Shown: one piece after another, positions 1 through 64,000 of the stretch
How the letters are laid out: the number at the start of each line of letters is the position of its first letter
Numbering within the stretch: the stretch's first letter is position 1
DNA from: Pseudofulvimonas gallinarii
GTDB taxonomy: Bacteria; Pseudomonadota; Gammaproteobacteria; Xanthomonadales; UBA2363
Reading direction: 5' to 3'
Assembly (NCBI RefSeq): GCF_004343305.1
Contig: NZ_SMAF01000008.1
Span: 1-64,000, forward strand
DNA length: 64,000 bases
Notes under the pieces: generated by a model
Database searches by the model: none
Told to the model about the DNA's origin: nothing
What the model saw: the letters and a program-made list of their open reading frames with translations, nothing else
Program-made: the position numbers and the translations under genes

Positions 1-385
1 TTCGAATCCGTCAAGCGTTTTGTTCGCCGACCTTTCCGCCTGGTCCGACCCGGCCTCAACAGGCACCAGATCAGCGGGGCGCGAATCTTACGTAGAGCAG
101 GGAGGGACTGCAAGCCCCATCGTGAACGAACTCCCCGGCCAGCTGAACGGAGCTGCTGTGCTGGTGACGTTAAAGTTAGGTTAAATCACGGATTCTGAAC
201 GAGAAATCGTTTGACGCCGCCAACTTTGGGCCTCTAAGGTTGCCCGGTCTTGCGGAGCGACGTGCGTGATGCGAGGGGTTTGGCAGCGGTGGTCCAGTCG
301 CGCACCCGAAGTTCGCGCACAAGCCATCCGTGTCACATCACCACCGTCTGGCCGCCAGCGGCCGGCTGTCACTGCTGGAGCAGGG
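1..385. other. Left-edge intergenic region, no gene supported
   Basis: No reading frame here looks like a gene. An AT-rich patch near 169-186 stands out from its GC-rich surroundings and could belong to the promoter of the peptidase gene that starts at 386. A GGAG at 377-380, five bases before that start, is a good ribosome binding site and decides the start. The open frame that reaches back to 266 has no such site and no recognisable extra sequence. Confidence 0.5.
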
Positions 386-1759
386 ATGCGCGCGTTACCC
401 ATTTCCTTGAAGCACCTCCTTCGATCCATGGCGTCCTGGCGCCGTCGCCACTGGCTGGCGGTCGGCATTACCGCGACCCTCGCCATCTGTGTACTGGGCG
501 TCCTGCCGGAGCTGGCCATCGCCAAGCGCGACGAGGCGGCCGTGTCGCTGGTCAGCGCCAATCTCGCCCTGCCTCCGGCGCCCGAACGGGCCGACCTGGA
601 AGTCGCGACGCTCACCGCCGACGAAGTGATGAACCTGGCGATGCAGGGCGAGGCGGACGGCTGGCAGAGCGCCACGGTGGAATCGGGCGACACGCTGGGC
701 GGCCTGTTCGCCCGACTGGGCTTCAGTGCCCGAGACCTGAACCGGGCGCTCGAAGCGCGCCAGGTCCAGGAAATCGCCAGCAAACTTCGACCTGGGAAGC
801 GGGTTGCGTTCTATTCGGGTGAACCCGGCCGCTTGGACAAGCTGCTGTTCGACAATTCCGACCTCTCCCGCGTTCTGGTCCATCTCGACGAGACGACAGG
901 TGTGCGTGAAGAGATCCTCGAGCGCCAACTCCAGTACCGCGTCGAGCGTGCCACCGGCGAAATCGAAAACTCCCTGTTCGGCGCAGCGGAGCAGGCCGGC
1001 CTTTCCAATGTCATGGTGCTGAAGATCGCCCGCGTGCTCGGCTACGACATCGACTTCGCCCAGGACCTGCGCATCGGCGACCGTTTCCACGTCGTCTACG
1101 AACAGGTCTATGACAACGGTGAAAAGATCCGCGACGGTGACGTGCTGGCGGTCAGCTTCATCAATCGTGGCAATCGATACGTCGCCCTGCGCCATGTGCA
1201 TGCGGACGGCAAGATCGAATACTACGACCAGGACGGTCGCCCGCTCCGCAAGGACTTCCTGCGGACGCCGGTCGACTTCACCCGCATCAGCTCGCGCTTC
1301 AACCTGGGCCGCCGGCACCCGATCCTCAACCGCGTGCGCGCCCACCGCGGCGTCGACTATGCCGCGCCGACCGGCACGCCGGTCTACGCCGCCGGCGCGG
1401 GCCGAGTGCAGTTCCGCGGACGCCAGAATGGCTATGGCAACACGGTGATCATCGACCATGGCCAGGGTCACACGACGCTGTACGCCCACCTTTCCCGCTT
1501 CAACAACAACGCACGCGCCGGTCATCGCGTGCAGCAGGGCGACGTCATCGGTTATGTCGGCATGACAGGCCTGGCCAGCGGTCCCCACCTTCATTACGAA
1601 TTCCGCATCAAGGGCGTGCACCGCGACCCGCTGACGGTGACGCTGCCCAAGCCGGAACCGCTGAAGGGCCGCGCCCTGGAACGGTTCCGCCAGGACACAA
1701 CGGCTGTTGCCGCCCAGCTGGAACTGCTCGAAAGCTACCGTTCGCTGGCCGGAAACTGA
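386..1759 (+). CDS. OapA/LysM-like and M23 (LytM) peptidoglycan endopeptidase
   Basis: The 457-residue protein is probably a membrane-anchored, periplasmic zinc endopeptidase that cuts peptide cross-links in peptidoglycan, in the MepM/YebA style. Residues 22-42 form one hydrophobic anchor. An OapA/LysM-like segment follows at about 96-145, and the M23 domain fills about 300-420. Its metal and active-site residues are visible: HRGVD at 320-324, YAHLS around H368, and HLH at 401-403. The start at 386 is chosen for the GGAG five bases upstream. It reads in the same direction as anmK, 82 bases downstream, and ampG lies beyond, so the neighbourhood suits wall turnover and recycling. The family is clear; the exact substrate is inferred. 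Confidence 0.9.
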   Translation: MRALPISLKHLLRSMASWRRRHWLAVGITATLAICVLGVLPELAIAKRDEAAVSLVSANLALPPAPERADLEVATLTADEVMNLAMQGEADGWQSATVESGDTLGGLFARLGFSARDLNRALEARQVQEIASKLRPGKRVAFYSGEPGRLDKLLFDNSDLSRVLVHLDETTGVREEILERQLQYRVERATGEIENSLFGAAEQAGLSNVMVLKIARVLGYDIDFAQDLRIGDRFHVVYEQVYDNGEKIRDGDVLAVSFINRGNRYVALRHVHADGKIEYYDQDGRPLRKDFLRTPVDFTRISSRFNLGRRHPILNRVRAHRGVDYAAPTGTPVYAAGAGRVQFRGRQNGYGNTVIIDHGQGHTTLYAHLSRFNNNARAGHRVQQGDVIGYVGMTGLASGPHLHYEFRIKGVHRDPLTVTLPKPEPLKGRALERFRQDTTAVAAQLELLESYRSLAGN

Positions 1760-1841
1760 TCCCGGCGACGCGCGCACCACGCATATTTCACGGTTCCGCA
1801 TCGCCGGATGCGGAACCACGCCCAGACAGGCGTGACCTGAC

Positions 1842-2957
1842 ATGCCCACCGGTCAGCTGTATGTCGGACTGATTTCCGGAACCAGTGTCGATGCCATTGA
1901 CGCCGTGCTGGTGGATTTCGCCACCGGGCGTGCGCGGCTCGTGGCTGCCAGCGCGGTTCCCTACCCCACCCCGCTGCGCCACGCCCTGCTGGATCTGGCG
2001 CAGGGGGACGGCCTGACAACGCTGGACCGGCTCGGCGAGCTCGACGCACAGGTAGCGATGTGTTTTGCCGAGGCTGCCAACCGGGTGATCATCGAAGCCG
2101 GCGTGGACCGCCCGGCGATCGCCGCCATTGGCTCGCATGGCCAGACGATCTGGCACCGACCCGGTGCGGCCTATCCGTTCACCCTCCAGATCGGCGATCC
2201 CACCCGGATTGCCGAGGCCACCGGCTGTACCGTCGTCGCCGACTTCCGGCGACGCGATATGGCCGCCGGCGGACAGGGCGCCCCGCTCATGCCGGCCTTC
2301 CACGCGGCGATGATCGCGGCCGGCAACGAGCCTCGCGCCGTACTCAACCTGGGCGGCATCGCCAACCTGACCCTGCTTCCGGCCGGACGCGGCACGCCCG
2401 TGCGGGGATTCGACACTGGTCCCGCCAGTTGCCTGCTCGACGCATGGGCGCTGCGGCATCGGGGCGCACCGTTCGACCGCGACGGCCTGTTCGCCACGCA
2501 GGGCCGATGCAATGCGGGTCTTCTGGAAGCGCTGCTGGCGGAGCCGTACTTCAGCCTGCCGGCGCCGAAGAGCACGGGCCGAGAGGTCTTCAATCTTGGC
2601 TGGCTGGAGCGCCAGCTCGCGGGGCGCTCGATCGGGTGCGCCGATGTCCAGGCGACGCTGCTGGAGCTGACCGCGCGCACGGTCGCCGCGGCGCTGAAGC
2701 GGGAAATGCCGGACGCCGCACGGGTATTCGCCTGTGGCGGCGGCGTTCACAATCCTGCGCTGATGGCCGCACTGGCGCGTGCCCTGGCGCCGACATCGCT
2801 GGTCACCACCGGTGCGCTCGGCATCGACCCGGATTACGTCGAAGCCATGGGCTTCGCCTGGCTGGCGCGCGAGACGATCACCGGACGCCCCGGCAACCTG
2901 CCGGCGGTGACCGGCGCAGCCGGACCGCGGATTCTCGGCGCGATCTACCCGGCCTGA
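1842..2957 (+). CDS. anmK: Anhydro-N-acetylmuramic acid kinase
   Basis: AnmK opens and phosphorylates 1,6-anhydro-MurNAc released by lytic transglycosylases, giving MurNAc-6-phosphate in the cytoplasmic wall-recycling pathway. The 371-residue length is normal. The N-terminal nucleotide loop reads [12 protein letters not shown], a small variant of the usual GxMSGTSxDGxD. [23 protein letters not shown] and CGGGVHNP are further family signatures. The gene follows a wall endopeptidase. Its last 13 bases overlap the end of the convergent ampG, whose product imports the anhydro-muropeptides that feed this pathway. Confidence 0.95.
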
Positions 2958-4273
2958 CCATCCGGCGCCGCCTCGCGACCTGCGTCACCCAACGAGCGGT
3001 CGATCAGGCCAGCCCGCAGCATGAACAGGTAGAGGAATACCCCCGGCAGCGCCACCAGCGTCGTCAGCACGTAGAACTGCACGTAGCCAAGCGAGTCGAT
3101 CAGACCGCCGGCGGTCGTCCCTGTGAGCAGGCGCCCGACGATGCTCGCCGCCGCCGACAGCAGGGCGAACTGTGTTGCCGTGAAGGCGAGATTGCACAGC
3201 GCCGAAAGATAGGCGACGACGACAACGCCACCGATGCCGCTGGCAAGGTTCTCGAAGCCGATGGTGAATGCCAGCAGCGCATTCGAATGCCCGACCCAGG
3301 CCAGCCACGCAAAGCTGAGGTTGGAGACCGCCATCAGGATCAACGCCAGCAGCACCGACCGCTTCATGCCGATCTGCGCATAGAGGACGCCGCCGATGAA
3401 AATGCCCGCCAGCATGGCTATGAATCCGACGCCGACGTCCCAGGTCGCGATCTCGTCGTTGGTGAACCCCAGATCATTGAGAAGCAGCCTCAGCGTGAGG
3501 TTGGCCAGCGTGTCGCCGATCTTGTGCAGCAGCACGAACAGCAGGACCAGCAACGCGCCGCGCCGGCGCAGGAATTCCGCCAGCGGGCCGGCCACCGCGT
3601 GCCAGGCCTGCCGCCAGCCGCGGCGGACGGCGACCAGCACATGCCGGGCCGGTTCGCCGACCACGATGCCGGTCAGCATCGCGGGCAAGGCGAACATGCC
3701 GCACAGCATGTAGGCCGCCGTCCAGCCGAAGCGGGTGGCGACCAGCAGTGCCAGCGAACCGGCCGCCACCGCGCCGATGCGCCAGCCGTACTGCGACATG
3801 CCGGAACCCGTGCCCAGTTGCTCCGGCCGCAGCAGCTCGATGCGATAGGCGTCGATGACGATGTCGTAGGTCGCGCCAGCGAAACCGACAGCCACCGCGG
3901 CCACCGCTGTCATGAACAGGCTGTCCCTGGGATCCAGTACCGCCAGCCAGGTGACGGCCGCGATCACCATCGTCCCGGCAAGAAGCAGCCAGGAGACGCG
4001 CTGGCCGAGCCTGCCGAGCAGCGGCAGGCGCAACGAATCGACCAACGGCGCCCACAGGAACTTGAAGTTGTAGACCAGGAACGCCAGCGAGAACGCCGTG
4101 ACGCTCTTCTTGTCGATGCCGTCCTGGGCCAGACGCGTGGTCAGCGTCGCGCCGATCATGGCGAAGGGAAAACCGGACGAAATGCCCAGCATCAGGGCCG
4201 CCAGCGGCTCACGCTCCGTGTACGGACGCAGGCCGGCGGGCAGCCGGTCGCGCCAGGTGGCAGCGGCACTCAC
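2945..4273 (-). CDS. ampG: AmpG-family muropeptide permease (MFS)
   Basis: This 442-residue polytopic protein is an inner-membrane major facilitator that probably imports anhydro-muropeptides for recycling. About 12-14 hydrophobic segments are visible. The first part reads like AmpG, with LGISSGFPF near the N-terminus, KFLWAP in the following loop and [12 protein letters not shown] in the middle. The start is GTG at 4273, which overlaps the TGA of xthA in a four-base GTGA junction, so the two are probably translationally coupled. The frame is open further upstream but only antisense to xthA. Its 3' end overlaps convergent anmK by 13 bases. Family call is firm; substrate rests on family and context. 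Confidence 0.88.
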
Positions 4274-5067
4274 GCGAAATCGACCGTGTAGGGTGCGTGG
4301 TCGGAAAATCGCGGCTCGCGCTGCACGCCGCAATCACGCAAGCGGGTCGCTAGCGCCGGTGTGACCAGCTGGTAATCGATGCGCCAGCCGACGTTGTTGG
4401 CGCGCGCGCCGCCGCGATTGCTCCACCATGTGTATTCGACACCGTCGGGGCGCAGTTCGCGGAAGCTGTCCTTCCAGCCGTGCGCGGGTTGCGGCGACCC
4501 GTCGCCATGCGTGTCAGCGATCAGGCCGTTCAGCCACGCGCGTTCCGACGGCAGGCAACCGGAGTTCTTCTGGTTGCTCGTCCAGTTCTTGATGTCATTG
4601 CGAGCGCGCACGATGTTCCAGTCGCCGCATAGAACATAGTCTCGGCCGCTGGCCAGCCACTCGTCCAGGATCGGCCGCAGCCAGTCCATCACCTGGTACT
4701 TGTAGCCCTGCCGTTCGTCGCCCGACGTGCCCGACGGGATATAGAAGGACACCACGCTGAGGTTGCCGAAGCGCGCCTCGATGTAACGGCCCTCGTCGTC
4801 GAACGGCGCCCAGCCCAGCGAACGCCGCACCTCGTCCGGTTTCTCGCGGCTGTAGATGGCCACGCCGCTGTATCCCTTTTTCGTGCGCGCATCATGGAAG
4901 TGGCAGTGGTAGCCGGCGTGCAGGCAGGCCGAACCCGCCAGCTGGTCCTCCTGGGCCTTGGTCTCCTGCACGCACAGGATGTCGATGTCCTGGCCGGCGA
5001 ACCAGTCGAAGAAGCCTTTGTTGGTGGCGGAACGGATGCCGTTGGCGTTGAAGCTGGTGATGCGCAT
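4270..5067 (-). CDS. xthA: Exodeoxyribonuclease III (AP endonuclease)
   Basis: XthA cuts 5' of abasic sites and removes 3' nucleotides in base excision repair. The 265-residue protein is the usual size. It carries the exonuclease III landmarks in order: NANGIRSA at the start, the metal-binding QETKAQ, GDWNI in the middle, DYQLV, and the catalytic SDHAPYTVDF at the C-terminus. I start it at ATG 5067 (MRITSFNANG), which matches the family. The open frame upstream has no family-like sequence. It is divergent from pyrE and joined to ampG by a GTGA overlap. Confidence 0.95.
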   Translation of the reverse strand: MRITSFNANGIRSATNKGFFDWFAGQDIDILCVQETKAQEDQLAGSACLHAGYHCHFHDARTKKGYSGVAIYSREKPDEVRRSLGWAPFDDEGRYIEARFGNLSVVSFYIPSGTSGDERQGYKYQVMDWLRPILDEWLASGRDYVLCGDWNIVRARNDIKNWTSNQKNSGCLPSERAWLNGLIADTHGDGSPQPAHGWKDSFRELRPDGVEYTWWSNRGGARANNVGWRIDYQLVTPALATRLRDCGVQREPRFSDHAPYTVDFA

Positions 5068-5200
5068 GGAATCGTGGACGATCTGCTGCGGAGACAGTCG
5101 CCATGATGTCGGTTTTGCGGCCCACGCGACAGTCCGCCTGCCCAAGAGGTGACCGCGCGCGCCATACTTTGACACCAACGGTCACAGTTGAGCCCAGCCG

Positions 5201-5842
5201 ATGAAGCCCTACCAGCGCCAGTTCCTTGAAGCCGCCCTGACCTGCGAGGCGCTCCGCTTCGGCGAGTTCACCCTCAAGTCGGGTCGCACCAGCCCCTATT
5301 TCTTCAACGCCGGACGGTTCGACCATGGCTGCGCGCTGGACACGATCGGCCGCTGCTACGCCGCCGCCCTGGCCGAGGATGGCCTCGCCTTCGACATGCT
5401 TTTCGGACCCGCCTACAAGGGCCTGCCGCTGGCCACGGCGCTGTCGGTCGCCCTCTGGCGCGACCAGGGCCGCGATGTCCCCGTTGCATTCAATCGCAAG
5501 GAAGCCAAGGACCACGGCGAAGGCGGCACGCTGATCGGCGCACCGCCGAACGGCCGCGTCCTGATCGTCGACGATGTGATCACTGCCGGCACCGCCATCC
5601 GCGAGTCGGTCGCGCTGATCCGCCAGGCGGGCGGCGAGCCTTGCGGCGTCGTCATCGCGCTGGATCGCCAGGAACGCGGCCAGGGCGACCTGTCCGCCGC
5701 GGACGAGGTGCGCCGCTCACTGGGCTTGCCGGTCGTGGCGGTCGCGGGTCTGGACGATCTCCTCGCCTTTATGGATGTTCGCGAGGACCTCGCCGCCCAG
5801 CGCGCGGCCGTCGCGGATTACCGGTCAAGATTCGGCTGCTGA
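5201..5842 (+). CDS. pyrE: Orotate phosphoribosyltransferase
   Basis: PyrE joins orotate to PRPP to make OMP in pyrimidine synthesis. The 213-residue length is typical. The PRPP-binding signature [16 protein letters not shown] is present, as is the flexible-loop region [12 protein letters not shown] that contributes catalytic lysines. The N-terminus ([19 protein letters not shown]) is diagnostic of the family. It diverges from xthA across about 130 bases, so the two promoters probably share that gap. Confidence 0.97.
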
Positions 5843-5905
5843 TCCAATCCAGCGCACTTGGCACGGCCGTTGCTGGTAGTGGGGCAGTCCCACAGGAGTC
5901 GTGCC

Positions 5906-6490
5906 GTGCGCCTCGCCCTGCTGTTTACCCTTCTGGCCCTGCTGATCCTGCCCGCGACCGCGCAGAGCACGCGCGTGTACAAGTGGCAGGACGAGCACGG
6001 AAATGTCCATTACAGCGACCGCCTGCCCAGCGACCGCACGGCCCAGAACCGTGAGGTGCTGAACGCCAATGGTGTCCGCATCAACACACTGGACACCCCG
6101 CAGTTGACGCCCATGGCTGCCGCTCAGCGTCAGGAACTGCTCAGGAACGCCCAACGTGATACGGCACTGGCGGTCACCTTCGAGAACGAAGATGCCCTCC
6201 GCCGGGTCCAGGACGAGCGAATTGCGGTCCTGCGCAGCGGGCTGACCAGCGCCCGCGCCAATATCGAGCGCATCCAGGCGTCGTTGGCCCAGCACGAGGG
6301 CGACGCGAACGCCTATATCAGCGAAGGCAAATCGGTGCCCGCCCCCATCCGGATCAACCTGGAGCGTGTGCGCCAGATGCTGGCCGAGCAGGAGGCGGAA
6401 ACCGCCAAGCTGGAGCAGCGCTACAACGAAACGCTGCTGGAGCACCGCGCCGAGATCGAACGATATCGGGAGCTGGCCGGCACGCGCTGA
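5906..6490 (+). CDS. Secreted DUF4124 protein with coiled coil
   Basis: The 194-residue protein starts with a signal peptide ending near LPATAQS. The DUF4124 motif follows at once (VYKWQDEHGNVHYSDRLP); the domain is common in periplasmic proteins of this bacterial group and has no proven activity. The second half is charged and heptad-rich, with many Glu, Gln and Arg, and probably forms a coiled coil. The GTG start at 5906 is chosen because AGGAG lies seven bases upstream. It lies 63 bases after pyrE and may be cotranscribed with it. A second DUF4124 occurs in the M23 gene at 22958. Function unknown. Confidence 0.75.
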   Translation: MRLALLFTLLALLILPATAQSTRVYKWQDEHGNVHYSDRLPSDRTAQNREVLNANGVRINTLDTPQLTPMAAAQRQELLRNAQRDTALAVTFENEDALRRVQDERIAVLRSGLTSARANIERIQASLAQHEGDANAYISEGKSVPAPIRINLERVRQMLAEQEAETAKLEQRYNETLLEHRAEIERYRELAGTR

Positions 6491-6819
6491 GTGGCACCGG
6501 CCATCCAGATACTGCTGCACCAGACAGGAACAGGTTTCGCGATGTTGGGAGGCATCGCGGACACGCACGGAGGATGCGTGCGTTCATCGACCCGACGCTT
6601 CCAAGCGGCGGAGGGTCGGGGGTCCCAGGGCACGGATGCCCTGGCCCTCATTGCTGGCTGGCCGGGCACAACCGGTCCGGCTCGACTTAACCCCGTTCCC
6701 GCCGCCGGCAGACGCGGCATCGCCACGACCGCGCCGGGCGCCCGCTTCTTCTCCGGATAACGGATCGCGCCCTGGGGTTGGGGACTGTACAGCCCTGGTG
6801 TACCGCCGCGCCGCGGCGA
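6491..6819. other. Intergenic region between convergent genes
   Basis: About 330 bases separate the DUF4124 gene from the convergent phosphomannomutase gene. The short open frames here have no start signal or recognisable sequence. I see no terminator with a T run and no RNA gene. Confidence 0.5.
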
Positions 6820-8193
6820 TCAGAACGGCAGCGTCAACCCGCCGTCCAGCTCATGCAACCGGGCCCGGAACGCCGACTGGATGCGCGCCAGCGCCGCCTC
6901 GTCATCGGCATCGAAGCGCAGGACGAGGCAGGGCGTCGTATTCGAGCAGCGCACCAGGCCCCAGCCGTCGGGCCAGTCGGCGCGGATGCCGTCGATGGTG
7001 CTGATCGCGGCGCCGTCAAATCGTGCCTGGGCGCTGAACCGCTCGATGAAGGCGTAATGCTCGCCTTCGCGCATGTTGATCTTCAGCTCCGGCGTACTGA
7101 CGCCCTTCGGCAGACCGGCAAACACCGCTTCCGGGGTCCCGTCCTGCGCGGCCAGGATTTCCAGCAGGCGGGCGCCCGCATACAGGCCGTCGTCAAAGCC
7201 GTACCAGCGCTCCTTGAAAAAGAAGTGGCCGCTCATCTCGCCGGCCAAGGGCGCGGATTCAGCCTTCATCTTCGCCTTGATCAGCGAATGGCCGGTGCGC
7301 CACATCAGGGGCCGGCCGCCAGCGCGCTCCACCTCGGTGGCCAGGTGGCCGGTGCACTTGACGTCATAGATGATGGTCGCGCCCGGCACGCGGGCCAGCA
7401 CGTCACGCGCGAACAGCATCAGGAGGCGGTCCGGATAGATCACCTCGCCATCGCGGGTGACCACGCCCAGGCGGTCGCCGTCGCCATCGAAGGCCAGGCC
7501 CAGGTCGGCGCCGGTGTCGGCCACTGCCCTGACCAGGTCTTCCAGGTTGTGCGGATCGCCCGGATCCGGATGGTGATTCGGAAAGGTGCCGTCGACGTCG
7601 CAGTACAGGGGCACCACCTCAGCGCCCAAGCCTTCGTACAGCTGCTGCGCCACGATGCCGGCAATGCCGTTGCCGGCATCGGCGACGATCTTCATCGGTC
7701 GCGCGAGCCGGATGTCGCCGGTGATGCGCGTGACATAGGCCGGCAGCACGTCCAGCTGGCGGACAGTGCCCTGCCCGTCTACATAGCGCCGGGCCTGGAT
7801 GCGCTCACGAACGGCCTGGATGGCGTCGCCGGACAGCGTTTCGCCGCCGATCATGACCTTGAAGCCGTTGTAGTCCGGCGGGTTGTGGGACCCGGTCACC
7901 ATGACGCCGGTGCCGTCGCCATGTTCGTGCGCCGCGTAGTACAGGACCGGCGTCGGCGCCGCGCCGATGTCGACGACCTCAAGGCCGCATTCCTCCAGGC
8001 CCCGGATCACCGCGGCCGAGAGCATCGGCCCGGACAGCCGTCCATCACGTCCGACGCAGAAGCGCTTGAGGCCGGCTTCGCGCGCCTGCGAGCCGAGCGC
8101 GCGGCCGATGTGATAGGCGGTGTCTTCGGTCAGTGAGTCGCCAACCACGCCGCGGATGTCATAGGCGCGGAAGATGCTGCTGTCGAGGGTCAT
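6820..8193 (-). CDS. algC: Phosphomannomutase/phosphoglucomutase
   Basis: This 457-residue cytosolic enzyme interconverts the 1- and 6-phosphates of mannose and glucose and so supplies sugar nucleotides for LPS and exopolysaccharide. It is the AlgC/XanA type. The phosphoserine loop GVMVTGSHNPPDYNGFK, the metal loop DGDGDRLG, the sugar-binding EMSGHFFF and the phosphate-binding RCSNTTPCLVLRF are all seen in the family order. I start it at ATG 8193 (MTLDSSIFRAYDIRG). The same frame stays open upstream through dut but only as a shadow. It lies 38 bases after dut in the coaBC-dut run. The gene could equally be called xanA. Confidence 0.93.
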   Translation of the reverse strand: MTLDSSIFRAYDIRGVVGDSLTEDTAYHIGRALGSQAREAGLKRFCVGRDGRLSGPMLSAAVIRGLEECGLEVVDIGAAPTPVLYYAAHEHGDGTGVMVTGSHNPPDYNGFKVMIGGETLSGDAIQAVRERIQARRYVDGQGTVRQLDVLPAYVTRITGDIRLARPMKIVADAGNGIAGIVAQQLYEGLGAEVVPLYCDVDGTFPNHHPDPGDPHNLEDLVRAVADTGADLGLAFDGDGDRLGVVTRDGEVIYPDRLLMLFARDVLARVPGATIIYDVKCTGHLATEVERAGGRPLMWRTGHSLIKAKMKAESAPLAGEMSGHFFFKERWYGFDDGLYAGARLLEILAAQDGTPEAVFAGLPKGVSTPELKINMREGEHYAFIERFSAQARFDGAAISTIDGIRADWPDGWGLVRCSNTTPCLVLRFDADDEAALARIQSAFRARLHELDGGLTLPF

Positions 8194-8231
8194 GGTGTGT
8201 GTCGGTCCGGAACAGTAGGAAAGTATGCAGC

Positions 8232-8687
8232 TCAGCCGCGGCCGGTGTGGCCGAAACCGCCCTCGCCGCGCTCGCTCGGGGTGAACGCTTCGACCACGCG
8301 GAACGTCGCGCGCGTGACCGGCAGGAAGACCAGCTGCGCAATGCGCTCGCCGGGCTGCACCTCGTAGGGGTCGTTGCCGCGATTCCAGAGCGAAACCATC
8401 AACGGTCCCTGGTAATCGGCGTCGATCAGGCCCGTCAGGTTGCCCAGCACAATGCCGTGGCGATGGCCCAGTCCCGAACGCGGCAGGATCACGGCGCACA
8501 GGCCGGGATCACCGATGTGGATCGCCAGGCCGGTGGGTACCAGCACGCTGGCGCCCGGGGCCAGCGTCAACGGCGCGTCGATGCACGCACGCAGGTCCAT
8601 GCCCGCGCTGGCTTCGGTGGCATACGCCGGCAGTTCGAAGCGGTAACCGATGCGGGAATCGAGGATCTTCAGCTCGATCTGCTTCAT
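8232..8687 (-). CDS. dut: dUTP pyrophosphatase
   Basis: Dut hydrolyses dUTP to dUMP, keeping uracil out of DNA and feeding thymidylate synthesis. At 151 residues it has the trimeric dUTPase length and motifs: [23 protein letters not shown], and the C-terminal arm [12 protein letters not shown]. In that arm His replaces the more usual Ser before the Thr. The ATG overlaps the coaBC stop codon as ATGA, implying coupled translation. This coaBC-dut order is common in gammaproteobacteria. Confidence 0.96.
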
Positions 8688-9892
8688 GCCCTGCCGTCCT
8701 TTTCCACCAGCCGGTCGACCACCACATCGAGCAGGCGCGCGGCGAGTTCGGTCTTGTCGGCCTCGCCCAGATCGATGACGGCACCGTCGGCGGCGTAGAC
8801 AACCAGCGCGTTGTCCGCCACCTCGAAACCCTTGCCTTCGCCGACATGATTGGCGGCGATCAGGTCGAGGTTCTTGCGCGCCAGCTTGTCGCGCGCGTAG
8901 GACTCGACATCGCCCGTCTCGGCGGCGAATCCGACCAGCATTGGCCGCTGCCGACGCGACCCCAGCTCGCCGAGGATGTCCGGCGTCCGTTCCAGTTCCA
9001 GCGTCAACGAATCCTGGGTCTTCTTGATCTTGTCGGCCGCAAGCAGGCGCGGCCGGTAGTCGGCAACGGCGGCGGCACCGATATAGACGTCCGCGGAGCC
9101 GGCTGCCGCCAGCACCGCGTCGCGCATCTGCGCGGCACTTCTCACGTCGGTGCGGCGGACCCCGGCGGGCGTCGGCAACGCCACCGGTCCCGCGACCAGT
9201 GTGACCGATGCGCCCAGGGCGGCCGCACGGCCGGCTATCGCGAATCCCATGCGGCCGGAACTGCGGTTGCCCAGATAGCGCACCGGATCGAGATCCTCGT
9301 AGGTGGGACCGGCACTGACCAGAACGTGGCGTCCAGCCAGTCGCCCGGATCCCGGCGTTTCCAGCGCCGCGACGATCTCCATCGGTTCCGACATGCGTCC
9401 GGCGCCGACGTCACCGCAGGCCTGGTCGCCCACCCCGGGGCCGATCACCTGCGCACCGCGTTGCCGCAGCCGCTCGATGTTCGCCTGCGTCGCCGGGTGT
9501 GCCCACATCGCCTGGTTCATCGCCGGTGCCAGCCACAGCGGCGCCCGGCTGGCCAGCACGAGGGTGCCGAGCAGGTCGTCGGCCAGGCCGTTGGCCAGTT
9601 TCGCCAGCGTATTGGCGCTGGCCGGCGCGACGACGACCGCCGTGGCCCAGCGTGCCAGCTCGATGTGCCCCATCGCGGCTTCCGCCTGTGCATCCCACAA
9701 CGAACTGCGCACCGGCCGTCCGGACAGGGCCTGGAAGGTCGCCTCTCCGACGAAATGACCGGCGCTTCCGGTCAGCACCACCTGCACTTCGGCGGCGCGT
9801 TCGCGCAGGCGACGCACCAGTTCGGCGGCCTTGTAGGCGGCAATGCCGCCGCAGACGCCCAGCAGGATGCGTTGGTCGGCCAAGGGGCTCAC
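8684..9892 (-). CDS. coaBC: Bifunctional phosphopantothenoylcysteine decarboxylase/synthase
   Basis: The 402-residue enzyme makes 4'-phosphopantetheine in coenzyme A synthesis. The CoaC flavoprotein half is at about 1-185 and the CTP-using CoaB half follows. [16 protein letters not shown] begins the flavin domain, APAMNQAMW is the substrate-recognition clamp, and the GDVGAGRM loop comes next. The CoaB half opens with [20 protein letters not shown]. The start codon is about 95 bases from divergent radC, so the two probably share a control region. The stop overlaps dut as ATGA. Confidence 0.96.
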
Positions 9893-9988
9893 GGACGGAA
9901 AATTCCCATGCGGATGCGGGCGGTTAGCTTAGCCGATGCGTGACAGTCGCTGATGACCGCCTGCCGACCGCAGGGGGACGATGTCGCC

Positions 9989-10663
9989 ATGACGATCCAG
10001 GACTGGCCCGAAACCGAACGCCCGCGCGAGAAACTGCTCGCCCGCGGTGCCGCGCAGCTCGGCGACGCCGAACTGCTGGCGATCCTTCTGCGCACCGGCA
10101 TGCGCGGACTTGATGCCGTCGCGCTGGCGCGGCAGTTGATCGCCCGTTTCGGCGGCCTGCGCGGGCTGTTCGCAGCCGACCCGAAAGCGCTGCTTTCCGC
10201 ACCCGGGATCGGCAACGGCAAGGCCTGCCAGCTGCTGGCCTGCATCGAACTGGCCCGCCGCCACCTGGCCGAGGACCTGCAGCGTGGTCCGGCGCTGCTC
10301 AATCCCGCCGACAGCGCCAGCTACCTGAAGGCGCGCCTGCGCGACTATCCCTACGAAGTCTTCGCGGTCCTTTACCTCGACACCCGGCACAGGCCGATCG
10401 CCTGCGAGGAACTGTTCCGCGGCAGCATCGACGGCGCCACCGTGCATCCACGCGAGGTGGTCCGTCGCGCCCTGGTGCACAACGCCGCCGCCGTCATCTT
10501 CGCCCACAACCATCCCTCCGGCGTGGCCGAACCCAGCGAGGCGGACCGGCTCATCACCCGGCGCCTGCAGGAGGCGCTGGCGCTGGTCGAGGTACGGGTG
10601 CTGGATCATCTGGTGATCGGTGACGGCACGCCGGTGTCACTGGCGGCGCGCGGCTGGGTCTGA
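9989..10663 (+). CDS. radC: RadC-family JAB/MPN-domain protein
   Basis: The 224-residue protein has an N-terminal helix-hairpin-helix-like half ([22 protein letters not shown]) and a C-terminal JAMM metalloprotease-like domain. That domain carries the metal motif [14 protein letters not shown] preceded by a conserved Glu. RadC proteins were once linked to DNA repair, but their biochemical role is unsettled. I start at ATG 9989 ([15 protein letters not shown]), which matches family N-termini. Divergence from coaBC is the usual arrangement. Confidence 0.93.
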
Positions 10664-10722
10664 TCGACGCATCGACGCATGCCACACCGTCTGCCCGCGC
10701 ATCCGGCACCTGGACACGACAA

Positions 10723-10741
10723 GGCCCGGACATGCCGGGCC
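10723..10741 (+). terminator. Hairpin downstream of radC
   Basis: A perfect seven-base stem, GGCCCGG and CCGGGCC around the loop ACATG, lies 60 bases past the radC stop. No T run follows, so it may aid Rho-dependent ending or RNA stability rather than act as a classical terminator. Confidence 0.4.
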
Positions 10742-10781
10742 CCATCGCTGACGCTGGAGAGTAATGGGTGGACCATCCCTG

Positions 10782-10845
10782 GGAGCCTGCGCGGCAGAAG
10801 CCGTCCGGCCTGCAAAGCCTCGAACGTTTCTACCGCGCAGGCTCC
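10782..10845. repeat. 13-bp perfect inverted repeat with 38-base loop
   Basis: GGAGCCTGCGCGG at 10782-10794 is repeated in inverse orientation at 10833-10845. It sits between the converging ends of radC and the secreted repeat protein. No T run follows on either strand. It may be an end-of-operon structure or a fragment of a dispersed repeat. Confidence 0.5.
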
Positions 10846-10886
10846 TGGCCCGGTCCGGCCGCGTCCGGCGGCCGGCAACGCTTTGC

Positions 10887-12551
10887 TTACTGCGCGCCCA
10901 GGCCGTAGGTCCAGCCCTTCACCCAGTCGTTGGCGCCGTCGAAGGCACCGACATAGGTGGTCGGGATGAAGAACGGATCATCCGGCGATGCGCCACCGCT
11001 GAGCAGCGGCGAACCCGCACGCGGCATGTAACCGTTGAGCTGCGGATCGCCGCTGCGGTTGCCGTTGCCGGCATTCCACAGTGCGGTGCCGTGGTTCTCG
11101 GTCGCACCACCGTCGCAGCTGCCGATGAACGAGTTGTTGAAGGTCAGGTCGCTGCCGATCAGCGCCGCAGTCGGCTCGTCCGGCACGTTCAGGCAGTTGT
11201 CGCGGAAACCGGTGATGACGACATTGCTGTAGTGACCGCCGGAGCCGCGACGGATGCGCGCGCCTTCATTGCCGTTGGGCGAGCCGATCAGGGTCAGGTT
11301 GGAGAAGGTCGGAATTGTCCGCGGCAGCACGTTCGGTGAAGAACTGTCGTTGTCGCACTCGATTCCGTTGCTGTCGCTGCCCTGGTCGCCGTTCTCCGAA
11401 CCCTGCCAGACTAGGCCGAACTGCACCTTGCCCTGGAAGCCGTCGTCGCAGTCGAAAGCATCGTCGCCGACCTGCGAGGCCACGAGATAGCGGCCGTTGA
11501 CGGTGCCACCGAACCACTCGAAGCCATCGTCCAGGCCACCATGGACCTGCACGTATTCGATGGTGGTGCCGGCGCCGACACCGTTCAGCGTCAGGCTGTT
11601 GAGTTCCTCGTCGGTGCGGATCTGCTCACCGGCCCAGAGGATGCGCACGTAACGCATGACGCCGCTGCTGTCGTTGACGTCGGTACCGCCGAAGGTCAGC
11701 TCCGGCACCGCCTCGAAGGCGCAGCCCAGCGGCTGGTCGGATTCGTTGCAGTAGGACTTGCCGTTGAGCACCACACCCGCCCACGAACCCGGCACGGCTT
11801 CCGGACCCGTGAAGGTGATCGGCTGGCTGCGCGTGCCTTCGGCGAAGATCTTGCCGCCGGCCTTGACCGCCAGGAAATCCGGCACCGGGGTACCGCCACC
11901 GACCAGGATCGTGCCCGGCGCGATGTTCAGCACGCCACCGTCTTCCACGGTGACCTGGCCGTTGATCCGGTACCGCTTGCCCGGACGCAGGCTGAGCGTG
12001 CCGGTGATCGACGCCGGCAGCGCACAATCGCTGCCCTGTGCGGTGGTCCCGGCCGGGCACTGCGTCACCAGCGTTTCGCAGGCGCCACCGTTGCCGGTGT
12101 AGGGCTGCAACGCATACGTCACCGGGCTCATGCCGCTGCCGGCGTTGGGCTGCAGGGCCACGGACATGCTGGAACAGCCGTTGACGGTGATCGTCGCATT
12201 GCCCAGCACTTCGGTCAGCACCGCCGCCGGATTGTGGTCGTTGCCGAAGCTGCCACCCGAGGAGCGGCCGAACTGCGCCTGGATGGTGTTGGTGGTTTCG
12301 TCGATCACGCCGGACTGCACGATCAGCCACTCCGGCTCACCGGCGTTGAAGGTGTACAGCGACAGGAACATCACGCCCTTGCCAATTTCCGACGTCGGCA
12401 CGTAGTCGACCAGCGCGCCGCGGCCGGCTTCGTCCGGATTCCACCAATGACCGTCCAGTTCATTGGACAACAGGACCGCCGCGTTCGCACCACTGGCCAG
12501 AAAGCCCAGGGACAACGCGACCGGCAGGGATTTGCGCAGGTTGCTCGCCAT
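10887..12551 (-). CDS. Secreted WWNP-type and parallel beta-helix-like protein
   Basis: This 554-residue protein has a clear signal peptide of about 24 residues (ending GANA). A module beginning near GHWWNPDEAGRGALVDY follows; I recognise it as a recurring N-terminal module of secreted proteobacterial proteins. From about residue 170 onward, repeats rich in Gly, Asn and Asp suggest a right-handed parallel beta-helix or adhesin-like surface (for example RYRINGQVTVEDGGVL and FTGPEAVPGSWAGVVLNG). The ATG at 12551 has GAGG about eight bases upstream. It lies 203 bases downstream of a TonB-dependent receptor on the same strand. The pair may act together in nutrient capture, but this rests on context only. 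Confidence 0.72.
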   Translation of the reverse strand: MASNLRKSLPVALSLGFLASGANAAVLLSNELDGHWWNPDEAGRGALVDYVPTSEIGKGVMFLSLYTFNAGEPEWLIVQSGVIDETTNTIQAQFGRSSGGSFGNDHNPAAVLTEVLGNATITVNGCSSMSVALQPNAGSGMSPVTYALQPYTGNGGACETLVTQCPAGTTAQGSDCALPASITGTLSLRPGKRYRINGQVTVEDGGVLNIAPGTILVGGGTPVPDFLAVKAGGKIFAEGTRSQPITFTGPEAVPGSWAGVVLNGKSYCNESDQPLGCAFEAVPELTFGGTDVNDSSGVMRYVRILWAGEQIRTDEELNSLTLNGVGAGTTIEYVQVHGGLDDGFEWFGGTVNGRYLVASQVGDDAFDCDDGFQGKVQFGLVWQGSENGDQGSDSNGIECDNDSSSPNVLPRTIPTFSNLTLIGSPNGNEGARIRRGSGGHYSNVVITGFRDNCLNVPDEPTAALIGSDLTFNNSFIGSCDGGATENHGTALWNAGNGNRSGDPQLNGYMPRAGSPLLSGGASPDDPFFIPTTYVGAFDGANDWVKGWTYGLGAQ

Positions 12552-12754
12552 TACGAATACCTCGTTGGTTTCAGGACTGCGCGGCCTGTAACAGGCCGCA
12601 TGGGGACTTCGCCAAGGTATCGGCCGGATGTTTCGGTCCGGTTGCATGCGTATGTCTGTATTGCGACAGCGCTGCAGACGCTCGTCCGAACGCAGCCTGC
12701 ACACGCCTCGTCCTGCCGGGCTGAAGCGGCGAAGCAAACATTGCGACAACGCGC

Positions 12755-15649
12755 TTACCAGCTCCATTCCACCGACAAGGTGACATCACGACCCTTGTCG
12801 TAGACGCGATACGGCAGGCCGCCCTGCGTGTACTCCACCGGCTCGCCGAGCAGGTTGCGCAGGCGCAGCGACCAGCGCCAGTGCTCGCCCAGACGCTGCC
12901 GCCAGACGAAGTCGAGCTGGTGGAGCGGTTGCTCGTAGATGTCCGGCAGGCCACGCGTGCCGACGCCGGCAATGCGTTCACCGAATACGTTGTAGAGCAA
13001 CGTCGCCTCGGCGCGGCCATCGGGTTTGCGCCAGCCCAGCTGCACGTTGGTGACGTAGCGCGACTGGCCCTGCAACGGGCGATTGTCGGTGGTCTGATTG
13101 CCCAGCACGTCCTTGCCCAGTTCGATTTCCGAATCGATCCAGGTGTAGTTGAAGGCCAGGTACAGATCGTCCCAGGGAATACCGCCCAGCCAGCCGGACT
13201 CGAACGCCGACCAGCGCCTGAGCGCGCCCAGGCTGCGCACGTAGTCCAGCTCGATCCCGTAATTGGTCGCTTCCCTGGCGTTGCGTGGCTCGCGCAGGTC
13301 GCCGGTGCCGGGCACGCGGACGATTTCGATGGGATTCTCGAACTCCTTGAGGAAACCGGCGACCGACAGCGCCTCGCCTTCGGAGAAGTAGTATTCCCAG
13401 CGCAGGTCGTAGTTCTTCAGGTACGCCGGTTGCAGGTTCGGATTGCCCTGCATGGTCGCGTCAGTGACCGGATCGGTGTACGGCGAGCGGGTCAACTCGC
13501 GGAAATCCGGACGCGACAGCGTTTCGCTGTAGCCAAGTCGCACTTGCGCATTGTCGCTGTACGACCAGGTGAAGGTGCCGGCCGGCAAGGTGTCGCCGTG
13601 GTCGATCAGCGCCACCTCCGGCGGCGTATCCGGCGCGAACGGCTGGAAGGTGGTGACCTCCTGCCGGTTGTCCTCGCGGCGCACGCCCAGGTTGAGGCGG
13701 TAGCGGTCGGCAAAGGCGATGTCGACGCTGAGGTAGCGGCTGTCCAGTTCCTGGGCTGCGGCATAGACGTCGGTAGGCTGAAAGGCATCCTCGAGCACCA
13801 CCAGCGCCGGATCGATGCCGATGAACCCGGGTGTCAGCAGGTCTTCGATATGGTCGATGCCGGCAATCAGCGGACTGGCACCGGTGCGGAACAGGTAGCG
13901 GCGGATCCACGAATCGCGATCGCGCTCCAGGCGGCCGGCGCCGGCATCGATGGTCAGGGCCAGATCGTCGGTCAGCTGCAGCGGCAACGACAGGCCGATG
14001 GCCAGCTCCTCGGCACTGTCGTCCAGGCGCGCGCTGCGCTGGCGGTTGCCCTGGCTGCCACGCACCAGCCGCCAGCTGGAGGTGTCGGCGCGCCAGGCGT
14101 TGCGGTATTCGCGGGTGTTGGGTTCGATGCGCGAGGCATCCGAGCGCGTGTAGGCCCAGTTGGCGCTGAAGTAGCTCAGCGACGGAAACTCGTGTTGGCC
14201 GCTGAACTGCTTGACCAGCAACTCGTTCTCCAGCCATTCCAGCTGGTGGTTCTGGATCCGGTCGCTGGGCTCGGTGTCGTAGCCTTCGTCGATGCGCACA
14301 TCGTCGGTGGTCTGCCGCAGCAGCATGAAGGCAGAGTCGATGCGGTGGTTGCCGCCGAAGTCGACACCGGCGGTAACCAGTGCCGAGCTGTCGATGGCGC
14401 GCTCGGTGCGTTCGCGCTCGAAGGCCTCGGTCGGCGTCGGGCTGACCACGCCGTCGATGACCGGATACTTGCGCAGTGTCTCCTCGCGGTTGTCCCAGCT
14501 TTGCGCGTGGCGCAGCGCGGCGCTGTAGCCGAAGCGGATGTCGTCGCCGAAGGAGTCACCAATACTCAAGGCGAGCGTGCCGTTCGGCCCCAGGTTCCGG
14601 TCGCGAGGCGTGTAACCCTGCGCTGCCAGCGCCTCTGCGGCGCGCTCGCGCTCGGCGGGCGACAGGTCCGAAAGACGCCCGCCCAACAGCGCCGCCGGCA
14701 TGTCGCGGCTGCCATCGTCGCGGCCGCTCCAGTCGCGGTCGCCACCGCGGTAACCCAGGCCGTCATGGCCTGTCGTGCCCTCGGCATAACCCAGCGAGGT
14801 CGATGCACGCAGCCGGAAACTGTCCGGATAAGAGCGCGTGCGCAGCTGCACCGTGCCGCCACCGAACTCGCCGGGCATGTGCGCCGAATAGGTCTTCTGC
14901 ACCTCGACGCTGTCCAGCACATCGGTCGGGAACAGGTCGATGGGCACCACGCGGCGGGTCGGATCCGGCGATGGCACCTGGGCGCCATTCAAGGTGACGG
15001 CCGAATAGCGCTCTCCCAGGCCGCGCACGTAGATGAACTTGCCATCGACCAGGGTCAGGCCGGTGACGCGCTTGAGTGCGGCCGCGGCATCGCTGTCGCC
15101 GGCGCGCGAGATCTGTTCGGCGCTGATGGAATCCACCACCTGCGCCGAATAGCGGCGATCCAGGGCGACGGCGGCGGAACTGCCTTCGCGCACCACCTGT
15201 TCCTCGACCTCGATGGTGTCCAGGTGCTGCTCTTCGGCTTCATCGACGACCCCGGCCAGCGTTGCCGCAGCGTCGGCAAGAACGATGTCCCGAGTGGTGA
15301 CTTCACCGGCGGCGACCGGCACATCGGCGAAGCGCTGCTCGGCCAACCCATCGGCGCGCACCAGCAGCGTGTAGTCACCCGGCAGCAGCTCGATGGTGTA
15401 GCGGCCGTCTTCGCCGGTCAGGGCGAAGTGGTCGGTGCCCTCCACCAGCACTTCCGTGAAGGACAGCGGCGTGCCGTCGGCCGCCGTGACCTGGCCGACC
15501 AGCCAGACCGGCGACGCCTCGGCGGTCTGCATCATCGCCGTGACAGCTTTGGCCTGCGCCAGCGTTGCCGGCCATGCCGCGACATCCTGGGCCAGGGCAA
15601 TGCGGATGCTGGCTGCCAGCACGGCAACCGTGAGGGTGGGTCGGATCAT
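12755..15649 (-). CDS. TonB-dependent outer-membrane receptor, Oar-type
   Basis: The 964-residue protein has a signal peptide (1-20), then a carboxypeptidase-regulatory-like beta-sandwich at about 48-125. A TonB-box-like DTIEVEE lies at 144-150, a plug domain at about 155-275, and a long beta-barrel runs to the C-terminus. The plug contains VRGLGERYSAVTLNG and the TBDR motif YSAHMPGEFGGGTVQLRT. The last residues, VEWSW, end in the aromatic residue expected for outer-membrane insertion. The receptor should import a scarce, large substrate using TonB energy. Nothing in the sequence names it. The ATG at 15649 is chosen for its signal peptide. The secreted repeat protein downstream is the likely partner. 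Confidence 0.93.
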   Translation of the reverse strand: MIRPTLTVAVLAASIRIALAQDVAAWPATLAQAKAVTAMMQTAEASPVWLVGQVTAADGTPLSFTEVLVEGTDHFALTGEDGRYTIELLPGDYTLLVRADGLAEQRFADVPVAAGEVTTRDIVLADAAATLAGVVDEAEEQHLDTIEVEEQVVREGSSAAVALDRRYSAQVVDSISAEQISRAGDSDAAAALKRVTGLTLVDGKFIYVRGLGERYSAVTLNGAQVPSPDPTRRVVPIDLFPTDVLDSVEVQKTYSAHMPGEFGGGTVQLRTRSYPDSFRLRASTSLGYAEGTTGHDGLGYRGGDRDWSGRDDGSRDMPAALLGGRLSDLSPAERERAAEALAAQGYTPRDRNLGPNGTLALSIGDSFGDDIRFGYSAALRHAQSWDNREETLRKYPVIDGVVSPTPTEAFERERTERAIDSSALVTAGVDFGGNHRIDSAFMLLRQTTDDVRIDEGYDTEPSDRIQNHQLEWLENELLVKQFSGQHEFPSLSYFSANWAYTRSDASRIEPNTREYRNAWRADTSSWRLVRGSQGNRQRSARLDDSAEELAIGLSLPLQLTDDLALTIDAGAGRLERDRDSWIRRYLFRTGASPLIAGIDHIEDLLTPGFIGIDPALVVLEDAFQPTDVYAAAQELDSRYLSVDIAFADRYRLNLGVRREDNRQEVTTFQPFAPDTPPEVALIDHGDTLPAGTFTWSYSDNAQVRLGYSETLSRPDFRELTRSPYTDPVTDATMQGNPNLQPAYLKNYDLRWEYYFSEGEALSVAGFLKEFENPIEIVRVPGTGDLREPRNAREATNYGIELDYVRSLGALRRWSAFESGWLGGIPWDDLYLAFNYTWIDSEIELGKDVLGNQTTDNRPLQGQSRYVTNVQLGWRKPDGRAEATLLYNVFGERIAGVGTRGLPDIYEQPLHQLDFVWRQRLGEHWRWSLRLRNLLGEPVEYTQGGLPYRVYDKGRDVTLSVEWSW

Positions 15650-15867
15650 GGGCGTTCTCGGTCGGGACAAGGGCCGAACAAAGCCCCGGCAAGATGGATC
15701 GGCCGGCGCGCCCGCTCGGACTTCAGCGATGCGCGGCACTGTATGTCGGAGATGTTTCGGCTTTATGACGGGTCGCCCGGACGCGGACGATCCCGGCGGG
15801 GTGCGCTGGTCGCCAGGCGTGGCTGCGACACGATGACCCGACCCGGATGGCCGGTGGCGGATGCAGC

Positions 15868-15873
15868 TACAAT
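15868..15873 (+). promoter_or_regulatory. Candidate -10 box of argS
   Basis: TACAAT is a good -10 hexamer, but no convincing -35 box lies 16-18 bases upstream. Transcription would start near 15880, which argues against the upstream ATG at 15861 and supports the GTG start at 15903. Confidence 0.4.
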
Positions 15874-15902
15874 ACCGCATTGCACAACACAATGCCCCGC
15901 CC

Positions 15903-17660
15903 GTGAAAGACAGCCTGCACGCCCTGTTCGACCAGGCCCTGGCCAGCCTGGCCAGCGCCCGCGAAATCTCCACCGCGACCGTGCCCTTCGCCATCGAGCG
16001 CAGCCGCGACGGTGCCCACGGCGATTTCGCCTGCAACGCCGCCATGGTCAATGCCAAGGTCTTCGGGCAGCCGCCGCGCGCCATCGCACAGGCACTGGTC
16101 GAAGCGCTGCCGGCGCATCCGGGTGTGGAGCGGGTGGAGATCGCCGGCCCCGGCTTCATCAATATCTTCCTGAAAGCCGACGCGCGCCACGCCGTGGTCG
16201 CGCAGGTGCTGGAGCGCGGCGACGCCTACGGCCGGGTCGCGCCGGGCCGCGGCGAGAAGATCACCCTGGAGTTCGTCTCCGCCAATCCCACCGGCCCGCT
16301 GCATGTCGGCCACGGCCGCGGCGCCGCCTATGGCGCGACGCTGGGCAACCTGCTGGCCGCCGCCGGCCACGATGTGCAGCGCGAGTATTACGTCAACGAC
16401 GCCGGCCGGCAGATGGACATCCTCGGCACCTCGACCTGGCTGCGTTACCTGGAACAGCTCGGCGAGCCCTTGCGTTTCCCCGACAATGGCTACCGCGGCG
16501 ACTACATCAACGCCATCGCCAGCGACCTGGTCGAACGCGCCGGCGAGCGTTTCCGCCAGCCCTGGGCGACCGTGGCCGAGGGCTTGCCGGCCGATGAGGG
16601 CCAGGGCGGCGACAAGGAAGCGCATATCGACGCCATCGTCGCCCGCGCCAAGGCGCTACTGGGCCCGGAAGGCTACGGCGTGTTCTTCGACGCCGCGCTG
16701 GAGACCATCCTGGCCGACATCCGCGAGGACCTGGCCGGATTCGGCGTTACCTTCGACAACTGGTTCTCGGAACGCTCGCTGGTGTATTCCGGTGCCATCG
16801 ATCGCGCCCTGAAGCAACTCGACGACGGTGGCCACCTGTACGAGAAGGATGGCGCGCTGTGGTTCCGCGCGACCACCTTCGGCGACGAGAAGGATCGCGT
16901 CGTGCGCCGCGAGAACGGCGCGCTGACCTATTTCGCCTCCGACCTGGGCTACCTCAACAACAAGTTCGAGCGCGGCTACACGCGCGCCCTTTACCTGTTC
17001 GGCGCCGACCACCATGGCTACATCGCGCGCCTGAAGGCGGCCGCGCAGGGGCTGGGCCACGATCCGGAGCGCATCGAGATCCGCCTGGTGCAGTTCGCCG
17101 TGCTCTATGAAAACGGCGAGAAGATCCAGATGTCGACGCGCTCGGGCCAGTTCGTGACCCTGCGCGACCTGCGCCGCGATGTCGGCAACGATGCCGCGCG
17201 CTTCTTCTATGTCATGCGCGGCAACGACCAGCACCTGGATTTCGACCTGGCGCTGGCGCGCGAGCAGTCGAGCAACAACCCGGTCTACTACCTGCAGTAT
17301 GCGCACGCGCGCATCGCCAGCCTGTTCCGGCAGGCGCAAGGCAAGGGCGTGCAATGGAACCGCAACGCCGGCCTGGCGGCGCTGGACCAGCTGTCCACCG
17401 GCACAGAAGCCGCCGTCATGACGGCGCTGTCGCGCTATCCGGAATGGATCGCGGCGGCCGCCGAACAGCGCGCGCCGCAGCTGGTGGCCAACGGCCTGCG
17501 TGAACTGGCCATGGCCTTCCATGCCTTCTACAACGCCGAACCCATCCTTGCCGCGGATTCACCGCTGCGCGATGCGCGCCTTGCGCTGAGCGCAGCCGTC
17601 AAGCAGGTACTGGCCAACGGCCTGGCGCTGCTCGGCGTGAGCGCGCCGGACTCGATGTAA
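15903..17660 (+). CDS. argS: Arginyl-tRNA synthetase
   Basis: ArgS charges tRNA-Arg in the cytoplasm. From the GTG at 15903 it has 585 residues, the normal class I ArgS size. The signature SANPTGPLHVGHGRGAAYG contains the HIGH motif (here HVGH). The KMSKS equivalent is the degenerate KIQMSTRSG, as is usual in bacterial ArgS. YVNDAGRQMD, the anticodon-binding DALR domain and a short C-terminal helix complete it. I prefer GTG 15903 over ATG 15861 because TACAAT at 15868-15873 looks like its -10 box. The SPOR-domain gene follows after 13 bases. Confidence 0.96.
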   Translation: MKDSLHALFDQALASLASAREISTATVPFAIERSRDGAHGDFACNAAMVNAKVFGQPPRAIAQALVEALPAHPGVERVEIAGPGFINIFLKADARHAVVAQVLERGDAYGRVAPGRGEKITLEFVSANPTGPLHVGHGRGAAYGATLGNLLAAAGHDVQREYYVNDAGRQMDILGTSTWLRYLEQLGEPLRFPDNGYRGDYINAIASDLVERAGERFRQPWATVAEGLPADEGQGGDKEAHIDAIVARAKALLGPEGYGVFFDAALETILADIREDLAGFGVTFDNWFSERSLVYSGAIDRALKQLDDGGHLYEKDGALWFRATTFGDEKDRVVRRENGALTYFASDLGYLNNKFERGYTRALYLFGADHHGYIARLKAAAQGLGHDPERIEIRLVQFAVLYENGEKIQMSTRSGQFVTLRDLRRDVGNDAARFFYVMRGNDQHLDFDLALAREQSSNNPVYYLQYAHARIASLFRQAQGKGVQWNRNAGLAALDQLSTGTEAAVMTALSRYPEWIAAAAEQRAPQLVANGLRELAMAFHAFYNAEPILAADSPLRDARLALSAAVKQVLANGLALLGVSAPDSM

Positions 17661-17673
17661 CAGGATCGACACC

Positions 17674-18282
17674 ATGGCACGACGCACCTCCCACGCCCGC
17701 CGTGGCAAATCCGGCAATGGCATTCCCGCCTGGCTCTGGCTGGTCGCCGGCATCGCACTCGGCCTCGGCCTCGCCCTGGCGGCGATCTACGGCGGCATCG
17801 CACCCAGCCTGAGGCAGTCGCCCGACATGCCGCAGCCGGCTGCCGCCAGCCGTGCACCGGCCGGAGATGCCGCCGAGGCGCCGCCCACCGGCACCGGCAA
17901 GCCGCGTTACGATTTCTATACCGTGCTGCCGGAAATGGAAGTGCTGATCCCGGATTCGGAACTGCGCGAACAGGTGCGCGCCGAAACGCCGGCCACCGGA
18001 ACCGCCGCGGTTGCCCCGGTTGCTCCGCCCGAGACCGTCACCGCCGTCCGCTACCGCCTGCAGGCCGGTTCGTACCGCGATCCGCGTCCGGCCGAGGAAG
18101 CCAAGGCCCGCCTGGCACTGCTGGGCATCACGGCGACGGTGCAGTCGGTCAACGTCAACGGCGCGACCTACCACCGTATCTATGTCGGCCCCTTCAACAG
18201 CGCCGCCGAAGTCGAACGCGTCAAGCAGCAGCTGGCCGACAACGGCGTTCAGGCGATCACCGTCAAGGAAGCTTCGCCCTGA
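17674..18282 (+). CDS. SPOR-domain inner-membrane protein (FtsN-like)
   Basis: The 202-residue protein has a short basic cytoplasmic tail, one membrane helix at about 20-42 (PAWLWLVAGIALGLGLALAA) and a Pro/Ala-rich periplasmic linker. A C-terminal SPOR domain runs from about 125 to 200 (YRLQAGSYRDPRPAEEAK through IYVGPF). SPOR domains bind septal peptidoglycan stripped of stem peptides, so a role at the division site is likely. It follows argS by 13 bases, an order I associate with Xanthomonadales. It has the layout of FtsN but is shorter and lacks recognisable essential FtsN helices, so I give no gene symbol. Confidence 0.82.
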   Translation: MARRTSHARRGKSGNGIPAWLWLVAGIALGLGLALAAIYGGIAPSLRQSPDMPQPAAASRAPAGDAAEAPPTGTGKPRYDFYTVLPEMEVLIPDSELREQVRAETPATGTAAVAPVAPPETVTAVRYRLQAGSYRDPRPAEEAKARLALLGITATVQSVNVNGATYHRIYVGPFNSAAEVERVKQQLADNGVQAITVKEASP

Positions 18283-18285
18283 GCT

Positions 18286-18307
18286 CACGCGGCATCAGTG
18301 CCGCGTG
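18286..18307. terminator. Bidirectional hairpin between convergent genes
   Basis: A perfect nine-base stem (CACGCGGCA and TGCCGCGTG, loop TCAG) directly follows the SPOR gene stop and precedes the end of the convergent GTPase gene. There is no T run, so it is a weak terminator call. Confidence 0.5.
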
Positions 18308-18330
18308 ATGTCGCCGCGCTGAAAGACTTC

Positions 18331-19671
18331 TCAACGCCGCAGCCGTGAAAGGATTTCGCTGCGCGCCTCGCGCAGCACGGACTGGCGATCGAGTTGCGCG
18401 ACGATGTCGCGCACGACCTGCTTTGGACCCTGCGCGCCCCAGCTCTTGCCCTGCCGCAGGTAATGTTCCACGACGCGCCCGGTGATCAGTGTCGCGTACC
18501 ACGCGAGCGCACCCTGCGCACCGCCAGTCACCACGGTCGACAGCCCGGCGCTGACGACCTTCAACGCCGACGCCGCGACGTGGATGCCCCAGATGCCGGC
18601 CATCAGCGCAGCCACCTGTGCCGCGACCGTCGCGATCAGACGCGCCGCTTCGCGGCGGCTCAGCGGCAGGCCATATACACGGCCAAGATGGACCACGAGC
18701 GCAACGTCGAGGCCGGCCGCCGCGACCAGGTCGGCCACGGGCACCGGATTCAGCGCCACCGCAACGCCCTTGGCGATGCAGTAGCCCCGGATCACCTTGG
18801 CCGCCTGCTCGCGGCGCAGTGAGAGGATGCGCGCCGACACCTGGTCGGTAAGCCGCCCGGCGAACAGTCCCGCATTCAGGGCCGCCAGCGTGCGCCCTTC
18901 ACGGTCGAGGATGTCGAGCAGGCGCGCCTGCAGCGCGGCGATCTGCGGCTCCGCCGCAACCCGCGTGCGCACTTCCTCACCTCGCGGGTCGATGCGCACG
19001 CGCGCTCTTGCCGGCGGCTGCGCCGCGACCGCGAGCACGTTCTCGGGCACGATGCGTCCCTGTACGTAGCCACGCAGCTGCCCGAGCAGGCGCGCCTGTT
19101 CGTCGGCGCTGTAGCGATCGGCCTTGTTGAGCACCAGCAGCATCGGGCGCTGCTCGGCCGCGAGTCGCTGCAGCGCTTCACGCTCGGCGCGCACCGGGTC
19201 GCCTTCGACCACGAAGATCACCAGGTCGGCGCGACCCGCCACTTCGTACGCCAGTCGTTCGCGCGCATCGCCGTCGAGTTCGTCGATGCCGGGCGTATCG
19301 ATCAGGACAACCTTGCCGGCGCCAGCTTCCTGCCAGTCGGCGAGACTGTGCACCTGCGTCGTGCCATGCAGCACGCCGACCTCGAAAAGCGGGCGGCCGG
19401 CGAGTGCGTTGAGCAGCGCCGACTTGCCGACGCTGACCCGCCCGAACACGGCGATGTGGATGTCGCCGCGCTCAAGCTTGCCGAGCAGGCGTTCGACTTC
19501 AGCGAAGTCCGCGGCCAGCTGTGCGCGGATCGCCGCGGGGATCGTCGGATCGTCACGCAGCGCCGCCAGACTGTCCCGGGCCCGGGCACCATGGCGCCCA
19601 CCCGCACTCTCCGCCGGCGCGGCACCCGGCGATGTAGCGCTGCGGCCGCCTCGGCGCCAGGGCACTTTCAA
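18331..19671 (-). CDS. Era-like/DUF697 GTPase, second copy in operon (GTPase B)
   Basis: The 446-residue protein has a TRAFAC-type GTPase domain and a hydrophobic C-terminal half. The P-loop GRVSVGKS is at 77-84, the DTPG switch at 125-128 and NKAD at 182-185. From about 275 to 420, Ala/Gly/Val-rich helices resemble the DUF697 domain of YcjF-like proteins and suggest membrane association. The start is probably TTG at 19671, with GAGAG upstream, 10 bases after the YceI stop. It shares GTTQV near the switch and the sequence LVLNKADRYSADE with the GTPase at 21398, so the two are paralogues. Biological role unknown. Confidence 0.8.
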   Translation of the reverse strand: MKVPWRRGGRSATSPGAAPAESAGGRHGARARDSLAALRDDPTIPAAIRAQLAADFAEVERLLGKLERGDIHIAVFGRVSVGKSALLNALAGRPLFEVGVLHGTTQVHSLADWQEAGAGKVVLIDTPGIDELDGDARERLAYEVAGRADLVIFVVEGDPVRAEREALQRLAAEQRPMLLVLNKADRYSADEQARLLGQLRGYVQGRIVPENVLAVAAQPPARARVRIDPRGEEVRTRVAAEPQIAALQARLLDILDREGRTLAALNAGLFAGRLTDQVSARILSLRREQAAKVIRGYCIAKGVAVALNPVPVADLVAAAGLDVALVVHLGRVYGLPLSRREAARLIATVAAQVAALMAGIWGIHVAASALKVVSAGLSTVVTGGAQGALAWYATLITGRVVEHYLRQGKSWGAQGPKQVVRDIVAQLDRQSVLREARSEILSRLRR

Positions 19672-19681
19672 GCAGCGGCTC

Positions 19682-20227
19682 TCAACGCGTCAACGGCAGG
19701 TCGACAGCGACCTTGACCGCGTTGGCGATCAGGTCGGTGTCCGCCCAGTCACCGGTGCCGACGTCGAAATCCAGCCGCTTCAGCGTGACATCCGCGGTCA
19801 GCCGAGCGCTGTCGCCATCGATCACGAAACGGAAGGGAAATGGCACGCGCACGGTCTTGCCACGCAGCGTCAGTTCCCCGTCCGCTTCGTAGCTGTCGGG
19901 CCCGGTGCTGCGGAAGGTGCGCGCGATGAACAGGGCCTGCGGAAAGCCGCGACTGTCGAAGAATTCCTCGCCGTGCATGGTCGAGTCGTATTCCTCGTTG
20001 CCGGTGCGGGCACTGGCGACGTCGACCTGGACTTCGAACCGCGCGCTGTCCAGTGCCTCCGGATCGAAGCGGATCACCGGCTCGAAACGGTCGAAGCGGC
20101 CGTCGAAGGCTTCGCCCATGTAGGCGCCGGTAAAAGTGAGCGACCGTTCGGCCCCGGCACGCCAATCCCGGGCCAGCGCCTGGGTGGATGCGAACAGGAC
20201 GGTGCAGGCAAGCAGCAGGCGGATCAT
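19682..20227 (-). CDS. YceI-family periplasmic lipid-binding protein, second copy
   Basis: The 181-residue protein has an N-terminal signal peptide (cleaved after ALA) and a YceI-like lipocalin-type barrel. Family members bind polyisoprenoid or amide lipids in the periplasm. The family features SLTFTGAYMGEAFDGRF, a central SARTGNEEYDSTMHGEEFFD and a C-terminal VTLKRLDFDVGTGDW are visible. Its ATG overlaps the cytochrome b561 stop as ATGA, and GTPase B begins 10 bases after its own stop. A second YceI gene lies on the other side of the cytochrome. Family call firm; ligand unknown. Confidence 0.88.
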   Translation of the reverse strand: MIRLLLACTVLFASTQALARDWRAGAERSLTFTGAYMGEAFDGRFDRFEPVIRFDPEALDSARFEVQVDVASARTGNEEYDSTMHGEEFFDSRGFPQALFIARTFRSTGPDSYEADGELTLRGKTVRVPFPFRFVIDGDSARLTADVTLKRLDFDVGTGDWADTDLIANAVKVAVDLPLTR

Positions 20228-20787
20228 CGACGGTTTCTCCTGGAGCGCGGCAACATGCTGCGCAGCACGTTGTCGCGATTGACAAAATGATGCTGGAGGG
20301 CGGCGCCGGCGTGCATGAGCAGCACGATGACCAGCACGATCAGTCCAGCAAAATGCAGACCGCCGGCGAGCGCCTTGAGTTCCGCACTGCGTTCCACCAG
20401 CGCCGGCACCTTGAACTGGCCGAACCACTGCAGCGGGAAACCGGACGCGGAATTGTAGAGCCAGCCGGTCAGCGGCATTCCGATCAGCACCACGTACAGC
20501 GCCACGTGCGAGAACGACGCAGCAAGATGCTGCCAACGCGGCATCGGCGGCAGCAGCGGCCGACCGCGGTCGAGCAGCCGGATCAGCAGGCGCAGCAGCG
20601 CCAGGACGAGGATGGTCAGGCCGACGGACTTGTGCAGCGTGTACAGGCGGATGCGTTCCACCGGCGTGAAGTCGCCGTATTTCATCACCAGTCCCATCAC
20701 CGCCATGGCGATCACCGCCAGCGCCAGCAGCCAGTGCAGCAGCTTGATCGGGGTGCTCCAGTCCTGCGCCGTATTGCGCCAACTCAT
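20224..20787 (-). CDS. Cytochrome b561
   Basis: This 187-residue integral membrane protein has four hydrophobic helices and probably binds two b-type hemes, passing electrons from the quinone pool or to a periplasmic acceptor. Candidate ligands are H18 (LLHWLLA), H52 (YTLHKSVG), H145 (LHFAGLI) and H159 (LLMHAG), the usual spacing for the family. ATGA overlaps join it to YceI genes on both sides. Pairing of cytochrome b561 with YceI is widespread (yceJ-yceI in E. coli); having YceI on both sides is less usual. Confidence 0.92.
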   Translation of the reverse strand: MSWRNTAQDWSTPIKLLHWLLALAVIAMAVMGLVMKYGDFTPVERIRLYTLHKSVGLTILVLALLRLLIRLLDRGRPLLPPMPRWQHLAASFSHVALYVVLIGMPLTGWLYNSASGFPLQWFGQFKVPALVERSAELKALAGGLHFAGLIVLVIVLLMHAGAALQHHFVNRDNVLRSMLPRSRRNRR

Positions 20788-21401
20788 TTCGGAATCTCCT
20801 GTTGCTGTCCGCTGGAGGCCACATCGGGCGGATCCGCCACCTGCGCTTCCAGTTCGATGATCACCTCGACACGGTCGCCGATCAATGTCCGGTACCGATC
20901 CATGCCGAAGTCGTGACGCGACACCTGGCCGCGCGCACTGACGCCGAGGCGTCGCTTCATGGTCAGGGAAAATCGGCGCAGGTCGTTGACGGTGAACTCG
21001 AACACGACCGGCCGGCTGATGCCACGGATCGTCAGGTCACCATGCAGCCGGCCATGTTGTCCGTCGAGTACCTCGACCCGCGTCGACACCAGGCAGACCT
21101 CGGGGTGCGCGCGCTGGTCGAAGAATGCCGGCCGTTGCAGCGCCCTTGTCCAGTCTGCATCGCCCATGTCCAGGCCAGACACCGGCAGGCAGATCTCGAT
21201 CCGGCTGTTGCGCCAGTCGTCGGCATCGAACCACAGGCCACCCTGCACGGGCCGGAACTGGCCGAGGCTGCGCGAGAAGCGCGCATGCTCGACGAAGAAC
21301 AGCACCCGGGTATGCAACGGATCGATCGCGAACCATTCCGGCGCGGCCTGCAAGGTCGGCGACGCAGACAGCAGCAGGGCCACCGCAACGATACGGATCA
21401 T
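20784..21401 (-). CDS. YceI-family periplasmic lipid-binding protein, first copy
   Basis: The 205-residue protein has a signal peptide ending near LQAAPEW, then the YceI barrel opening with FAIDPLHTRVLFFVEHARFS. The central DMGDADWTRALQRPAFFDQRAHPEV and the closing FGMDRYRTLIGDRVEVIIELE fit the family. Its ATG overlaps the stop of the upstream GTPase as ATGA and its stop overlaps the cytochrome start, so it sits inside one coupled operon. It differs clearly from the second YceI gene, so this is an old duplication or two separate recruitments. Confidence 0.88.
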   Translation of the reverse strand: MIRIVAVALLLSASPTLQAAPEWFAIDPLHTRVLFFVEHARFSRSLGQFRPVQGGLWFDADDWRNSRIEICLPVSGLDMGDADWTRALQRPAFFDQRAHPEVCLVSTRVEVLDGQHGRLHGDLTIRGISRPVVFEFTVNDLRRFSLTMKRRLGVSARGQVSRHDFGMDRYRTLIGDRVEVIIELEAQVADPPDVASSGQQQEIPK

Positions 21402-22885
21402 GCCGGGCCCTTCGGATCGCGCGACGGACGGACGGTCTCCACGACCACGTCGCGCAGCACGCCGAGCACACGCGGCGCCGGCACCTGGCGCAGGCGATCG
21501 GCGAACGCCTGCGCCGCCGCTTCGCCGTCGAGCCGGCCGGCCTCGGCGAGCGTCTGTGCGACGGCCTTGCCGAGGCTGTCGAAGATCATGCCATAGGCCA
21601 CCGCATGCGCGAGGCCGCCGCCCAGCGTGCCCAGGCCGGGAAACGCCTTGGCGGCATTGCCGGCGATGGCCAGCACGACGGCCGTCGTCGTGCGCAACGT
21701 GCGGCCGGCGCGATCGATCAGCGCATCGATGTCGATCTGCCGCACCGTTGTCTCGTAAAGGGACGCCAGTTCGCGGACCAGACCCGTGCCCAGCGCGCCC
21801 TGGATGACCAGGTCGCTGCCCGGCGCCACCGCTGCCAGCGCGCCCACCACCGCACGCCGCGTGTATTTCGCCACCACCGCCTCGGCCAGTTCGCTGCGTC
21901 GGCGCGTCTCGACTTCGCCCAGTTGCTGGTCCAGGCCCTTGAGGACGGCATGCTGGCGCGCTGCTTCGAAGGCGCCGGCGCCCGCTGCCAGGCGGCGCGA
22001 CAGCACGCCCGTCAGCGGCTTGACATGCGGCGGCCGCGGCCGGCGCTGCACGACGATGCCCGCGGCGGTTTCCACTTCCACCTCTTCCTCGCCGCCCGCG
22101 CTGACGGCGACCACCTCGCAGCCGCTGCGTTCGGCCAGGCGCCCAAGCAACCGCCGGGTTTCGTCGGCGCTGTAGCGGTCAGCCTGGTTCAGCACCAGCA
22201 GGACGGGCTTGCCGAAGGCCCGCAGCCAGTCGACTTCAGCGGCTTCGCTGCGGCCGAGGTCGCCGCTGCACAGGTACAGCACCCAGTGCGCACGCAGGAC
22301 TTCAGCGCGGGCCAGCGCTTCGCGCCCGGCGTCTTCCTGGCTGCCGGGCACATCCGCCAGCACCAGCTCGCGACCATCCGGCAGCGTCCCGCGGTAATGA
22401 TGGACGACCTGCGTGGTGCCACCGATGACGTCGCTGGCCGTATCGGCGCCGGGCACCAGCGCACGGATCAGCGCGCTCTTGCCAGCGTTGATGGCGCCGA
22501 AGACCGCGACGTGCAGCTCGCCACTGGCGGCACGCGCGTCGAGGTCGGTCAGTTCATCATCCACCGCCGGCACCGCGGTCTCCAGCTCCAGCAGGCGCGC
22601 GGCCCGCTGCTGGATGCGTTCGCGCGTGACCGGTTCGACAGCCCGCGGCGTCGCCCGGGTGCGTCGCCGCCGCAGGAGTCGCCAGCCGAGCCCGGCGATC
22701 ACCACGGCCGCCAGCGACAGTAGCGAGATGTACAGGTAACGGAACCCGGCGGGCAAAGCCTGCAGGCGCTGCCAGACCGACAGGGCGGTATCGACGGTCA
22801 GCAGCGCCAGGAGCAGCGCACCGCCCACCGCCGCGGCAAGCAGCGCGAAAAGCAACCAGCGGATCAGCGTGGAAACGGGAGGCAC
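21398..22885 (-). CDS. Membrane-anchored Era-like/DUF697 GTPase, first copy (GTPase A)
   Basis: The 495-residue protein begins with two membrane helices at about 11-31 and 49-68. A GTPase domain follows with P-loop GAINAGKS (130-137), DVPG (178-181) and a variant G4 motif NQAD (233-236) in place of NKxD. A DUF697-like hydrophobic C-terminal half runs from about 320 to 490. The shared sequence LVLNQADRYSADET shows it is a paralogue of the GTPase at 18331. The GTG at 22885 is the best start, though its ribosome site is weak. The open frame further upstream is antisense to the M23 gene. It heads a five-gene operon with a stop-start ATGA overlap to YceI. Cellular role unknown. Confidence 0.8.
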   Translation of the reverse strand: MPPVSTLIRWLLFALLAAAVGGALLLALLTVDTALSVWQRLQALPAGFRYLYISLLSLAAVVIAGLGWRLLRRRRTRATPRAVEPVTRERIQQRAARLLELETAVPAVDDELTDLDARAASGELHVAVFGAINAGKSALIRALVPGADTASDVIGGTTQVVHHYRGTLPDGRELVLADVPGSQEDAGREALARAEVLRAHWVLYLCSGDLGRSEAAEVDWLRAFGKPVLLVLNQADRYSADETRRLLGRLAERSGCEVVAVSAGGEEEVEVETAAGIVVQRRPRPPHVKPLTGVLSRRLAAGAGAFEAARQHAVLKGLDQQLGEVETRRRSELAEAVVAKYTRRAVVGALAAVAPGSDLVIQGALGTGLVRELASLYETTVRQIDIDALIDRAGRTLRTTTAVVLAIAGNAAKAFPGLGTLGGGLAHAVAYGMIFDSLGKAVAQTLAEAGRLDGEAAAQAFADRLRQVPAPRVLGVLRDVVVETVRPSRDPKGPA

Positions 22886-22957
22886 GCCGGCATGGTAGCC
22901 GCTGCCGCCGGACGCGTCTTGAACGGCTGCGATACCGCCACTAAGGTTTCCCGGGCC

Positions 22958-23908
22958 ATGACCGCTGCCCTTACCCTGCCGAGATCCGCGCTGGTCGCAA
23001 TGCTGGCGCTGGGTTTGTCGGCGCCCCTGTCGGCGAAGCAGCTGTACGAATACGTCGATGCCAATGGCATCCGGCATTTCACCGATACGCCGCCGCAGAC
23101 CGACGCGCCGGTCAAGGCGACGCGCATCCAGGTCGACAACAAGCCGCTGGTCCGCCTGGAAACCCGCGACGTCGACGGCCGGTCCGGCCGCATCATCGTG
23201 CACAACCTCAGCGCCGGACCGGTCGAAGTGGATGTGGAACTGCGCGAGGCCGTCAATGTCGACGCCGATCCCCCGCTCCCGCGCCGTTTCGTGCTTGGCC
23301 ATGCCGGCGAACACGCGCTGGCCGTGGTCTCGACACGCGACCGCAGCAAGGATGCCGCCTTCCAGGTCTCGGTGAATGCGGTGCCCGGCGATCCCCGTTC
23401 GCAACCCGATCCGCTGGTGCATTACCGGCTGCCCTTTCCGGCCGGCACGCGCTATCTGGTCAGCCAGGGCTTCGGCGGTGGATACAGCCACACCGACGAA
23501 CAGAACTTCCATGCCGTCGACCTCGGCGTGGCCGAAGGCACGCCGATTCTCGCCGCGCGCGATGGACTGGTGGTCGAAGTGGAGCGCGACTTCTATGAAT
23601 CCGGCGCCGACCGCAGCCGCCTTGCCGCACGCGCGAACATGGTCCGCGTCCTGCACGAGGACGGCACCATGGCCGTCTACGCACACCTGGCCTACGAAAG
23701 CACGCTGGTGACGCCGGGCAGCGTTGTCCTGGCCGGACAACGCATAGGCTCGGCGGGTGCGACCGGATTTGCGACCGGCCCGCATCTGCATTTCGTCGTC
23801 CAGCGCAATGCCGGCATGCGGCTGGTCTCGATCCCGTTCAGGTTTTCCGAGGCAGACGGCGCACCGTATACACCGGAAAGAAGCCGCGGCTGGCTGCGCG
23901 TACCCTGA
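22958..23908 (+). CDS. Periplasmic DUF4124-M23 peptidoglycan hydrolase
   Basis: The 316-residue protein has a signal peptide (cut near LSAKQ), then a DUF4124 domain at about 27-60 (LYEYVDANGIRHFTDTPP) and a middle beta domain. A C-terminal M23/LytM domain runs from about 165 to 300. The metal site is partly visible as FHAVDLG and GPHLHFV; the first motif is HxxxD, as in active members. It probably cleaves peptidoglycan peptides or activates another hydrolase. I start at ATG 22958, preceded by an AAGG. It diverges from the GTPase operon across about 70 bases. It is not closely similar to the M23 gene at 386. Confidence 0.85.
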   Translation: MTAALTLPRSALVAMLALGLSAPLSAKQLYEYVDANGIRHFTDTPPQTDAPVKATRIQVDNKPLVRLETRDVDGRSGRIIVHNLSAGPVEVDVELREAVNVDADPPLPRRFVLGHAGEHALAVVSTRDRSKDAAFQVSVNAVPGDPRSQPDPLVHYRLPFPAGTRYLVSQGFGGGYSHTDEQNFHAVDLGVAEGTPILAARDGLVVEVERDFYESGADRSRLAARANMVRVLHEDGTMAVYAHLAYESTLVTPGSVVLAGQRIGSAGATGFATGPHLHFVVQRNAGMRLVSIPFRFSEADGAPYTPERSRGWLRVP

Positions 23909-23974
23909 GCCGTAAAACCCGTAGCGATAATCGGGGATAGAATCCATCCTCCCGTTTTTCGAGGCGGACCCGCC

Positions 23975-24532
23975 GTGGCTGATATCACCTTGTTGCTGTC
24001 CGGCACCCGCGAAGATGGCAGGCCCGATCTGGGCGCGGTGTTCGACCAGCTGTATGACGAACTCAAGCGGATCGCGATCGCCCGGGTCGCGGAACTTGGC
24101 CAGCGCGACACGCTGTCTGCCACCGGACTGGTGCACGAGGCTTATCTAAAGCTCATCGCCGCCGACCAGCTGTCGCTCTCCTCGCGCAAGCATTTCTTCG
24201 CCTGTGCCGCACGCGCCATGCGGCAGATCCTGATCGACCGCAACCGCGGCGCACTGGCGGCGAAGCGCGGCGCCGACTTCGAGCGCATCACCCTGTCGCG
24301 CTGTGACGCCGAAGCGGCAACCCCGGCACTCCTGGATCTCGACCGCGCCCTGGACGATCTTGAACAGATCGACCCCGACCTGCGGGAGCTGGTCGAACTA
24401 CGCTATTTCGCCGGCCTCTCGCTCGCGGTAATCGCCGAGCTGCGCGGCATTTCCCTGCGCACCGCCGCGCGCGACTGGGAACGCGCACGGACGCTGCTGC
24501 AGATGCGACTCGACGCCGATGCAATCCGGTGA
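23975..24532 (+). CDS. ECF-type RNA polymerase sigma factor paired with a kinase
   Basis: The 185-residue protein is an extracytoplasmic-function sigma factor of the TIGR02999-like group, whose members commonly sit beside Ser/Thr kinases. Region 2 is seen as TGLVHEAYLKLI through ARAMRQILIDRNRG, and region 4 as LRELVELRYFAGLSLAVIAELRGIS followed by a helix-turn-helix. The GTG start has GAGGCGG seven bases upstream. No anti-sigma gene adjoins; instead the kinase gene overlaps its last 14 bases. Kinase-dependent activation is a plausible reading from known sigma-kinase pairs, not shown here. Confidence 0.92.
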   Translation: MADITLLLSGTREDGRPDLGAVFDQLYDELKRIAIARVAELGQRDTLSATGLVHEAYLKLIAADQLSLSSRKHFFACAARAMRQILIDRNRGALAAKRGADFERITLSRCDAEAATPALLDLDRALDDLEQIDPDLRELVELRYFAGLSLAVIAELRGISLRTAARDWERARTLLQMRLDADAIR

Positions 24533-27212
24533 ACTGAACCGCTGGCGGGAAGCCAACCGGCTTTTTGCCGAGTGGCTGGCGCTTGAAGAAGCCGCCCGTC
24601 ACGACTGGCTTGCATCGCTGCGCGCGGACGAGGATGTGGCCACGCTGCTGCGACAGCTCGTCGCGCGCCATGCCGCCGATGATGGCGCGACGCTGGGCTT
24701 CGCCGGGACGATCGCTGCCGTCCCGTCTGCGGTACCTGTCCGCAACGCACTGTCCGGCCGCCGAATCGGGGACTGGACACTGCTGGACGAACTCGGTCGG
24801 GGCGGCATGTCCGTCGTCTACCGTGCCCGTCGTGACGGCGGCTTCGATCAATTCGCCGCCATAAAGCTGCTCGGCCTTGCCGCACTGGGGTCGGACGGCA
24901 CTTCCAGGTTCGAACACGAACGCGCCGTGCTTGCCCGGCTGAGGCATCCGCACATCGCAACGCTGATCGACGGCGGCATCGCCGACGACGGCACGCCGTA
25001 TCTGGCGATGGCGCTGGTCGAGGGTCTCGACCTCGCCACGTACTGCGACACGTTCAAGCTCGACTGGCGCCACCGGGTCCGGCTCGTCCGCATGGTCTGC
25101 GACGCCGTCGCCTATGCCCATCGCAACCTGCTGGTCCATCGGGACATCAAGCCATCCAACATCCTGGTTACCCGGGAAGGATTGCCGATACTGCTGGACT
25201 TCGGTATCGCGAAGCTGCTCGATGTCGATACGGACCACACACGCACCGGGATGCGCGCGCTCACGCCCGCATACGCCGCACCGGAGCAGTTGAATGCCGA
25301 TATCGTAACCACGGCGACGGATGTGTACGCGCTGGGCATCGTGCTGCGCAACCTGTGTGATCGCATCCCGTCGATTCCCGTCGATCTGCGCAACATCATT
25401 GCCAAGGCGACCCGCGGCGAGCCGGATCGGCGGTATCCGGATGCACGCGCACTGGGCGAGGACCTCGACAATCTGCTCCAGCAGCGTCCCGTCGAGGCCA
25501 CGCCTGACAGCTGGGCCTACCGCCTGAGCGTTCTACTGCGGCGTCGCCGCGGCGCCGTGGTGGCTGGCGTGCTCGTGGTCGCATCGCTGGTGGCCGGCCT
25601 GAGCGTGGCCCTCTGGCAGGCACATCGGGCGGCGCAGGAAGCCATGGAGGCACGCCGTCAGGCCGCGCGCGCCGAGGCCAGCCGGGACTTCCTTTTTTCC
25701 ATAGTCCACGCCGGCGACCGGACACACGGCAATGACGCGGATGTCCCGGTATCGCAGGTCATCCAGCGTGGCGTACTCGCGCTGCAGGACCAGCCTCCCG
25801 AGGATCCGGAGCTGCATGCGGAAATGGCCATGATGCTGGGCGAGCTGGAGACGATCGTTGGCCAGTATGACAGTGCGATGCGGCTTTTCGACGCCTCGGG
25901 TAAACAGTTGTCGGTATTGGACAATCCCGCGCTCGTCGCCGGGTTGTCGGTGCGACGTGGCGTACTCGCAAACACGCGCGGCGATCCCGCCGCAGCGATT
26001 TCCCACTTCGAAGATGCATTGGCCGCCGCACGGGGCGTGCCGGACGAACGCAAGGCCGCGCTGGTTCCCGCTGCGCTGGACGGCTGGGCCTATGCCATGG
26101 ACAACACCGGCCGGGGCGACGAAGCCAGGCACCATCTCGAGGAAGTTCTCGCCACCGCCTCGTACGCGCCACCGGATTCCGATGCCCACGTCGCCCTGCT
26201 GGTCGCGCTGCAGTCGGTCACGCGCAACCCACCGGATCGCCTCGCGCTGCTCAGGCGCATCGATGATGCGTACAGGAAGCTCAGACCGTCCTTGACCGAC
26301 CGCATCGTACTCGCGCACGGAATGGCGTCGGCCCATCTGGCATTGCGACAGCCGGCCGAGGCGCTGCCTTGGGCCCGCGAGGCCTCCCACCTGACCGACC
26401 GCGCGCACCCGGGTGCGACAATCCGGCGTGCGCGGGCCCGCAACAATCTTGGCAATGCCGCGTCGCACGCCTTTTCACTTGGAGAGGCGGTTGCGGCCCA
26501 CCGCTTTTCGCTGGACCTGTACCGTCAGCTCGGGGACGAACGCTCGCCGGCCTATGCCGCCGCGCTGCACAATCTGGGTGTCCTGCTCCGGGACATCGGC
26601 CATCCGCAGGCTGCACTGCCCCTGCTTGAACAGGCCACCGCGCTGGCCCGGGAACATTTCGGGGACGCCGATATCCGGCGTATCCATGCGCAACGCAATC
26701 TGGCCCTGGCACGGGCGTTCAGCGGGGATGCCTTTATTGCCGCGACGGAATGGCAGGACGCCCTGCGGCTGTTGCCGGACTCCGCGAGCGCCCTTGACCG
26801 GCACGACATGTGGGTGTCCGGCGCACTCATTGCCGCATCACGCAAGGACGCCGCCGAGACAGAACGGCTTGCGGGCGAGATCACCCGTCTCGTCGCGGCC
26901 GAGGCCAGCCCTTTGCTGGCCAACCCGCGTGCGCGCGCATGGCAGCGCGGGCTGCCAGCCATCGCCACGGCACTGCATGGCGACGCTGCCGCCGCACAAC
27001 AGTTGTTCCAGGAGGCCCTTGCCGATGTCGACCACGCGCATCACGCCGACTGGGCCGCCCATCGCCACATCCTTCTCGTCTGGGCGGAGCACTGCGACCG
27101 CGAGGGTGACGGCGACGCCGCGCGTCGGCACCGCGCCGACGCCGCGGCCCTGCTACGCGCCGGCGGCCTCGAAGCCGATGACCTCAGCGGAACCGCGGTC
27201 CTGCCGGACTGA
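24519..27212 (+). CDS. Membrane Ser/Thr protein kinase with C-terminal TPR region
   Basis: The 897-residue protein carries a complete Hanks-type kinase domain at about 85-320: glycine loop GRGGMS (93-98), catalytic Lys in AIK (116), HRDIKPSN (207-214) and DFG (227-229). One membrane helix spans about 345-366. The remaining 500 residues are helical repeats with TPR character, which would lie outside the cytoplasm and may sense a ligand. The ATG overlaps the sigma gene by 14 bases, so the two are coupled and probably form a signalling pair. The activation segment has Thr residues (TRTGMRALTPAYAAPE) suited to phosphorylation. Signal unknown. Confidence 0.93.
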   Translation: MQSGELNRWREANRLFAEWLALEEAARHDWLASLRADEDVATLLRQLVARHAADDGATLGFAGTIAAVPSAVPVRNALSGRRIGDWTLLDELGRGGMSVVYRARRDGGFDQFAAIKLLGLAALGSDGTSRFEHERAVLARLRHPHIATLIDGGIADDGTPYLAMALVEGLDLATYCDTFKLDWRHRVRLVRMVCDAVAYAHRNLLVHRDIKPSNILVTREGLPILLDFGIAKLLDVDTDHTRTGMRALTPAYAAPEQLNADIVTTATDVYALGIVLRNLCDRIPSIPVDLRNIIAKATRGEPDRRYPDARALGEDLDNLLQQRPVEATPDSWAYRLSVLLRRRRGAVVAGVLVVASLVAGLSVALWQAHRAAQEAMEARRQAARAEASRDFLFSIVHAGDRTHGNDADVPVSQVIQRGVLALQDQPPEDPELHAEMAMMLGELETIVGQYDSAMRLFDASGKQLSVLDNPALVAGLSVRRGVLANTRGDPAAAISHFEDALAAARGVPDERKAALVPAALDGWAYAMDNTGRGDEARHHLEEVLATASYAPPDSDAHVALLVALQSVTRNPPDRLALLRRIDDAYRKLRPSLTDRIVLAHGMASAHLALRQPAEALPWAREASHLTDRAHPGATIRRARARNNLGNAASHAFSLGEAVAAHRFSLDLYRQLGDERSPAYAAALHNLGVLLRDIGHPQAALPLLEQATALAREHFGDADIRRIHAQRNLALARAFSGDAFIAATEWQDALRLLPDSASALDRHDMWVSGALIAASRKDAAETERLAGEITRLVAAEASPLLANPRARAWQRGLPAIATALHGDAAAAQQLFQEALADVDHAHHADWAAHRHILLVWAEHCDREGDGDAARRHRADAAALLRAGGLEADDLSGTAVLPD

Positions 27213-27269
27213 CATCATCCAGCGGGTGCCGCTGGCGTGGTCCGGCAACGGCCTCCGAGGAAGCCGCGC

Positions 27270-29364
<2,095 letters not shown>

Positions 29365-30105
29365 CATCCGGCCCGTGATACCGCCGCGGGCCGACGGCGG
29401 CACCATACGCCAGCGGAACGGCATGGACAAGGGCCGTCCGATCAGACGTGATCCGGGCCTGCGAAGCTCTGGGGTGCGCATAGTCGCTGTCGGCCGCTTT
29501 TATATCCGGGCGCTCAGAAGTGCTCGTTTCTTCATCCGTGCCGATGGAATTGGCCTTGTCGATGGAGGTACTTGGAGTCGACGCGGCGGCGCTGCCGCCC
29601 GGCACACGGGGACGCCTGGCCTTCGCTCTCGACGCGCCGCTGGCGCCGCGCGCGAACGTACCGACCAGTACAGCCGCCACACCGGTACCGCCAACGCACT
29701 GCCGAACCGTCTCTTCGCGCCGGGCGGTCCTGACGCATGCGCAATACAGCGGCCACCACCGAAACAGGACGGTAACGTGTACGGGTACATTCCTGGCCCG
29801 ACCCTCGACGGCGGCGGTGTTTTTGCATGCATTGCCGGCTTCGGGATTCTTGCCGCCGCGGGCCGGCCGAGGCTGCTGGAATTCCGCGCCATCGCCGGAC
29901 CAACGGGCACCACACTCGTCCATGTCGACGTGGCGCCGGAGGACGACACGGCGCGCCTTCCATCCGGCGCGGCCGCCTTACCCGTGCCGGCAACCTGGCC
30001 GTTGTCGTGCCTGGCGCCCAGACCGGTCACAGTGATGACACGGATGCAGCGCCGACGACGCCGACGGCAGCGTCAGCGAACACCTTGGAGGCGCCGGTTT
30101 GCGGT
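29365..30105. other. 740-base stretch without a confident gene
   Basis: Several overlapping open frames cross this stretch on both strands but none has a credible start, domain or consistent coding look. On the plus strand, GC-rich codons run in one frame at about 29770-30000 and seem to continue in another frame past 30000. That could be a decayed gene, but I cannot align it to a family. An AT-rich spot near 29500 (CTTTTATATCC) may be a promoter remnant. Confidence 0.35.
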
Positions 30106-31716
30106 TCACCCCGAAATTCCAGTGTCGACAGTTTCATGGACGGACAACGTCCGCCCGTCGTCGAGCTTCTTGAGGTAATGCAATGCCCGGCGGACATGGT
30201 GGACGATCTGTTCCAGCCAACGCTGCGCATTGAGGGCGCGCATCGCCGCGTCCGTCTCCATGCGGCCGGTGGCAGCCGCATCCATGATCGAGGTGCGCAG
30301 TAACGCCAGCGTGTCGAGCCGCGCATCGGTGAGCAGTGCCGGCGAGGGCCGGCCGCCCTCACGCTCGAGTTCGCGGGCACTGTCCAGAAGACCCTGGCCG
30401 AGTACGACCGCGTAGTCGTGCAATGCCGGCATCACCTCGAGATCGACATCGCGCCCAGCGAGGCTGGCGACCCGTACGAACTGGCGCACATGGTCCAGCA
30501 GGTGAAGGGTGTCGGCGAGCCTCGCGACTGTACGGGCATCAGCGGTGGGCAGGCGCTCCACGAGTTCGCCCGCCTGTCTGGCCGCCAACTGCCACTGCGT
30601 GTACTGCTCGTACGGCGCATGCTCGCGCGCAACCAGGCCCCGGCCAGAGGCTGCCAGTGCCTGTCCGAGAGCGCCGCGCAGCGTGGACACGGACGCAGCG
30701 ATGGCGAGCGCGGGAACCTCGCGAAGAGCCGGATCCAGGTGCCGCGTCAGCGCACTGCGCTGTTCGGGCAGCAGCCAGCGGACGAAGCGGGCCAGCTGCG
30801 GCACCAGCGGAATGAAAAGAATGGCGCCGAACAGGCTGAAGGCGGTATGGAAGGCCGCGATCACCAGCGCGTGGTCGGCGCCGGTGGCGCGCGTACCCAG
30901 CAACGATTCCAGGGACGGGATCAGCCAGGGCAGGAAGAAGAACACCACCACGGCGACGACGGCATTGAAGATGACATGGACACAGGCGGTTCGCCGGGCC
31001 GCCACACTTGCGCCCACGGCCGCCAGCACCGCCGTGAACGTCGTGCCGATGTGCTGGCCGATCACCAGGGCGGCGGCCTGGTCCAGTCCGATGGTTCCAC
31101 TCGCCGCCGCCGTGAGCGTGGTCGCGACCGCCGCACTGGAGGATTGCATGATCACCGTCATGACGATCCCGATGCCGACAAGCAGCAGGCGCACGCCGAT
31201 TCCGGCGCCCCCGTAGGCGGCCAGGTCGAAACGGTCGGACAGTCCGGACATACCCGCCTGCAGGGCATCGATTCCGACGAAGATCAGGCCGAAGCCGGCC
31301 AGGACGTTGCCGGTTTCAGCCAGGCGGTCGCGACCGAGCAGCCGCATGACAGCGCCAATGCCCACGAGCGGCATTGCGAACGGGCCCATCGAGAACTTCA
31401 TGCCCAGCAGCGAGACGATCCAGCCGGTGCTGGTCGTGCCCAGGTTGGCGCCGATGATCACGCCGATCGAGTTTTCGAAGGCGAGCAGCCCCGCGGAGAC
31501 GAAGCCGATGGTGGCCAACGTCGTGGCGGTGGAGGACTGAACGACCAGGGTGATGCCCGCGCCTGTCGCGACCGCGCTCAGGCGGTTGCCGGTGAATCGG
31601 GCCAGCAGGCGACGCAGCGCGTCGCCGGCAATCGCCTTCAGGCCGTCGGTCATCAGGATCATGCCGAGCAGGAACAGCCCGACGCCGCCGAGGATTGCCG
31701 GATACGTTGCCGTCAC
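30106..31716 (-). CDS. Na+/phosphate symporter family protein with PhoU-like tail
   Basis: The 536-residue inner-membrane protein is a Na/Pi cotransporter (NptA/PF02690 type). It has two inverted repeats of hydrophobic helices, each with the QSSS signature (VVQSSTATT and MQSSSAAV). The cytoplasmic tail from about 340 to 530 is helical and PhoU-like. It probably moves phosphate with sodium, importing or exporting as in other family members. The GTG start at 31716 has AGGTGG about five bases upstream. Nothing nearby suggests PhoB control, and I find no clear pho box in the upstream 280 bases. Confidence 0.9.
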   Translation of the reverse strand: MTATYPAILGGVGLFLLGMILMTDGLKAIAGDALRRLLARFTGNRLSAVATGAGITLVVQSSTATTLATIGFVSAGLLAFENSIGVIIGANLGTTSTGWIVSLLGMKFSMGPFAMPLVGIGAVMRLLGRDRLAETGNVLAGFGLIFVGIDALQAGMSGLSDRFDLAAYGGAGIGVRLLLVGIGIVMTVIMQSSSAAVATTLTAAASGTIGLDQAAALVIGQHIGTTFTAVLAAVGASVAARRTACVHVIFNAVVAVVVFFFLPWLIPSLESLLGTRATGADHALVIAAFHTAFSLFGAILFIPLVPQLARFVRWLLPEQRSALTRHLDPALREVPALAIAASVSTLRGALGQALAASGRGLVAREHAPYEQYTQWQLAARQAGELVERLPTADARTVARLADTLHLLDHVRQFVRVASLAGRDVDLEVMPALHDYAVVLGQGLLDSARELEREGGRPSPALLTDARLDTLALLRTSIMDAAATGRMETDAAMRALNAQRWLEQIVHHVRRALHYLKKLDDGRTLSVHETVDTGISG

Positions 31717-32001
31717 GCGCCCACCTGCTGGTCACTCCCGTCCACCGGACCGGCGGACTTTAGCGCCTGCGGCGAATTCGCACTCCGGTCAGGGTGGCGA
31801 GGGTGGATTCGACTGTGCTGCGCGCGGGCGCTGCGGATGCTGGGCAGCGCTGCCGTTGGCACCGTTCCGGCTCCTCCACCCATGATCCGGCACATTGGGC
31901 CCCTACGCCAAAGGGAGGGCGACCCGACCACCGAAGCGGCAGCCTCACGTACCCGGTGCCCGGAAGAGACCAGGGACCCCCGATACCGGGAATGGGTACG
32001 A

Positions 32002-32655
32002 CTACGCCTGCCCGCGGGGCGAATAGGCGCGCAGGAAGAACTCGACCACCGACTGCACGTGCGCCTCGTCGGCTTCCGGCGAGGCCGCGCCGACCGCGTC
32101 CGAACAGAGCATGCGCATGTTCACGGCGCCCTTGAGCAGGCAGAGGAAGTGGCCGGCGGCCACGGAGGTGTCCGGGATGTCCAGCTTGCCTGCGGCCACC
32201 GCGTTGGCCAGGAAACGCTCGAAGCTCTCGGTAATCCTTGCCGGCCCTGCCTGCCAGAACATCTGGCCCAGCTGCGGGCCATTGCGCTGGTCGGCCAGGA
32301 TCATGCGGTGCAGGCTGATCGACACCTCGCTGGACACCAGCGCGAAGAAGCTGCGGGCGATCCGCAGCAGCACGTCGCGGATCGCGCCCGGCGGCACCTG
32401 CGGGAACAGCTCGTCCGGCAGCAGTTCACTGCACTTGGCCTCGATGGCGGCGACGAACAGCGTCTCCTTGTCACGGAAGTGGCTGTACACCGTCAGCTTG
32501 GACACACCGGCCTCGGCGGCGATGGCGTCCATGCTGACGCCGTCGAACCCACTGATCGGAAACAGCTTTTTCGCCGCCTCGAGGATCGCGGCGCGCTTCT
32601 CCAGATCCTTGGGACGGCCGGGTCCGGCAGGGAGCTTGATGGCGGGTGCATTCAT
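32002..32655 (-). CDS. TetR/AcrR repressor of the divergent efflux genes
   Basis: The 217-residue protein has an N-terminal TetR helix-turn-helix (GFDGVSMDAIAAEAGVSKLT, then VYSHFRDKETLF) and an AefR-like ligand-binding half. It starts 81 bases from the divergent membrane-fusion gene. A near-perfect palindrome at 32666-32680 in that gap overlaps the efflux promoter. It probably represses both directions until an effector such as a drug or toxic compound binds. The link to the pump is inferred from position and operator geometry. Confidence 0.9.
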   Translation of the reverse strand: MNAPAIKLPAGPGRPKDLEKRAAILEAAKKLFPISGFDGVSMDAIAAEAGVSKLTVYSHFRDKETLFVAAIEAKCSELLPDELFPQVPPGAIRDVLLRIARSFFALVSSEVSISLHRMILADQRNGPQLGQMFWQAGPARITESFERFLANAVAAGKLDIPDTSVAAGHFLCLLKGAVNMRMLCSDAVGAASPEADEAHVQSVVEFFLRAYSPRGQA

Positions 32656-32665
32656 TGAAATAAAT

Positions 32666-32680
32666 ACTGGACAGTTCAGT
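32666..32680. promoter_or_regulatory. TetR-type operator palindrome
   Basis: ACTGGACAGTTCAGT is a 15-base palindrome about a central A with six of seven positions paired. It covers the -35 box of the efflux promoter, as expected for a repressor site. It is similar in form to operators of AefR/AcrR-like regulators. Confidence 0.7.
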
Positions 32681-32696
32681 TTGGTATTCTTACTAT
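32668..32696 (+). promoter_or_regulatory. Sigma-70 promoter of the RND efflux operon
   Basis: TGGACA at 32668-32673 and TACTAT at 32691-32696 are separated by 17 bases, close to consensus spacing. The -35 box lies inside the operator palindrome, so repressor binding would block it. Transcription would begin near 32703 and give a short leader before the ATG at 32737. Confidence 0.6.
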
Positions 32697-32736
32697 ACCG
32701 GCGCGTTCAATAACCTTAGCCCAACGACAGCCGCCG

Positions 32737-33861
32737 ATGCCAGTCATGCGCGTCCATCCTCGTCCAATCCTACCCATCCTCGCCGGTGCCGCCTTGATCG
32801 TGGTCATGTGCCTGGCCGGTTGCAGCAAGGCGCCGGAGACGGTGGTCCCGGAACGCCCGGCCATCGTGTCACAACCGGTGCGCGCCAGCGATCACGCGCC
32901 CACCTACTTCAGCGGCGAGATCCGCGCCCGCCACGAAAGCCAGCTCGCCTTCCGGGTCGGCGGCAAGATCGAGCGGCGCCTGGTGGATGTCGGCGCGCGT
33001 GTCGATGCCGGCGATGTGCTGGTGACGCTGGATCCCGCCGACTTCCGCCTCCAGCTGGCGGCCGCCGAAGCGGCTGTCGCCTCGGCCACCGCCGACACCG
33101 GGCTGGCCCGCTCCGAGCGCGACCGCTACGCCACGCTGCTTGAGCGCAAGCTGATCAGCCAGTCACAGTTCGATGCCCAGGACACCGGGCTGGCCGCCGC
33201 CGAGGCGCGACTGGCGCAGGCTCGTGCCCAGCTCGACGTCGCCCGCAACCAGGTCCAGTACGCTCGACTGGTCGCCGACCGGGCCGGCGTCCTCACCTCC
33301 ATCCAGGCCGAAACCGGCCAGGTCGTCGCGCCCGGGCAGGTCGTGGCCGTACTCGCCGAGGACGGCGAGCGCGAGGTCGTCATCGCACTGCCCGAGGCCG
33401 GCGTGGACCGCTATCCCGTCGGCACCGCCGCCCGCGTGGCCCTGTGGTCGGATCCCGGCCGGGTCCTGAACGGCACGCTGCGGGAAGTCGCGCCCGATGC
33501 CGACAGCGCCAGCAGGACCTGGCGCGCACGCGTCACCCTGCAGGACGACGACGGCAGCGTGAACCTAGGCCAGACCGCGCGCGTCCGCTTCGACACCGGC
33601 CGCCAGGATGGCACGCCGCACTGGGCGCTGCCGCTGGCCGCCCTGCACGTCAAGGACGCCGAGCCTGCGGTCTGGGTCCTGGACCCGGCGACGCGAGCCG
33701 TCGGCCTGCGCCCGGTCGAGGTCGGCGCCTACCGCGAGGACAGCGTCGAGGTCACTGGGGTATCGGAAAACGACTGGGTCGTCGTCGCCGGCGTGCACAA
33801 GCTGGCCGAAGGCCAGGTCGTGCGCCCGATCGACCGCGACAACCGCCCCGTCGGCTTCTGA
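32737..33861 (+). CDS. RND efflux periplasmic adaptor lipoprotein
   Basis: The 374-residue adaptor links an inner-membrane RND pump to an outer-membrane channel. A lipobox (LAGC) near residue 29 marks it as a lipoprotein. It has the MFP order: lipoyl half (FRVGGKIERRLVDVGARVDAGD), a coiled-coil hairpin at about 100-165, second lipoyl half and beta-barrel. The start may be ATG 32737 or the in-frame ATG 32746. The pump gene follows after 21 bases. TolC at 37815 is the obvious channel partner. Confidence 0.92.
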   Translation: MPVMRVHPRPILPILAGAALIVVMCLAGCSKAPETVVPERPAIVSQPVRASDHAPTYFSGEIRARHESQLAFRVGGKIERRLVDVGARVDAGDVLVTLDPADFRLQLAAAEAAVASATADTGLARSERDRYATLLERKLISQSQFDAQDTGLAAAEARLAQARAQLDVARNQVQYARLVADRAGVLTSIQAETGQVVAPGQVVAVLAEDGEREVVIALPEAGVDRYPVGTAARVALWSDPGRVLNGTLREVAPDADSASRTWRARVTLQDDDGSVNLGQTARVRFDTGRQDGTPHWALPLAALHVKDAEPAVWVLDPATRAVGLRPVEVGAYREDSVEVTGVSENDWVVVAGVHKLAEGQVVRPIDRDNRPVGF

Positions 33862-33882
33862 CCCGGCACGGACGATTCCGCC

Positions 33883-36800
33883 ATGAGCCGGTTCAACCTC
33901 TCCGAATGGGCGCTGCGCCATCGCGGCCTCGTCCTGTATTTCATGATCCTCGTGGCCGTTATCGGGACGCTGTCGTTCCGTTCGCTCGGCCAGTCCGAGG
34001 ACCCGCCCTTCACCTTCAAGGTGATGGTCGTCCGGACGATGTGGCCGGGCGCCAGCGCCGAGGAAGTGACGCGCCAGGTCACCGATCGCATCGAGGAAAA
34101 GCTCCAGGAGCTCTCCGAGATCGAGAGCATCCGCAGTTATTCGCGGCCCGGCGAATCGATGGTGTTCGTCGAACTGGCCGAGCGCCTGCCACGCCGTGAC
34201 GTGCCGCAGGCGTTCTACCAGATCCGCAAGAAAATCGCCGACATCCGCCACACGCTGCCGGCGGAGGCGATCGGTCCGTTCTTCAATGACGAGTTCGGCG
34301 ACACTTTCGGCAACATCTTCGCCCTGACCGGCGACGGCTTTGACGATGCCGCCCTGAAGGACTGGGCGCGCCGCCTCAAACTGGAACTGCTGCGCCTGCC
34401 CGGCGTCGCCAAGGTCGACCTCGTCGGCCTGCAGGACGAGAAAATCTTCATCGAGCTGGACAACAGCAAGCTGGCGACGCTGGGTGTCAGCTTCGAACAG
34501 GTGCAGGCGACGCTGGCGGCCCAGAACGCCATCGCGCCGGCGGGCTTTTTCGAAGGTGAACACGAACGCATCTACCTGCGCGCCACCGGCAGCTTCGATT
34601 CCGTCGAGTCCGTGCGCGAAATGCTGGTACGCGCCGATGGCCAGCTGTTCCGCCTCGGCGACGTCGCCACGGTCCGCCGCGGCTATGCCGATCCGCCCGC
34701 GTCGCGCATGCGCTACCTGGGCAGGGATGCGCTCGGTCTGGCCGTGTCGATGGTCGACCGCGGCAATATCCTCGAACTGGGCCGCCAGCTCGACGACGTC
34801 CTGCCGCGCCTGCAGTCGATGCTGCCCGTGGGCCTGGAACTGGAAAAAGTCGCCGACCAGCCTGCTTCGGTGCGCGCGTCGGTCGGCGAGTTCCTGCGCG
34901 TGCTTGCCGAAGCGGTGTTCGTGGTGCTGCTGGTGAGCTTCTTCTCGCTGGGCTTCCGCACCGGCCTGGTGGTGGCGATCTCCATTCCGCTGGTGCTGGC
35001 GATGACCTTCGGCGCCATGGCCTGGTTCGGCATCGACCTGCACAAGATCTCGCTCGGCGCGCTCGTCCTGGCGCTGGGCCTGCTGGTCGACGACGCGATC
35101 ATTGCGGTCGAGATGATGGCGATCAAGATGGAACAGGGCATGGCGCGCCTGAAGGCGGCCGCGTTCGCCTACACCAGCACGGCGTTCCCGATGCTGACCG
35201 GCACGCTGATCACCGCCGCCGGCTTCCTGCCGATCGCGACCGCGGCCTCGAACACTGGCGAATACACCCGCTCGCTGTTCCAGGTGGTCACGATCGCGCT
35301 GCTGCTGTCCTGGGTCGTGGCCGTGGTCTTCGTGCCCTGGCTGGGTCATCGCCTGCTGCCGGACCTGGCCGCACAGGCGCAGGCGAAGGGCCACCACGCC
35401 GATCCCTACCAGCGCCGTTTCTACCAGCGCTACCGCAGCCTGCTGCAGGGCGCGCTGCGCCACCGCTGGCTGGTGATCGCCGGCACCGTGGCGCTGTTCG
35501 CCGGTTCAGTGCTCGGATTCGGCCTGGTCGAGCAGCAGTTCTTCCCGTCGTCGACGCGTCCGGAACTGCTGGTGGACATCAAGCTGCCTGAAGGCGCTTC
35601 GCTGAAAGCGACGCGCGCCCAGGTCGAAAAGCTGGAAAGCCATCTCGCCGGCGACGAGGATCTGGTCAATTACGTCGCCTTCGTCGGTGCCGGTGCACCG
35701 CGCTTCTACCTGCCGCTGGACCAGCAGTTGCCGCAGGCGTCGTTCGCGCAGTTCGTGCTGCTGGCGCGCGACCTCGAGGCGCGCGAGCGCGTCCGCAGTC
35801 GGCTCATGGCGCTGTTCAACGAAGACTTCACCGAAGCGCGCACGCGCGTGCTGCGACTGGAGAACGGACCGCCCGTGGGTTACCCGGTGCAGTTCCGCGT
35901 GTCCGGCGAGGACATCGGCCTTTCGCGCCAGTTCGCCCATCGCATGGCCGGCCTGATGCGCGCCGATCCGGCGCTGCGCGAGGTCCACCTGGACTGGGAG
36001 GAACCCAGCAAGGTCGTCCGCCTGGTCATCGACCAGGACCGCGCGCGCGCCGTCGGCGTCAGTTCGCAGCAGGTCGCGACATTCCTGCAAAGCGCCCTGA
36101 CCGGTGCGCCGATCAGCGTCTATCGCGAGGACAACGAGCTGATCGACATCGTCCTTCGCGGCGACGAGAAAGCGCGCCTGCGCCTGTCCTCGCTGGACAG
36201 CCTGGCAATGCCGACCAGCCACGGCCAGACGGTGTCGCTGTCACAGGTCGCGCGCTTCGACTACGCGCTCGAGGAAGGCATCATCTGGCGCCGCGACCGG
36301 CTGCCGACCATCACCGTCCGTGCCGACATCGCCGATGGCATACAGCCGGCCACCGTGACGGCCCGCGTCGACAGCCAGATGGATGCGCTGCGCGCGGAAC
36401 TGCCGGTCGGCTACCGCATCGAGATCGGTGGCTCGGTGGAGGCCAGCAGCAAGGGCCAGGCCTCGGTCAACGCCGGGATGCCGCTGTTCATCCTGGTCGT
36501 GCTGACCGTGCTGATGTTCCAGCTCGGCAGCTTCCAGCGCACCCTCCTGGTGGTGCTGACGGCGCCGCTGGGCCTGATCGGCGTGGTCGCCTTCCTGCTG
36601 TTGTTCCGGGTGCCGTTCGGCTTCGTCGCCATGCTCGGCACGATCGCCCTGTTCGGCATGATCATGCGCAACTCGGTGATCCTGGTCGACCAGATCGAGC
36701 AGGACATCGCCGCCGGCCATGGCCGCTGGCAGGCCATCGTCGACGCCAGCGTCCGCCGCTTCCGGCCCATCGTCCTGACGGCCATGACCGCCGTCCTGGC

Positions 36801-36969
36801 GATGATCCCGTTGTCGCGCAGCGACTTCTATGGCCCCATGGCGGTCGCGATCATGGGTGGCCTGATCGTCGGCACGGCGCTGACCCTGGTATTCCTGCCG
36901 GCGCTGTACGCTGCGTGGTTCGGCGTCCATGAAAACGAGCCGCCAAGGGCGGTCGAGGATGAATCCTGA
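33883..36969 (+). CDS. RND-type proton-driven efflux permease
   Basis: At 1028 residues this is a full-length RND transporter of the AcrB/MexK-like branch with 12 membrane helices and two large periplasmic loops. LVDDAIIAVE in helix 4 holds the Asp pair used for proton transfer, and RNSVILVDQIEQ in the second half is the other family mark. It follows its adaptor by 21 bases and shares its promoter. The substrate cannot be read from the sequence. The regulator and operator layout suggests inducible export of toxic compounds. Confidence 0.94.
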   Translation: MSRFNLSEWALRHRGLVLYFMILVAVIGTLSFRSLGQSEDPPFTFKVMVVRTMWPGASAEEVTRQVTDRIEEKLQELSEIESIRSYSRPGESMVFVELAERLPRRDVPQAFYQIRKKIADIRHTLPAEAIGPFFNDEFGDTFGNIFALTGDGFDDAALKDWARRLKLELLRLPGVAKVDLVGLQDEKIFIELDNSKLATLGVSFEQVQATLAAQNAIAPAGFFEGEHERIYLRATGSFDSVESVREMLVRADGQLFRLGDVATVRRGYADPPASRMRYLGRDALGLAVSMVDRGNILELGRQLDDVLPRLQSMLPVGLELEKVADQPASVRASVGEFLRVLAEAVFVVLLVSFFSLGFRTGLVVAISIPLVLAMTFGAMAWFGIDLHKISLGALVLALGLLVDDAIIAVEMMAIKMEQGMARLKAAAFAYTSTAFPMLTGTLITAAGFLPIATAASNTGEYTRSLFQVVTIALLLSWVVAVVFVPWLGHRLLPDLAAQAQAKGHHADPYQRRFYQRYRSLLQGALRHRWLVIAGTVALFAGSVLGFGLVEQQFFPSSTRPELLVDIKLPEGASLKATRAQVEKLESHLAGDEDLVNYVAFVGAGAPRFYLPLDQQLPQASFAQFVLLARDLEARERVRSRLMALFNEDFTEARTRVLRLENGPPVGYPVQFRVSGEDIGLSRQFAHRMAGLMRADPALREVHLDWEEPSKVVRLVIDQDRARAVGVSSQQVATFLQSALTGAPISVYREDNELIDIVLRGDEKARLRLSSLDSLAMPTSHGQTVSLSQVARFDYALEEGIIWRRDRLPTITVRADIADGIQPATVTARVDSQMDALRAELPVGYRIEIGGSVEASSKGQASVNAGMPLFILVVLTVLMFQLGSFQRTLLVVLTAPLGLIGVVAFLLLFRVPFGFVAMLGTIALFGMIMRNSVILVDQIEQDIAAGHGRWQAIVDASVRRFRPIVLTAMTAVLAMIPLSRSDFYGPMAVAIMGGLIVGTALTLVFLPALYAAWFGVHENEPPRAVEDES

Positions 36970-37099
36970 CACCGGGTGGATCCCCGACGGTGACTTCCGG
37001 CACTGCGCCAGCCTGAACGCCTGCGGCAGTCTGCGGTTTGCCGTGGAAAGTGCCGGGGCTTACCATTTCCGGCCACTTTTCACCCTTATCCTGCCCATC

Positions 37100-37756
37100 A
37101 TGACCATCGACCTGAACCTCGCCCGCGAAAACATGATCGAACAGCAGATCCGCCCCTGGGAGGTGCTGGATCCGCGCGTGCTCGACAGTTTCCGCGCCGT
37201 GCCGCGCGACCGCTTCGTTCCCGAGGCGTACCGCGATGTCGCCTACAGCGACGTGGCGATTCCCCTGGGCGATGGCGAGCACATGATGAAGCCGGTGGTC
37301 GAGGGCCGCGTGCTGCAGGCGCTGGACCTGGCCGGCAGCGAGAACGTGCTGGAAATCGGCACCGGCTCCGGCTACCTCACCGCCTGCCTGGCGACGCTGG
37401 CGGGCAGGGTGACGAGTGTCGAGATCAACGAACGGCTGTTCAACGCCGCCCGCGAGCGGCTGGCGAACCGCGCCGATTCCGTCACCGTGCTGCTGGCTGA
37501 CGCCTTGGCCGGCTTCAAGCCCGAGCAGCGCTTCGACGCCATCGTCGTCACCGGCGCGGTGGCGGCGATTCCGAAACTGTTCCTGGACTGGCTGGCGCCG
37601 GCCGGTCGCCTGTTCGCTGTGCGCGGGCAGTCGCCGGCAATGGAAGCCGTGCTGGTCACCCGCGTCGACGGCGGCAGCCATCGCACCGACAGCCTGTTCG
37701 AAACCGAACTGGGCTATCTGCGCGGTGCCGAACCCAAGCCGGTTTTCGCACTCTGA
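37100..37756 (+). CDS. pcm: Protein-L-isoaspartate O-methyltransferase
   Basis: The 218-residue enzyme uses SAM to methylate isoaspartyl residues, starting their repair. The SAM-binding motif I VLEIGTGSGYLTA, the post-motif SVEINERL and the substrate-binding region near the N-terminus (RFVPEAYRDVAYSDVAIPLG) are family features. I start at ATG 37100, since the open frame upstream runs out of the pump gene without family sequence. No clear ribosome site precedes it. tolC follows after 58 bases. Confidence 0.92.
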   Translation: MTIDLNLARENMIEQQIRPWEVLDPRVLDSFRAVPRDRFVPEAYRDVAYSDVAIPLGDGEHMMKPVVEGRVLQALDLAGSENVLEIGTGSGYLTACLATLAGRVTSVEINERLFNAARERLANRADSVTVLLADALAGFKPEQRFDAIVVTGAVAAIPKLFLDWLAPAGRLFAVRGQSPAMEAVLVTRVDGGSHRTDSLFETELGYLRGAEPKPVFAL

Positions 37757-37814
37757 ACCCCGAATTCCCTTCACACCCGCGGGCCCAGCGCCCAAGCAGA
37801 CAAGAGCCGACACC

Positions 37815-39215
37815 ATGAGATTTCGATACAAGCCCCTGATCGCCGCACTCGCCCTGTCCGTGGCCGGTGCCGCCAGCGCCGCGGATCTGATCGAAGTCTA
37901 TGACCTGGCGCGACAGAACGACCCGAGCCTGGCCGCTGCCGAGGCGCAGAGCCTCGCCCTCGGCCAGGTCGTGCCGATCGCGCGCTCGGCCCTGCTGCCG
38001 CAGATCGGCGGCAGCGTCGGCGTGACCGAGCGCCGCAATTCGTCGGATTACGGCGACGGCAGCCACGATTCCACCGATGGCCGTTCACGGACCTGGAACC
38101 TGCGCCTCGACCAGAGCATTTTCGACTGGGGCAACTACACCAACCTCGGCGCCGCCCGCGCGCAGCGCGCGCAGGCCCAGGCCGATTACGAGGCCGCCGT
38201 CGACGGCCTGCTGCTGCGGGTCTCCGAGACCTACTTCGCGGTACTGACCGCCGAAGACGCGCTGGCGTTCGCCGAGGCGGAGGAACGCGCGGTCGGCCGC
38301 CAGCTGGAGCAGGCCGAGCAGCGTTTCGAAGTCGGGTTGACCGCGGTCACCGACGTGCACGAAGCCCGCGCCCGCCACGACAGCGCGCGCGCCGCCGTGA
38401 TCAATGCCCGCTTCGCCCTGGACGATGCCCGCGAGGCGCTGTCGGAGATCACCGGCGTCGCCCACGGCGAACTCAAGGGGCTGCGCCTGAACATCCCGCT
38501 GGAAGGCCCGCAGCCGGATTCCCTGCAGGAATGGGAAGAAGCCGCCGTACAGGCCAGTCCCGCGCTGGCGTCGCGCCGCTTCGCCCTGGAAGCCGCGCAG
38601 AAGAACATCGGCACCGCCCGCTCCGGACACCTGCCCAGCCTGGGTGCCACCGTCACCTACGGCGATACCCACCGCATGTCCGGTTCGGTGCCGATCACGT
38701 CCAACACCGTGATCGACGGCCGTGACACCGTCATCGGCCTGTCGCTGAACGTGCCGATCTTCGCCGGCTTCGCCACCCAGGCCCGCGTGCGCCAGGCCAT
38801 CTACCAGCGCGACGCCGCCGAGGACCTTCTGGAAGCCCAGCGCCGCCTGCTGCAGCGGCAGACCCGCAACGACTTCCGCGCCATTGGCGCCGGCATCAGC
38901 TCGGTCGAAGCCCGCCGCCAGGCGCTGCTGTCGGCGCAGAGCGCGCTGGAAGCGACGCAGGCCGGTTTCGAGGTCGGCACCCGTACCATCGTCGACGTGC
39001 TGCTGTCGCAGCAGCTGCTGTTCCAGGCGCAGCGCGACTATTCCAACGCCCGCCACCAGTTCATCCTCAGCGGCCTGCGCCTCAAGCACACCGCCGGCGT
39101 GATCGACTACGACGACCTCGCCGGCGTCAACGCGCTGCTGACCAGCGAGCGCCTGTCGCCGGAAGAGATCGGCGCGCGCGTCGCCGCCGAGGCGAACGAC
39201 AGCGGCAACCGCTGA
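37815..39215 (+). CDS. tolC: TolC-family outer-membrane channel
   Basis: The 466-residue protein has a signal peptide of about 22 residues (cut after ASAA) and two repeats of the TolC beta-strand and long alpha-helix pattern. Family sites include DLARQNDPSLAAAEAQ, the first equatorial region LDQSIFDWGNY and LNVPIFAGFATQARV. It is a trimeric tunnel for RND and type I export, so it can serve the pump encoded at 33883. I start at ATG 37815, where the signal peptide begins. A strong terminator follows at 39270. Confidence 0.95.
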   Translation: MRFRYKPLIAALALSVAGAASAADLIEVYDLARQNDPSLAAAEAQSLALGQVVPIARSALLPQIGGSVGVTERRNSSDYGDGSHDSTDGRSRTWNLRLDQSIFDWGNYTNLGAARAQRAQAQADYEAAVDGLLLRVSETYFAVLTAEDALAFAEAEERAVGRQLEQAEQRFEVGLTAVTDVHEARARHDSARAAVINARFALDDAREALSEITGVAHGELKGLRLNIPLEGPQPDSLQEWEEAAVQASPALASRRFALEAAQKNIGTARSGHLPSLGATVTYGDTHRMSGSVPITSNTVIDGRDTVIGLSLNVPIFAGFATQARVRQAIYQRDAAEDLLEAQRRLLQRQTRNDFRAIGAGISSVEARRQALLSAQSALEATQAGFEVGTRTIVDVLLSQQLLFQAQRDYSNARHQFILSGLRLKHTAGVIDYDDLAGVNALLTSERLSPEEIGARVAAEANDSGNR

Positions 39216-39269
39216 CGCACCCGATCACTGCGCGGCCGGTTTCCACCGGTCCGCAGCAGCGTGACCCCG

Positions 39270-39300
39270 GCCCGGACGGCGTAAGCCCTCCGGGCTTTTT
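39270..39300 (+). terminator. Intrinsic terminator of tolC
   Basis: GCCCGGA at 39270-39276 pairs with TCCGGGC at 39289-39295, followed at once by five Ts. It lies 55 bases after the tolC stop. Confidence 0.9.
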
Positions 39301-39402
39301 CATGGCCGGCGTATCCATTCGTGTCGACTCAATGACTTCGATCAAGGTGTCGGAAAAGCGCTGTCCCTATCGTGGGCACCAGGATTTCTGGAGACCCCGG
39401 CG

Positions 39403-39861
39403 GTGGCCCTTCTCATCTGGAACGAAGACCTGGAAACAGGCATCGATGTCATCGACGAGCAGCACAAACGCATCGTCGAGCTGATCAACCGGCTCACGCT
39501 CGTGGCCAAGGGCAAGATCGAGGGCAACGTCGGCGAGGTGCTGGCCGAGCTGGTCGACTACACGCTGTCGCACTTCGTCTTCGAGGAAGAGCTGATGGAG
39601 GAAGCCGGCTATCCCTTCAGCAAGGCGCACAAGCGCGTGCACGACATCTTCACGGCGCGCGTCAGCGAGTACCAGATGCGCTTCAACGCCGGCGAGGATG
39701 TCACCGACGCCCTGCGCGACATGCTCTCGCGCTGGCTGTTCAATCACATCAAGGGTGACGACAAGGCCTACGCGCGCACGGTGCGCCGTCATCTCGAACG
39801 CAATACCAGCTGGCACGCCAAGCCCCGCAAGCCCTGGTACGCGCGACTGTTCGGCGGCTGA
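39403..39861 (+). CDS. Bacteriohemerythrin
   Basis: The 152-residue cytosolic protein is a single-domain hemerythrin that binds oxygen with a diiron centre. Predicted iron ligands follow the family pattern: H21 (DEQHKRI), H57 and E61 ([10 protein letters not shown]), H75 and H79 (AHKRVHDIF), then H115 and D119 (NHIKGDD). The GTG start at 39403 has GGAG nine bases upstream. It stands alone between two terminators, so it is monocistronic. It may store or sense oxygen or deliver it to an oxygenase; no partner is adjacent. Confidence 0.93.
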
Positions 39862-39950
39862 CTCTTTCGCAAGGCCGATGCCGGGTCAGGGGTTTTCCGG
39901 CATGAGGGTGCAGCGTGCGGGGAGGCCTGCGCTGCTGCCGTCTGGCAAAC

Positions 39951-39989
39951 CTGCGCCGGTTATCGCTCCCTCCGGCGCAGCCCTTTTTT
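39951..39989 (+). terminator. Intrinsic terminator after the hemerythrin gene
   Basis: A perfect nine-base stem, CTGCGCCGG (39951-39959) with CCGGCGCAG (39972-39980), precedes CCC and six Ts. A weaker seven-base stem (ATGCCGG/CCGGCAT) lies at 39878-39903. Nothing gene-like was seen in the rest of the 335-base gap to 40197. Confidence 0.85.
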
Positions 39990-40196
39990 CCTTTCCGTGC
40001 AGGCTGCGGACCGGCGCGCAGCATGCCGCGATCACATCCGCAGCCGGTGCCATGACAGGCGGCGGCCATGCAGCGGCTTGAAGCAGCGAAAGCCGCTCAA
40101 GCGCATTGCCTCCGAGGGTGCCGGCAGGCCGGCGCGAATGCGTCGGAACGTAGCAGTCCCGGCGTGTGTGGAACAGATCTGGTGTGCGCCGGCCGG

Positions 40197-40960
40197 TCAG
40201 TCGTATCCGTCCGGGTCGAGCACTTCGGTCAGCGCAGCGTTCATCAACTTGTCCCAGTTCATGCGCGCCGGGCTGTCGCCCGACAGGCGATGCACGGGCG
40301 ATTCATCCTGGTGGTAATGGAAGATGCCGGAACGGCCTTCGCCGTCGAAGTACAGGTGGCCGCTGCCTTCCAGGCGGGGACAGGTCCAGCGGCCGATCAC
40401 GGTGTAGCGGCTGTCGAGGCTGCCCGCCTGCTCGACACTGATGACGGCGTGGGCACGGCCCGGCTCCAGATCCGGGCGGTCATTGCCCCAGGTCCAGCGG
40501 ATGGCATCGACCAGGCCCCGCGAACGGACCCGCTGCCATTGCGCGGTGTCGTCAGCGGAAAGCCGTTGCATTTCGCCCAGCGGCCAGACTGACAGCGCCT
40601 TCAGCGCGTCGTCGCCCTTGAACGAACCGTGTTGCCGTAAGAAGCCGGGAACGTCCGGCGGGAACGGGATCGCCGAGAGGTCGCGGACCGACTCGATGAG
40701 TGCCTCGTCGGCCGCATCGCCGAAGCGGGCGAAACTGGCAGGGCGATCCAGATGATCCTGCAGTGTCGCCCCGGCGCGACGCTGTTGCTTCAGGTAGGCG
40801 TAGTCGTCGCGACGGCGGTCCAGCTCTTCGGCGTTGAATTTTCGACGACGGACCGGAAACGTACTTGCGTGGCGGTGTCCATGGCCACCAGCGTAGGCGG
40901 GTAGGCCAGCATCCCGACCAGGATCGGGATGCCGGCAACACCGCCGCGAGCGACCGCGAT
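40197..40960 (-). pseudogene. Unknown gene with an apparent frameshift near its 5' end
   Basis: From about 40850 down to the stop at 40197, one frame gives a credible soluble protein (starting KFNAEELDRRRDDYAYLKQQ and ending EVLDPDGYD) that I do not recognise. That frame has no plausible start; upstream it translates to Arg/Pro/His-rich sequence typical of a wrong frame. A second frame at 40960-40860 has better codons and encodes a signal-like hydrophobic stretch (ARGGVAGIPILVGMLAYPPT). It would join the main frame if one base were missing near 40830-40870. The gene begins immediately after the acyl-CoA dehydrogenase stop, so it is probably the last gene of that operon. True mutation or sequence error cannot be told apart. 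Confidence 0.55.
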
Positions 40961-40962
40961 GC

Positions 40963-43434
40963 TCAGGCGACGGCGCGCAATCCTTCCGCAGCGCGCGCGC
41001 CCTTGGCCGAACGCAGGTCGGCCGGATCGAAGTCATCGACGTGGATGAACTCCATGGCCGCGGCGCGCGCCTTGAGCAGCAGCTCGCCCTCGGCGTCGGA
41101 GATCACGCCTTCGGCCACCGCTTCGGCGACCTGCTTGTCGTAGTCCAGCGCCTGGATCGACTTCGCGCGCATCGCCTTGATGAACTTGCGCTCCACCGGC
41201 TCGGCCTGGATGACCAGCGGCAGAATGGCGTCCATGCGGCCGATCGGATTGTTGGCCGTGGCTCCGCGATACACGCCTTCACAGAGACGGTCGCGCGTAT
41301 CCGACGGCGCCAGCAGCTGCGTGCACAGGCGACGGCCGAGGCGGTCCGACGGCGCGCGCTCGCGGCGGCCGATGGGGAAGATCAGGAACGACATCAGCCA
41401 GGCCAGCCAGCGCACCGGGAAGTTGTCGATGAAGCCGGCGAGCGCGGTCTGGATGCGATGCACGCGATCATGCAGCGACCAGGCCAGCAGCAGTTTGTCG
41501 GCGTCGGGACGGCCCTGGTCCTCGTAGCGCTTGAGCACCGCCGAGGCGATGTACAGCTCGCTGAGCACGTCACCCAGGCGCGCCGACAGGCGCTCCTTCA
41601 TCTTCAGCTTGCCGCCCAGCGCCAGCATCGCGATGTCGGAGCACAGGCCCAGCGCGGCGGCGTATCGGTCGAGCTTGCGGAAGTACTTGGCGGTATCCGA
41701 ATGCGCCGGCGTGCGGCCGATGCGGGCGTGGATGAGGCCGAGCCAGAACGAGCGTACCGCGTTCGAAATCGCCAGGCCGATATGGGCGAACAGCAGGCCG
41801 TCGAACAGCTTCAGGCGCTGACCGGGATCCGGCTGCTGCAGCGCCTGCATCTCTTTCAACACCAGCGGATGGCAGCGGATCGCGCCCTGGCCGAAGATCA
41901 TCAGGCTGCGTGTCATGATGTTCGCGCCTTCGACGGTGATCGCGATTGGCGAACCCATCCACGAACGTCCCAGGTAGTTCTTCGGCCCCAGGATCACGCC
42001 CTTGCCGCCATGGATGTCCATGGCGTCGCGGATGACTTCGCGACCCAGTTCGGTGGCGTGGTACTTGGCGATCGCCGAAGGGACAGCCGGACGCTCGCCG
42101 CGGTCGACGGCGGCGGCGGTGGAACGCGACAGCGCGGTGATTGCGTAGGTCTGGCCAAGAATGCGCGACAAGGCTTCCTGCACGCCTTCGAAATGGCCGA
42201 CCGCCATGTTGAACTGCTTGCGCAGGCGCGCATACGCCGTGGTCGCCAGCGACGCCATCTGCGTGCCACCGGTGGCGTTCGAGGGCAGCGAAATCGCGCG
42301 GCCCACCGACAGGCACTCGACCAGCATGCGCCAGCCCTGGCCGGCATAGGCGGGACCACCGATCAGCGTATCGATCGGCACGAACACATCCTTGCCGTGG
42401 ATCGGTCCGTTCTGGAACGGCACGTTCAGTGGCAGGTGGCGACGGCCGATCTCGATGCCCGGCGTTTCACGCGGCAGCAGCGCCAGCGAAATGCCGACGT
42501 CCTCGCTTTCGCCGATCAGGTGGTCCGGATCGTAGAGCCTGAAGGCCAGGCCGATGACGGTGGCCACCGGCGCCAGTGTGATGTAGCGCTTGTCGAAGGT
42601 CAGGCGGATGCCGAGCACTTCCCTGCCATCGACCACGCGCTTCTCGACGATGCCGTAATCGCTGATCGAGGTGGCGTCGGAGCCGGCGGTCGGGCTGGTC
42701 AGGCCGAAGCACGGGATCTCTTCGCCGACCGCCAGCTTCGGCAGGTAGCGCTGCTTCTGTTCGTCGGTGCCGTAATGCAGCAGCAGCTCGGCCGGGCCGA
42801 GCGAGTTGGGCACGGCCACGGTCGAGGACACGACGCCGGACATCGAGGCCAGCTTCACCAGCACGCGATGGTGGCCGTAGGCGGAGAAACCGAGGCCGCC
42901 GTATTCCTTGGGAATGATCATGCCGAAGAAGCGGTGCTTCTTCAGGAAGTCCCAGATCTCCGGCGGCATGTCCGCCAACTCGTGGCAGATCTGCCAGTCG
43001 TTGATCATCGCGCAGACTTCTTCGACCGGGCCGTCCATGAAGGCCTGCTCGTCGGCGCTCAGGCGTGGGGCCGGCTGCTTGAGCAGCACCTGCCAGTCCG
43101 GGCGGCCGGTGAACAGTTCGCCTTCGAACCCGACGGTGCCGGCTTCCAGCGCCACCTGCTCGGTTTCAGACAGCGACGGCAGCATCTTCTGGTACAGGCG
43201 CAGCACCGGACGGGTCAGGAACTGCTGGCGGAACGGCAGCAGGTTCAGCGGCACGGCGACCACCGCGAACAGCACCCAGGCGATGAGCGAGGCGATCCAG
43301 TGCACCTCGGTCGCGAAGGTCACCAATGCCAGTGCCACGGCGCTGACGATGGCCCAGTTGATGAGCTTCCACCGGTGGTAGGCGGCAATGCCGGCCACCA
43401 GCAGCAGGGTCACGTAGGGCAACGCGTTGATCAT
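40963..43434 (-). CDS. fadE: FadE-type membrane-linked acyl-CoA dehydrogenase
   Basis: This 823-residue protein has two or three N-terminal membrane helices (residues 1-60) followed by an acyl-CoA dehydrogenase fold, the build of E. coli FadE. It oxidises fatty acyl-CoA to enoyl-CoA in the first step of beta-oxidation. GLTSPTAGSDATS is the FAD-binding loop, and VEGANIMTRSLMIFGQG is typical of the FadE C-terminal half. I choose ATG 43434, nine bases after GAGAG, over the GTG at 43443. It lies between an alpha/beta hydrolase gene and a frameshifted unknown, all on the minus strand. A TetR gene diverges nearby and may regulate fat use. Confidence 0.9.
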   Translation of the reverse strand: MINALPYVTLLLVAGIAAYHRWKLINWAIVSAVALALVTFATEVHWIASLIAWVLFAVVAVPLNLLPFRQQFLTRPVLRLYQKMLPSLSETEQVALEAGTVGFEGELFTGRPDWQVLLKQPAPRLSADEQAFMDGPVEEVCAMINDWQICHELADMPPEIWDFLKKHRFFGMIIPKEYGGLGFSAYGHHRVLVKLASMSGVVSSTVAVPNSLGPAELLLHYGTDEQKQRYLPKLAVGEEIPCFGLTSPTAGSDATSISDYGIVEKRVVDGREVLGIRLTFDKRYITLAPVATVIGLAFRLYDPDHLIGESEDVGISLALLPRETPGIEIGRRHLPLNVPFQNGPIHGKDVFVPIDTLIGGPAYAGQGWRMLVECLSVGRAISLPSNATGGTQMASLATTAYARLRKQFNMAVGHFEGVQEALSRILGQTYAITALSRSTAAAVDRGERPAVPSAIAKYHATELGREVIRDAMDIHGGKGVILGPKNYLGRSWMGSPIAITVEGANIMTRSLMIFGQGAIRCHPLVLKEMQALQQPDPGQRLKLFDGLLFAHIGLAISNAVRSFWLGLIHARIGRTPAHSDTAKYFRKLDRYAAALGLCSDIAMLALGGKLKMKERLSARLGDVLSELYIASAVLKRYEDQGRPDADKLLLAWSLHDRVHRIQTALAGFIDNFPVRWLAWLMSFLIFPIGRRERAPSDRLGRRLCTQLLAPSDTRDRLCEGVYRGATANNPIGRMDAILPLVIQAEPVERKFIKAMRAKSIQALDYDKQVAEAVAEGVISDAEGELLLKARAAAMEFIHVDDFDPADLRSAKGARAAEGLRAVA

Positions 43435-43516
43435 GGCGAACACTCTCGGAAGGATCGGAACGGGAGGGAGGACGTACGGCCATGCAAAGGGCCGGTACGC
43501 GGAAACGGGCGCGACG

Positions 43517-44422
43517 TCATGGCGTCACCTCGTCGACGGCAGGCGCGGACGCGTGCCCCGGCGACGGATGCAGTCGCGCCAGGAACGCCGCGACCGCAGC
43601 GGCGAAAGCGTCATTGTCGTCGCCGGCGACCAGATGGCGGGCATCGGCCACGACGTGATGCTCGGCGTGTGGCACCAGGGCCAGGAACTCGTCGATGGTG
43701 TCACTGGACACCACGTCGCTGGCACCCCCGGTCAACAGCAGCGTCGGCACGTCGATGCGGGAAGCCGCGTCCGCCAGTGCGCGCTGCTGGCGATCGACAT
43801 CGCGATTCATGTCGTCGACCAGGCGCGGATCCCAGTGCCAGCGCCAGCGGCCGTCGTCGTCCCGGACCAGCAGCGAGGACAGCGCCTGCGCGGTCTTGCG
43901 CGGACGATGCGGCATGTAGGCGGCGATGGCGTCGATCGCCGCCTCGATGCTGCCGAATCCATCGCCATGCGCGCGCATGAACTGGAGGATACGGGCGACG
44001 CCTTCCGGTTCCCAGCGCGGCGTGATGTCGACCAGCACCAGGGCACTGAAACTGCGGTGCAGCGCCTGCGCGACCATGCCGGTCAGGCCGCCCATCGAGG
44101 CGCCGACCAGCACGGGCCGCTCCCTGAACGTCGCCGCCCAGCGGCGCAGGTCCTCGACCAGCAGCCCGGGCGAATACGGCAGGCCGGGCGGGTTGCGGCC
44201 GCTGGCACCGTGGCCGCGGGCATCGGCGGCCAGCGCCGTCCAGCCGGCTGCGGCGAAACGCCGCGCCACGTGCCGCCAGGCGCTGCCGGTCTGGCCGAGG
44301 CCGTGGGTGAACAGCAGGCCGGGGCCCTTGCCGTCGCCGAAACGCTCGGCAGCCAGCACGACGCCATCGGCGTCGAGCCGGACGGTGCTGACGGGTCCGG
44401 AATTCGGCAGGTCCATACGCAT
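43517..44422 (-). CDS. Alpha/beta hydrolase
   Basis: The protein of about 301 residues is an alpha/beta-hydrolase with oxyanion region FTHGLGQTGSAW, nucleophile motif VGASMGGLTG, an Asp in LLLTGGASDVV, and the His in ADARHLVAG. It is probably an esterase, thioesterase or lipase acting on a small lipid-like substrate, given its place upstream of fadE. No signal peptide is seen. The start is uncertain: ATG 44422, ATG 44416 or an upstream TTG at 44452, none with a strong ribosome site. The divergent TetR gene begins 56 bases away. Confidence 0.85.
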   Translation of the reverse strand: MRMDLPNSGPVSTVRLDADGVVLAAERFGDGKGPGLLFTHGLGQTGSAWRHVARRFAAAGWTALAADARGHGASGRNPPGLPYSPGLLVEDLRRWAATFRERPVLVGASMGGLTGMVAQALHRSFSALVLVDITPRWEPEGVARILQFMRAHGDGFGSIEAAIDAIAAYMPHRPRKTAQALSSLLVRDDDGRWRWHWDPRLVDDMNRDVDRQQRALADAASRIDVPTLLLTGGASDVVSSDTIDEFLALVPHAEHHVVADARHLVAGDDNDAFAAAVAAFLARLHPSPGHASAPAVDEVTP

Positions 44423-44478
44423 CAGTATGGAATCATCGCCGGCAGCGGTCAACCGCCAATGCCGTTACCATCCGGGCA

Positions 44479-45075
44479 ATGAACGCGCAGCCCCAGACCC
44501 TTCCCTCGGCCAGCCGCAACCGTCTGAGTGCCGACGACTGGCTCAACGCCGCCCTCGACGAGATCGCCGCCCATGGCGTGCACGCGCTGGCCGTGGAACC
44601 GCTGGCCCGCCGCCTGGGCGTGACCAAGGGCAGTTTCTACTGGCACTTCGAAAACCGGGACGCACTCCTGAAGGGTGCCATCGAACTTTGGGAGCGCCAG
44701 GAACAGGAAACGCTGATCGATGTCGTCGAGCCGATCGCCGACGCACACGAGCGCCTGCGCCGCCTGTTCATGCGTGTCAGCGAGGAGCTGCGCACGCACA
44801 TCATCTACGGCGAACTGCTGAAGGCGCTCGACCATGACCTGGTCAAGCCGGCGATGACGCGGGTCGTCAAGAAGCGTCTGGATTTCCTCGCCCGCGCCTT
44901 CCGCCAGACCGGACTGGACCGGCAGCAGGCGCAGCATCGCGCCCTGCTCTGTTACAGCGTCTATGCCGGTTTCCTGCAGACCTCGCTGCAACTGGGCTAC
45001 CCACGCTTCGCCGACCATGACGAGCTGGAAGCCTTCATCGACCATACGATCGCGACGCTGATTCCCCCGCTGTAA
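44479..45075 (+). CDS. TetR-family transcriptional regulator
   Basis: The 198-residue protein has the TetR DNA-binding motif (VHALAVEPLARRLGVTKGSF then YWHFENRDALL) and a helical C-terminal half. It diverges from the hydrolase/fadE genes by 56 bases and probably represses them in answer to an acyl-CoA or related ligand. I see no clean palindrome in the short gap. It is unrelated in detail to the TetR gene at 32002. Confidence 0.88.
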   Translation: MNAQPQTLPSASRNRLSADDWLNAALDEIAAHGVHALAVEPLARRLGVTKGSFYWHFENRDALLKGAIELWERQEQETLIDVVEPIADAHERLRRLFMRVSEELRTHIIYGELLKALDHDLVKPAMTRVVKKRLDFLARAFRQTGLDRQQAQHRALLCYSVYAGFLQTSLQLGYPRFADHDELEAFIDHTIATLIPPL

Positions 45076-45173
45076 CGGGACCCGGGCGCCATTGTTTTTC
45101 GCCGTGCCCGGCTTCCCGGGCACGCATCGCACACGCAAACCCCTGATTTTCCGGCGCCGTGGCGCAGTGCAGG

Positions 45174-45201
45174 TTGCAGGTTCGCGAGCGGGCCGGATAA
45201 T
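45174..45201 (+). promoter_or_regulatory. Candidate promoter of pckG
   Basis: TTGCAG at 45174-45179 and GATAAT at 45196-45201 are spaced 16 bases apart, 31 bases before the pckG start. Both boxes are near consensus. Confidence 0.5.
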
Positions 45202-45231
45202 GTCGGGGGACTTTTCCCTGCCCGTCCCCTC

Positions 45232-46986
45232 ATGTCCAGCCAGCTAGCCGCCCTCAACGACTGGGTTGCCCAGGTCGCGCGCCTCACTCGTCCCGAACAT
45301 ATCCACTGGTGCGATGGCAGCGATGCCGAAGACCAGGCGCTCACCGCGCACATGCTGGAAAGCGGTGATCTGATCGCCCTGAACCCGGATACGCATCCGC
45401 ATTGCCACCTGCATCGCTCGCACCCGTCGGATGTCGCGCGCGTCGAGCACCTCACGTTCGTATGCACGCGCGATCGCGAGGATGCCGGCCCGAACAACCA
45501 CTGGATGGCGCCCGACGAAGCGCACGCGAAGATCGACGCGCTGTTCGACGGCTGCATGCAGGGCCGCACGATGTACGTGGTGCCCTACTGCATGGGCCCG
45601 ATCGATTCGCCGCTGTCGCGCTGCGGCGTCGAGATCACCGACAGTCCCTACGTCGTGGCCAACATGCGCAGGATGACGCGCATGGGCGCCGCCGCACTGG
45701 CGCGCATCGAACACGAAGGCAGCTTCGTGAAGGGCCTGCATTCGACGGGCGAGCTGGATCCGGATCGCCGTTTCATCATGCATTTCCCGGAAGAGCTGAC
45801 GATCAAGTCCTACGGCTCCGGCTACGGTGGCAACGCGCTGCTGGGCAAGAAATGCCACGCGTTGCGCATCGCCTCCTGGCAGGCGCGCCAGGAAGGCTGG
45901 CTGGCCGAGCACATGCTGATCGTCGGCATCGAGAACCCGCAGGGTGAAGTGCGTTACGTCGCTGCCGCTTTCCCCTCCGCCTGCGGCAAGACCAACCTGG
46001 CCATGCTGATCCCGCCCGCCGCCTTCCGCGACAAGGGCTGGAAGGTGTGGACGGTCGGGGACGACATCTGCTGGATGCAGCCCGGCGCCGATGGCCGCCT
46101 GTGGGCCATCAATCCCGAGGCCGGCTTCTTCGGCGTCGGACCGGGCACCGGCGCGAGGACCAACGCCAACGCGCTGGCCATGCTCAACCACGACGCGATC
46201 TTCACCAATGTCGCCGTGACCGCCGACAACCAGCCGTGGTGGGAAGGCATCGGCGACGGCGAGCCGGCACTGGACTGGCAGGGGCGCCCCTACGATCCAG
46301 CGCAGGGACCGGCGGCGCACCCGAACTCGCGCTTCACGGTATCGATGCACAACTGCCCCAGCTACACGCCGGAGGCGGAAAACCCCAGGGGCGTGCCGAT
46401 CTCGGCGATCATTTTCGGCGGCCGCCGGCGCTCGCTGGTGCCGCTGGTCACCGAGGCGCGCGACTGGACGCACGGCGTGTTGATGGGCGCAGCGATGGCC
46501 TCGGAAACCACCGCCGCCGCCACCGGCCAGGTCGGCGTCGTGCGCCGCGACCCGATGGCGATGAAGCCGTTCTGCGGCTACCACTTCGGCGACTACTGGG
46601 CGCACTGGCTGAGCTTCGACCGCCCCGGCACGAAGCTGCCGAAGATCTTCCAGGTCAACTGGTTCCGTCGCGGCGATGACGGCCACTTCCTGTGGCCTGG
46701 ATTCGGCGACAACCTGCGCGTGCTGGAGTGGATCCTCGACCGCTGCGAGAACCGCGTCGAAGGACGCGAGACCGCCATCGGCACGCTGCCCCGCCGCGAG
46801 GATCTCGACCTCGACGGACTGGAGCTGCCGGCGGACGACCTGGACGCGCTGATCGACATCGATGTCGCCGCGTGGCGCGAGGAAGCCGAGGCGGTGGCCG
46901 CGCATCTGGCCGAGTACGAACCGCGCGTCCCCGCGGCCCTCAAGCAGGAGCAGCAGCGCATCGCCGCCGCCCTCGCCGCTTCGTAA
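45232..46986 (+). CDS. pckG: Phosphoenolpyruvate carboxykinase (GTP)
   Basis: The 584-residue enzyme converts oxaloacetate and GTP to PEP and CO2, the first step of gluconeogenesis. It is the GTP class: the nucleotide loop [12 protein letters not shown] (247-258) includes the hyper-reactive Cys of this class. [20 protein letters not shown] and [15 protein letters not shown] are other signatures. It is present next to a fatty-acid block, which suits growth on lipids or amino acids, although the genes are not in one operon. Its stop lies inside the T run of the opposing terminator. Confidence 0.97.
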
Positions 46987-47020
46987 AAAACGGGCGCGGA
47001 TCATCCGTGATCCGCGCCCG
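46984..47020 (-). terminator. Strong intrinsic terminator of the secreted DGFE protein gene
   Basis: A perfect 13-base stem (CGGGCGCGGATCA, 46991-47003, with TGATCCGCGCCCG, 47008-47020, loop TCCG) is followed on the minus strand by six Ts. It serves the minus-strand gene ending at 47044 and may also slow transcription coming from pckG. Confidence 0.9.
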
Positions 47021-47043
47021 GCCATTGCCACACCCAGCGGGGA

Positions 47044-48477
47044 CTAGAGTGTGGGCGGCAACTCGAAACCGTCGCAGTGGATGCCGTCGGCGCCGAACGG
47101 GTCGGCACACCGCCAGGCCACGGGAACTTCCAGCAGTGCGCAATGCGCCTGGAGCGGATCGGCGGCACAGTCATCAAGCAGGGACTGGTCACTGCCCTCC
47201 CCCATGTCCACGCCGATGAGCACCGGCAAGGTGTCGGCGGCGTTGTAGAGCACGTCCAGCACGAAATGCGGCGCCAGCTGGAGGTTCTCGAGCACCGCCG
47301 GGCCGGCGCAGCCGACCACTTGTCCGACGATTGCGGGATCACCGCTGGCCATGCAGGTCATCGACACCGCCGTGGTCCGGTTCCAGGACACACCCGGCGG
47401 CAGCTGCAGTACCAGTCGCGAAGCCGATGCCATGCCATCGCCGGCATTGCGATACGGCAGGTCCAGGTGGCCCTGCTGGCCGCGACGGAATTCCGCCGGA
47501 AGTACACCAGGCGTACCCAGCTCCAGGCGTGGCGCGCGCGGCAGGCGCGTGTGCACCGCCAGCCGGCCGCAGCCCATTCCCACCGGATCGGCGATGCATT
47601 CCGCCAGCGACACCTGCTGCGAATCGTTTTCCAGTCGCGCATGGATGTACAGCGGACCGGGGATGTCGATGTTGGCCACCGCCAGCACGCGGATGTTCAC
47701 GAACCCCGGCTGCACCACGTAGGGCGTGCTGCAGGTGACGAGCTGGCCACCCCCATCGGGCTGGCTGCGGCAGGTGAAGGTCGGGATGCCGTTGGACAGC
47801 CCCTGGAAAGTCAGGCCCGCCGGCAGATGGAAACGGGCGGTCATCGGGATGTTGCCGACGCCATAGCCACTGGGCTGGAAGCCGACGAGGACGCGCCGCT
47901 CGACGCCGGCCTCGAAGGGCTGGAGGACTTCGGCGACCGGCCCGGGTGCGGTGACCATGTCGCTGGTGTACCCCCAGTCGGTCAGGTCCAGCCGGGAAGC
48001 CTGCGCCTGGATCTGCGCGACCAGGCAGCCGCTGCTGCTGGGCGTGCCCGTGCACAGCGCCGGATCCGGTGCCGGCACCGTCGGCGTTTCCACCGTGGCA
48101 CGCAGCGTGTGCGTGGTGGGGGGAATGGCCGGACTGGTGCGGGCGTACACGCCCAGGTGGGGCGCCGACCAGTTCGCCGGCGTGAGCGTGCCGGGCCAAC
48201 TGCAGTTCACCTGCTGCGCGTTGCCCGGCTGCGTGCTGCAGGTCCACTGGCCGGCATTGTTGCCGCGGAACTCGACGTGTCCGGGCAGGTACACGCGCAC
48301 GACGAATGGCCCGGCGACGTTGGCGCCGCTGCTATTGGCGAGACTGAGCTGCAGGTTCCAGTCGGTACCGGACCACATCGGCGGCACCATCCAGCCGAAC
48401 TGCAGGGGATTGGCGTGCGCCTGACCGGCGAGGGCAGCCAGGGTCAGGAAGAAAAGGAGGATGATCCGGTGTCGCAT
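47044..48477 (-). CDS. Secreted beta-rich protein ending in a DGFE motif
   Basis: The 477-residue protein has a signal peptide of about 22 residues (cut after QAHA). The rest is beta-rich, with many Pro, Gly and Cys, and looks like two or three repeated immunoglobulin-like (DUF11-like) modules, for example GPFVVRVYLPGHVEF and RFHLPAGLTF. The C-terminus carries GIHCDGFELPP. A terminal DGFE-type motif recurs in secreted proteins of this bacterial group; its purpose is not established. I start at ATG 48477, five bases after a GGGGG. No enzyme motif was seen. Function unknown. Confidence 0.7.
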   Translation of the reverse strand: MRHRIILLFFLTLAALAGQAHANPLQFGWMVPPMWSGTDWNLQLSLANSSGANVAGPFVVRVYLPGHVEFRGNNAGQWTCSTQPGNAQQVNCSWPGTLTPANWSAPHLGVYARTSPAIPPTTHTLRATVETPTVPAPDPALCTGTPSSSGCLVAQIQAQASRLDLTDWGYTSDMVTAPGPVAEVLQPFEAGVERRVLVGFQPSGYGVGNIPMTARFHLPAGLTFQGLSNGIPTFTCRSQPDGGGQLVTCSTPYVVQPGFVNIRVLAVANIDIPGPLYIHARLENDSQQVSLAECIADPVGMGCGRLAVHTRLPRAPRLELGTPGVLPAEFRRGQQGHLDLPYRNAGDGMASASRLVLQLPPGVSWNRTTAVSMTCMASGDPAIVGQVVGCAGPAVLENLQLAPHFVLDVLYNAADTLPVLIGVDMGEGSDQSLLDDCAADPLQAHCALLEVPVAWRCADPFGADGIHCDGFELPPTL

Positions 48478-48527
48478 GACAGCCCCCGCTGGTGTCGGGG
48501 CGCAGTCTGTCCGCACCGGACGGACCT

Positions 48528-48560
48528 GCCCACCCCGCATTCGCGGGGGTGGGCGCTACA
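48528..48560. repeat. GTAG-type REP palindrome
   Basis: Read on the minus strand, GTAG (48559-48556) is followed by a long imperfect hairpin, GCCCACC...GGTGGGC, ending near 48528. This matches the head-plus-stem layout of the GTAG REP elements of Stenotrophomonas/Xanthomonas. It lies between two minus-strand genes and has no T run. Confidence 0.6.
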
Positions 48561-48571
48561 ACGGGATCGGC

Positions 48572-50068
48572 TTACGGCGCGGTGGCGCCGATGAAGGCGC
48601 GCAGTTCGCGGCCCAGGCGGGCGAGCGACTCGGGGTGCTGGTACATCATGTGGCCGGACTCGAAATAGCTCATCGACACATTGCCACGCAGCGCCGGCTC
48701 CAGGCCGAGGTGGTCGAAGGTGTATTCGGTAGCGTAGAACGGCGTCGCCAGGTCGTAGTAGCCGTTGGCGACATAGACGCGCAGGTGCGGATTGCGGCTG
48801 ATCGCCTCGCGCAGATCCTCGCCGGTGTTGACGAATCCGCTGCCCCACTTCCAGTTGCGGCCGGGTTCGCCGCTGAGGATTTCGTACTTGCGGTCGTCCT
48901 CGAACTTCAGCGCGCTGCGCAGGTAGTCGCCCAGTACCGCGGTATAGGGTCCGAGGATGGCGGTGTACGAGGGATCGGCATCAAAGCGGTCGTCGGCGGC
49001 GTCGCGGTCGATGCCGACATAGCGGCTGTCGAGGCGTCCGACGCTGCGACGCTGGTCGCGCAGCAGCTCCTTGGTGAAGCGGAAGATGGGCACGCGCAGG
49101 TTGTTGTTGCGCACGAAGGCCGGCGTCGTGCCGGTGTAGGCGGCGACGCGCCCGGCAATCGCCTGGGCCTGTTCTTCGGGCAGGCGGTCACCCAGCATCA
49201 ACGCGGCGGCATAGTCGCCACCGGCGAACGCGCGCACTTCGGCAAGGAAGGCCGCCAGGTCGGTGCGCGGCTGGATGCGGCCGTGGTACCAGGCGGTGGC
49301 GGCGTAGGTGGGCAGGAACAGGATGTAGGGCAGGTCGTTGCCCGGCGCGAAGCGCGCCGTCTGGAAGTTCAGGATCGACGAGATCAGCATCACGCCGTTG
49401 AAGAACATGCCCTCGTTGTTCTGCAGGTGGTTGACCAGTCCGGCGGCACGCGTGGTGCCGTAGCTTTCGCCGGCCAGGTACTTCGGGCTGTTCCAGCGTC
49501 CGTTGCGCTGCGTCCACAGGCGGATGAACTGGCCCACCGATTCGATGTCCTCCTTCACGCCGTGGAAATCGGCATCCTTCGCGTCGCCCAGCGCGCGGCT
49601 GTAACCGGTCCCGACCGGATCGATGAACACCAGGTCGCTGACTTCGAGCAGACCATGCGCGTTGTCCACCAGGCGGTACGGCGCCGGCTGCGGCTGCACG
49701 GCGTCGGCGAAATCGACGCGGCGTGGACCGATGATCCCCAGGTGCAGCCAGACCGAGGAGGAGCCCGGTCCGCCGTTGAAGACGTAAGTGACGGGCCGAC
49801 GCGAAACATCGCTGACACCTTCGCGCAGGTAGGCGACGGAAAACACTTCGGCGCGTGGCTTGCCCTGGCGGTCGTGCAGCACGGTTGTTCCCGCCACCGC
49901 GCGGTAGTTGATGCGGCTGCCATCGATGCCGATGCTGTGCCGCGATTCGACCAGGCGGTCCTGGACGTCCCTGGCGGTGCCCGGCTCGGCGGCGCGCGCC
50001 TCGGCAGCGGACACCAGCGGCGAACTCAACAACGTGGCCAGGGCCAGCACACAGGCTCGCAGTGACAT
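48572..50068 (-). CDS. Secreted S10 serine carboxypeptidase
   Basis: The 498-residue protein has a signal peptide (cut near SAAEAR) and a serine carboxypeptidase (S10) alpha/beta-hydrolase fold. VFNGGPGSSSVWLHLG forms the oxyanion site and GESYGTTRA holds the catalytic Ser. VANGYYDLATPF holds the Asp and ESGHMMYQH the His. It would trim C-terminal residues from peptides in the periplasm or outside. The ATG at 50068 is chosen for its signal peptide; a GAGG lies about ten bases upstream. It neighbours another secreted protein gene, but a REP palindrome separates them. Confidence 0.93.
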   Translation of the reverse strand: MSLRACVLALATLLSSPLVSAAEARAAEPGTARDVQDRLVESRHSIGIDGSRINYRAVAGTTVLHDRQGKPRAEVFSVAYLREGVSDVSRRPVTYVFNGGPGSSSVWLHLGIIGPRRVDFADAVQPQPAPYRLVDNAHGLLEVSDLVFIDPVGTGYSRALGDAKDADFHGVKEDIESVGQFIRLWTQRNGRWNSPKYLAGESYGTTRAAGLVNHLQNNEGMFFNGVMLISSILNFQTARFAPGNDLPYILFLPTYAATAWYHGRIQPRTDLAAFLAEVRAFAGGDYAAALMLGDRLPEEQAQAIAGRVAAYTGTTPAFVRNNNLRVPIFRFTKELLRDQRRSVGRLDSRYVGIDRDAADDRFDADPSYTAILGPYTAVLGDYLRSALKFEDDRKYEILSGEPGRNWKWGSGFVNTGEDLREAISRNPHLRVYVANGYYDLATPFYATEYTFDHLGLEPALRGNVSMSYFESGHMMYQHPESLARLGRELRAFIGATAP

Positions 50069-50263
50069 GCGTCTATACCTCGACAATGCGTAAAGGCCCG
50101 TTATAGGTCGAGCGGTTCCCGCCAACAAGCGGCGGCCCGACGTTTTCGCCCGGCTGCCACCGCCCTTCGACGAAGCGATGCGGACTGCCGCCCGCCGTAG
50201 GTGCCGCCGTCAGCGGCTGCTATCCTCTGCGACTCCGTTGATCTCCGGCCCACGCATCGACGC

Positions 50264-51115
50264 ATGACCTCGCCCGACCTCAATCCGGACCGCGCGCCGG
50301 TCCTCGCCTTCATCGGCGGCGGCAACATGGCGCGCAGCCTGATCGCCGGCCTGCGTGCCCAGGGCCATCGCGCTCAGGCACTGCGCGTCGCCGATCCCAG
50401 CGCCGCGGCCACCGCCGCCCTGGCGAAGGATTTCGGCGTCACCATCGCCCGCGACAATGCCGAGGCGGTCACCGGCGCCGACCTGGTGCTGCTGGCCGTG
50501 AAGCCTCAGGTCATGGCCGACGTCTGCACCGGACTGGCCCCCTACCTTCCGACCGGCATTCCCGTGGTCTCGATCGCCGCCGGCATCCGCAGCGGGCAGA
50601 TCGACGCCTGGCTGGGCGGCCAGCGCGCCGTCATCCGCGCCATGCCGAACACGCCGGCCCTGCTGCAGGCCGGTGCGACAGGGCTGTTCGGCAACCGCCT
50701 CTGCACCGACCGCCAGCGCGCGCTGGCGCAGCACCTGATGGATGCCGTCGGCGTCACCGTGTGGATCGACGACGAGGACCTGATGGACGCGGTTACCGCC
50801 GTCTCCGGCTCCGGGCCGGCCTACGTGTTCCGGCTGATCGAGGCGATGCAGGCGGCGGCAGTCGCGCAGGGCCTGCCGGCCGACAGTGCGCGCACGCTGG
50901 TGCTGCACACCGTGTTCGGCGCCGCGCGCATGGCCCTTGAAACCGGCGAGGACGCGACCACCTTGCGCCAGCGTGTCACTTCGCCCGGCGGTACCACCGC
51001 CGCCGCCATGGCCGCCTTCGACGACAGCGGCTTCAATGCCGGCGTCGAACAGGCCATCGATGCCGCCACCCGGCGCGGCGCTGAACTGTCCCGACCCGCA
51101 GATTCCAACCCATGA
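50264..51115 (+). CDS. proC: Pyrroline-5-carboxylate reductase
   Basis: ProC reduces pyrroline-5-carboxylate to proline with NAD(P)H. The protein has 283 residues. The nucleotide fold starts with FIGGGNMARSLI, and VSGSGPAYVF and VTSPGGTTAAAM are the active-site signatures. I start at ATG 50264. Its TGA overlaps the ATG of the YggT gene as ATGA. The gene diverges from the S10 carboxypeptidase. Confidence 0.96.
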   Translation: MTSPDLNPDRAPVLAFIGGGNMARSLIAGLRAQGHRAQALRVADPSAAATAALAKDFGVTIARDNAEAVTGADLVLLAVKPQVMADVCTGLAPYLPTGIPVVSIAAGIRSGQIDAWLGGQRAVIRAMPNTPALLQAGATGLFGNRLCTDRQRALAQHLMDAVGVTVWIDDEDLMDAVTAVSGSGPAYVFRLIEAMQAAAVAQGLPADSARTLVLHTVFGAARMALETGEDATTLRQRVTSPGGTTAAAMAAFDDSGFNAGVEQAIDAATRRGAELSRPADSNP

Positions 51116-51690
51116 GTTACCTCGGCAACGCCGGACAACTGGTCGTCAGTGCGATCTTCACCCTTGCCATGGTGGTGTTCCTGCTGCGGGTGATGCTGCA
51201 GGCCTCCGGCGCGAATTTCTACAATCCGATCTGCCAACTGCTGCACAAGGCGACGCAACCGGTCATCGGACCGTTGCGCCGCGTCATTCCACCCCTCGGC
51301 CGCGTCGAACTGGCTGGCGTTCTCGTCGTCTGGCTGATCGCCGTGCTGAAGATCTACGCGACGGTGGCGCTGGTTGGTGCGACCCTGCCCTTCGCCGCGG
51401 CGGCCGTCGCGGCACTGGCCGACGTGATTTCCATGCTGCTGTGGATCTGGTTCTGGACGCTGCTGATCGGCGTCATCCTCAGCTGGGTGCCGGTCGACAA
51501 CCGCAACCCGGCCGTGCCACTGATCTACCAGATCACCGAGCCCCTGCTGGCGCCGATCCGCCGGCTGGTGCCGCCGATGGGCGGCCTCGACCTGTCGGCG
51601 ATGCTGGCACTGCTGCTGGTGCAGGTGCTGCGCATCCTGATCGTGCAGCCGCTGTTCGACCTCGCCGCACGCCTTCTGGGCGGAGCCTGA
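51112..51690 (+). CDS. YggT-family inner-membrane protein
   Basis: The 192-residue protein has two copies of the YggT module, each a pair of hydrophobic helices with a short polar loop. Typical family sequence is seen in FYNPICQLLHKATQPVIGPLRRVIP and again in YQITEPLLAPIRRLVPPMGG. Related proteins affect turgor, division or ion homeostasis, but no activity is proven. It overlaps proC by four bases, the common order in gammaproteobacteria. Confidence 0.92.
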   Translation: MSYLGNAGQLVVSAIFTLAMVVFLLRVMLQASGANFYNPICQLLHKATQPVIGPLRRVIPPLGRVELAGVLVVWLIAVLKIYATVALVGATLPFAAAAVAALADVISMLLWIWFWTLLIGVILSWVPVDNRNPAVPLIYQITEPLLAPIRRLVPPMGGLDLSAMLALLLVQVLRILIVQPLFDLAARLLGGA

Positions 51691-51720
51691 GGCGCCACGC
51701 ACCGGCCACCGGAGGACATC

Positions 51721-52179
51721 ATGACATCCGCGACTTCCAGGATCGCCGCCGCTGTTTTCGCAATCGCGACAGTGCTGTTCGCGTTGCCGGCAATGGCGGA
51801 ACGCGCGCACCGGGACGGCGAATACATCGTGCACTACAACGTGATTCCCACCACCGCGCTTGACGCATCGGTGGCACGCGGCTACGGCATCACGCGCTCG
51901 GGCACGCTGGCGCTGATCAACGTCGCGGTCCTGCGCCAGGTCGAAGGCGAGGCGCAACCCAGGGCCGTCGCCGCAAGGGTGGAGGCGCAGGTGCGCAGCC
52001 TGACCGGACAGCGCAACACCATCCAGATGCGCGAATTGCGGGACCAGGATGCCATCTACTACATCGGCGAATTCCGCATCCGCGGCGAGGAGAACCTGCG
52101 CTTCGAACTGGAAGTCACGCCCGACGGTGCCCGTCGCAGCATTCCCGTGCGCTTCGAACATCTGCTCATCGGCGAATGA
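51721..52179 (+). CDS. Periplasmic DUF4426 protein
   Basis: The 152-residue protein has a signal peptide (cut after AMA) and a DUF4426 beta-sandwich, with the family's HRDGEYIVHYNVIPTTALD start and the motif GYGITRSG. Genes of this family commonly sit in proC-yggT-metX-metW clusters, yet here metX and metW are absent between. It starts 31 bases after the YggT gene and overlaps the next methyltransferase gene as ATGA. Function unknown. Confidence 0.85.
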   Translation: MTSATSRIAAAVFAIATVLFALPAMAERAHRDGEYIVHYNVIPTTALDASVARGYGITRSGTLALINVAVLRQVEGEAQPRAVAARVEAQVRSLTGQRNTIQMRELRDQDAIYYIGEFRIRGEENLRFELEVTPDGARRSIPVRFEHLLIGE

Positions 52180-52955
52180 GCGCGACTTCGCGCCACGACA
52201 ACCAGGCCACCGCGGCCGCACTCGCGGCGTTCTACGCCGGCGCGACGACGGATGGCGATGCCTATCTGGAGCGCAAGCGCGCCGCCGGGGCGGCCAGCCA
52301 GGAACTCGCCCATGCCTGGTCGAAGGTACGCTTCGCGCTCGACGGCGCCACCACCGTGCTCGACTGGGGCTGTCGCGATGGCGTCTTCGGCTGGCTGGCG
52401 CGCCATGAGCTTGGTGATGGGCTCGGGCTGTGGGGCTGCGATGTGGTGCCGGCGGAATCCTATGCCGCCGTCCATGCGAGGCTCGGCCTGCAGTACGCGC
52501 AGGTCGGCTTCTCGACGCCCCTGCCCTACGCCGCCTACAGCTTCGATGTCGTCCTCGCCGGGGGCACGCTGGAACATGTCGCCAATGACGGCCATGCGCT
52601 GGACGAGTTGTGGCGCGTGCTGCGTCCCGGCGGCCGGCTGGTCATCACGCACCTGCCCAATGCCGGTTCACTGAGCGAGTGGCTGGCACGCTGGCGCTGG
52701 CCGGCGCACGCGCATGCGCGCCGCTATCGTTTGTCGTCGATGCAGGCGCGCCTGCTGCAGCACGGTTTCATGCCGCTTCGCGGTGGCTGGCACCAGGTGC
52801 TGCCGGTCGCGCCGCCGGATCCGGCGGCCCGGCCCGGCCTGGCGCGGCTGTTCAACGGCTTGCAGCCGCTGAACCGGGTGCTCGAACGCCTGTGGCCGGT
52901 CAACCGCCTCAGCGCGACCCTGTGGATCGTCGCCGAGAAGCGCCTGGGCTTCTGA
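52176..52955 (+). CDS. SAM-dependent methyltransferase
   Basis: The 259-residue cytosolic protein has a class I methyltransferase fold with motif I VLDWGCRDGVFGW and a post-I Asp in GCDVVPAE. Motif IV region FDVVLAGGTLEHV and the RVLRPGGRLVITH strand follow. The MetW-like position after DUF4426 invites comparison, but the motif I is not the MetW form and metX is missing. Substrate unknown. It is coupled to the DUF4426 gene by ATGA overlap and converges with a BtuF-like gene five bases away. Confidence 0.8.
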   Translation: MSATSRHDNQATAAALAAFYAGATTDGDAYLERKRAAGAASQELAHAWSKVRFALDGATTVLDWGCRDGVFGWLARHELGDGLGLWGCDVVPAESYAAVHARLGLQYAQVGFSTPLPYAAYSFDVVLAGGTLEHVANDGHALDELWRVLRPGGRLVITHLPNAGSLSEWLARWRWPAHAHARRYRLSSMQARLLQHGFMPLRGGWHQVLPVAPPDPAARPGLARLFNGLQPLNRVLERLWPVNRLSATLWIVAEKRLGF

Positions 52956-52959
52956 TCGA

Positions 52960-53763
52960 TCAGCCCCGGCGCGCTGCCCAGCGCTGGATGATCGCCGACA
53001 GCGCATCGATGCCGTCGAACAGCGCGGCCGGACCGGGTTGCAGGATCAGCGCCGACTTCACTTCATGCAGTTCGCCGTCGCGCACCGCGGCGACATCGGC
53101 CCAGCCCGGTCGCGCGGCGACATGGTCGGGCCGGAACTTCTTGCCGCACCACGACCCGATGACGATGTCCGGGTCGCGCCGCGCCGGCTCGAGCGGATCG
53201 GCGAGGATGCGGCCCTTCGCCAGCGATTCCCGGGCCAGCTCAGGGAACACGTCATCACCGCCGGCGATGGCGAGCAGTTCGGACACCCAGCGGATGCCGC
53301 TGATGTTGGGCTCGTCCCATTCCTCGAAGTAAACGCGCGGCCGTCTGGGCAGCCGCGCCGCCTGCGCCGCCACGAGGTCGAGGTGCGCCTGCGCGCGCCG
53401 GCACAGGTCGCGCGCGCGGTCGTCCGCGCCAACCATCGCGCCGAGCCGTCGCATGTAGGCGAGGATGCCGGCCACCGAACGGTGGTTGCTGACCCAGACT
53501 TCGATGCCACGCCGGATCAGTGCGGCGGCGATGTCGGCCTGGATGTCGGAAAACCCGATGACCAGATCCGGTTCAAGCCGTTCGATTTCGTGCACCTTGG
53601 CGCTGGTGAAGGCCGAGACCTTGGGCTTCTCCTTGCGCGCCCGCGGTGGTCGCACGGTGAAGCCGGAGATGCCGACGATGCGGTCCTGTTCGCCCAGCAG
53701 GTACAGCGTCTCGGTGCTTTCCTCGGTGAGGCAGACAATGCGTTGCGGAAACGGGTCAGTCAT
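52960..53763 (-). CDS. BtuF-like substrate-binding-fold protein without signal peptide
   Basis: The 267-residue protein has the helical-backbone substrate-binding fold of periplasmic cobalamin or siderophore binders (PF01497-like). RIVCLTEESTETLYLLGEQDRIVGISGF is split across the first lobe, and DLVIGFSDIQADIAAALIRRG across its second strand. It begins MTDPFPQR with no signal peptide or lipobox, so it is probably cytoplasmic or misplaced at its start. No permease or ATPase gene is nearby. It may handle cobalamin inside the cell; this is uncertain. Confidence 0.78.
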   Translation of the reverse strand: MTDPFPQRIVCLTEESTETLYLLGEQDRIVGISGFTVRPPRARKEKPKVSAFTSAKVHEIERLEPDLVIGFSDIQADIAAALIRRGIEVWVSNHRSVAGILAYMRRLGAMVGADDRARDLCRRAQAHLDLVAAQAARLPRRPRVYFEEWDEPNISGIRWVSELLAIAGGDDVFPELARESLAKGRILADPLEPARRDPDIVIGSWCGKKFRPDHVAARPGWADVAAVRDGELHEVKSALILQPGPAALFDGIDALSAIIQRWAARRG

Positions 53764-54101
53764 CGCCCCACGATAGCGCGTGCGCACGCCGCCGTGGCAC
53801 CACGCGCGACGGGATTGGGGATCCCCGTTGCCAACCCCGATGCGGCCAGGCGACCGGGTGCCGGGTGCGCGCGGCCAGGCCATACCGGCGCGACGCAAGG
53901 CCTGCCCTCGCCCGTGGTTCGGCGAATCCGTGCCAGCCAGGCCAATCTGGCCCTCGACGGCGGCCGCCACCGGCGCGGGAACACCTCCCTGCATCGTCGA
54001 CTCCGACGGCGTCGGCAACGGTCCCGCCGTGTCGAGTGGCGCAGACTGGCGGCGGCCTGCGGGCATCCTGTTTCCCGCGGCGAAGCCGCACAGCCCTCAC
54101 C
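53764..54101. other. Intergenic region, no gene or riboswitch seen
   Basis: The 338 bases between the BtuF-like gene and the chitinase gene hold only shadow-like frames. I searched by eye for a cobalamin riboswitch ahead of the BtuF-like gene and found no B12 box. Confidence 0.45.
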
Positions 54102-56057
54102 TCAATCCAGGTAGTCCTGGCGCAGCACAGCCAGCAGCGGATCGCGCTGGCCGACAGGATTACCCGGCAGATGGCCCTGGCTGATCGTCCAGATGATGGC
54201 GCCGCCCAACTGCGCGGCGCGCGCGTACTGCGCCTTGGCGGCCACCGACTGCGGGTCCTCGTAGGTCACCAGGTTGCAGCCCGGCGCGCCCACGGGCGCG
54301 CCGGACCCCAGCCACGGCGCCTGCGCGACGTTGTCGTAATTCGCCGTCATCGCCGGCAGGAACTGCGCGACGATGTTGCGATAGCTCATGGCGCCGTCAC
54401 TGGTGACGAAATCGCCCGGCGACACTGGCACGCGCGGCTGCGTGACGTTGCGGAAACAGTTGCCGTAGAAGCCGAAACCGACGCCCAGCTTTGCCGCCGG
54501 CACGCCACTGTCGAGGTAGTAGTCGATGCTCGACGACACCGAGCTCGGCGTGTTCGCGCCGTGGCCGTGAAGGGGCGACGCGAACCAGCTGTGCCAGCCG
54601 GAATAGTCCGCCGCCATCTCGTAGGACATCACATTGATGCGGTCGAGCACGGGCGCGATCGCCTGCAGGAACGCCTCCTCGCCCGGTGGTCGCGGGTTCC
54701 ACTGCATGTTGGTGTTCACCCAGCCCACCGGCAGCGTCAACAGCATCGCAGGGCGTGCAGCGCGCAGCGCTTGCGCAAGCGCCAGCAGGTTGGCGTGGTC
54801 CTGGGTATCGATCGGTTCCCAGTCCAGGTCGATGCCGTCGGCGCCGAACTGGTCCATGGCGGCGAGCAGGTTGGCGACGAATGCAGGACGGTTCGCCGGC
54901 GTCGCGGCCGCGCGCCAGCCGTCGATCTCGCCGGCGCCGCCGACCATCAGGATCGCCTTGCGTTGCGCGGCATGCGCGGCATCCACCGCCTGCTGCGCCC
55001 AGGCCGGGCCGTTGACGAAGTCGATATCGAAGTGCGCCGTGATGGTCGCGTCGGCGTTCGGAATCACCCGCCCGACCATCAGGTGCGTCAAACCGGAGAA
55101 GTCGATCTGCGCCGGCGCCTGCAGGTTGCGTTCGTAGCCCACGTAGTAACCCATCACCCATCGATCACCCGATGGCGCGGACGGATCGAAGCCGTTGGCG
55201 AAGATGAGGTCAGGCACGCTGCCGGCGATGAAGTTCCAGATCGCGGTGGCTGCACTCTGCCCTGCGGCGCTGCCGCCGCCCCACACCGAATGTCCCAGTC
55301 CCGGGATCGCGCACCAGTTCACCGCATGCGTGCAGGCATCGTAGGCGACGCAGGGTGAAGGCGCCGATGGCGTCGAGGTCGCGGCGCAGCCATGAGTCGC
55401 GAGATAGTTGTTCCGGATCGCCTGTCCGGTCGCGTAATCAACACCCGGCGTGGCGTCGGTCATGCCCCACACGAGGATCGCCGGTGGCAGCGCGCAATCC
55501 ACGCCACCACCCGGCGTGTAACCGAAGTCGCCGCCGACCGGATACAGCGATCCGGAATGGATGCCCAGGCCGCGGATGACATCCCGGCCCAGCCGGCATC
55601 CCAGCGCATTGGCCATGGTCGCGCCGCCGCTGAAACCGGACAGGTAGACGTGTCCGCTGTCGATGCCCAGTTCCGCCTGCAAGGTGGAGATGAGCTGCTG
55701 CACGAACCGTCCTTCGTGCGCGCGGGCGGCTTCGCTCCAGTATTCGAAGGCGCCCGCGGCGGATTTCGGATAGACGAACACGGCCGCCTGGCCGGCGTTC
55801 GAAGCCGCCATTTCCAGGGGCAACGCCGCGCGCATGCCGGCACTGTTGCCGCCGTCGCCATGCAGGGAGATCACCAGCGGCAACGGCTGCGCCGGCATCG
55901 GCTCCGGCCGGGCGAGCAGGTAACTGCGGTTCGTGCCGTCCACATCCAGGTTGCGCGACTCGCTGACGAACTGCGCGCCGGCTTCCACGGCCCACGCCAC
56001 CGCCAGCACTGTCGCCAGCGCAACGAGTCCCGCACGCATGTCCATCGCCATCTCCAT
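54102..56057 (-). CDS. Secreted fusion of a CE1-like esterase and a GH18 chitinase
   Basis: The 651-residue protein has a signal peptide of about 28 residues. At about 35-285 lies an alpha/beta-hydrolase of the PHB-depolymerase/feruloyl-esterase (CE1) type. S143 sits in GFSGG, with probable D201 in WGMTDATPG and H256 in GLGHSVWG. A junction LIFANGFDPSAPSGD (284-298) resembles the group's C-terminal DGFE motif. From about 298 to the end is a GH18 domain with DGIDLDWE (407-414), including the acid Glu414, and a Trp-rich C-terminus (GGAIIWTISQG). It should cut chitin or related glycans; the esterase may remove acetyl or other ester groups. ATG 56057 has AGGTGG about nine bases upstream. Confidence 0.88.
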   Translation of the reverse strand: MEMAMDMRAGLVALATVLAVAWAVEAGAQFVSESRNLDVDGTNRSYLLARPEPMPAQPLPLVISLHGDGGNSAGMRAALPLEMAASNAGQAAVFVYPKSAAGAFEYWSEAARAHEGRFVQQLISTLQAELGIDSGHVYLSGFSGGATMANALGCRLGRDVIRGLGIHSGSLYPVGGDFGYTPGGGVDCALPPAILVWGMTDATPGVDYATGQAIRNNYLATHGCAATSTPSAPSPCVAYDACTHAVNWCAIPGLGHSVWGGGSAAGQSAATAIWNFIAGSVPDLIFANGFDPSAPSGDRWVMGYYVGYERNLQAPAQIDFSGLTHLMVGRVIPNADATITAHFDIDFVNGPAWAQQAVDAAHAAQRKAILMVGGAGEIDGWRAAATPANRPAFVANLLAAMDQFGADGIDLDWEPIDTQDHANLLALAQALRAARPAMLLTLPVGWVNTNMQWNPRPPGEEAFLQAIAPVLDRINVMSYEMAADYSGWHSWFASPLHGHGANTPSSVSSSIDYYLDSGVPAAKLGVGFGFYGNCFRNVTQPRVPVSPGDFVTSDGAMSYRNIVAQFLPAMTANYDNVAQAPWLGSGAPVGAPGCNLVTYEDPQSVAAKAQYARAAQLGGAIIWTISQGHLPGNPVGQRDPLLAVLRQDYLD

Positions 56058-56149
56058 ATTGGTACCCACCTTCGGCGATACGCAGGAAAAGAACCGGAGC
56101 CGACACGGCGTTCGCCGTGCCGGCGATGCCCTGCCCTTGCCGGCAGGCC

Positions 56150-58261
56150 TCAGGCGGGCTGGAAGCCGATGGGATGTCGGCGGGCGCCGGGCTTCAGCGC
56201 CACCTCGGCGGCCAGCCGTCCGGCGATGGTAGCGGCACTCACGCGGGCGCGGCCCCGTTCAAGCTGGCGGCGAACGGTGGCGAAATCGCCGGGTGTGAGG
56301 CCATCCAGCGCGGCGACGCGCTCCAGGCTGGCTGGATCAGGATCGGTGGCGCTGGCCTCACCGCCGGCAAGATCGGCCCACAGGCGCCGGAACATGGCTT
56401 CGCGCTGATCACGGCGCAGTCCGTCAAAGCGCAGCTTGAAGTCGAAGCGGCGCAGGCTGGCCGCATCGAGCTGGCCGACCAGGTTGGTGGAGGCGATGAA
56501 TACCCCGTCGAAACTCTCCATCTGGGTGAGCATCTCGTTGACCTGGGTGACCTCCCAGCTGGCCCGTGCTCCCTCGCGCTCGCGCAGCAGTCCGTCGGCC
56601 TCGTCGATCAGCAGGATGGCGCCTTCGTTGCGTGCGCTGGCGAAGGCTTCGGCGATATTGCGTTCGGTACCGCCGACGAACATGTCGAGCAGATCGGACA
56701 GGCGGCGAACCAGCACGGGCCGGTCCAGCCGTTCGCCCAGGTAGTGCGCGAATGCGGTCTTTCCGGTCCCGGAAGGACCATACAGCAGCAGCCGTGCACC
56801 TTCGCCGCTGGACAGCAGTTGCACGATTTCCTCCAGGTCGGCATCCGCATTGAGCACACCGGGATCGTAGTGGCCGGGCAGTACGGGTGGAGGCAGCCGC
56901 GCCATCATCCCCATGGCACGCAGGGAATTCTCCAGCACCCGCAGCACGGCCTGGTCCCGCTCGGCCTGGCTGGCGTCGGCAAGCGCGGCGACGACGCGCC
57001 CGGCGCGCTCGACCTGTGCGGGAGGCAGGTTCTCGATCGCGGTGATGCGACGGCGGCAGTCCTCGGACACCAGGTCGCCGGGCAGGTGGCGGGCGACGAT
57101 GCGTGCACGGACGGCGCGATTGGGCGCGCGCAACTCGAGCACCTCGTCGAACCGGCGGATATGGGCGGGATCCATGGCGCCGATGTCATTGCAGAGCCAG
57201 AAGGTGGGCACGGGATTTCCTTCCAGCTGCTCGTTGATCCAGCCCTTGCTGTTGCGAGCGGAGCGGTGCCCGCCAAAGAGGTCGAGCAGGCCGTGGCCGC
57301 GGCCGAACACGTCCTCGACCTCGTCGAACATCACCAGGCTGCGGCCATCACGCTGCAACAGGCGCTGCACCAGCGCATAGGTGTTGGCGCGGCCGTTGCC
57401 GTCGCGCACGTCACCGTCCTCGTCGGCGGAGGGCACCTCCCACAGCTGGCATCCCAGTTCGGCCGCGATGCTTTTCACCAGCTGGGTCTTGCCGGTCCCG
57501 GGTGGTCCATACACCAGTACGTTCACACCGGCGGCGCCGCGTTCGACACTGATGCGGACATGCCGCATCAACCGGTCCAGGTCTGACAGGTGGCTGAAAT
57601 CCTCGAGCGCCAGATTGCCGGCACTGGCCTGCCGCACCTTGTGCGCGACCAGCCGCATGGGCTCGAAGTTGTCGGCGCACAGGCCGCGTGCGAACTGGTC
57701 ACTGACCTGCATGTCCAGGTCGCCGTAATCGAACAGGCCCAGCTGGTAGAGACGGGCGCGCCGGGAGAACAGGCGGCCCAGTTCCGCCGCATCGATGCCG
57801 AACAGTCCGCGCAACTGCCGCTGGCGCTCCCAGTCGTTGTGGGCGCAGCGGCCGTTGTCGAAGACCTCGCGCAGCAGGCCGCACAGGCACATCAGTGCGC
57901 CGACACGCAGCACGCGGCGTTCGACGTCATCCAGGCCAATGATGCGCGCGACGTGGTCAAGGTTGCGGTCGAGGGGTTCGACACGGATGTCCGCGGCCCG
58001 CGCAACAGGCTGCACGCGACGGATCAGCCGACGGACATAGTCACGGAAGCCACGCGCCTTGCCATCCATGCTGTCGGGTGGCCCGTCCGCGATCAGCCCC
58101 AGCTCCACGAGCCGGTCGACGGCAGGCATGTCGAGCAGCCCTCGCGCCAGGCGACGGTGATCGGTTTCCGCCACGAGCAGGCGTGCCGCCACCTGTTGCG
58201 CAGCCTTCACCAGGCTGTCACTGCAATCGGTTGCTTCGGGGACGCTGGTGGTTGATGACAT
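56150..58261 (-). CDS. Double-AAA ATPase
   Basis: The 703-residue soluble protein has an N-terminal helical domain (about 1-240) and two AAA modules. In module one, Walker A is GPPGTGKT (252-259) and Walker B is MFDEVED (311-317). In module two, Walker A is GPSGTGKT (495-502) and Walker B is LIDEAD (551-556). Each is followed by an arginine-bearing HIRRFDEV or SLRRFDFK. ATG 58261 has AAGGAG six bases upstream. The ATPase is of the classic remodelling type, but its target is unknown. It lies downstream of an unknown gene with a G tract and a WYL regulator on the same strand. I know no exact homologue to name it after. Confidence 0.85.
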   Translation of the reverse strand: MSSTTSVPEATDCSDSLVKAAQQVAARLLVAETDHRRLARGLLDMPAVDRLVELGLIADGPPDSMDGKARGFRDYVRRLIRRVQPVARAADIRVEPLDRNLDHVARIIGLDDVERRVLRVGALMCLCGLLREVFDNGRCAHNDWERQRQLRGLFGIDAAELGRLFSRRARLYQLGLFDYGDLDMQVSDQFARGLCADNFEPMRLVAHKVRQASAGNLALEDFSHLSDLDRLMRHVRISVERGAAGVNVLVYGPPGTGKTQLVKSIAAELGCQLWEVPSADEDGDVRDGNGRANTYALVQRLLQRDGRSLVMFDEVEDVFGRGHGLLDLFGGHRSARNSKGWINEQLEGNPVPTFWLCNDIGAMDPAHIRRFDEVLELRAPNRAVRARIVARHLPGDLVSEDCRRRITAIENLPPAQVERAGRVVAALADASQAERDQAVLRVLENSLRAMGMMARLPPPVLPGHYDPGVLNADADLEEIVQLLSSGEGARLLLYGPSGTGKTAFAHYLGERLDRPVLVRRLSDLLDMFVGGTERNIAEAFASARNEGAILLIDEADGLLREREGARASWEVTQVNEMLTQMESFDGVFIASTNLVGQLDAASLRRFDFKLRFDGLRRDQREAMFRRLWADLAGGEASATDPDPASLERVAALDGLTPGDFATVRRQLERGRARVSAATIAGRLAAEVALKPGARRHPIGFQPA

Positions 58262-58619
58262 GGCGATCTCCTTGCGTTGATGAATGCATGGCGCTTGCGC
58301 GCATACGCGCTGTCGCGGTGCCCGGCCGCGGGCAAAGCGCGAAGCCCGCGCCCCGTGACGCCGGCCGGCGTTCCGCGACGGAATCCGGCCCGCGCCCGTT
58401 GTCGCCCTCTGTGGCGGTGGCACCGGCAGCCGGCCGTATTTCGGCGCCCGCCGTCGCAACCGCCGGAGCGCGCCAGGCAGCGCTGGAACGGCTCGCGAAA
58501 CGCGCTGCGCATGCCCGGTCGGGATGCTGGGCGGAAAAAGCCGGGCCTGGTATCCGCCACCCAGGCCACGGAAAGACCCGCCACGTTGCAGAAGACCTCC
58601 AGGACAGCAGCCGATGCGT
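58262..58619. other. Intergenic stretch upstream of the AAA ATPase
   Basis: No credible gene lies here. A very good ribosome site (AAGGAG) at the right place before 58261 indicates a transcript entering from the right. GC-rich palindromic sequence is present but no T run was seen. Confidence 0.45.
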
Positions 58620-58800
58620 TCAGGCCTTCACTGCCCACCCCTCCGCCCCACTCGAGGTCCTCGGTTTCACTTCTTCGTCCAGCAGCCGCGCGCGGACAGC
58701 GAGGTCGTGCAGGTGGATGCCGATGACGTCGGCGCGCAGCGGTGGCGAGCGGCCCTTCGACATGAAACGCGATCGCCTCTGCCGGCCCGGCGCTTGCTGC
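58620..58800 (-). other. Alternative C-terminal tail of the gene at 58801, in a second frame
   Basis: After the stop of the upstream gene, a second frame stays open to 58620 with strongly GC-ending codons (MSKGRSPPLRADVIG through EEVKPRTSSG). It lacks a ribosome site of its own. Losing one G from the nine-G tract at 58840-58848 would fuse it to the upstream gene. It therefore looks like the real C-terminus of a phase-variable or mis-sequenced gene rather than a separate one. Confidence 0.5.
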
Positions 58801-59418
58801 TCATTCCGATGCCAGGACACCACGCATTCGGGCGGCGATCCCCCCCCCGACCAGGCCGATGCCGGCGGGGCGGTGCAGTTCGCGCAAGGGATGACCCCGA
58901 CGGTCGAAGTGGATGGCCAGGTCCGGCCGGTAGTTGATGACGAAGCCGGTGACGCGCCCGAAGAAAGGAAGCTCGCCGGGGCATCGGGCCACTGCGTCGC
59001 GCAACATCGCCAGCGGCGTGCGGTCAACCGGATCGAACCGCAGCCGGGACACGAACCCGAAGGCGACAGCGAGGGTGATGCCGGAAGGCCGGCTCTGCGC
59101 GGTGCGCCAGACGACATGCGGCACGAAGTCGCGGGCAGCGCGCCGTGCCTCCCGATGGCGCTGGGCATCGACAACGGCATCCAGCTGCGCTGCGGAAATG
59201 CCAAGTCCGCGCGCCAGCGCCTCGCGGAAATCCTCGTAGTGCCGAAGGTCGCCATCGACCAGTGCCTGCAGGCGCCGCCGCCCCTTGTCCAGGTTCATCC
59301 AGCCGCAGCGGCGCGCCAGGGTGTTGCGATCACCGGCCGCATCGATGAGGCATTTCAGGCTGGCGCGATCGATCTGGGCGGAATGGATGCCATCACTGCG
59401 CTTTTCTGGAGAGTCCAT
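58801..59418 (-). CDS. Unknown protein with a nine-G tract near its 3' end
   Basis: The 205-residue protein is unrecognised. Its first third (residues 18-80) looks like a small helical DNA-binding or adaptor fold. The middle has conserved-looking strands such as GFVSRLRFDPVD and GFVINYRPDLAIHFD. Residues 191-193 are GGG, read from nine Gs in a row, followed by a short tail and stop. One G fewer would read on to 58620 and give about 265 residues. ATG 59418 has AAGGA nine bases upstream. It lies between a WYL regulator and a double-AAA ATPase, probably in one operon. Confidence 0.65.
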   Translation of the reverse strand: MDSPEKRSDGIHSAQIDRASLKCLIDAAGDRNTLARRCGWMNLDKGRRRLQALVDGDLRHYEDFREALARGLGISAAQLDAVVDAQRHREARRAARDFVPHVVWRTAQSRPSGITLAVAFGFVSRLRFDPVDRTPLAMLRDAVARCPGELPFFGRVTGFVINYRPDLAIHFDRRGHPLRELHRPAGIGLVGGGIAARMRGVLASE

Positions 59419-59497
59419 GGCGACGTCCTTGCCGGAACGTCGCCATCATGCCTTTGCGACGCGTCAGAACAGGTCGCAGCCCCGGGAAACGTTGCGC

Positions 59498-60520
59498 TCA
59501 TTCTTCGTAGCCGGCGAGGGCCTCGCGCAGGCATTCGCGCAGACCTCGTCGCAGTGCGGCGGGCGAACGCACGACGATCTGCGCGCCCTGCGAAAGCAGC
59601 CACCAGCGCAGCTGCCAGGTGTCGCGGACGGTTGCACGCAAGGTGAAACCGTCCTCTTCGGGCGTCGGCGTCAGCTTCATGTCCGCCGACATCGGCGTTT
59701 CCTGCAGGTGCCGCGCCAGATCCGGATGCACCCAGGCCTGCAACCGGATCACCGGCGTGGCGCCATCGCCGAACTCAAGCGCGCCACTGGCGACAAAGGC
59801 CTCCAGCGAGAAATCCTGCGGCACCCGGGAAGATTCTTCGGTGCGGCGCACGCTATCCATTCGATGCAGCGCGAGCAGGCGCGGATCCTGGTAGTCGCCA
59901 ATCGTCGCCACCAGGTAGGACACCGCACCCCGCTGCACCAGCGCGAGCGGATGGACGCGCAGCGGGCGCGTTTCACCACCGGAGGCGGCGCTGCGATAGT
60001 CCATCAGCAATTGCCGGTCGGCGAACAGCGCCGCCTGCACCTGTTCCAGCACGCCTTCGCCGATGATCGGCGGTTGCAGCCCCAGGGCCGGCAGCGCGAC
60101 ATGGACCTTGTCCAGCCACCTTGCCGCGGCATTGCTGCCGGCGAGTTCCGCCAGCTTGCGTCCGGCCAGTTCAAACCGCGGCGCCAGCGCGCTGACGATG
60201 GAGGCCGGCAACAGGGGACGCAGGAATGCTTCCATCAGCTTCAGAGAGACCGCATCGCCGAGCTCGATGCCAGGCACATCCAGTTCGCTGCCGTCGGCCC
60301 AGCTCCAGCGATAAGGCTTGGCCGACTCATCGGCCAGCAACGGAAACAGCGCCGACAGGTTGTTGAGGTCGCGCTGGACCGTGCGCACGTCGACCGCGTA
60401 GCCGAGGCCTTCAAGGCGACTGGCCAACTCGGCCGGCGTCAACCCTGGCGGCCGCCGTGGAATGGACTTAAGCAATTCCCACTGCCGGCTGATGGCCTGG
60501 CGCGAGCTGGCGACTGGCAT
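59498..60520 (-). CDS. WYL-domain transcriptional regulator (YafY-like)
   Basis: The 340-residue protein has an N-terminal winged helix-turn-helix (residues 8-65, SRQAISRQWELLKSI and RTVQRDLNNLSALFPL) and a WYL ligand-binding domain. In that domain PLRVHPLALVQRGAVSYLVA stands where the WYL motif normally falls. WYL regulators sense small or nucleic-acid ligands and often control defence or stress genes. ATG 60520 has AGGGAGG seven bases upstream. The unknown gene follows after 79 bases and the AAA ATPase lies beyond. It diverges from a sirtuin gene across about 150 bases. Confidence 0.9.
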   Translation of the reverse strand: MPVASSRQAISRQWELLKSIPRRPPGLTPAELASRLEGLGYAVDVRTVQRDLNNLSALFPLLADESAKPYRWSWADGSELDVPGIELGDAVSLKLMEAFLRPLLPASIVSALAPRFELAGRKLAELAGSNAAARWLDKVHVALPALGLQPPIIGEGVLEQVQAALFADRQLLMDYRSAASGGETRPLRVHPLALVQRGAVSYLVATIGDYQDPRLLALHRMDSVRRTEESSRVPQDFSLEAFVASGALEFGDGATPVIRLQAWVHPDLARHLQETPMSADMKLTPTPEEDGFTLRATVRDTWQLRWWLLSQGAQIVVRSPAALRRGLRECLREALAGYEE

Positions 60521-60669
60521 GGCGATCCTCCCTGACCGTCGGTCTGCGAATCCCCGTCCGGCGAGCCGGCCGGGCGTCAGCGCCAGTCTAGACGGCTTGC
60601 ATTCCAGGGGCCACGCTAGCGGGCCGGCGCGCGTGACGATCATGCGCAGCGGAACGACAAGGATTCGCC

Positions 60670-61494
60670 ATGTCAGCACGGACCGACCAGGACATCGCCA
60701 TTCCGCTCGCACGCCGCATTGCCGGCGCGCCTCGGGTGGTCGCGCTGACAGGCGCCGGCATGTCCGCCGACAGCGGCGTGCCGACGTTTCGCGGCGGCCA
60801 GGACAGCCTGTGGTCGCAGTTCGATCCCATGCGGCTGGCCACGTCGGACGCCTTCGCCGCCGATCCCGACCTGGTCTGGGGCTGGTACGCATGGCGCATG
60901 GCGCTGGTTGCCCAGGCCCGCCCCAACGCAGGGCATCTGGCCCTGGCGGCCCTTGCAGACAGGCATCCGGAAGTCCGCGTCGTCACCCAGAACGTGGACG
61001 ACCTGCATGAGCGCGCCGGCAGCGCCGACGTCGTGCACCTGCACGGCAGCCTGTTCCGGCCACGCTGCAGCGGATGCGCGGCCCCCTGCGAACACGATTG
61101 CTTCGATGCGACGCTGGCGACCCGGCCATCGTTGCGGCTCGCACCGCCACGCTGCCGTCGTTGCGAGGGCCGCATCCGCCCGGGCGTGGTGTGGTTCGGC
61201 GAATCGCTGCCGACGGCGGACTGGCAGACCGCGCAGGACCTGCTCGCTGGCGCCGGGGTGGTCCTCGTCATCGGCACGTCTGGCCAGGTCTATCCGGCGG
61301 CGGGCCTTGCCAGCCTGGCCCGCGAACACGGCGCCTTCGTCGCCGAGATCAATCCTGATGGCGGTGGACTGCCGGGCGGCGTCGATCTGGTCTGGCGGGC
61401 CACGGCCGCGACCGCCCTGCCAGCGCTGGTGGACCAGCTGGACGCGGGCGTCGGGGCAGCCCATACCCGGCTGAAAAAGGCGAACAGGACCTGA
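60670..61494 (+). CDS. Sir2-family NAD-dependent protein deacylase
   Basis: The 274-residue sirtuin removes acyl groups from lysine using NAD. It has the NAD-binding GAGMSADSGVPTFRG, the TQNVDDLHERAG motif and the catalytic His in HLHGS. Four Cys at CSGCAAPC and CRRC form the zinc site. It also has GVVWFGESLP and GTSGQVYPAA of the family. It resembles the CobB/SIRT5 group. ATG 60670 follows an AAGGA at a fitting distance. It shares an intergenic region with the WYL regulator; a functional link is not shown. Confidence 0.93.
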   Translation: MSARTDQDIAIPLARRIAGAPRVVALTGAGMSADSGVPTFRGGQDSLWSQFDPMRLATSDAFAADPDLVWGWYAWRMALVAQARPNAGHLALAALADRHPEVRVVTQNVDDLHERAGSADVVHLHGSLFRPRCSGCAAPCEHDCFDATLATRPSLRLAPPRCRRCEGRIRPGVVWFGESLPTADWQTAQDLLAGAGVVLVIGTSGQVYPAAGLASLAREHGAFVAEINPDGGGLPGGVDLVWRATAATALPALVDQLDAGVGAAHTRLKKANRT

Positions 61495-61573
61495 CCCGGC
61501 AGGCCGATATCGATTTAAAGCGTTGATATTAAATGGAAAAGTGCCAGGCATTCAGGGGGAACTCAGGGGCTGA

Positions 61574-61600
61574 TTAGCACTCTAAGCCCGCGACTGCTAA
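61574..61600 (+). promoter_or_regulatory. CIRCE-like inverted repeat upstream of rpoH
   Basis: TTAGCACTC (61574-61582), nine bases, then GACTGCTAA (61592-61600) matches the HrcA site consensus TTAGCACTC-N9-GAGTGCTAA at 17 of 18 positions with exact spacing. It ends 25 bases before the rpoH start and 13 before its ribosome site, so HrcA bound here could block rpoH transcription. Confidence 0.75.
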
Positions 61601-61625
61601 ATTGGTCCGCATGAAGGAGACCTCC

Positions 61626-62483
61626 GTGACCCAAGCCCTGATAACCAACAACCTGCCCATCCCCAGTGCGGTCGGCAGCCTGGACGGCTATATCCACGCG
61701 GTCAACCAGGTTCCGATGCTGACGCCGGAGCAGGAACAGGCGCTGGCGCGCCGTTTCACCGAGGAACAGGATCTCGACGCGGCCCGTGAGCTGGTGCTCT
61801 CGCACCTGCGCTTCGTGGTCCATGTCGCGCGTGGCTACCTTGGCTACGGCCTGCCGATGGCCGACCTCGTGCAGGAAGGCAACATCGGCCTGATGAAGGC
61901 CGTGAAGCGCTTCGACCCGGATGTCGGCGTGCGCCTGGTGTCGTTCGCCGTGCACTGGATCAAGGCCGAGATCCACGAGTTCATCCTCAAGAACTGGCGC
62001 ATCGTCAAGGTCGCCACGACCAAGGCGCAGCGCAAGCTTTTCTTCAACCTGCGCAAGGCGAAGAAGCGCCTGGGCTGGCTGACGCACGAGGAAGTGAACA
62101 CGGTCGCCCGCGAACTGAACGTGACGCCGGCCGATGTGATGGAAATGGAGTCGCGCCTCAATGGTCGTGACATCGGTTTCGACGCACCGGACGATGGTGA
62201 TGACGACGCACCGCCGGCACCGGTCGCCTACCTCGTCGACGAGTCGCAGGATCCGGAATCCGCCGCCATCAGCAGCGACCAGGATGACCGCGCCCTCAGC
62301 GCGCTGCACGAAGGCCTGGAGCGGCTCGACGCGCGCAGCAAGGACATCGTCGTGCGCCGCTGGCTCGCCGAGCCCAAGGCCACGCTGCAGGAACTGGCCG
62401 ACGAGTACGGCGTCTCCGCCGAACGCGTGCGACAGATCGAAGCCGCCGCCATGAAGAAGATGCGGTCGCTGTTCGAAGCCTGA
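61626..62483 (+). CDS. rpoH: Heat-shock sigma factor sigma-32
   Basis: The 285-residue protein is RpoH, which directs transcription of chaperone and protease genes. Region 2 is seen as [22 protein letters not shown] through [19 protein letters not shown], and the RpoH box is [10 protein letters not shown]. Region 4 includes [25 protein letters not shown] 61626 has AAGGAG six bases upstream and is preferred to the ATG at 61611. The CIRCE-like repeat upstream suggests HrcA control in addition to the usual RNA and protease control of sigma-32. A hairpin follows the gene. Confidence 0.96.
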
Positions 62484-62505
62484 TCCGCCCTGTTCAACGC
62501 AACAC

Positions 62506-62534
62506 CACATGGCCCGGCACGTCCGGGCCATGTG
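62506..62534 (+). terminator. Hairpin downstream of rpoH
   Basis: A perfect 12-base stem (CACATGGCCCGG and CCGGGCCATGTG, loop CACGT) lies 23 bases after the rpoH stop. CATTCT follows instead of a full T run, so it may be a weak terminator. Confidence 0.6.
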
Positions 62535-62610
62535 CATTCTGCCGATCCCGTTCGGCACATGCGTCAACGCAATTCGGAGCGACGCGATTCCTCCCTGGTG
62601 TGCGTGCTCT

Positions 62611-62640
62611 TGTAGGCGGGTAGCTTGCTGCCCGCTGCGG
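62611..62640. repeat. GTAG-type REP palindrome
   Basis: GTAG at 62612-62615 is followed by GCGGGTAGC and, after TT, GCTGCCCGC, an almost perfect hairpin. It has the same head-and-stem plan as the element at 48528. It lies in the gap between rpoH and hicA. Confidence 0.6.
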
Positions 62641-62776
62641 CCGCCAGGCCGCTTTCCACCGCCACCCGAATGCAACCAGCAAGCCCGACAAATCAGCGTG
62701 CGCAGCAAGCAGGGAGCGGACAAGGTCCGGCTCAGCCCATCCGGATCTTGATCAGCCAGCCGGAGACCGGGCGGAC

Positions 62777-62803
62777 TTGATTGTGTGTATTTGTGTGTAT
62801 AGA
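62777..62803 (+). promoter_or_regulatory. Promoter of hicAB with tandem 10-base repeat
   Basis: TTGATT (62777-62782) and TATAGA (62798-62803) are candidate -35 and -10 boxes with a short 15-base spacer. The spacer is two perfect copies of TTGTGTGTAT (62781-62800), which may be the binding site of the HicB antitoxin. Transcription would begin about 62810, three bases before the hicA GTG, giving a nearly leaderless message. Confidence 0.5.
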
Positions 62804-62812
62804 ATTGCCGGC

Positions 62813-62995
62813 GTGAACAGCGGCGAATTGATCAGGCGCATTCAGGCCGATGGATGGTTTCCTGTCCACACTGTCGGCTCCCATCGTCAATTCAAACATC
62901 CCGTGAAACCGGGCAAGGTCACCGTACCTCACCCGAAAAAGGACCTGCCACTGGCCACCGTGCGCAGCATCCTCAGGCAAGCCGGACTGCGTTGA
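62813..62995 (+). CDS. hicA: HicA-family mRNA interferase toxin
   Basis: The 60-residue protein is a double-stranded-RNA-binding-like toxin that cuts mRNA. NSGELIRRIQADGW, the catalytic-His region VGSHRQFKHP and VPHPKKDLPLATVRSILRQAGL are the family sequence throughout. I start at GTG 62813; the longer frame from 62777 adds promoter sequence only. It precedes hicB by 23 bases, the usual order of the pair. HicB should block it when bound. Confidence 0.93.
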   Translation: MNSGELIRRIQADGWFPVHTVGSHRQFKHPVKPGKVTVPHPKKDLPLATVRSILRQAGLR

Positions 62996-63018
62996 ATCAA
63001 CGCAAGGAGACAGAACCC

Positions 63019-63402
63019 ATGTTGTACCCGATCCATGTTCACAAGGACGAACACAGCGCCTACGGCGCCAGCTTCCCCGACTTTCCCGGATGTTTTGCAG
63101 CCGCCGACGAACTGCAAGCTCTGCCGCTTGCCGCCCAGGAAGCGGTTGAAGCCCATTTCGGCGCCGACAGCGATCCGGTTCCGGCACCCAGTTCGCCGGA
63201 CCGCTGGACGCACAACGACGACTATTCGGATGGATTCTGGATGCTGGTCGACATCGATCTGCGTCGCATCCGGCCACGGGCCGTTCGTTTGAACATCAGC
63301 CTGCCGGAAGACTTGCTGACGCGGATCGACGAAGCCGCCAAGGCACGCGGCGCCACCCGCAGCGGCTTCCTCGCCGAAGCGGCGCGACGGGCGATCCCGT
63401 AA
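63019..63402 (+). CDS. hicB: HicB-family antitoxin with C-terminal ribbon-helix-helix
   Basis: The 127-residue protein has a HicB ribonuclease-H-like N-terminal half (SAYGASFPDFPGCFAAADEL) and a C-terminal DNA-binding half (RLNISLPEDLLTRIDEAAKA, of the ribbon-helix-helix kind). It should neutralise HicA and repress the hicAB promoter. ATG 63019 has AAGGAG nine bases upstream. The tandem repeat at 62781-62800 is the best operator candidate. Confidence 0.93.
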   Translation: MLYPIHVHKDEHSAYGASFPDFPGCFAAADELQALPLAAQEAVEAHFGADSDPVPAPSSPDRWTHNDDYSDGFWMLVDIDLRRIRPRAVRLNISLPEDLLTRIDEAAKARGATRSGFLAEAARRAIP

Positions 63403-63724
63403 TCCCCGGATGATCCGTGTTCAACCAGCTTGCGGTATCGCCGGCGAGTGGGCCGGGGTTGCCCGCGATCCGCCTTTGGCGCGGCCATCTCGCAAAGAAG
63501 CACCGGCCGTGCCGGAGACAACGGTTTTCGAAAGCTGGCGGCGCAACGGCAAAGCCTCCGTCTTGTAGTGACATTCTTGAACCGTGCGCATCAAAGATAT
63601 CAAGGGGATACGCGGTTAGCTGCAGAACTTGCGGTCCGCATGAACATCATGCCTGCCGGAAAACCTTCTGGCTTTAACATGGCCGCTACGACGACATTTA
63701 TAAAATTCTTTTGCTATTAATAAT
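63403..63724. other. Gap after hicB with falling GC content
   Basis: No gene is supported. From about 63560 onward the DNA becomes richer in A and T than the rest of the window (for example the 63700-63735 stretch), which marks a border in base composition. Confidence 0.5.
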
Positions 63725-64000
63725 CTATTCACAAACCCGCCAATTGCTTGGTCTATCCCAAATTACCTCTGGGCTCGGACTACCGGGGACAATGCCGTGA
63801 GCATCTGCTACAGAATTCACAAGGATTCGAATACGTGCGCGATCCTCACTAACGTCATCGACATAGCCGGTGAACGTGTATGGAGCAACGACTTTGCATA
63901 TCCGCGTACCGCGAGATGTCAAAAGCGGGAGCTCCACGTCGAGCCTGACACGTTCCCTCTCAAGCCTTTCCTGTTCTACTTGCTCGATAAATGCCTGTCG
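63725..64000 (-). CDS. C-terminal part of an unrecognised protein, cut by the window edge
   Basis: An open frame enters from the right edge and ends at 63725, giving at least 91 residues. The first part is charged and helical (EQVEQERLERERVRLD). A beta-rich tail follows (SRGTRICKVVAPYTFTGYV and ARIRILVN), ending in WDRPSNWRVCE. Codon and base use are less GC-rich than the rest of the window. The start is outside the window. I do not recognise the family. Confidence 0.6.
   Translation of the reverse strand, partial: RQAFIEQVEQERLERERVRLDVELPLLTSRGTRICKVVAPYTFTGYVDDVSEDRARIRILVNSVADAHGIVPGSPSPEVIWDRPSNWRVCE

Follow-up and report, generated by a model that had tools for sequence, protein, structure and literature searches.

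The DNA studied here is a window of 64,000 nt from contig NZ_SMAF01000008.1 of Pseudofulvimonas gallinarii (GCF_004343305.1). On its minus strand, five genes follow one another in the order GTPase, YceI, cytochrome b561, YceI, GTPase, and the gene coordinates bear out both this order and the tight junctions that an initial annotation had described. GTPase A (21398-22885; GTG start, 495 aa) is followed by YceI-1 (20784-21401; 205 aa, with a YceI domain and, by eye, a signal-like N-terminus), a cytochrome b561 of 187 aa with four membrane helices (20224-20787), YceI-2 (19682-20227; 181 aa, again with a YceI domain and a signal-like N-terminus), and GTPase B (18331-19671; TTG start, 446 aa). Three junctions are 4-base overlaps (21398-21401, 20784-20787, and 20224-20227), and the fourth, between YceI-2 and GTPase B, is a 10-base gap (19672-19681). 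These five genes make up the whole directon, because the upstream neighbour, a plus-strand gene whose translation is M23 peptidase-like, is divergent, and the downstream neighbour, a plus-strand gene with a SPOR-like translation that ends at 18282, is convergent.

The divergent intergenic stretch between GTPase A and the M23-like gene (22886-22957) is presumed to be the promoter region. No sigma-70 consensus was found in it, nor any consensus promoter or terminator on the operon strand. At the other end, an inverted repeat with a 10-bp stem (approximate limits 18287-18310) lies in the space that separates the operon from the SPOR-like gene; it folds as a hairpin with a modest z of -1.95, has no T run between the convergent ends, and may be a two-way terminator. 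Because no consensus promoter was seen, we infer co-transcription of the five genes from their spacing. Elsewhere in the window, ORF translations alone suggest that a gene resembling a sigma factor precedes one that resembles a Ser/Thr kinase and contains a helical repeat region (23975-27212), and point to a minus-strand TonB-dependent receptor-like gene with an N-terminal carboxypeptidase-like domain (12755-15692). Some real genes are overlapped by very long antisense open frames (12881-16597 on the plus strand, among other places), which reflect the high G+C content and are not genes.

Both GTPases were compared with Pfam families. GTPase B matches DUF697 (PF05128) at 9.3e-30, with 103.9 bits against a gathering cut-off of 27.7, and MMR_HSR1 at 1.3e-18; a whole-genome search showed that its DUF697 domain is the only one in this genome. 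GTPase A matches MMR_HSR1 at 4.7e-11, and its DUF697 match (0.0099, 16.1 bits) stays below the same cut-off. The two proteins are 31-32% identical across their G and C-terminal domains, and a profile-profile alignment of 340 columns (E 7e-49) covers the G domain as well as the DUF697 region, so that, by sequence comparison, A and B are paralogues, as had been proposed along with their DUF697-like character. The difference in membrane anchor that had been noticed is also real. GTPase A consists of two N-terminal membrane helices, an Era/Der-like G domain (~121-284), and a DUF697-like helical C-terminal domain, and the N-terminal hydrophobic helices (11-29 and 53-71) are found in A only. GTPase B also has an Era/Der-like G domain, lacks N-terminal membrane helices, and has hydrophobic helices only inside DUF697 (~303-373).

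Motifs G1 to G4 are intact in both proteins (G-x4-GKS, GTT, DxPG, and N(K/Q)xD). The initial annotation had noted that A and B differ in G4, and in the window they do (NQAD in A, NKAD in B), but the NQAD of A is seen in the window's genus only; in the other sequences in which the motif could be located, both families have NKxD. We hence rejected the G4 difference as a family-defining trait. The shared stretches LVLN(K/Q)ADRY and GTTQV, also singled out earlier, are indeed present and correspond to G4 and G2 respectively, which by themselves would indicate just GTP binding. AlphaFold models (pLDDT 87 for A and 81 for B) predict an Era/YsxC/Der-like G domain followed by long helices. The G domains of both models match Era, YsxC, and Der at Z 17-19, Der and Era are also the first to be matched by the sequence profiles of the GTPases, and matches to dynamin-type folds are reliable over the G domain only. 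Full-text searches for DUF697 found no functional study among the papers covered.

Between the two GTPase genes, the YceI products match their Pfam model at 1.6e-29 (YceI-1) and 1.5e-27 (YceI-2), and the b561 matches Ni_hydr_CYTB (PF01292) at 1.7e-30. Five haem-type histidines of the b561 (18, 52, 94, 145, and 159), at or in membrane helices, are invariant in 41/41 sequences. Both YceI proteins score far under the E. coli YceI equivalog NF002994 (59 and 58 of 232 bits). The genome has two more YceI genes outside the window (G000:C23:43192-43680 and G000:C24:30906-31379), and the former scores above both operon copies on the Pfam YceI model. Both sister species of the window's genus encode b561 and YceI-2 as a fusion in a single open frame of 375 aa (L112:7933-9060 in G002 and L113:4420-5547 in G014), in which the signal-like stretch of YceI is kept as a linker; the window differs in having them as two overlapping, unfused genes. 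This fusion is an independent sign that the two proteins act together, and the literature agrees with the earlier remark that YceI and b561 are a known pair (PMC9113575). Also in a sister species, an 842-aa frame containing GTPase B could have been taken for a YceI-GTPase fusion; its translation revealed merely an open upstream frame.

To see how widely the GTPases occur, A and B were searched in 151 genomes of the window's own taxonomic order and in 274 genomes of the class, and their positions were tallied. Both were found in 70/75 genomes of the order having either, and in 35/37 in the rest of the class; several of the exceptions are matches at contig ends or in incomplete genomes. The two genes are hence nearly always both present or both absent. 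The pair occurs in 30 of the 222 genera sampled in the class, and relatives of A occur in further classes of the phylum too. Among the 70 genomes of the order with both GTPases, 44 have them directly adjacent with no gene between, and 15 have b561 in a gap of 1.7-2.4 kb between A and B. One genome (G149) has b561 inside an 8.3 kb gap, with ~6 kb of extra DNA between A and the part containing YceI-b561-YceI and GTPase B (L116; G149:C2:3781106-3792174); another (G065) has YceI but no b561 in a gap of 870 bases; and in the remaining nine A and B lie far apart or on different contigs. In the class outside the order, 32/35 pairs are adjacent, three are on different contigs, and none of the 35 has the cassette between A and B.

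The five-gene order is therefore found beyond this genome, namely in 15 genomes from three families (3 of the window's own genus, 11 of family f12, and 1 of family f2). With order and direction identical in all of them, the arrangement is not due to chance, and the cluster is a genuine conserved five-gene operon-like unit. The single machine proposed from these GTPases and the YceI/b561 genes is not supported by the same survey: the pair usually occurs without them, which the initial annotation had named as a refuting outcome. In cassette-free lineages the pair is often found downstream of aroK, aroB, and hemE (e.g. L069:4584-5681, L078:6513-7583, and L082:3687-4256). These three genes lie upstream of the pair at many loci, and an AI-2E transporter gene lies downstream in one group; no recurrent third partner was common to all loci inspected.

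The two parts of the cluster come apart in both directions. Among the genomes that carry the GTPase pair without the cassette, 15/43 have no YceI gene over the Pfam threshold, and this is the case for 14/18 such genomes in family f7. Conversely, 17 of the 20 GTPase-free loci inspected in families f2, f3, and f12 have a complete YceI-b561-YceI set. Most of these solo cassettes share flanks with the five-gene loci, namely a serine dehydratase gene on the side of YceI-2, a Reg_prop hybrid histidine kinase gene on the side of YceI-1, or both; of these, the serine dehydratase is the stronger marker, as such hybrid kinases may be multi-copy. Since the flanking genes are mostly kept, the GTPases were probably lost in place at these loci. 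In genus g52, for instance, B has stayed beside the cassette in three species, and a fourth has the cassette but neither GTPase, a pattern that reads best as loss in place. The cassette-free A-B pairs sit at other loci, often near hemE.

The A tree and the B tree each place all cassette-bearing genomes, together with the split derivatives, in a single clade (SH-aLRT 99 in both). The merger therefore most likely happened once, and these phylogenies suggest a single origin of the five-gene arrangement. The cassette genes cluster by family and not by GTPase presence, and a single clade of GTPase-associated cassettes excluding the solo ones was rejected (AU p 9e-39). The trees are compatible with either route to the merger: entry of the cassette between A and B, or arrival of A and B around the cassette. 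Across the families of the merged clade, linkage of the five genes persists at ~50% GTPase identity, which is more than expected for pure accident, so that a lineage-specific regulatory or functional link is possible.

We consider it fairly probable that the locus combines two separable envelope modules, merged once and sharing one transcript: a DUF697-type GTPase pair and a YceI-b561-YceI lipid-antioxidant set. Gene content, order, homology, and distribution, the single clade, the independent occurrence of the modules, and the b561-YceI fusion are the basis for this explanation. The first module would consist of two paralogous, nearly always co-occurring GTPases of the DUF697 type: A would serve as an inner-membrane anchor through its two N-terminal helices and B would be membrane-associated through its DUF697 helices; together they would probably form a hetero-oligomer whose GTP cycle alters something at the inner membrane. 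The second would be an antioxidant set of the LcoA/BcnA kind. Here the haem b561 would exchange electrons with the quinone pool on one side and, on the other, with an isoprenoid or quinone held by periplasmic YceI, and this transfer would quench lipid peroxyl radicals or superoxide; a second carrier is probably provided by YceI-1. For these YceI proteins, a redox role is proposed by analogy, with the chemistry taken from Burkholderia and E. coli. The merger would have occurred once, in an ancestor shared by the window's genus and its related families, and would have left the cassette between genes A and B; several lineages would later have lost or separated the GTPases and retained the cassette. 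If both modules helped to maintain the inner membrane, it would be understandable that they can be co-expressed and yet are separable.

The initial annotation had instead suggested a single membrane machine that would couple electron flow and lipid carriage to GTP hydrolysis; in such a machine, the GTPases would gate or power the b561-mediated supply of quinone or lipid to YceI. The five-gene order conserved in three families, its tight junctions, and the fact that the cassette often remains with A or with B when the cluster breaks up all speak for such a machine, but the majority of GTPase pairs do without the cassette, 15/43 of the cassette-free pairs are in genomes without any YceI gene over threshold, and the cassette persists where the GTPases are absent. 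With the modules occurring separately both ways, we regard a single machine as quite improbable. At the other extreme, the cluster could be a matter of regulatory convenience only, envelope genes sharing a promoter and being kept together by operon inheritance, with no functional contact between their products. That the parts occur apart and that the cassette genes sort by family rather than by GTPase presence would fit; this explanation overlaps with the two-module one and differs only in denying a shared stress role, and we hold it to be unlikely.

A further alternative concerns the GTPase module only, and is compatible with the two-module explanation: A and B could work together as small dynamin-like proteins of bacteria, remodelling or tethering the inner membrane in the way of LeoABC or the Campylobacter DLP pair. 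Dynamin_N is over the Pfam cut-off in B (48.3 bits) but under it in A. Mitofusin, BDLP, LeoA, and the Campylobacter pair are near the top of the Foldseek lists, but with query TM-scores of only 0.22-0.35. About 250 residues of B could be aligned to Fzo1 (VIA-align) with a Z of 17.5, albeit with an rmsd of 5.8-6.5, and simple Era-like G domains take the best Z. The nearly obligate pairing of paralogues would suit dynamin-like proteins; the small size of A and B and the priority of Der and Era in sequence-profile matches would not. Judging from the models, a dynamin-like mode is only a lead, and we doubt that it will prove correct. More speculatively, A and B could be an undescribed two-subunit, membrane-anchored GTPase with Era-like G domains on a DUF697 scaffold, spread over many gammaproteobacterial families and some related classes and coupled in one lineage to a b561-YceI relay, the membrane action of which would be controlled by GTP hydrolysis. 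We give this full scheme very little weight.

Under the two-module explanation, the comparison resolves what was a tempting five-gene machine into two modules that would have merged once, and the GTPase duo, conserved and nearly always paired, becomes the more interesting question. The cassette is a variation on an already known antioxidant arrangement, and the GTPase pair falls in a known superfamily with no function described in the literature searched. Relatives that are naturally merged, unmerged, or GTPase-free, together with the b561-YceI fusions, make the link testable by comparative genetics.

Several known systems resemble parts of this locus. In E. coli, YcjX and YcjF are a Psp-linked GTPase and a DUF697 membrane protein; as here, two genes form a unit in which a GTP-binding protein is combined with a membrane-located DUF697 domain, but in our pair each partner has its own G domain. 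Membership of the YcjX/YcjF family was rejected, as no DUF463 appears among the Pfam matches of either GTPase. The top NCBIfam model for both, over most of their length, is slr1306 (NF049994), a cyanobacterial family in which A (76 bits) and B (151 bits) fall far under the 490-bit cut-off. In the literature, 'slr1306' gave one bibliographic mention, in the reference list of PMC5472144, which cites it as a putative CO2-concentrating component. Tandem bacterial DLPs (the Campylobacter pair, 5owv, and LeoABC, PMC4159319) share with A and B the pairing of paralogous GTPases and some resemblance in fold, but A and B are shorter, their G domain is Era-like, DUF697 takes the place of the dynamin stalk, and full-length TM-scores are low. 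The b561 is like E. coli CybB, a superoxide oxidase (PF01292), in being a four-helix b561 with conserved histidines, but with 64 bits it stays under the 170 bits of the equivalog for E. coli-type cytochrome b561. The cassette is closest to Burkholderia LcoA (b561) and BcnA (YceI), which lower membrane lipid peroxidation, in the proposed model through re-reduction by b561 of lipocalin-held ubiquinone-8 (PMC9113575). The LcoA-BcnA-BcnB cluster comprises the same two families in a tight adjacent arrangement, with two YceI genes and one b561 gene (PMC9113575), and in both cases a b561 (PF01292) with conserved histidines lies beside YceI (PF04264). Its order is b561-YceI-YceI, whereas here it is YceI-b561-YceI with GTPase flanks. 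Orthology to LcoA-BcnA and an antioxidant action of the present cassette are putative. Natural b561-YceI fusions occur in both settings, the LcoA and BcnA genes being fused in most alpha-proteobacteria (PMC9113575).
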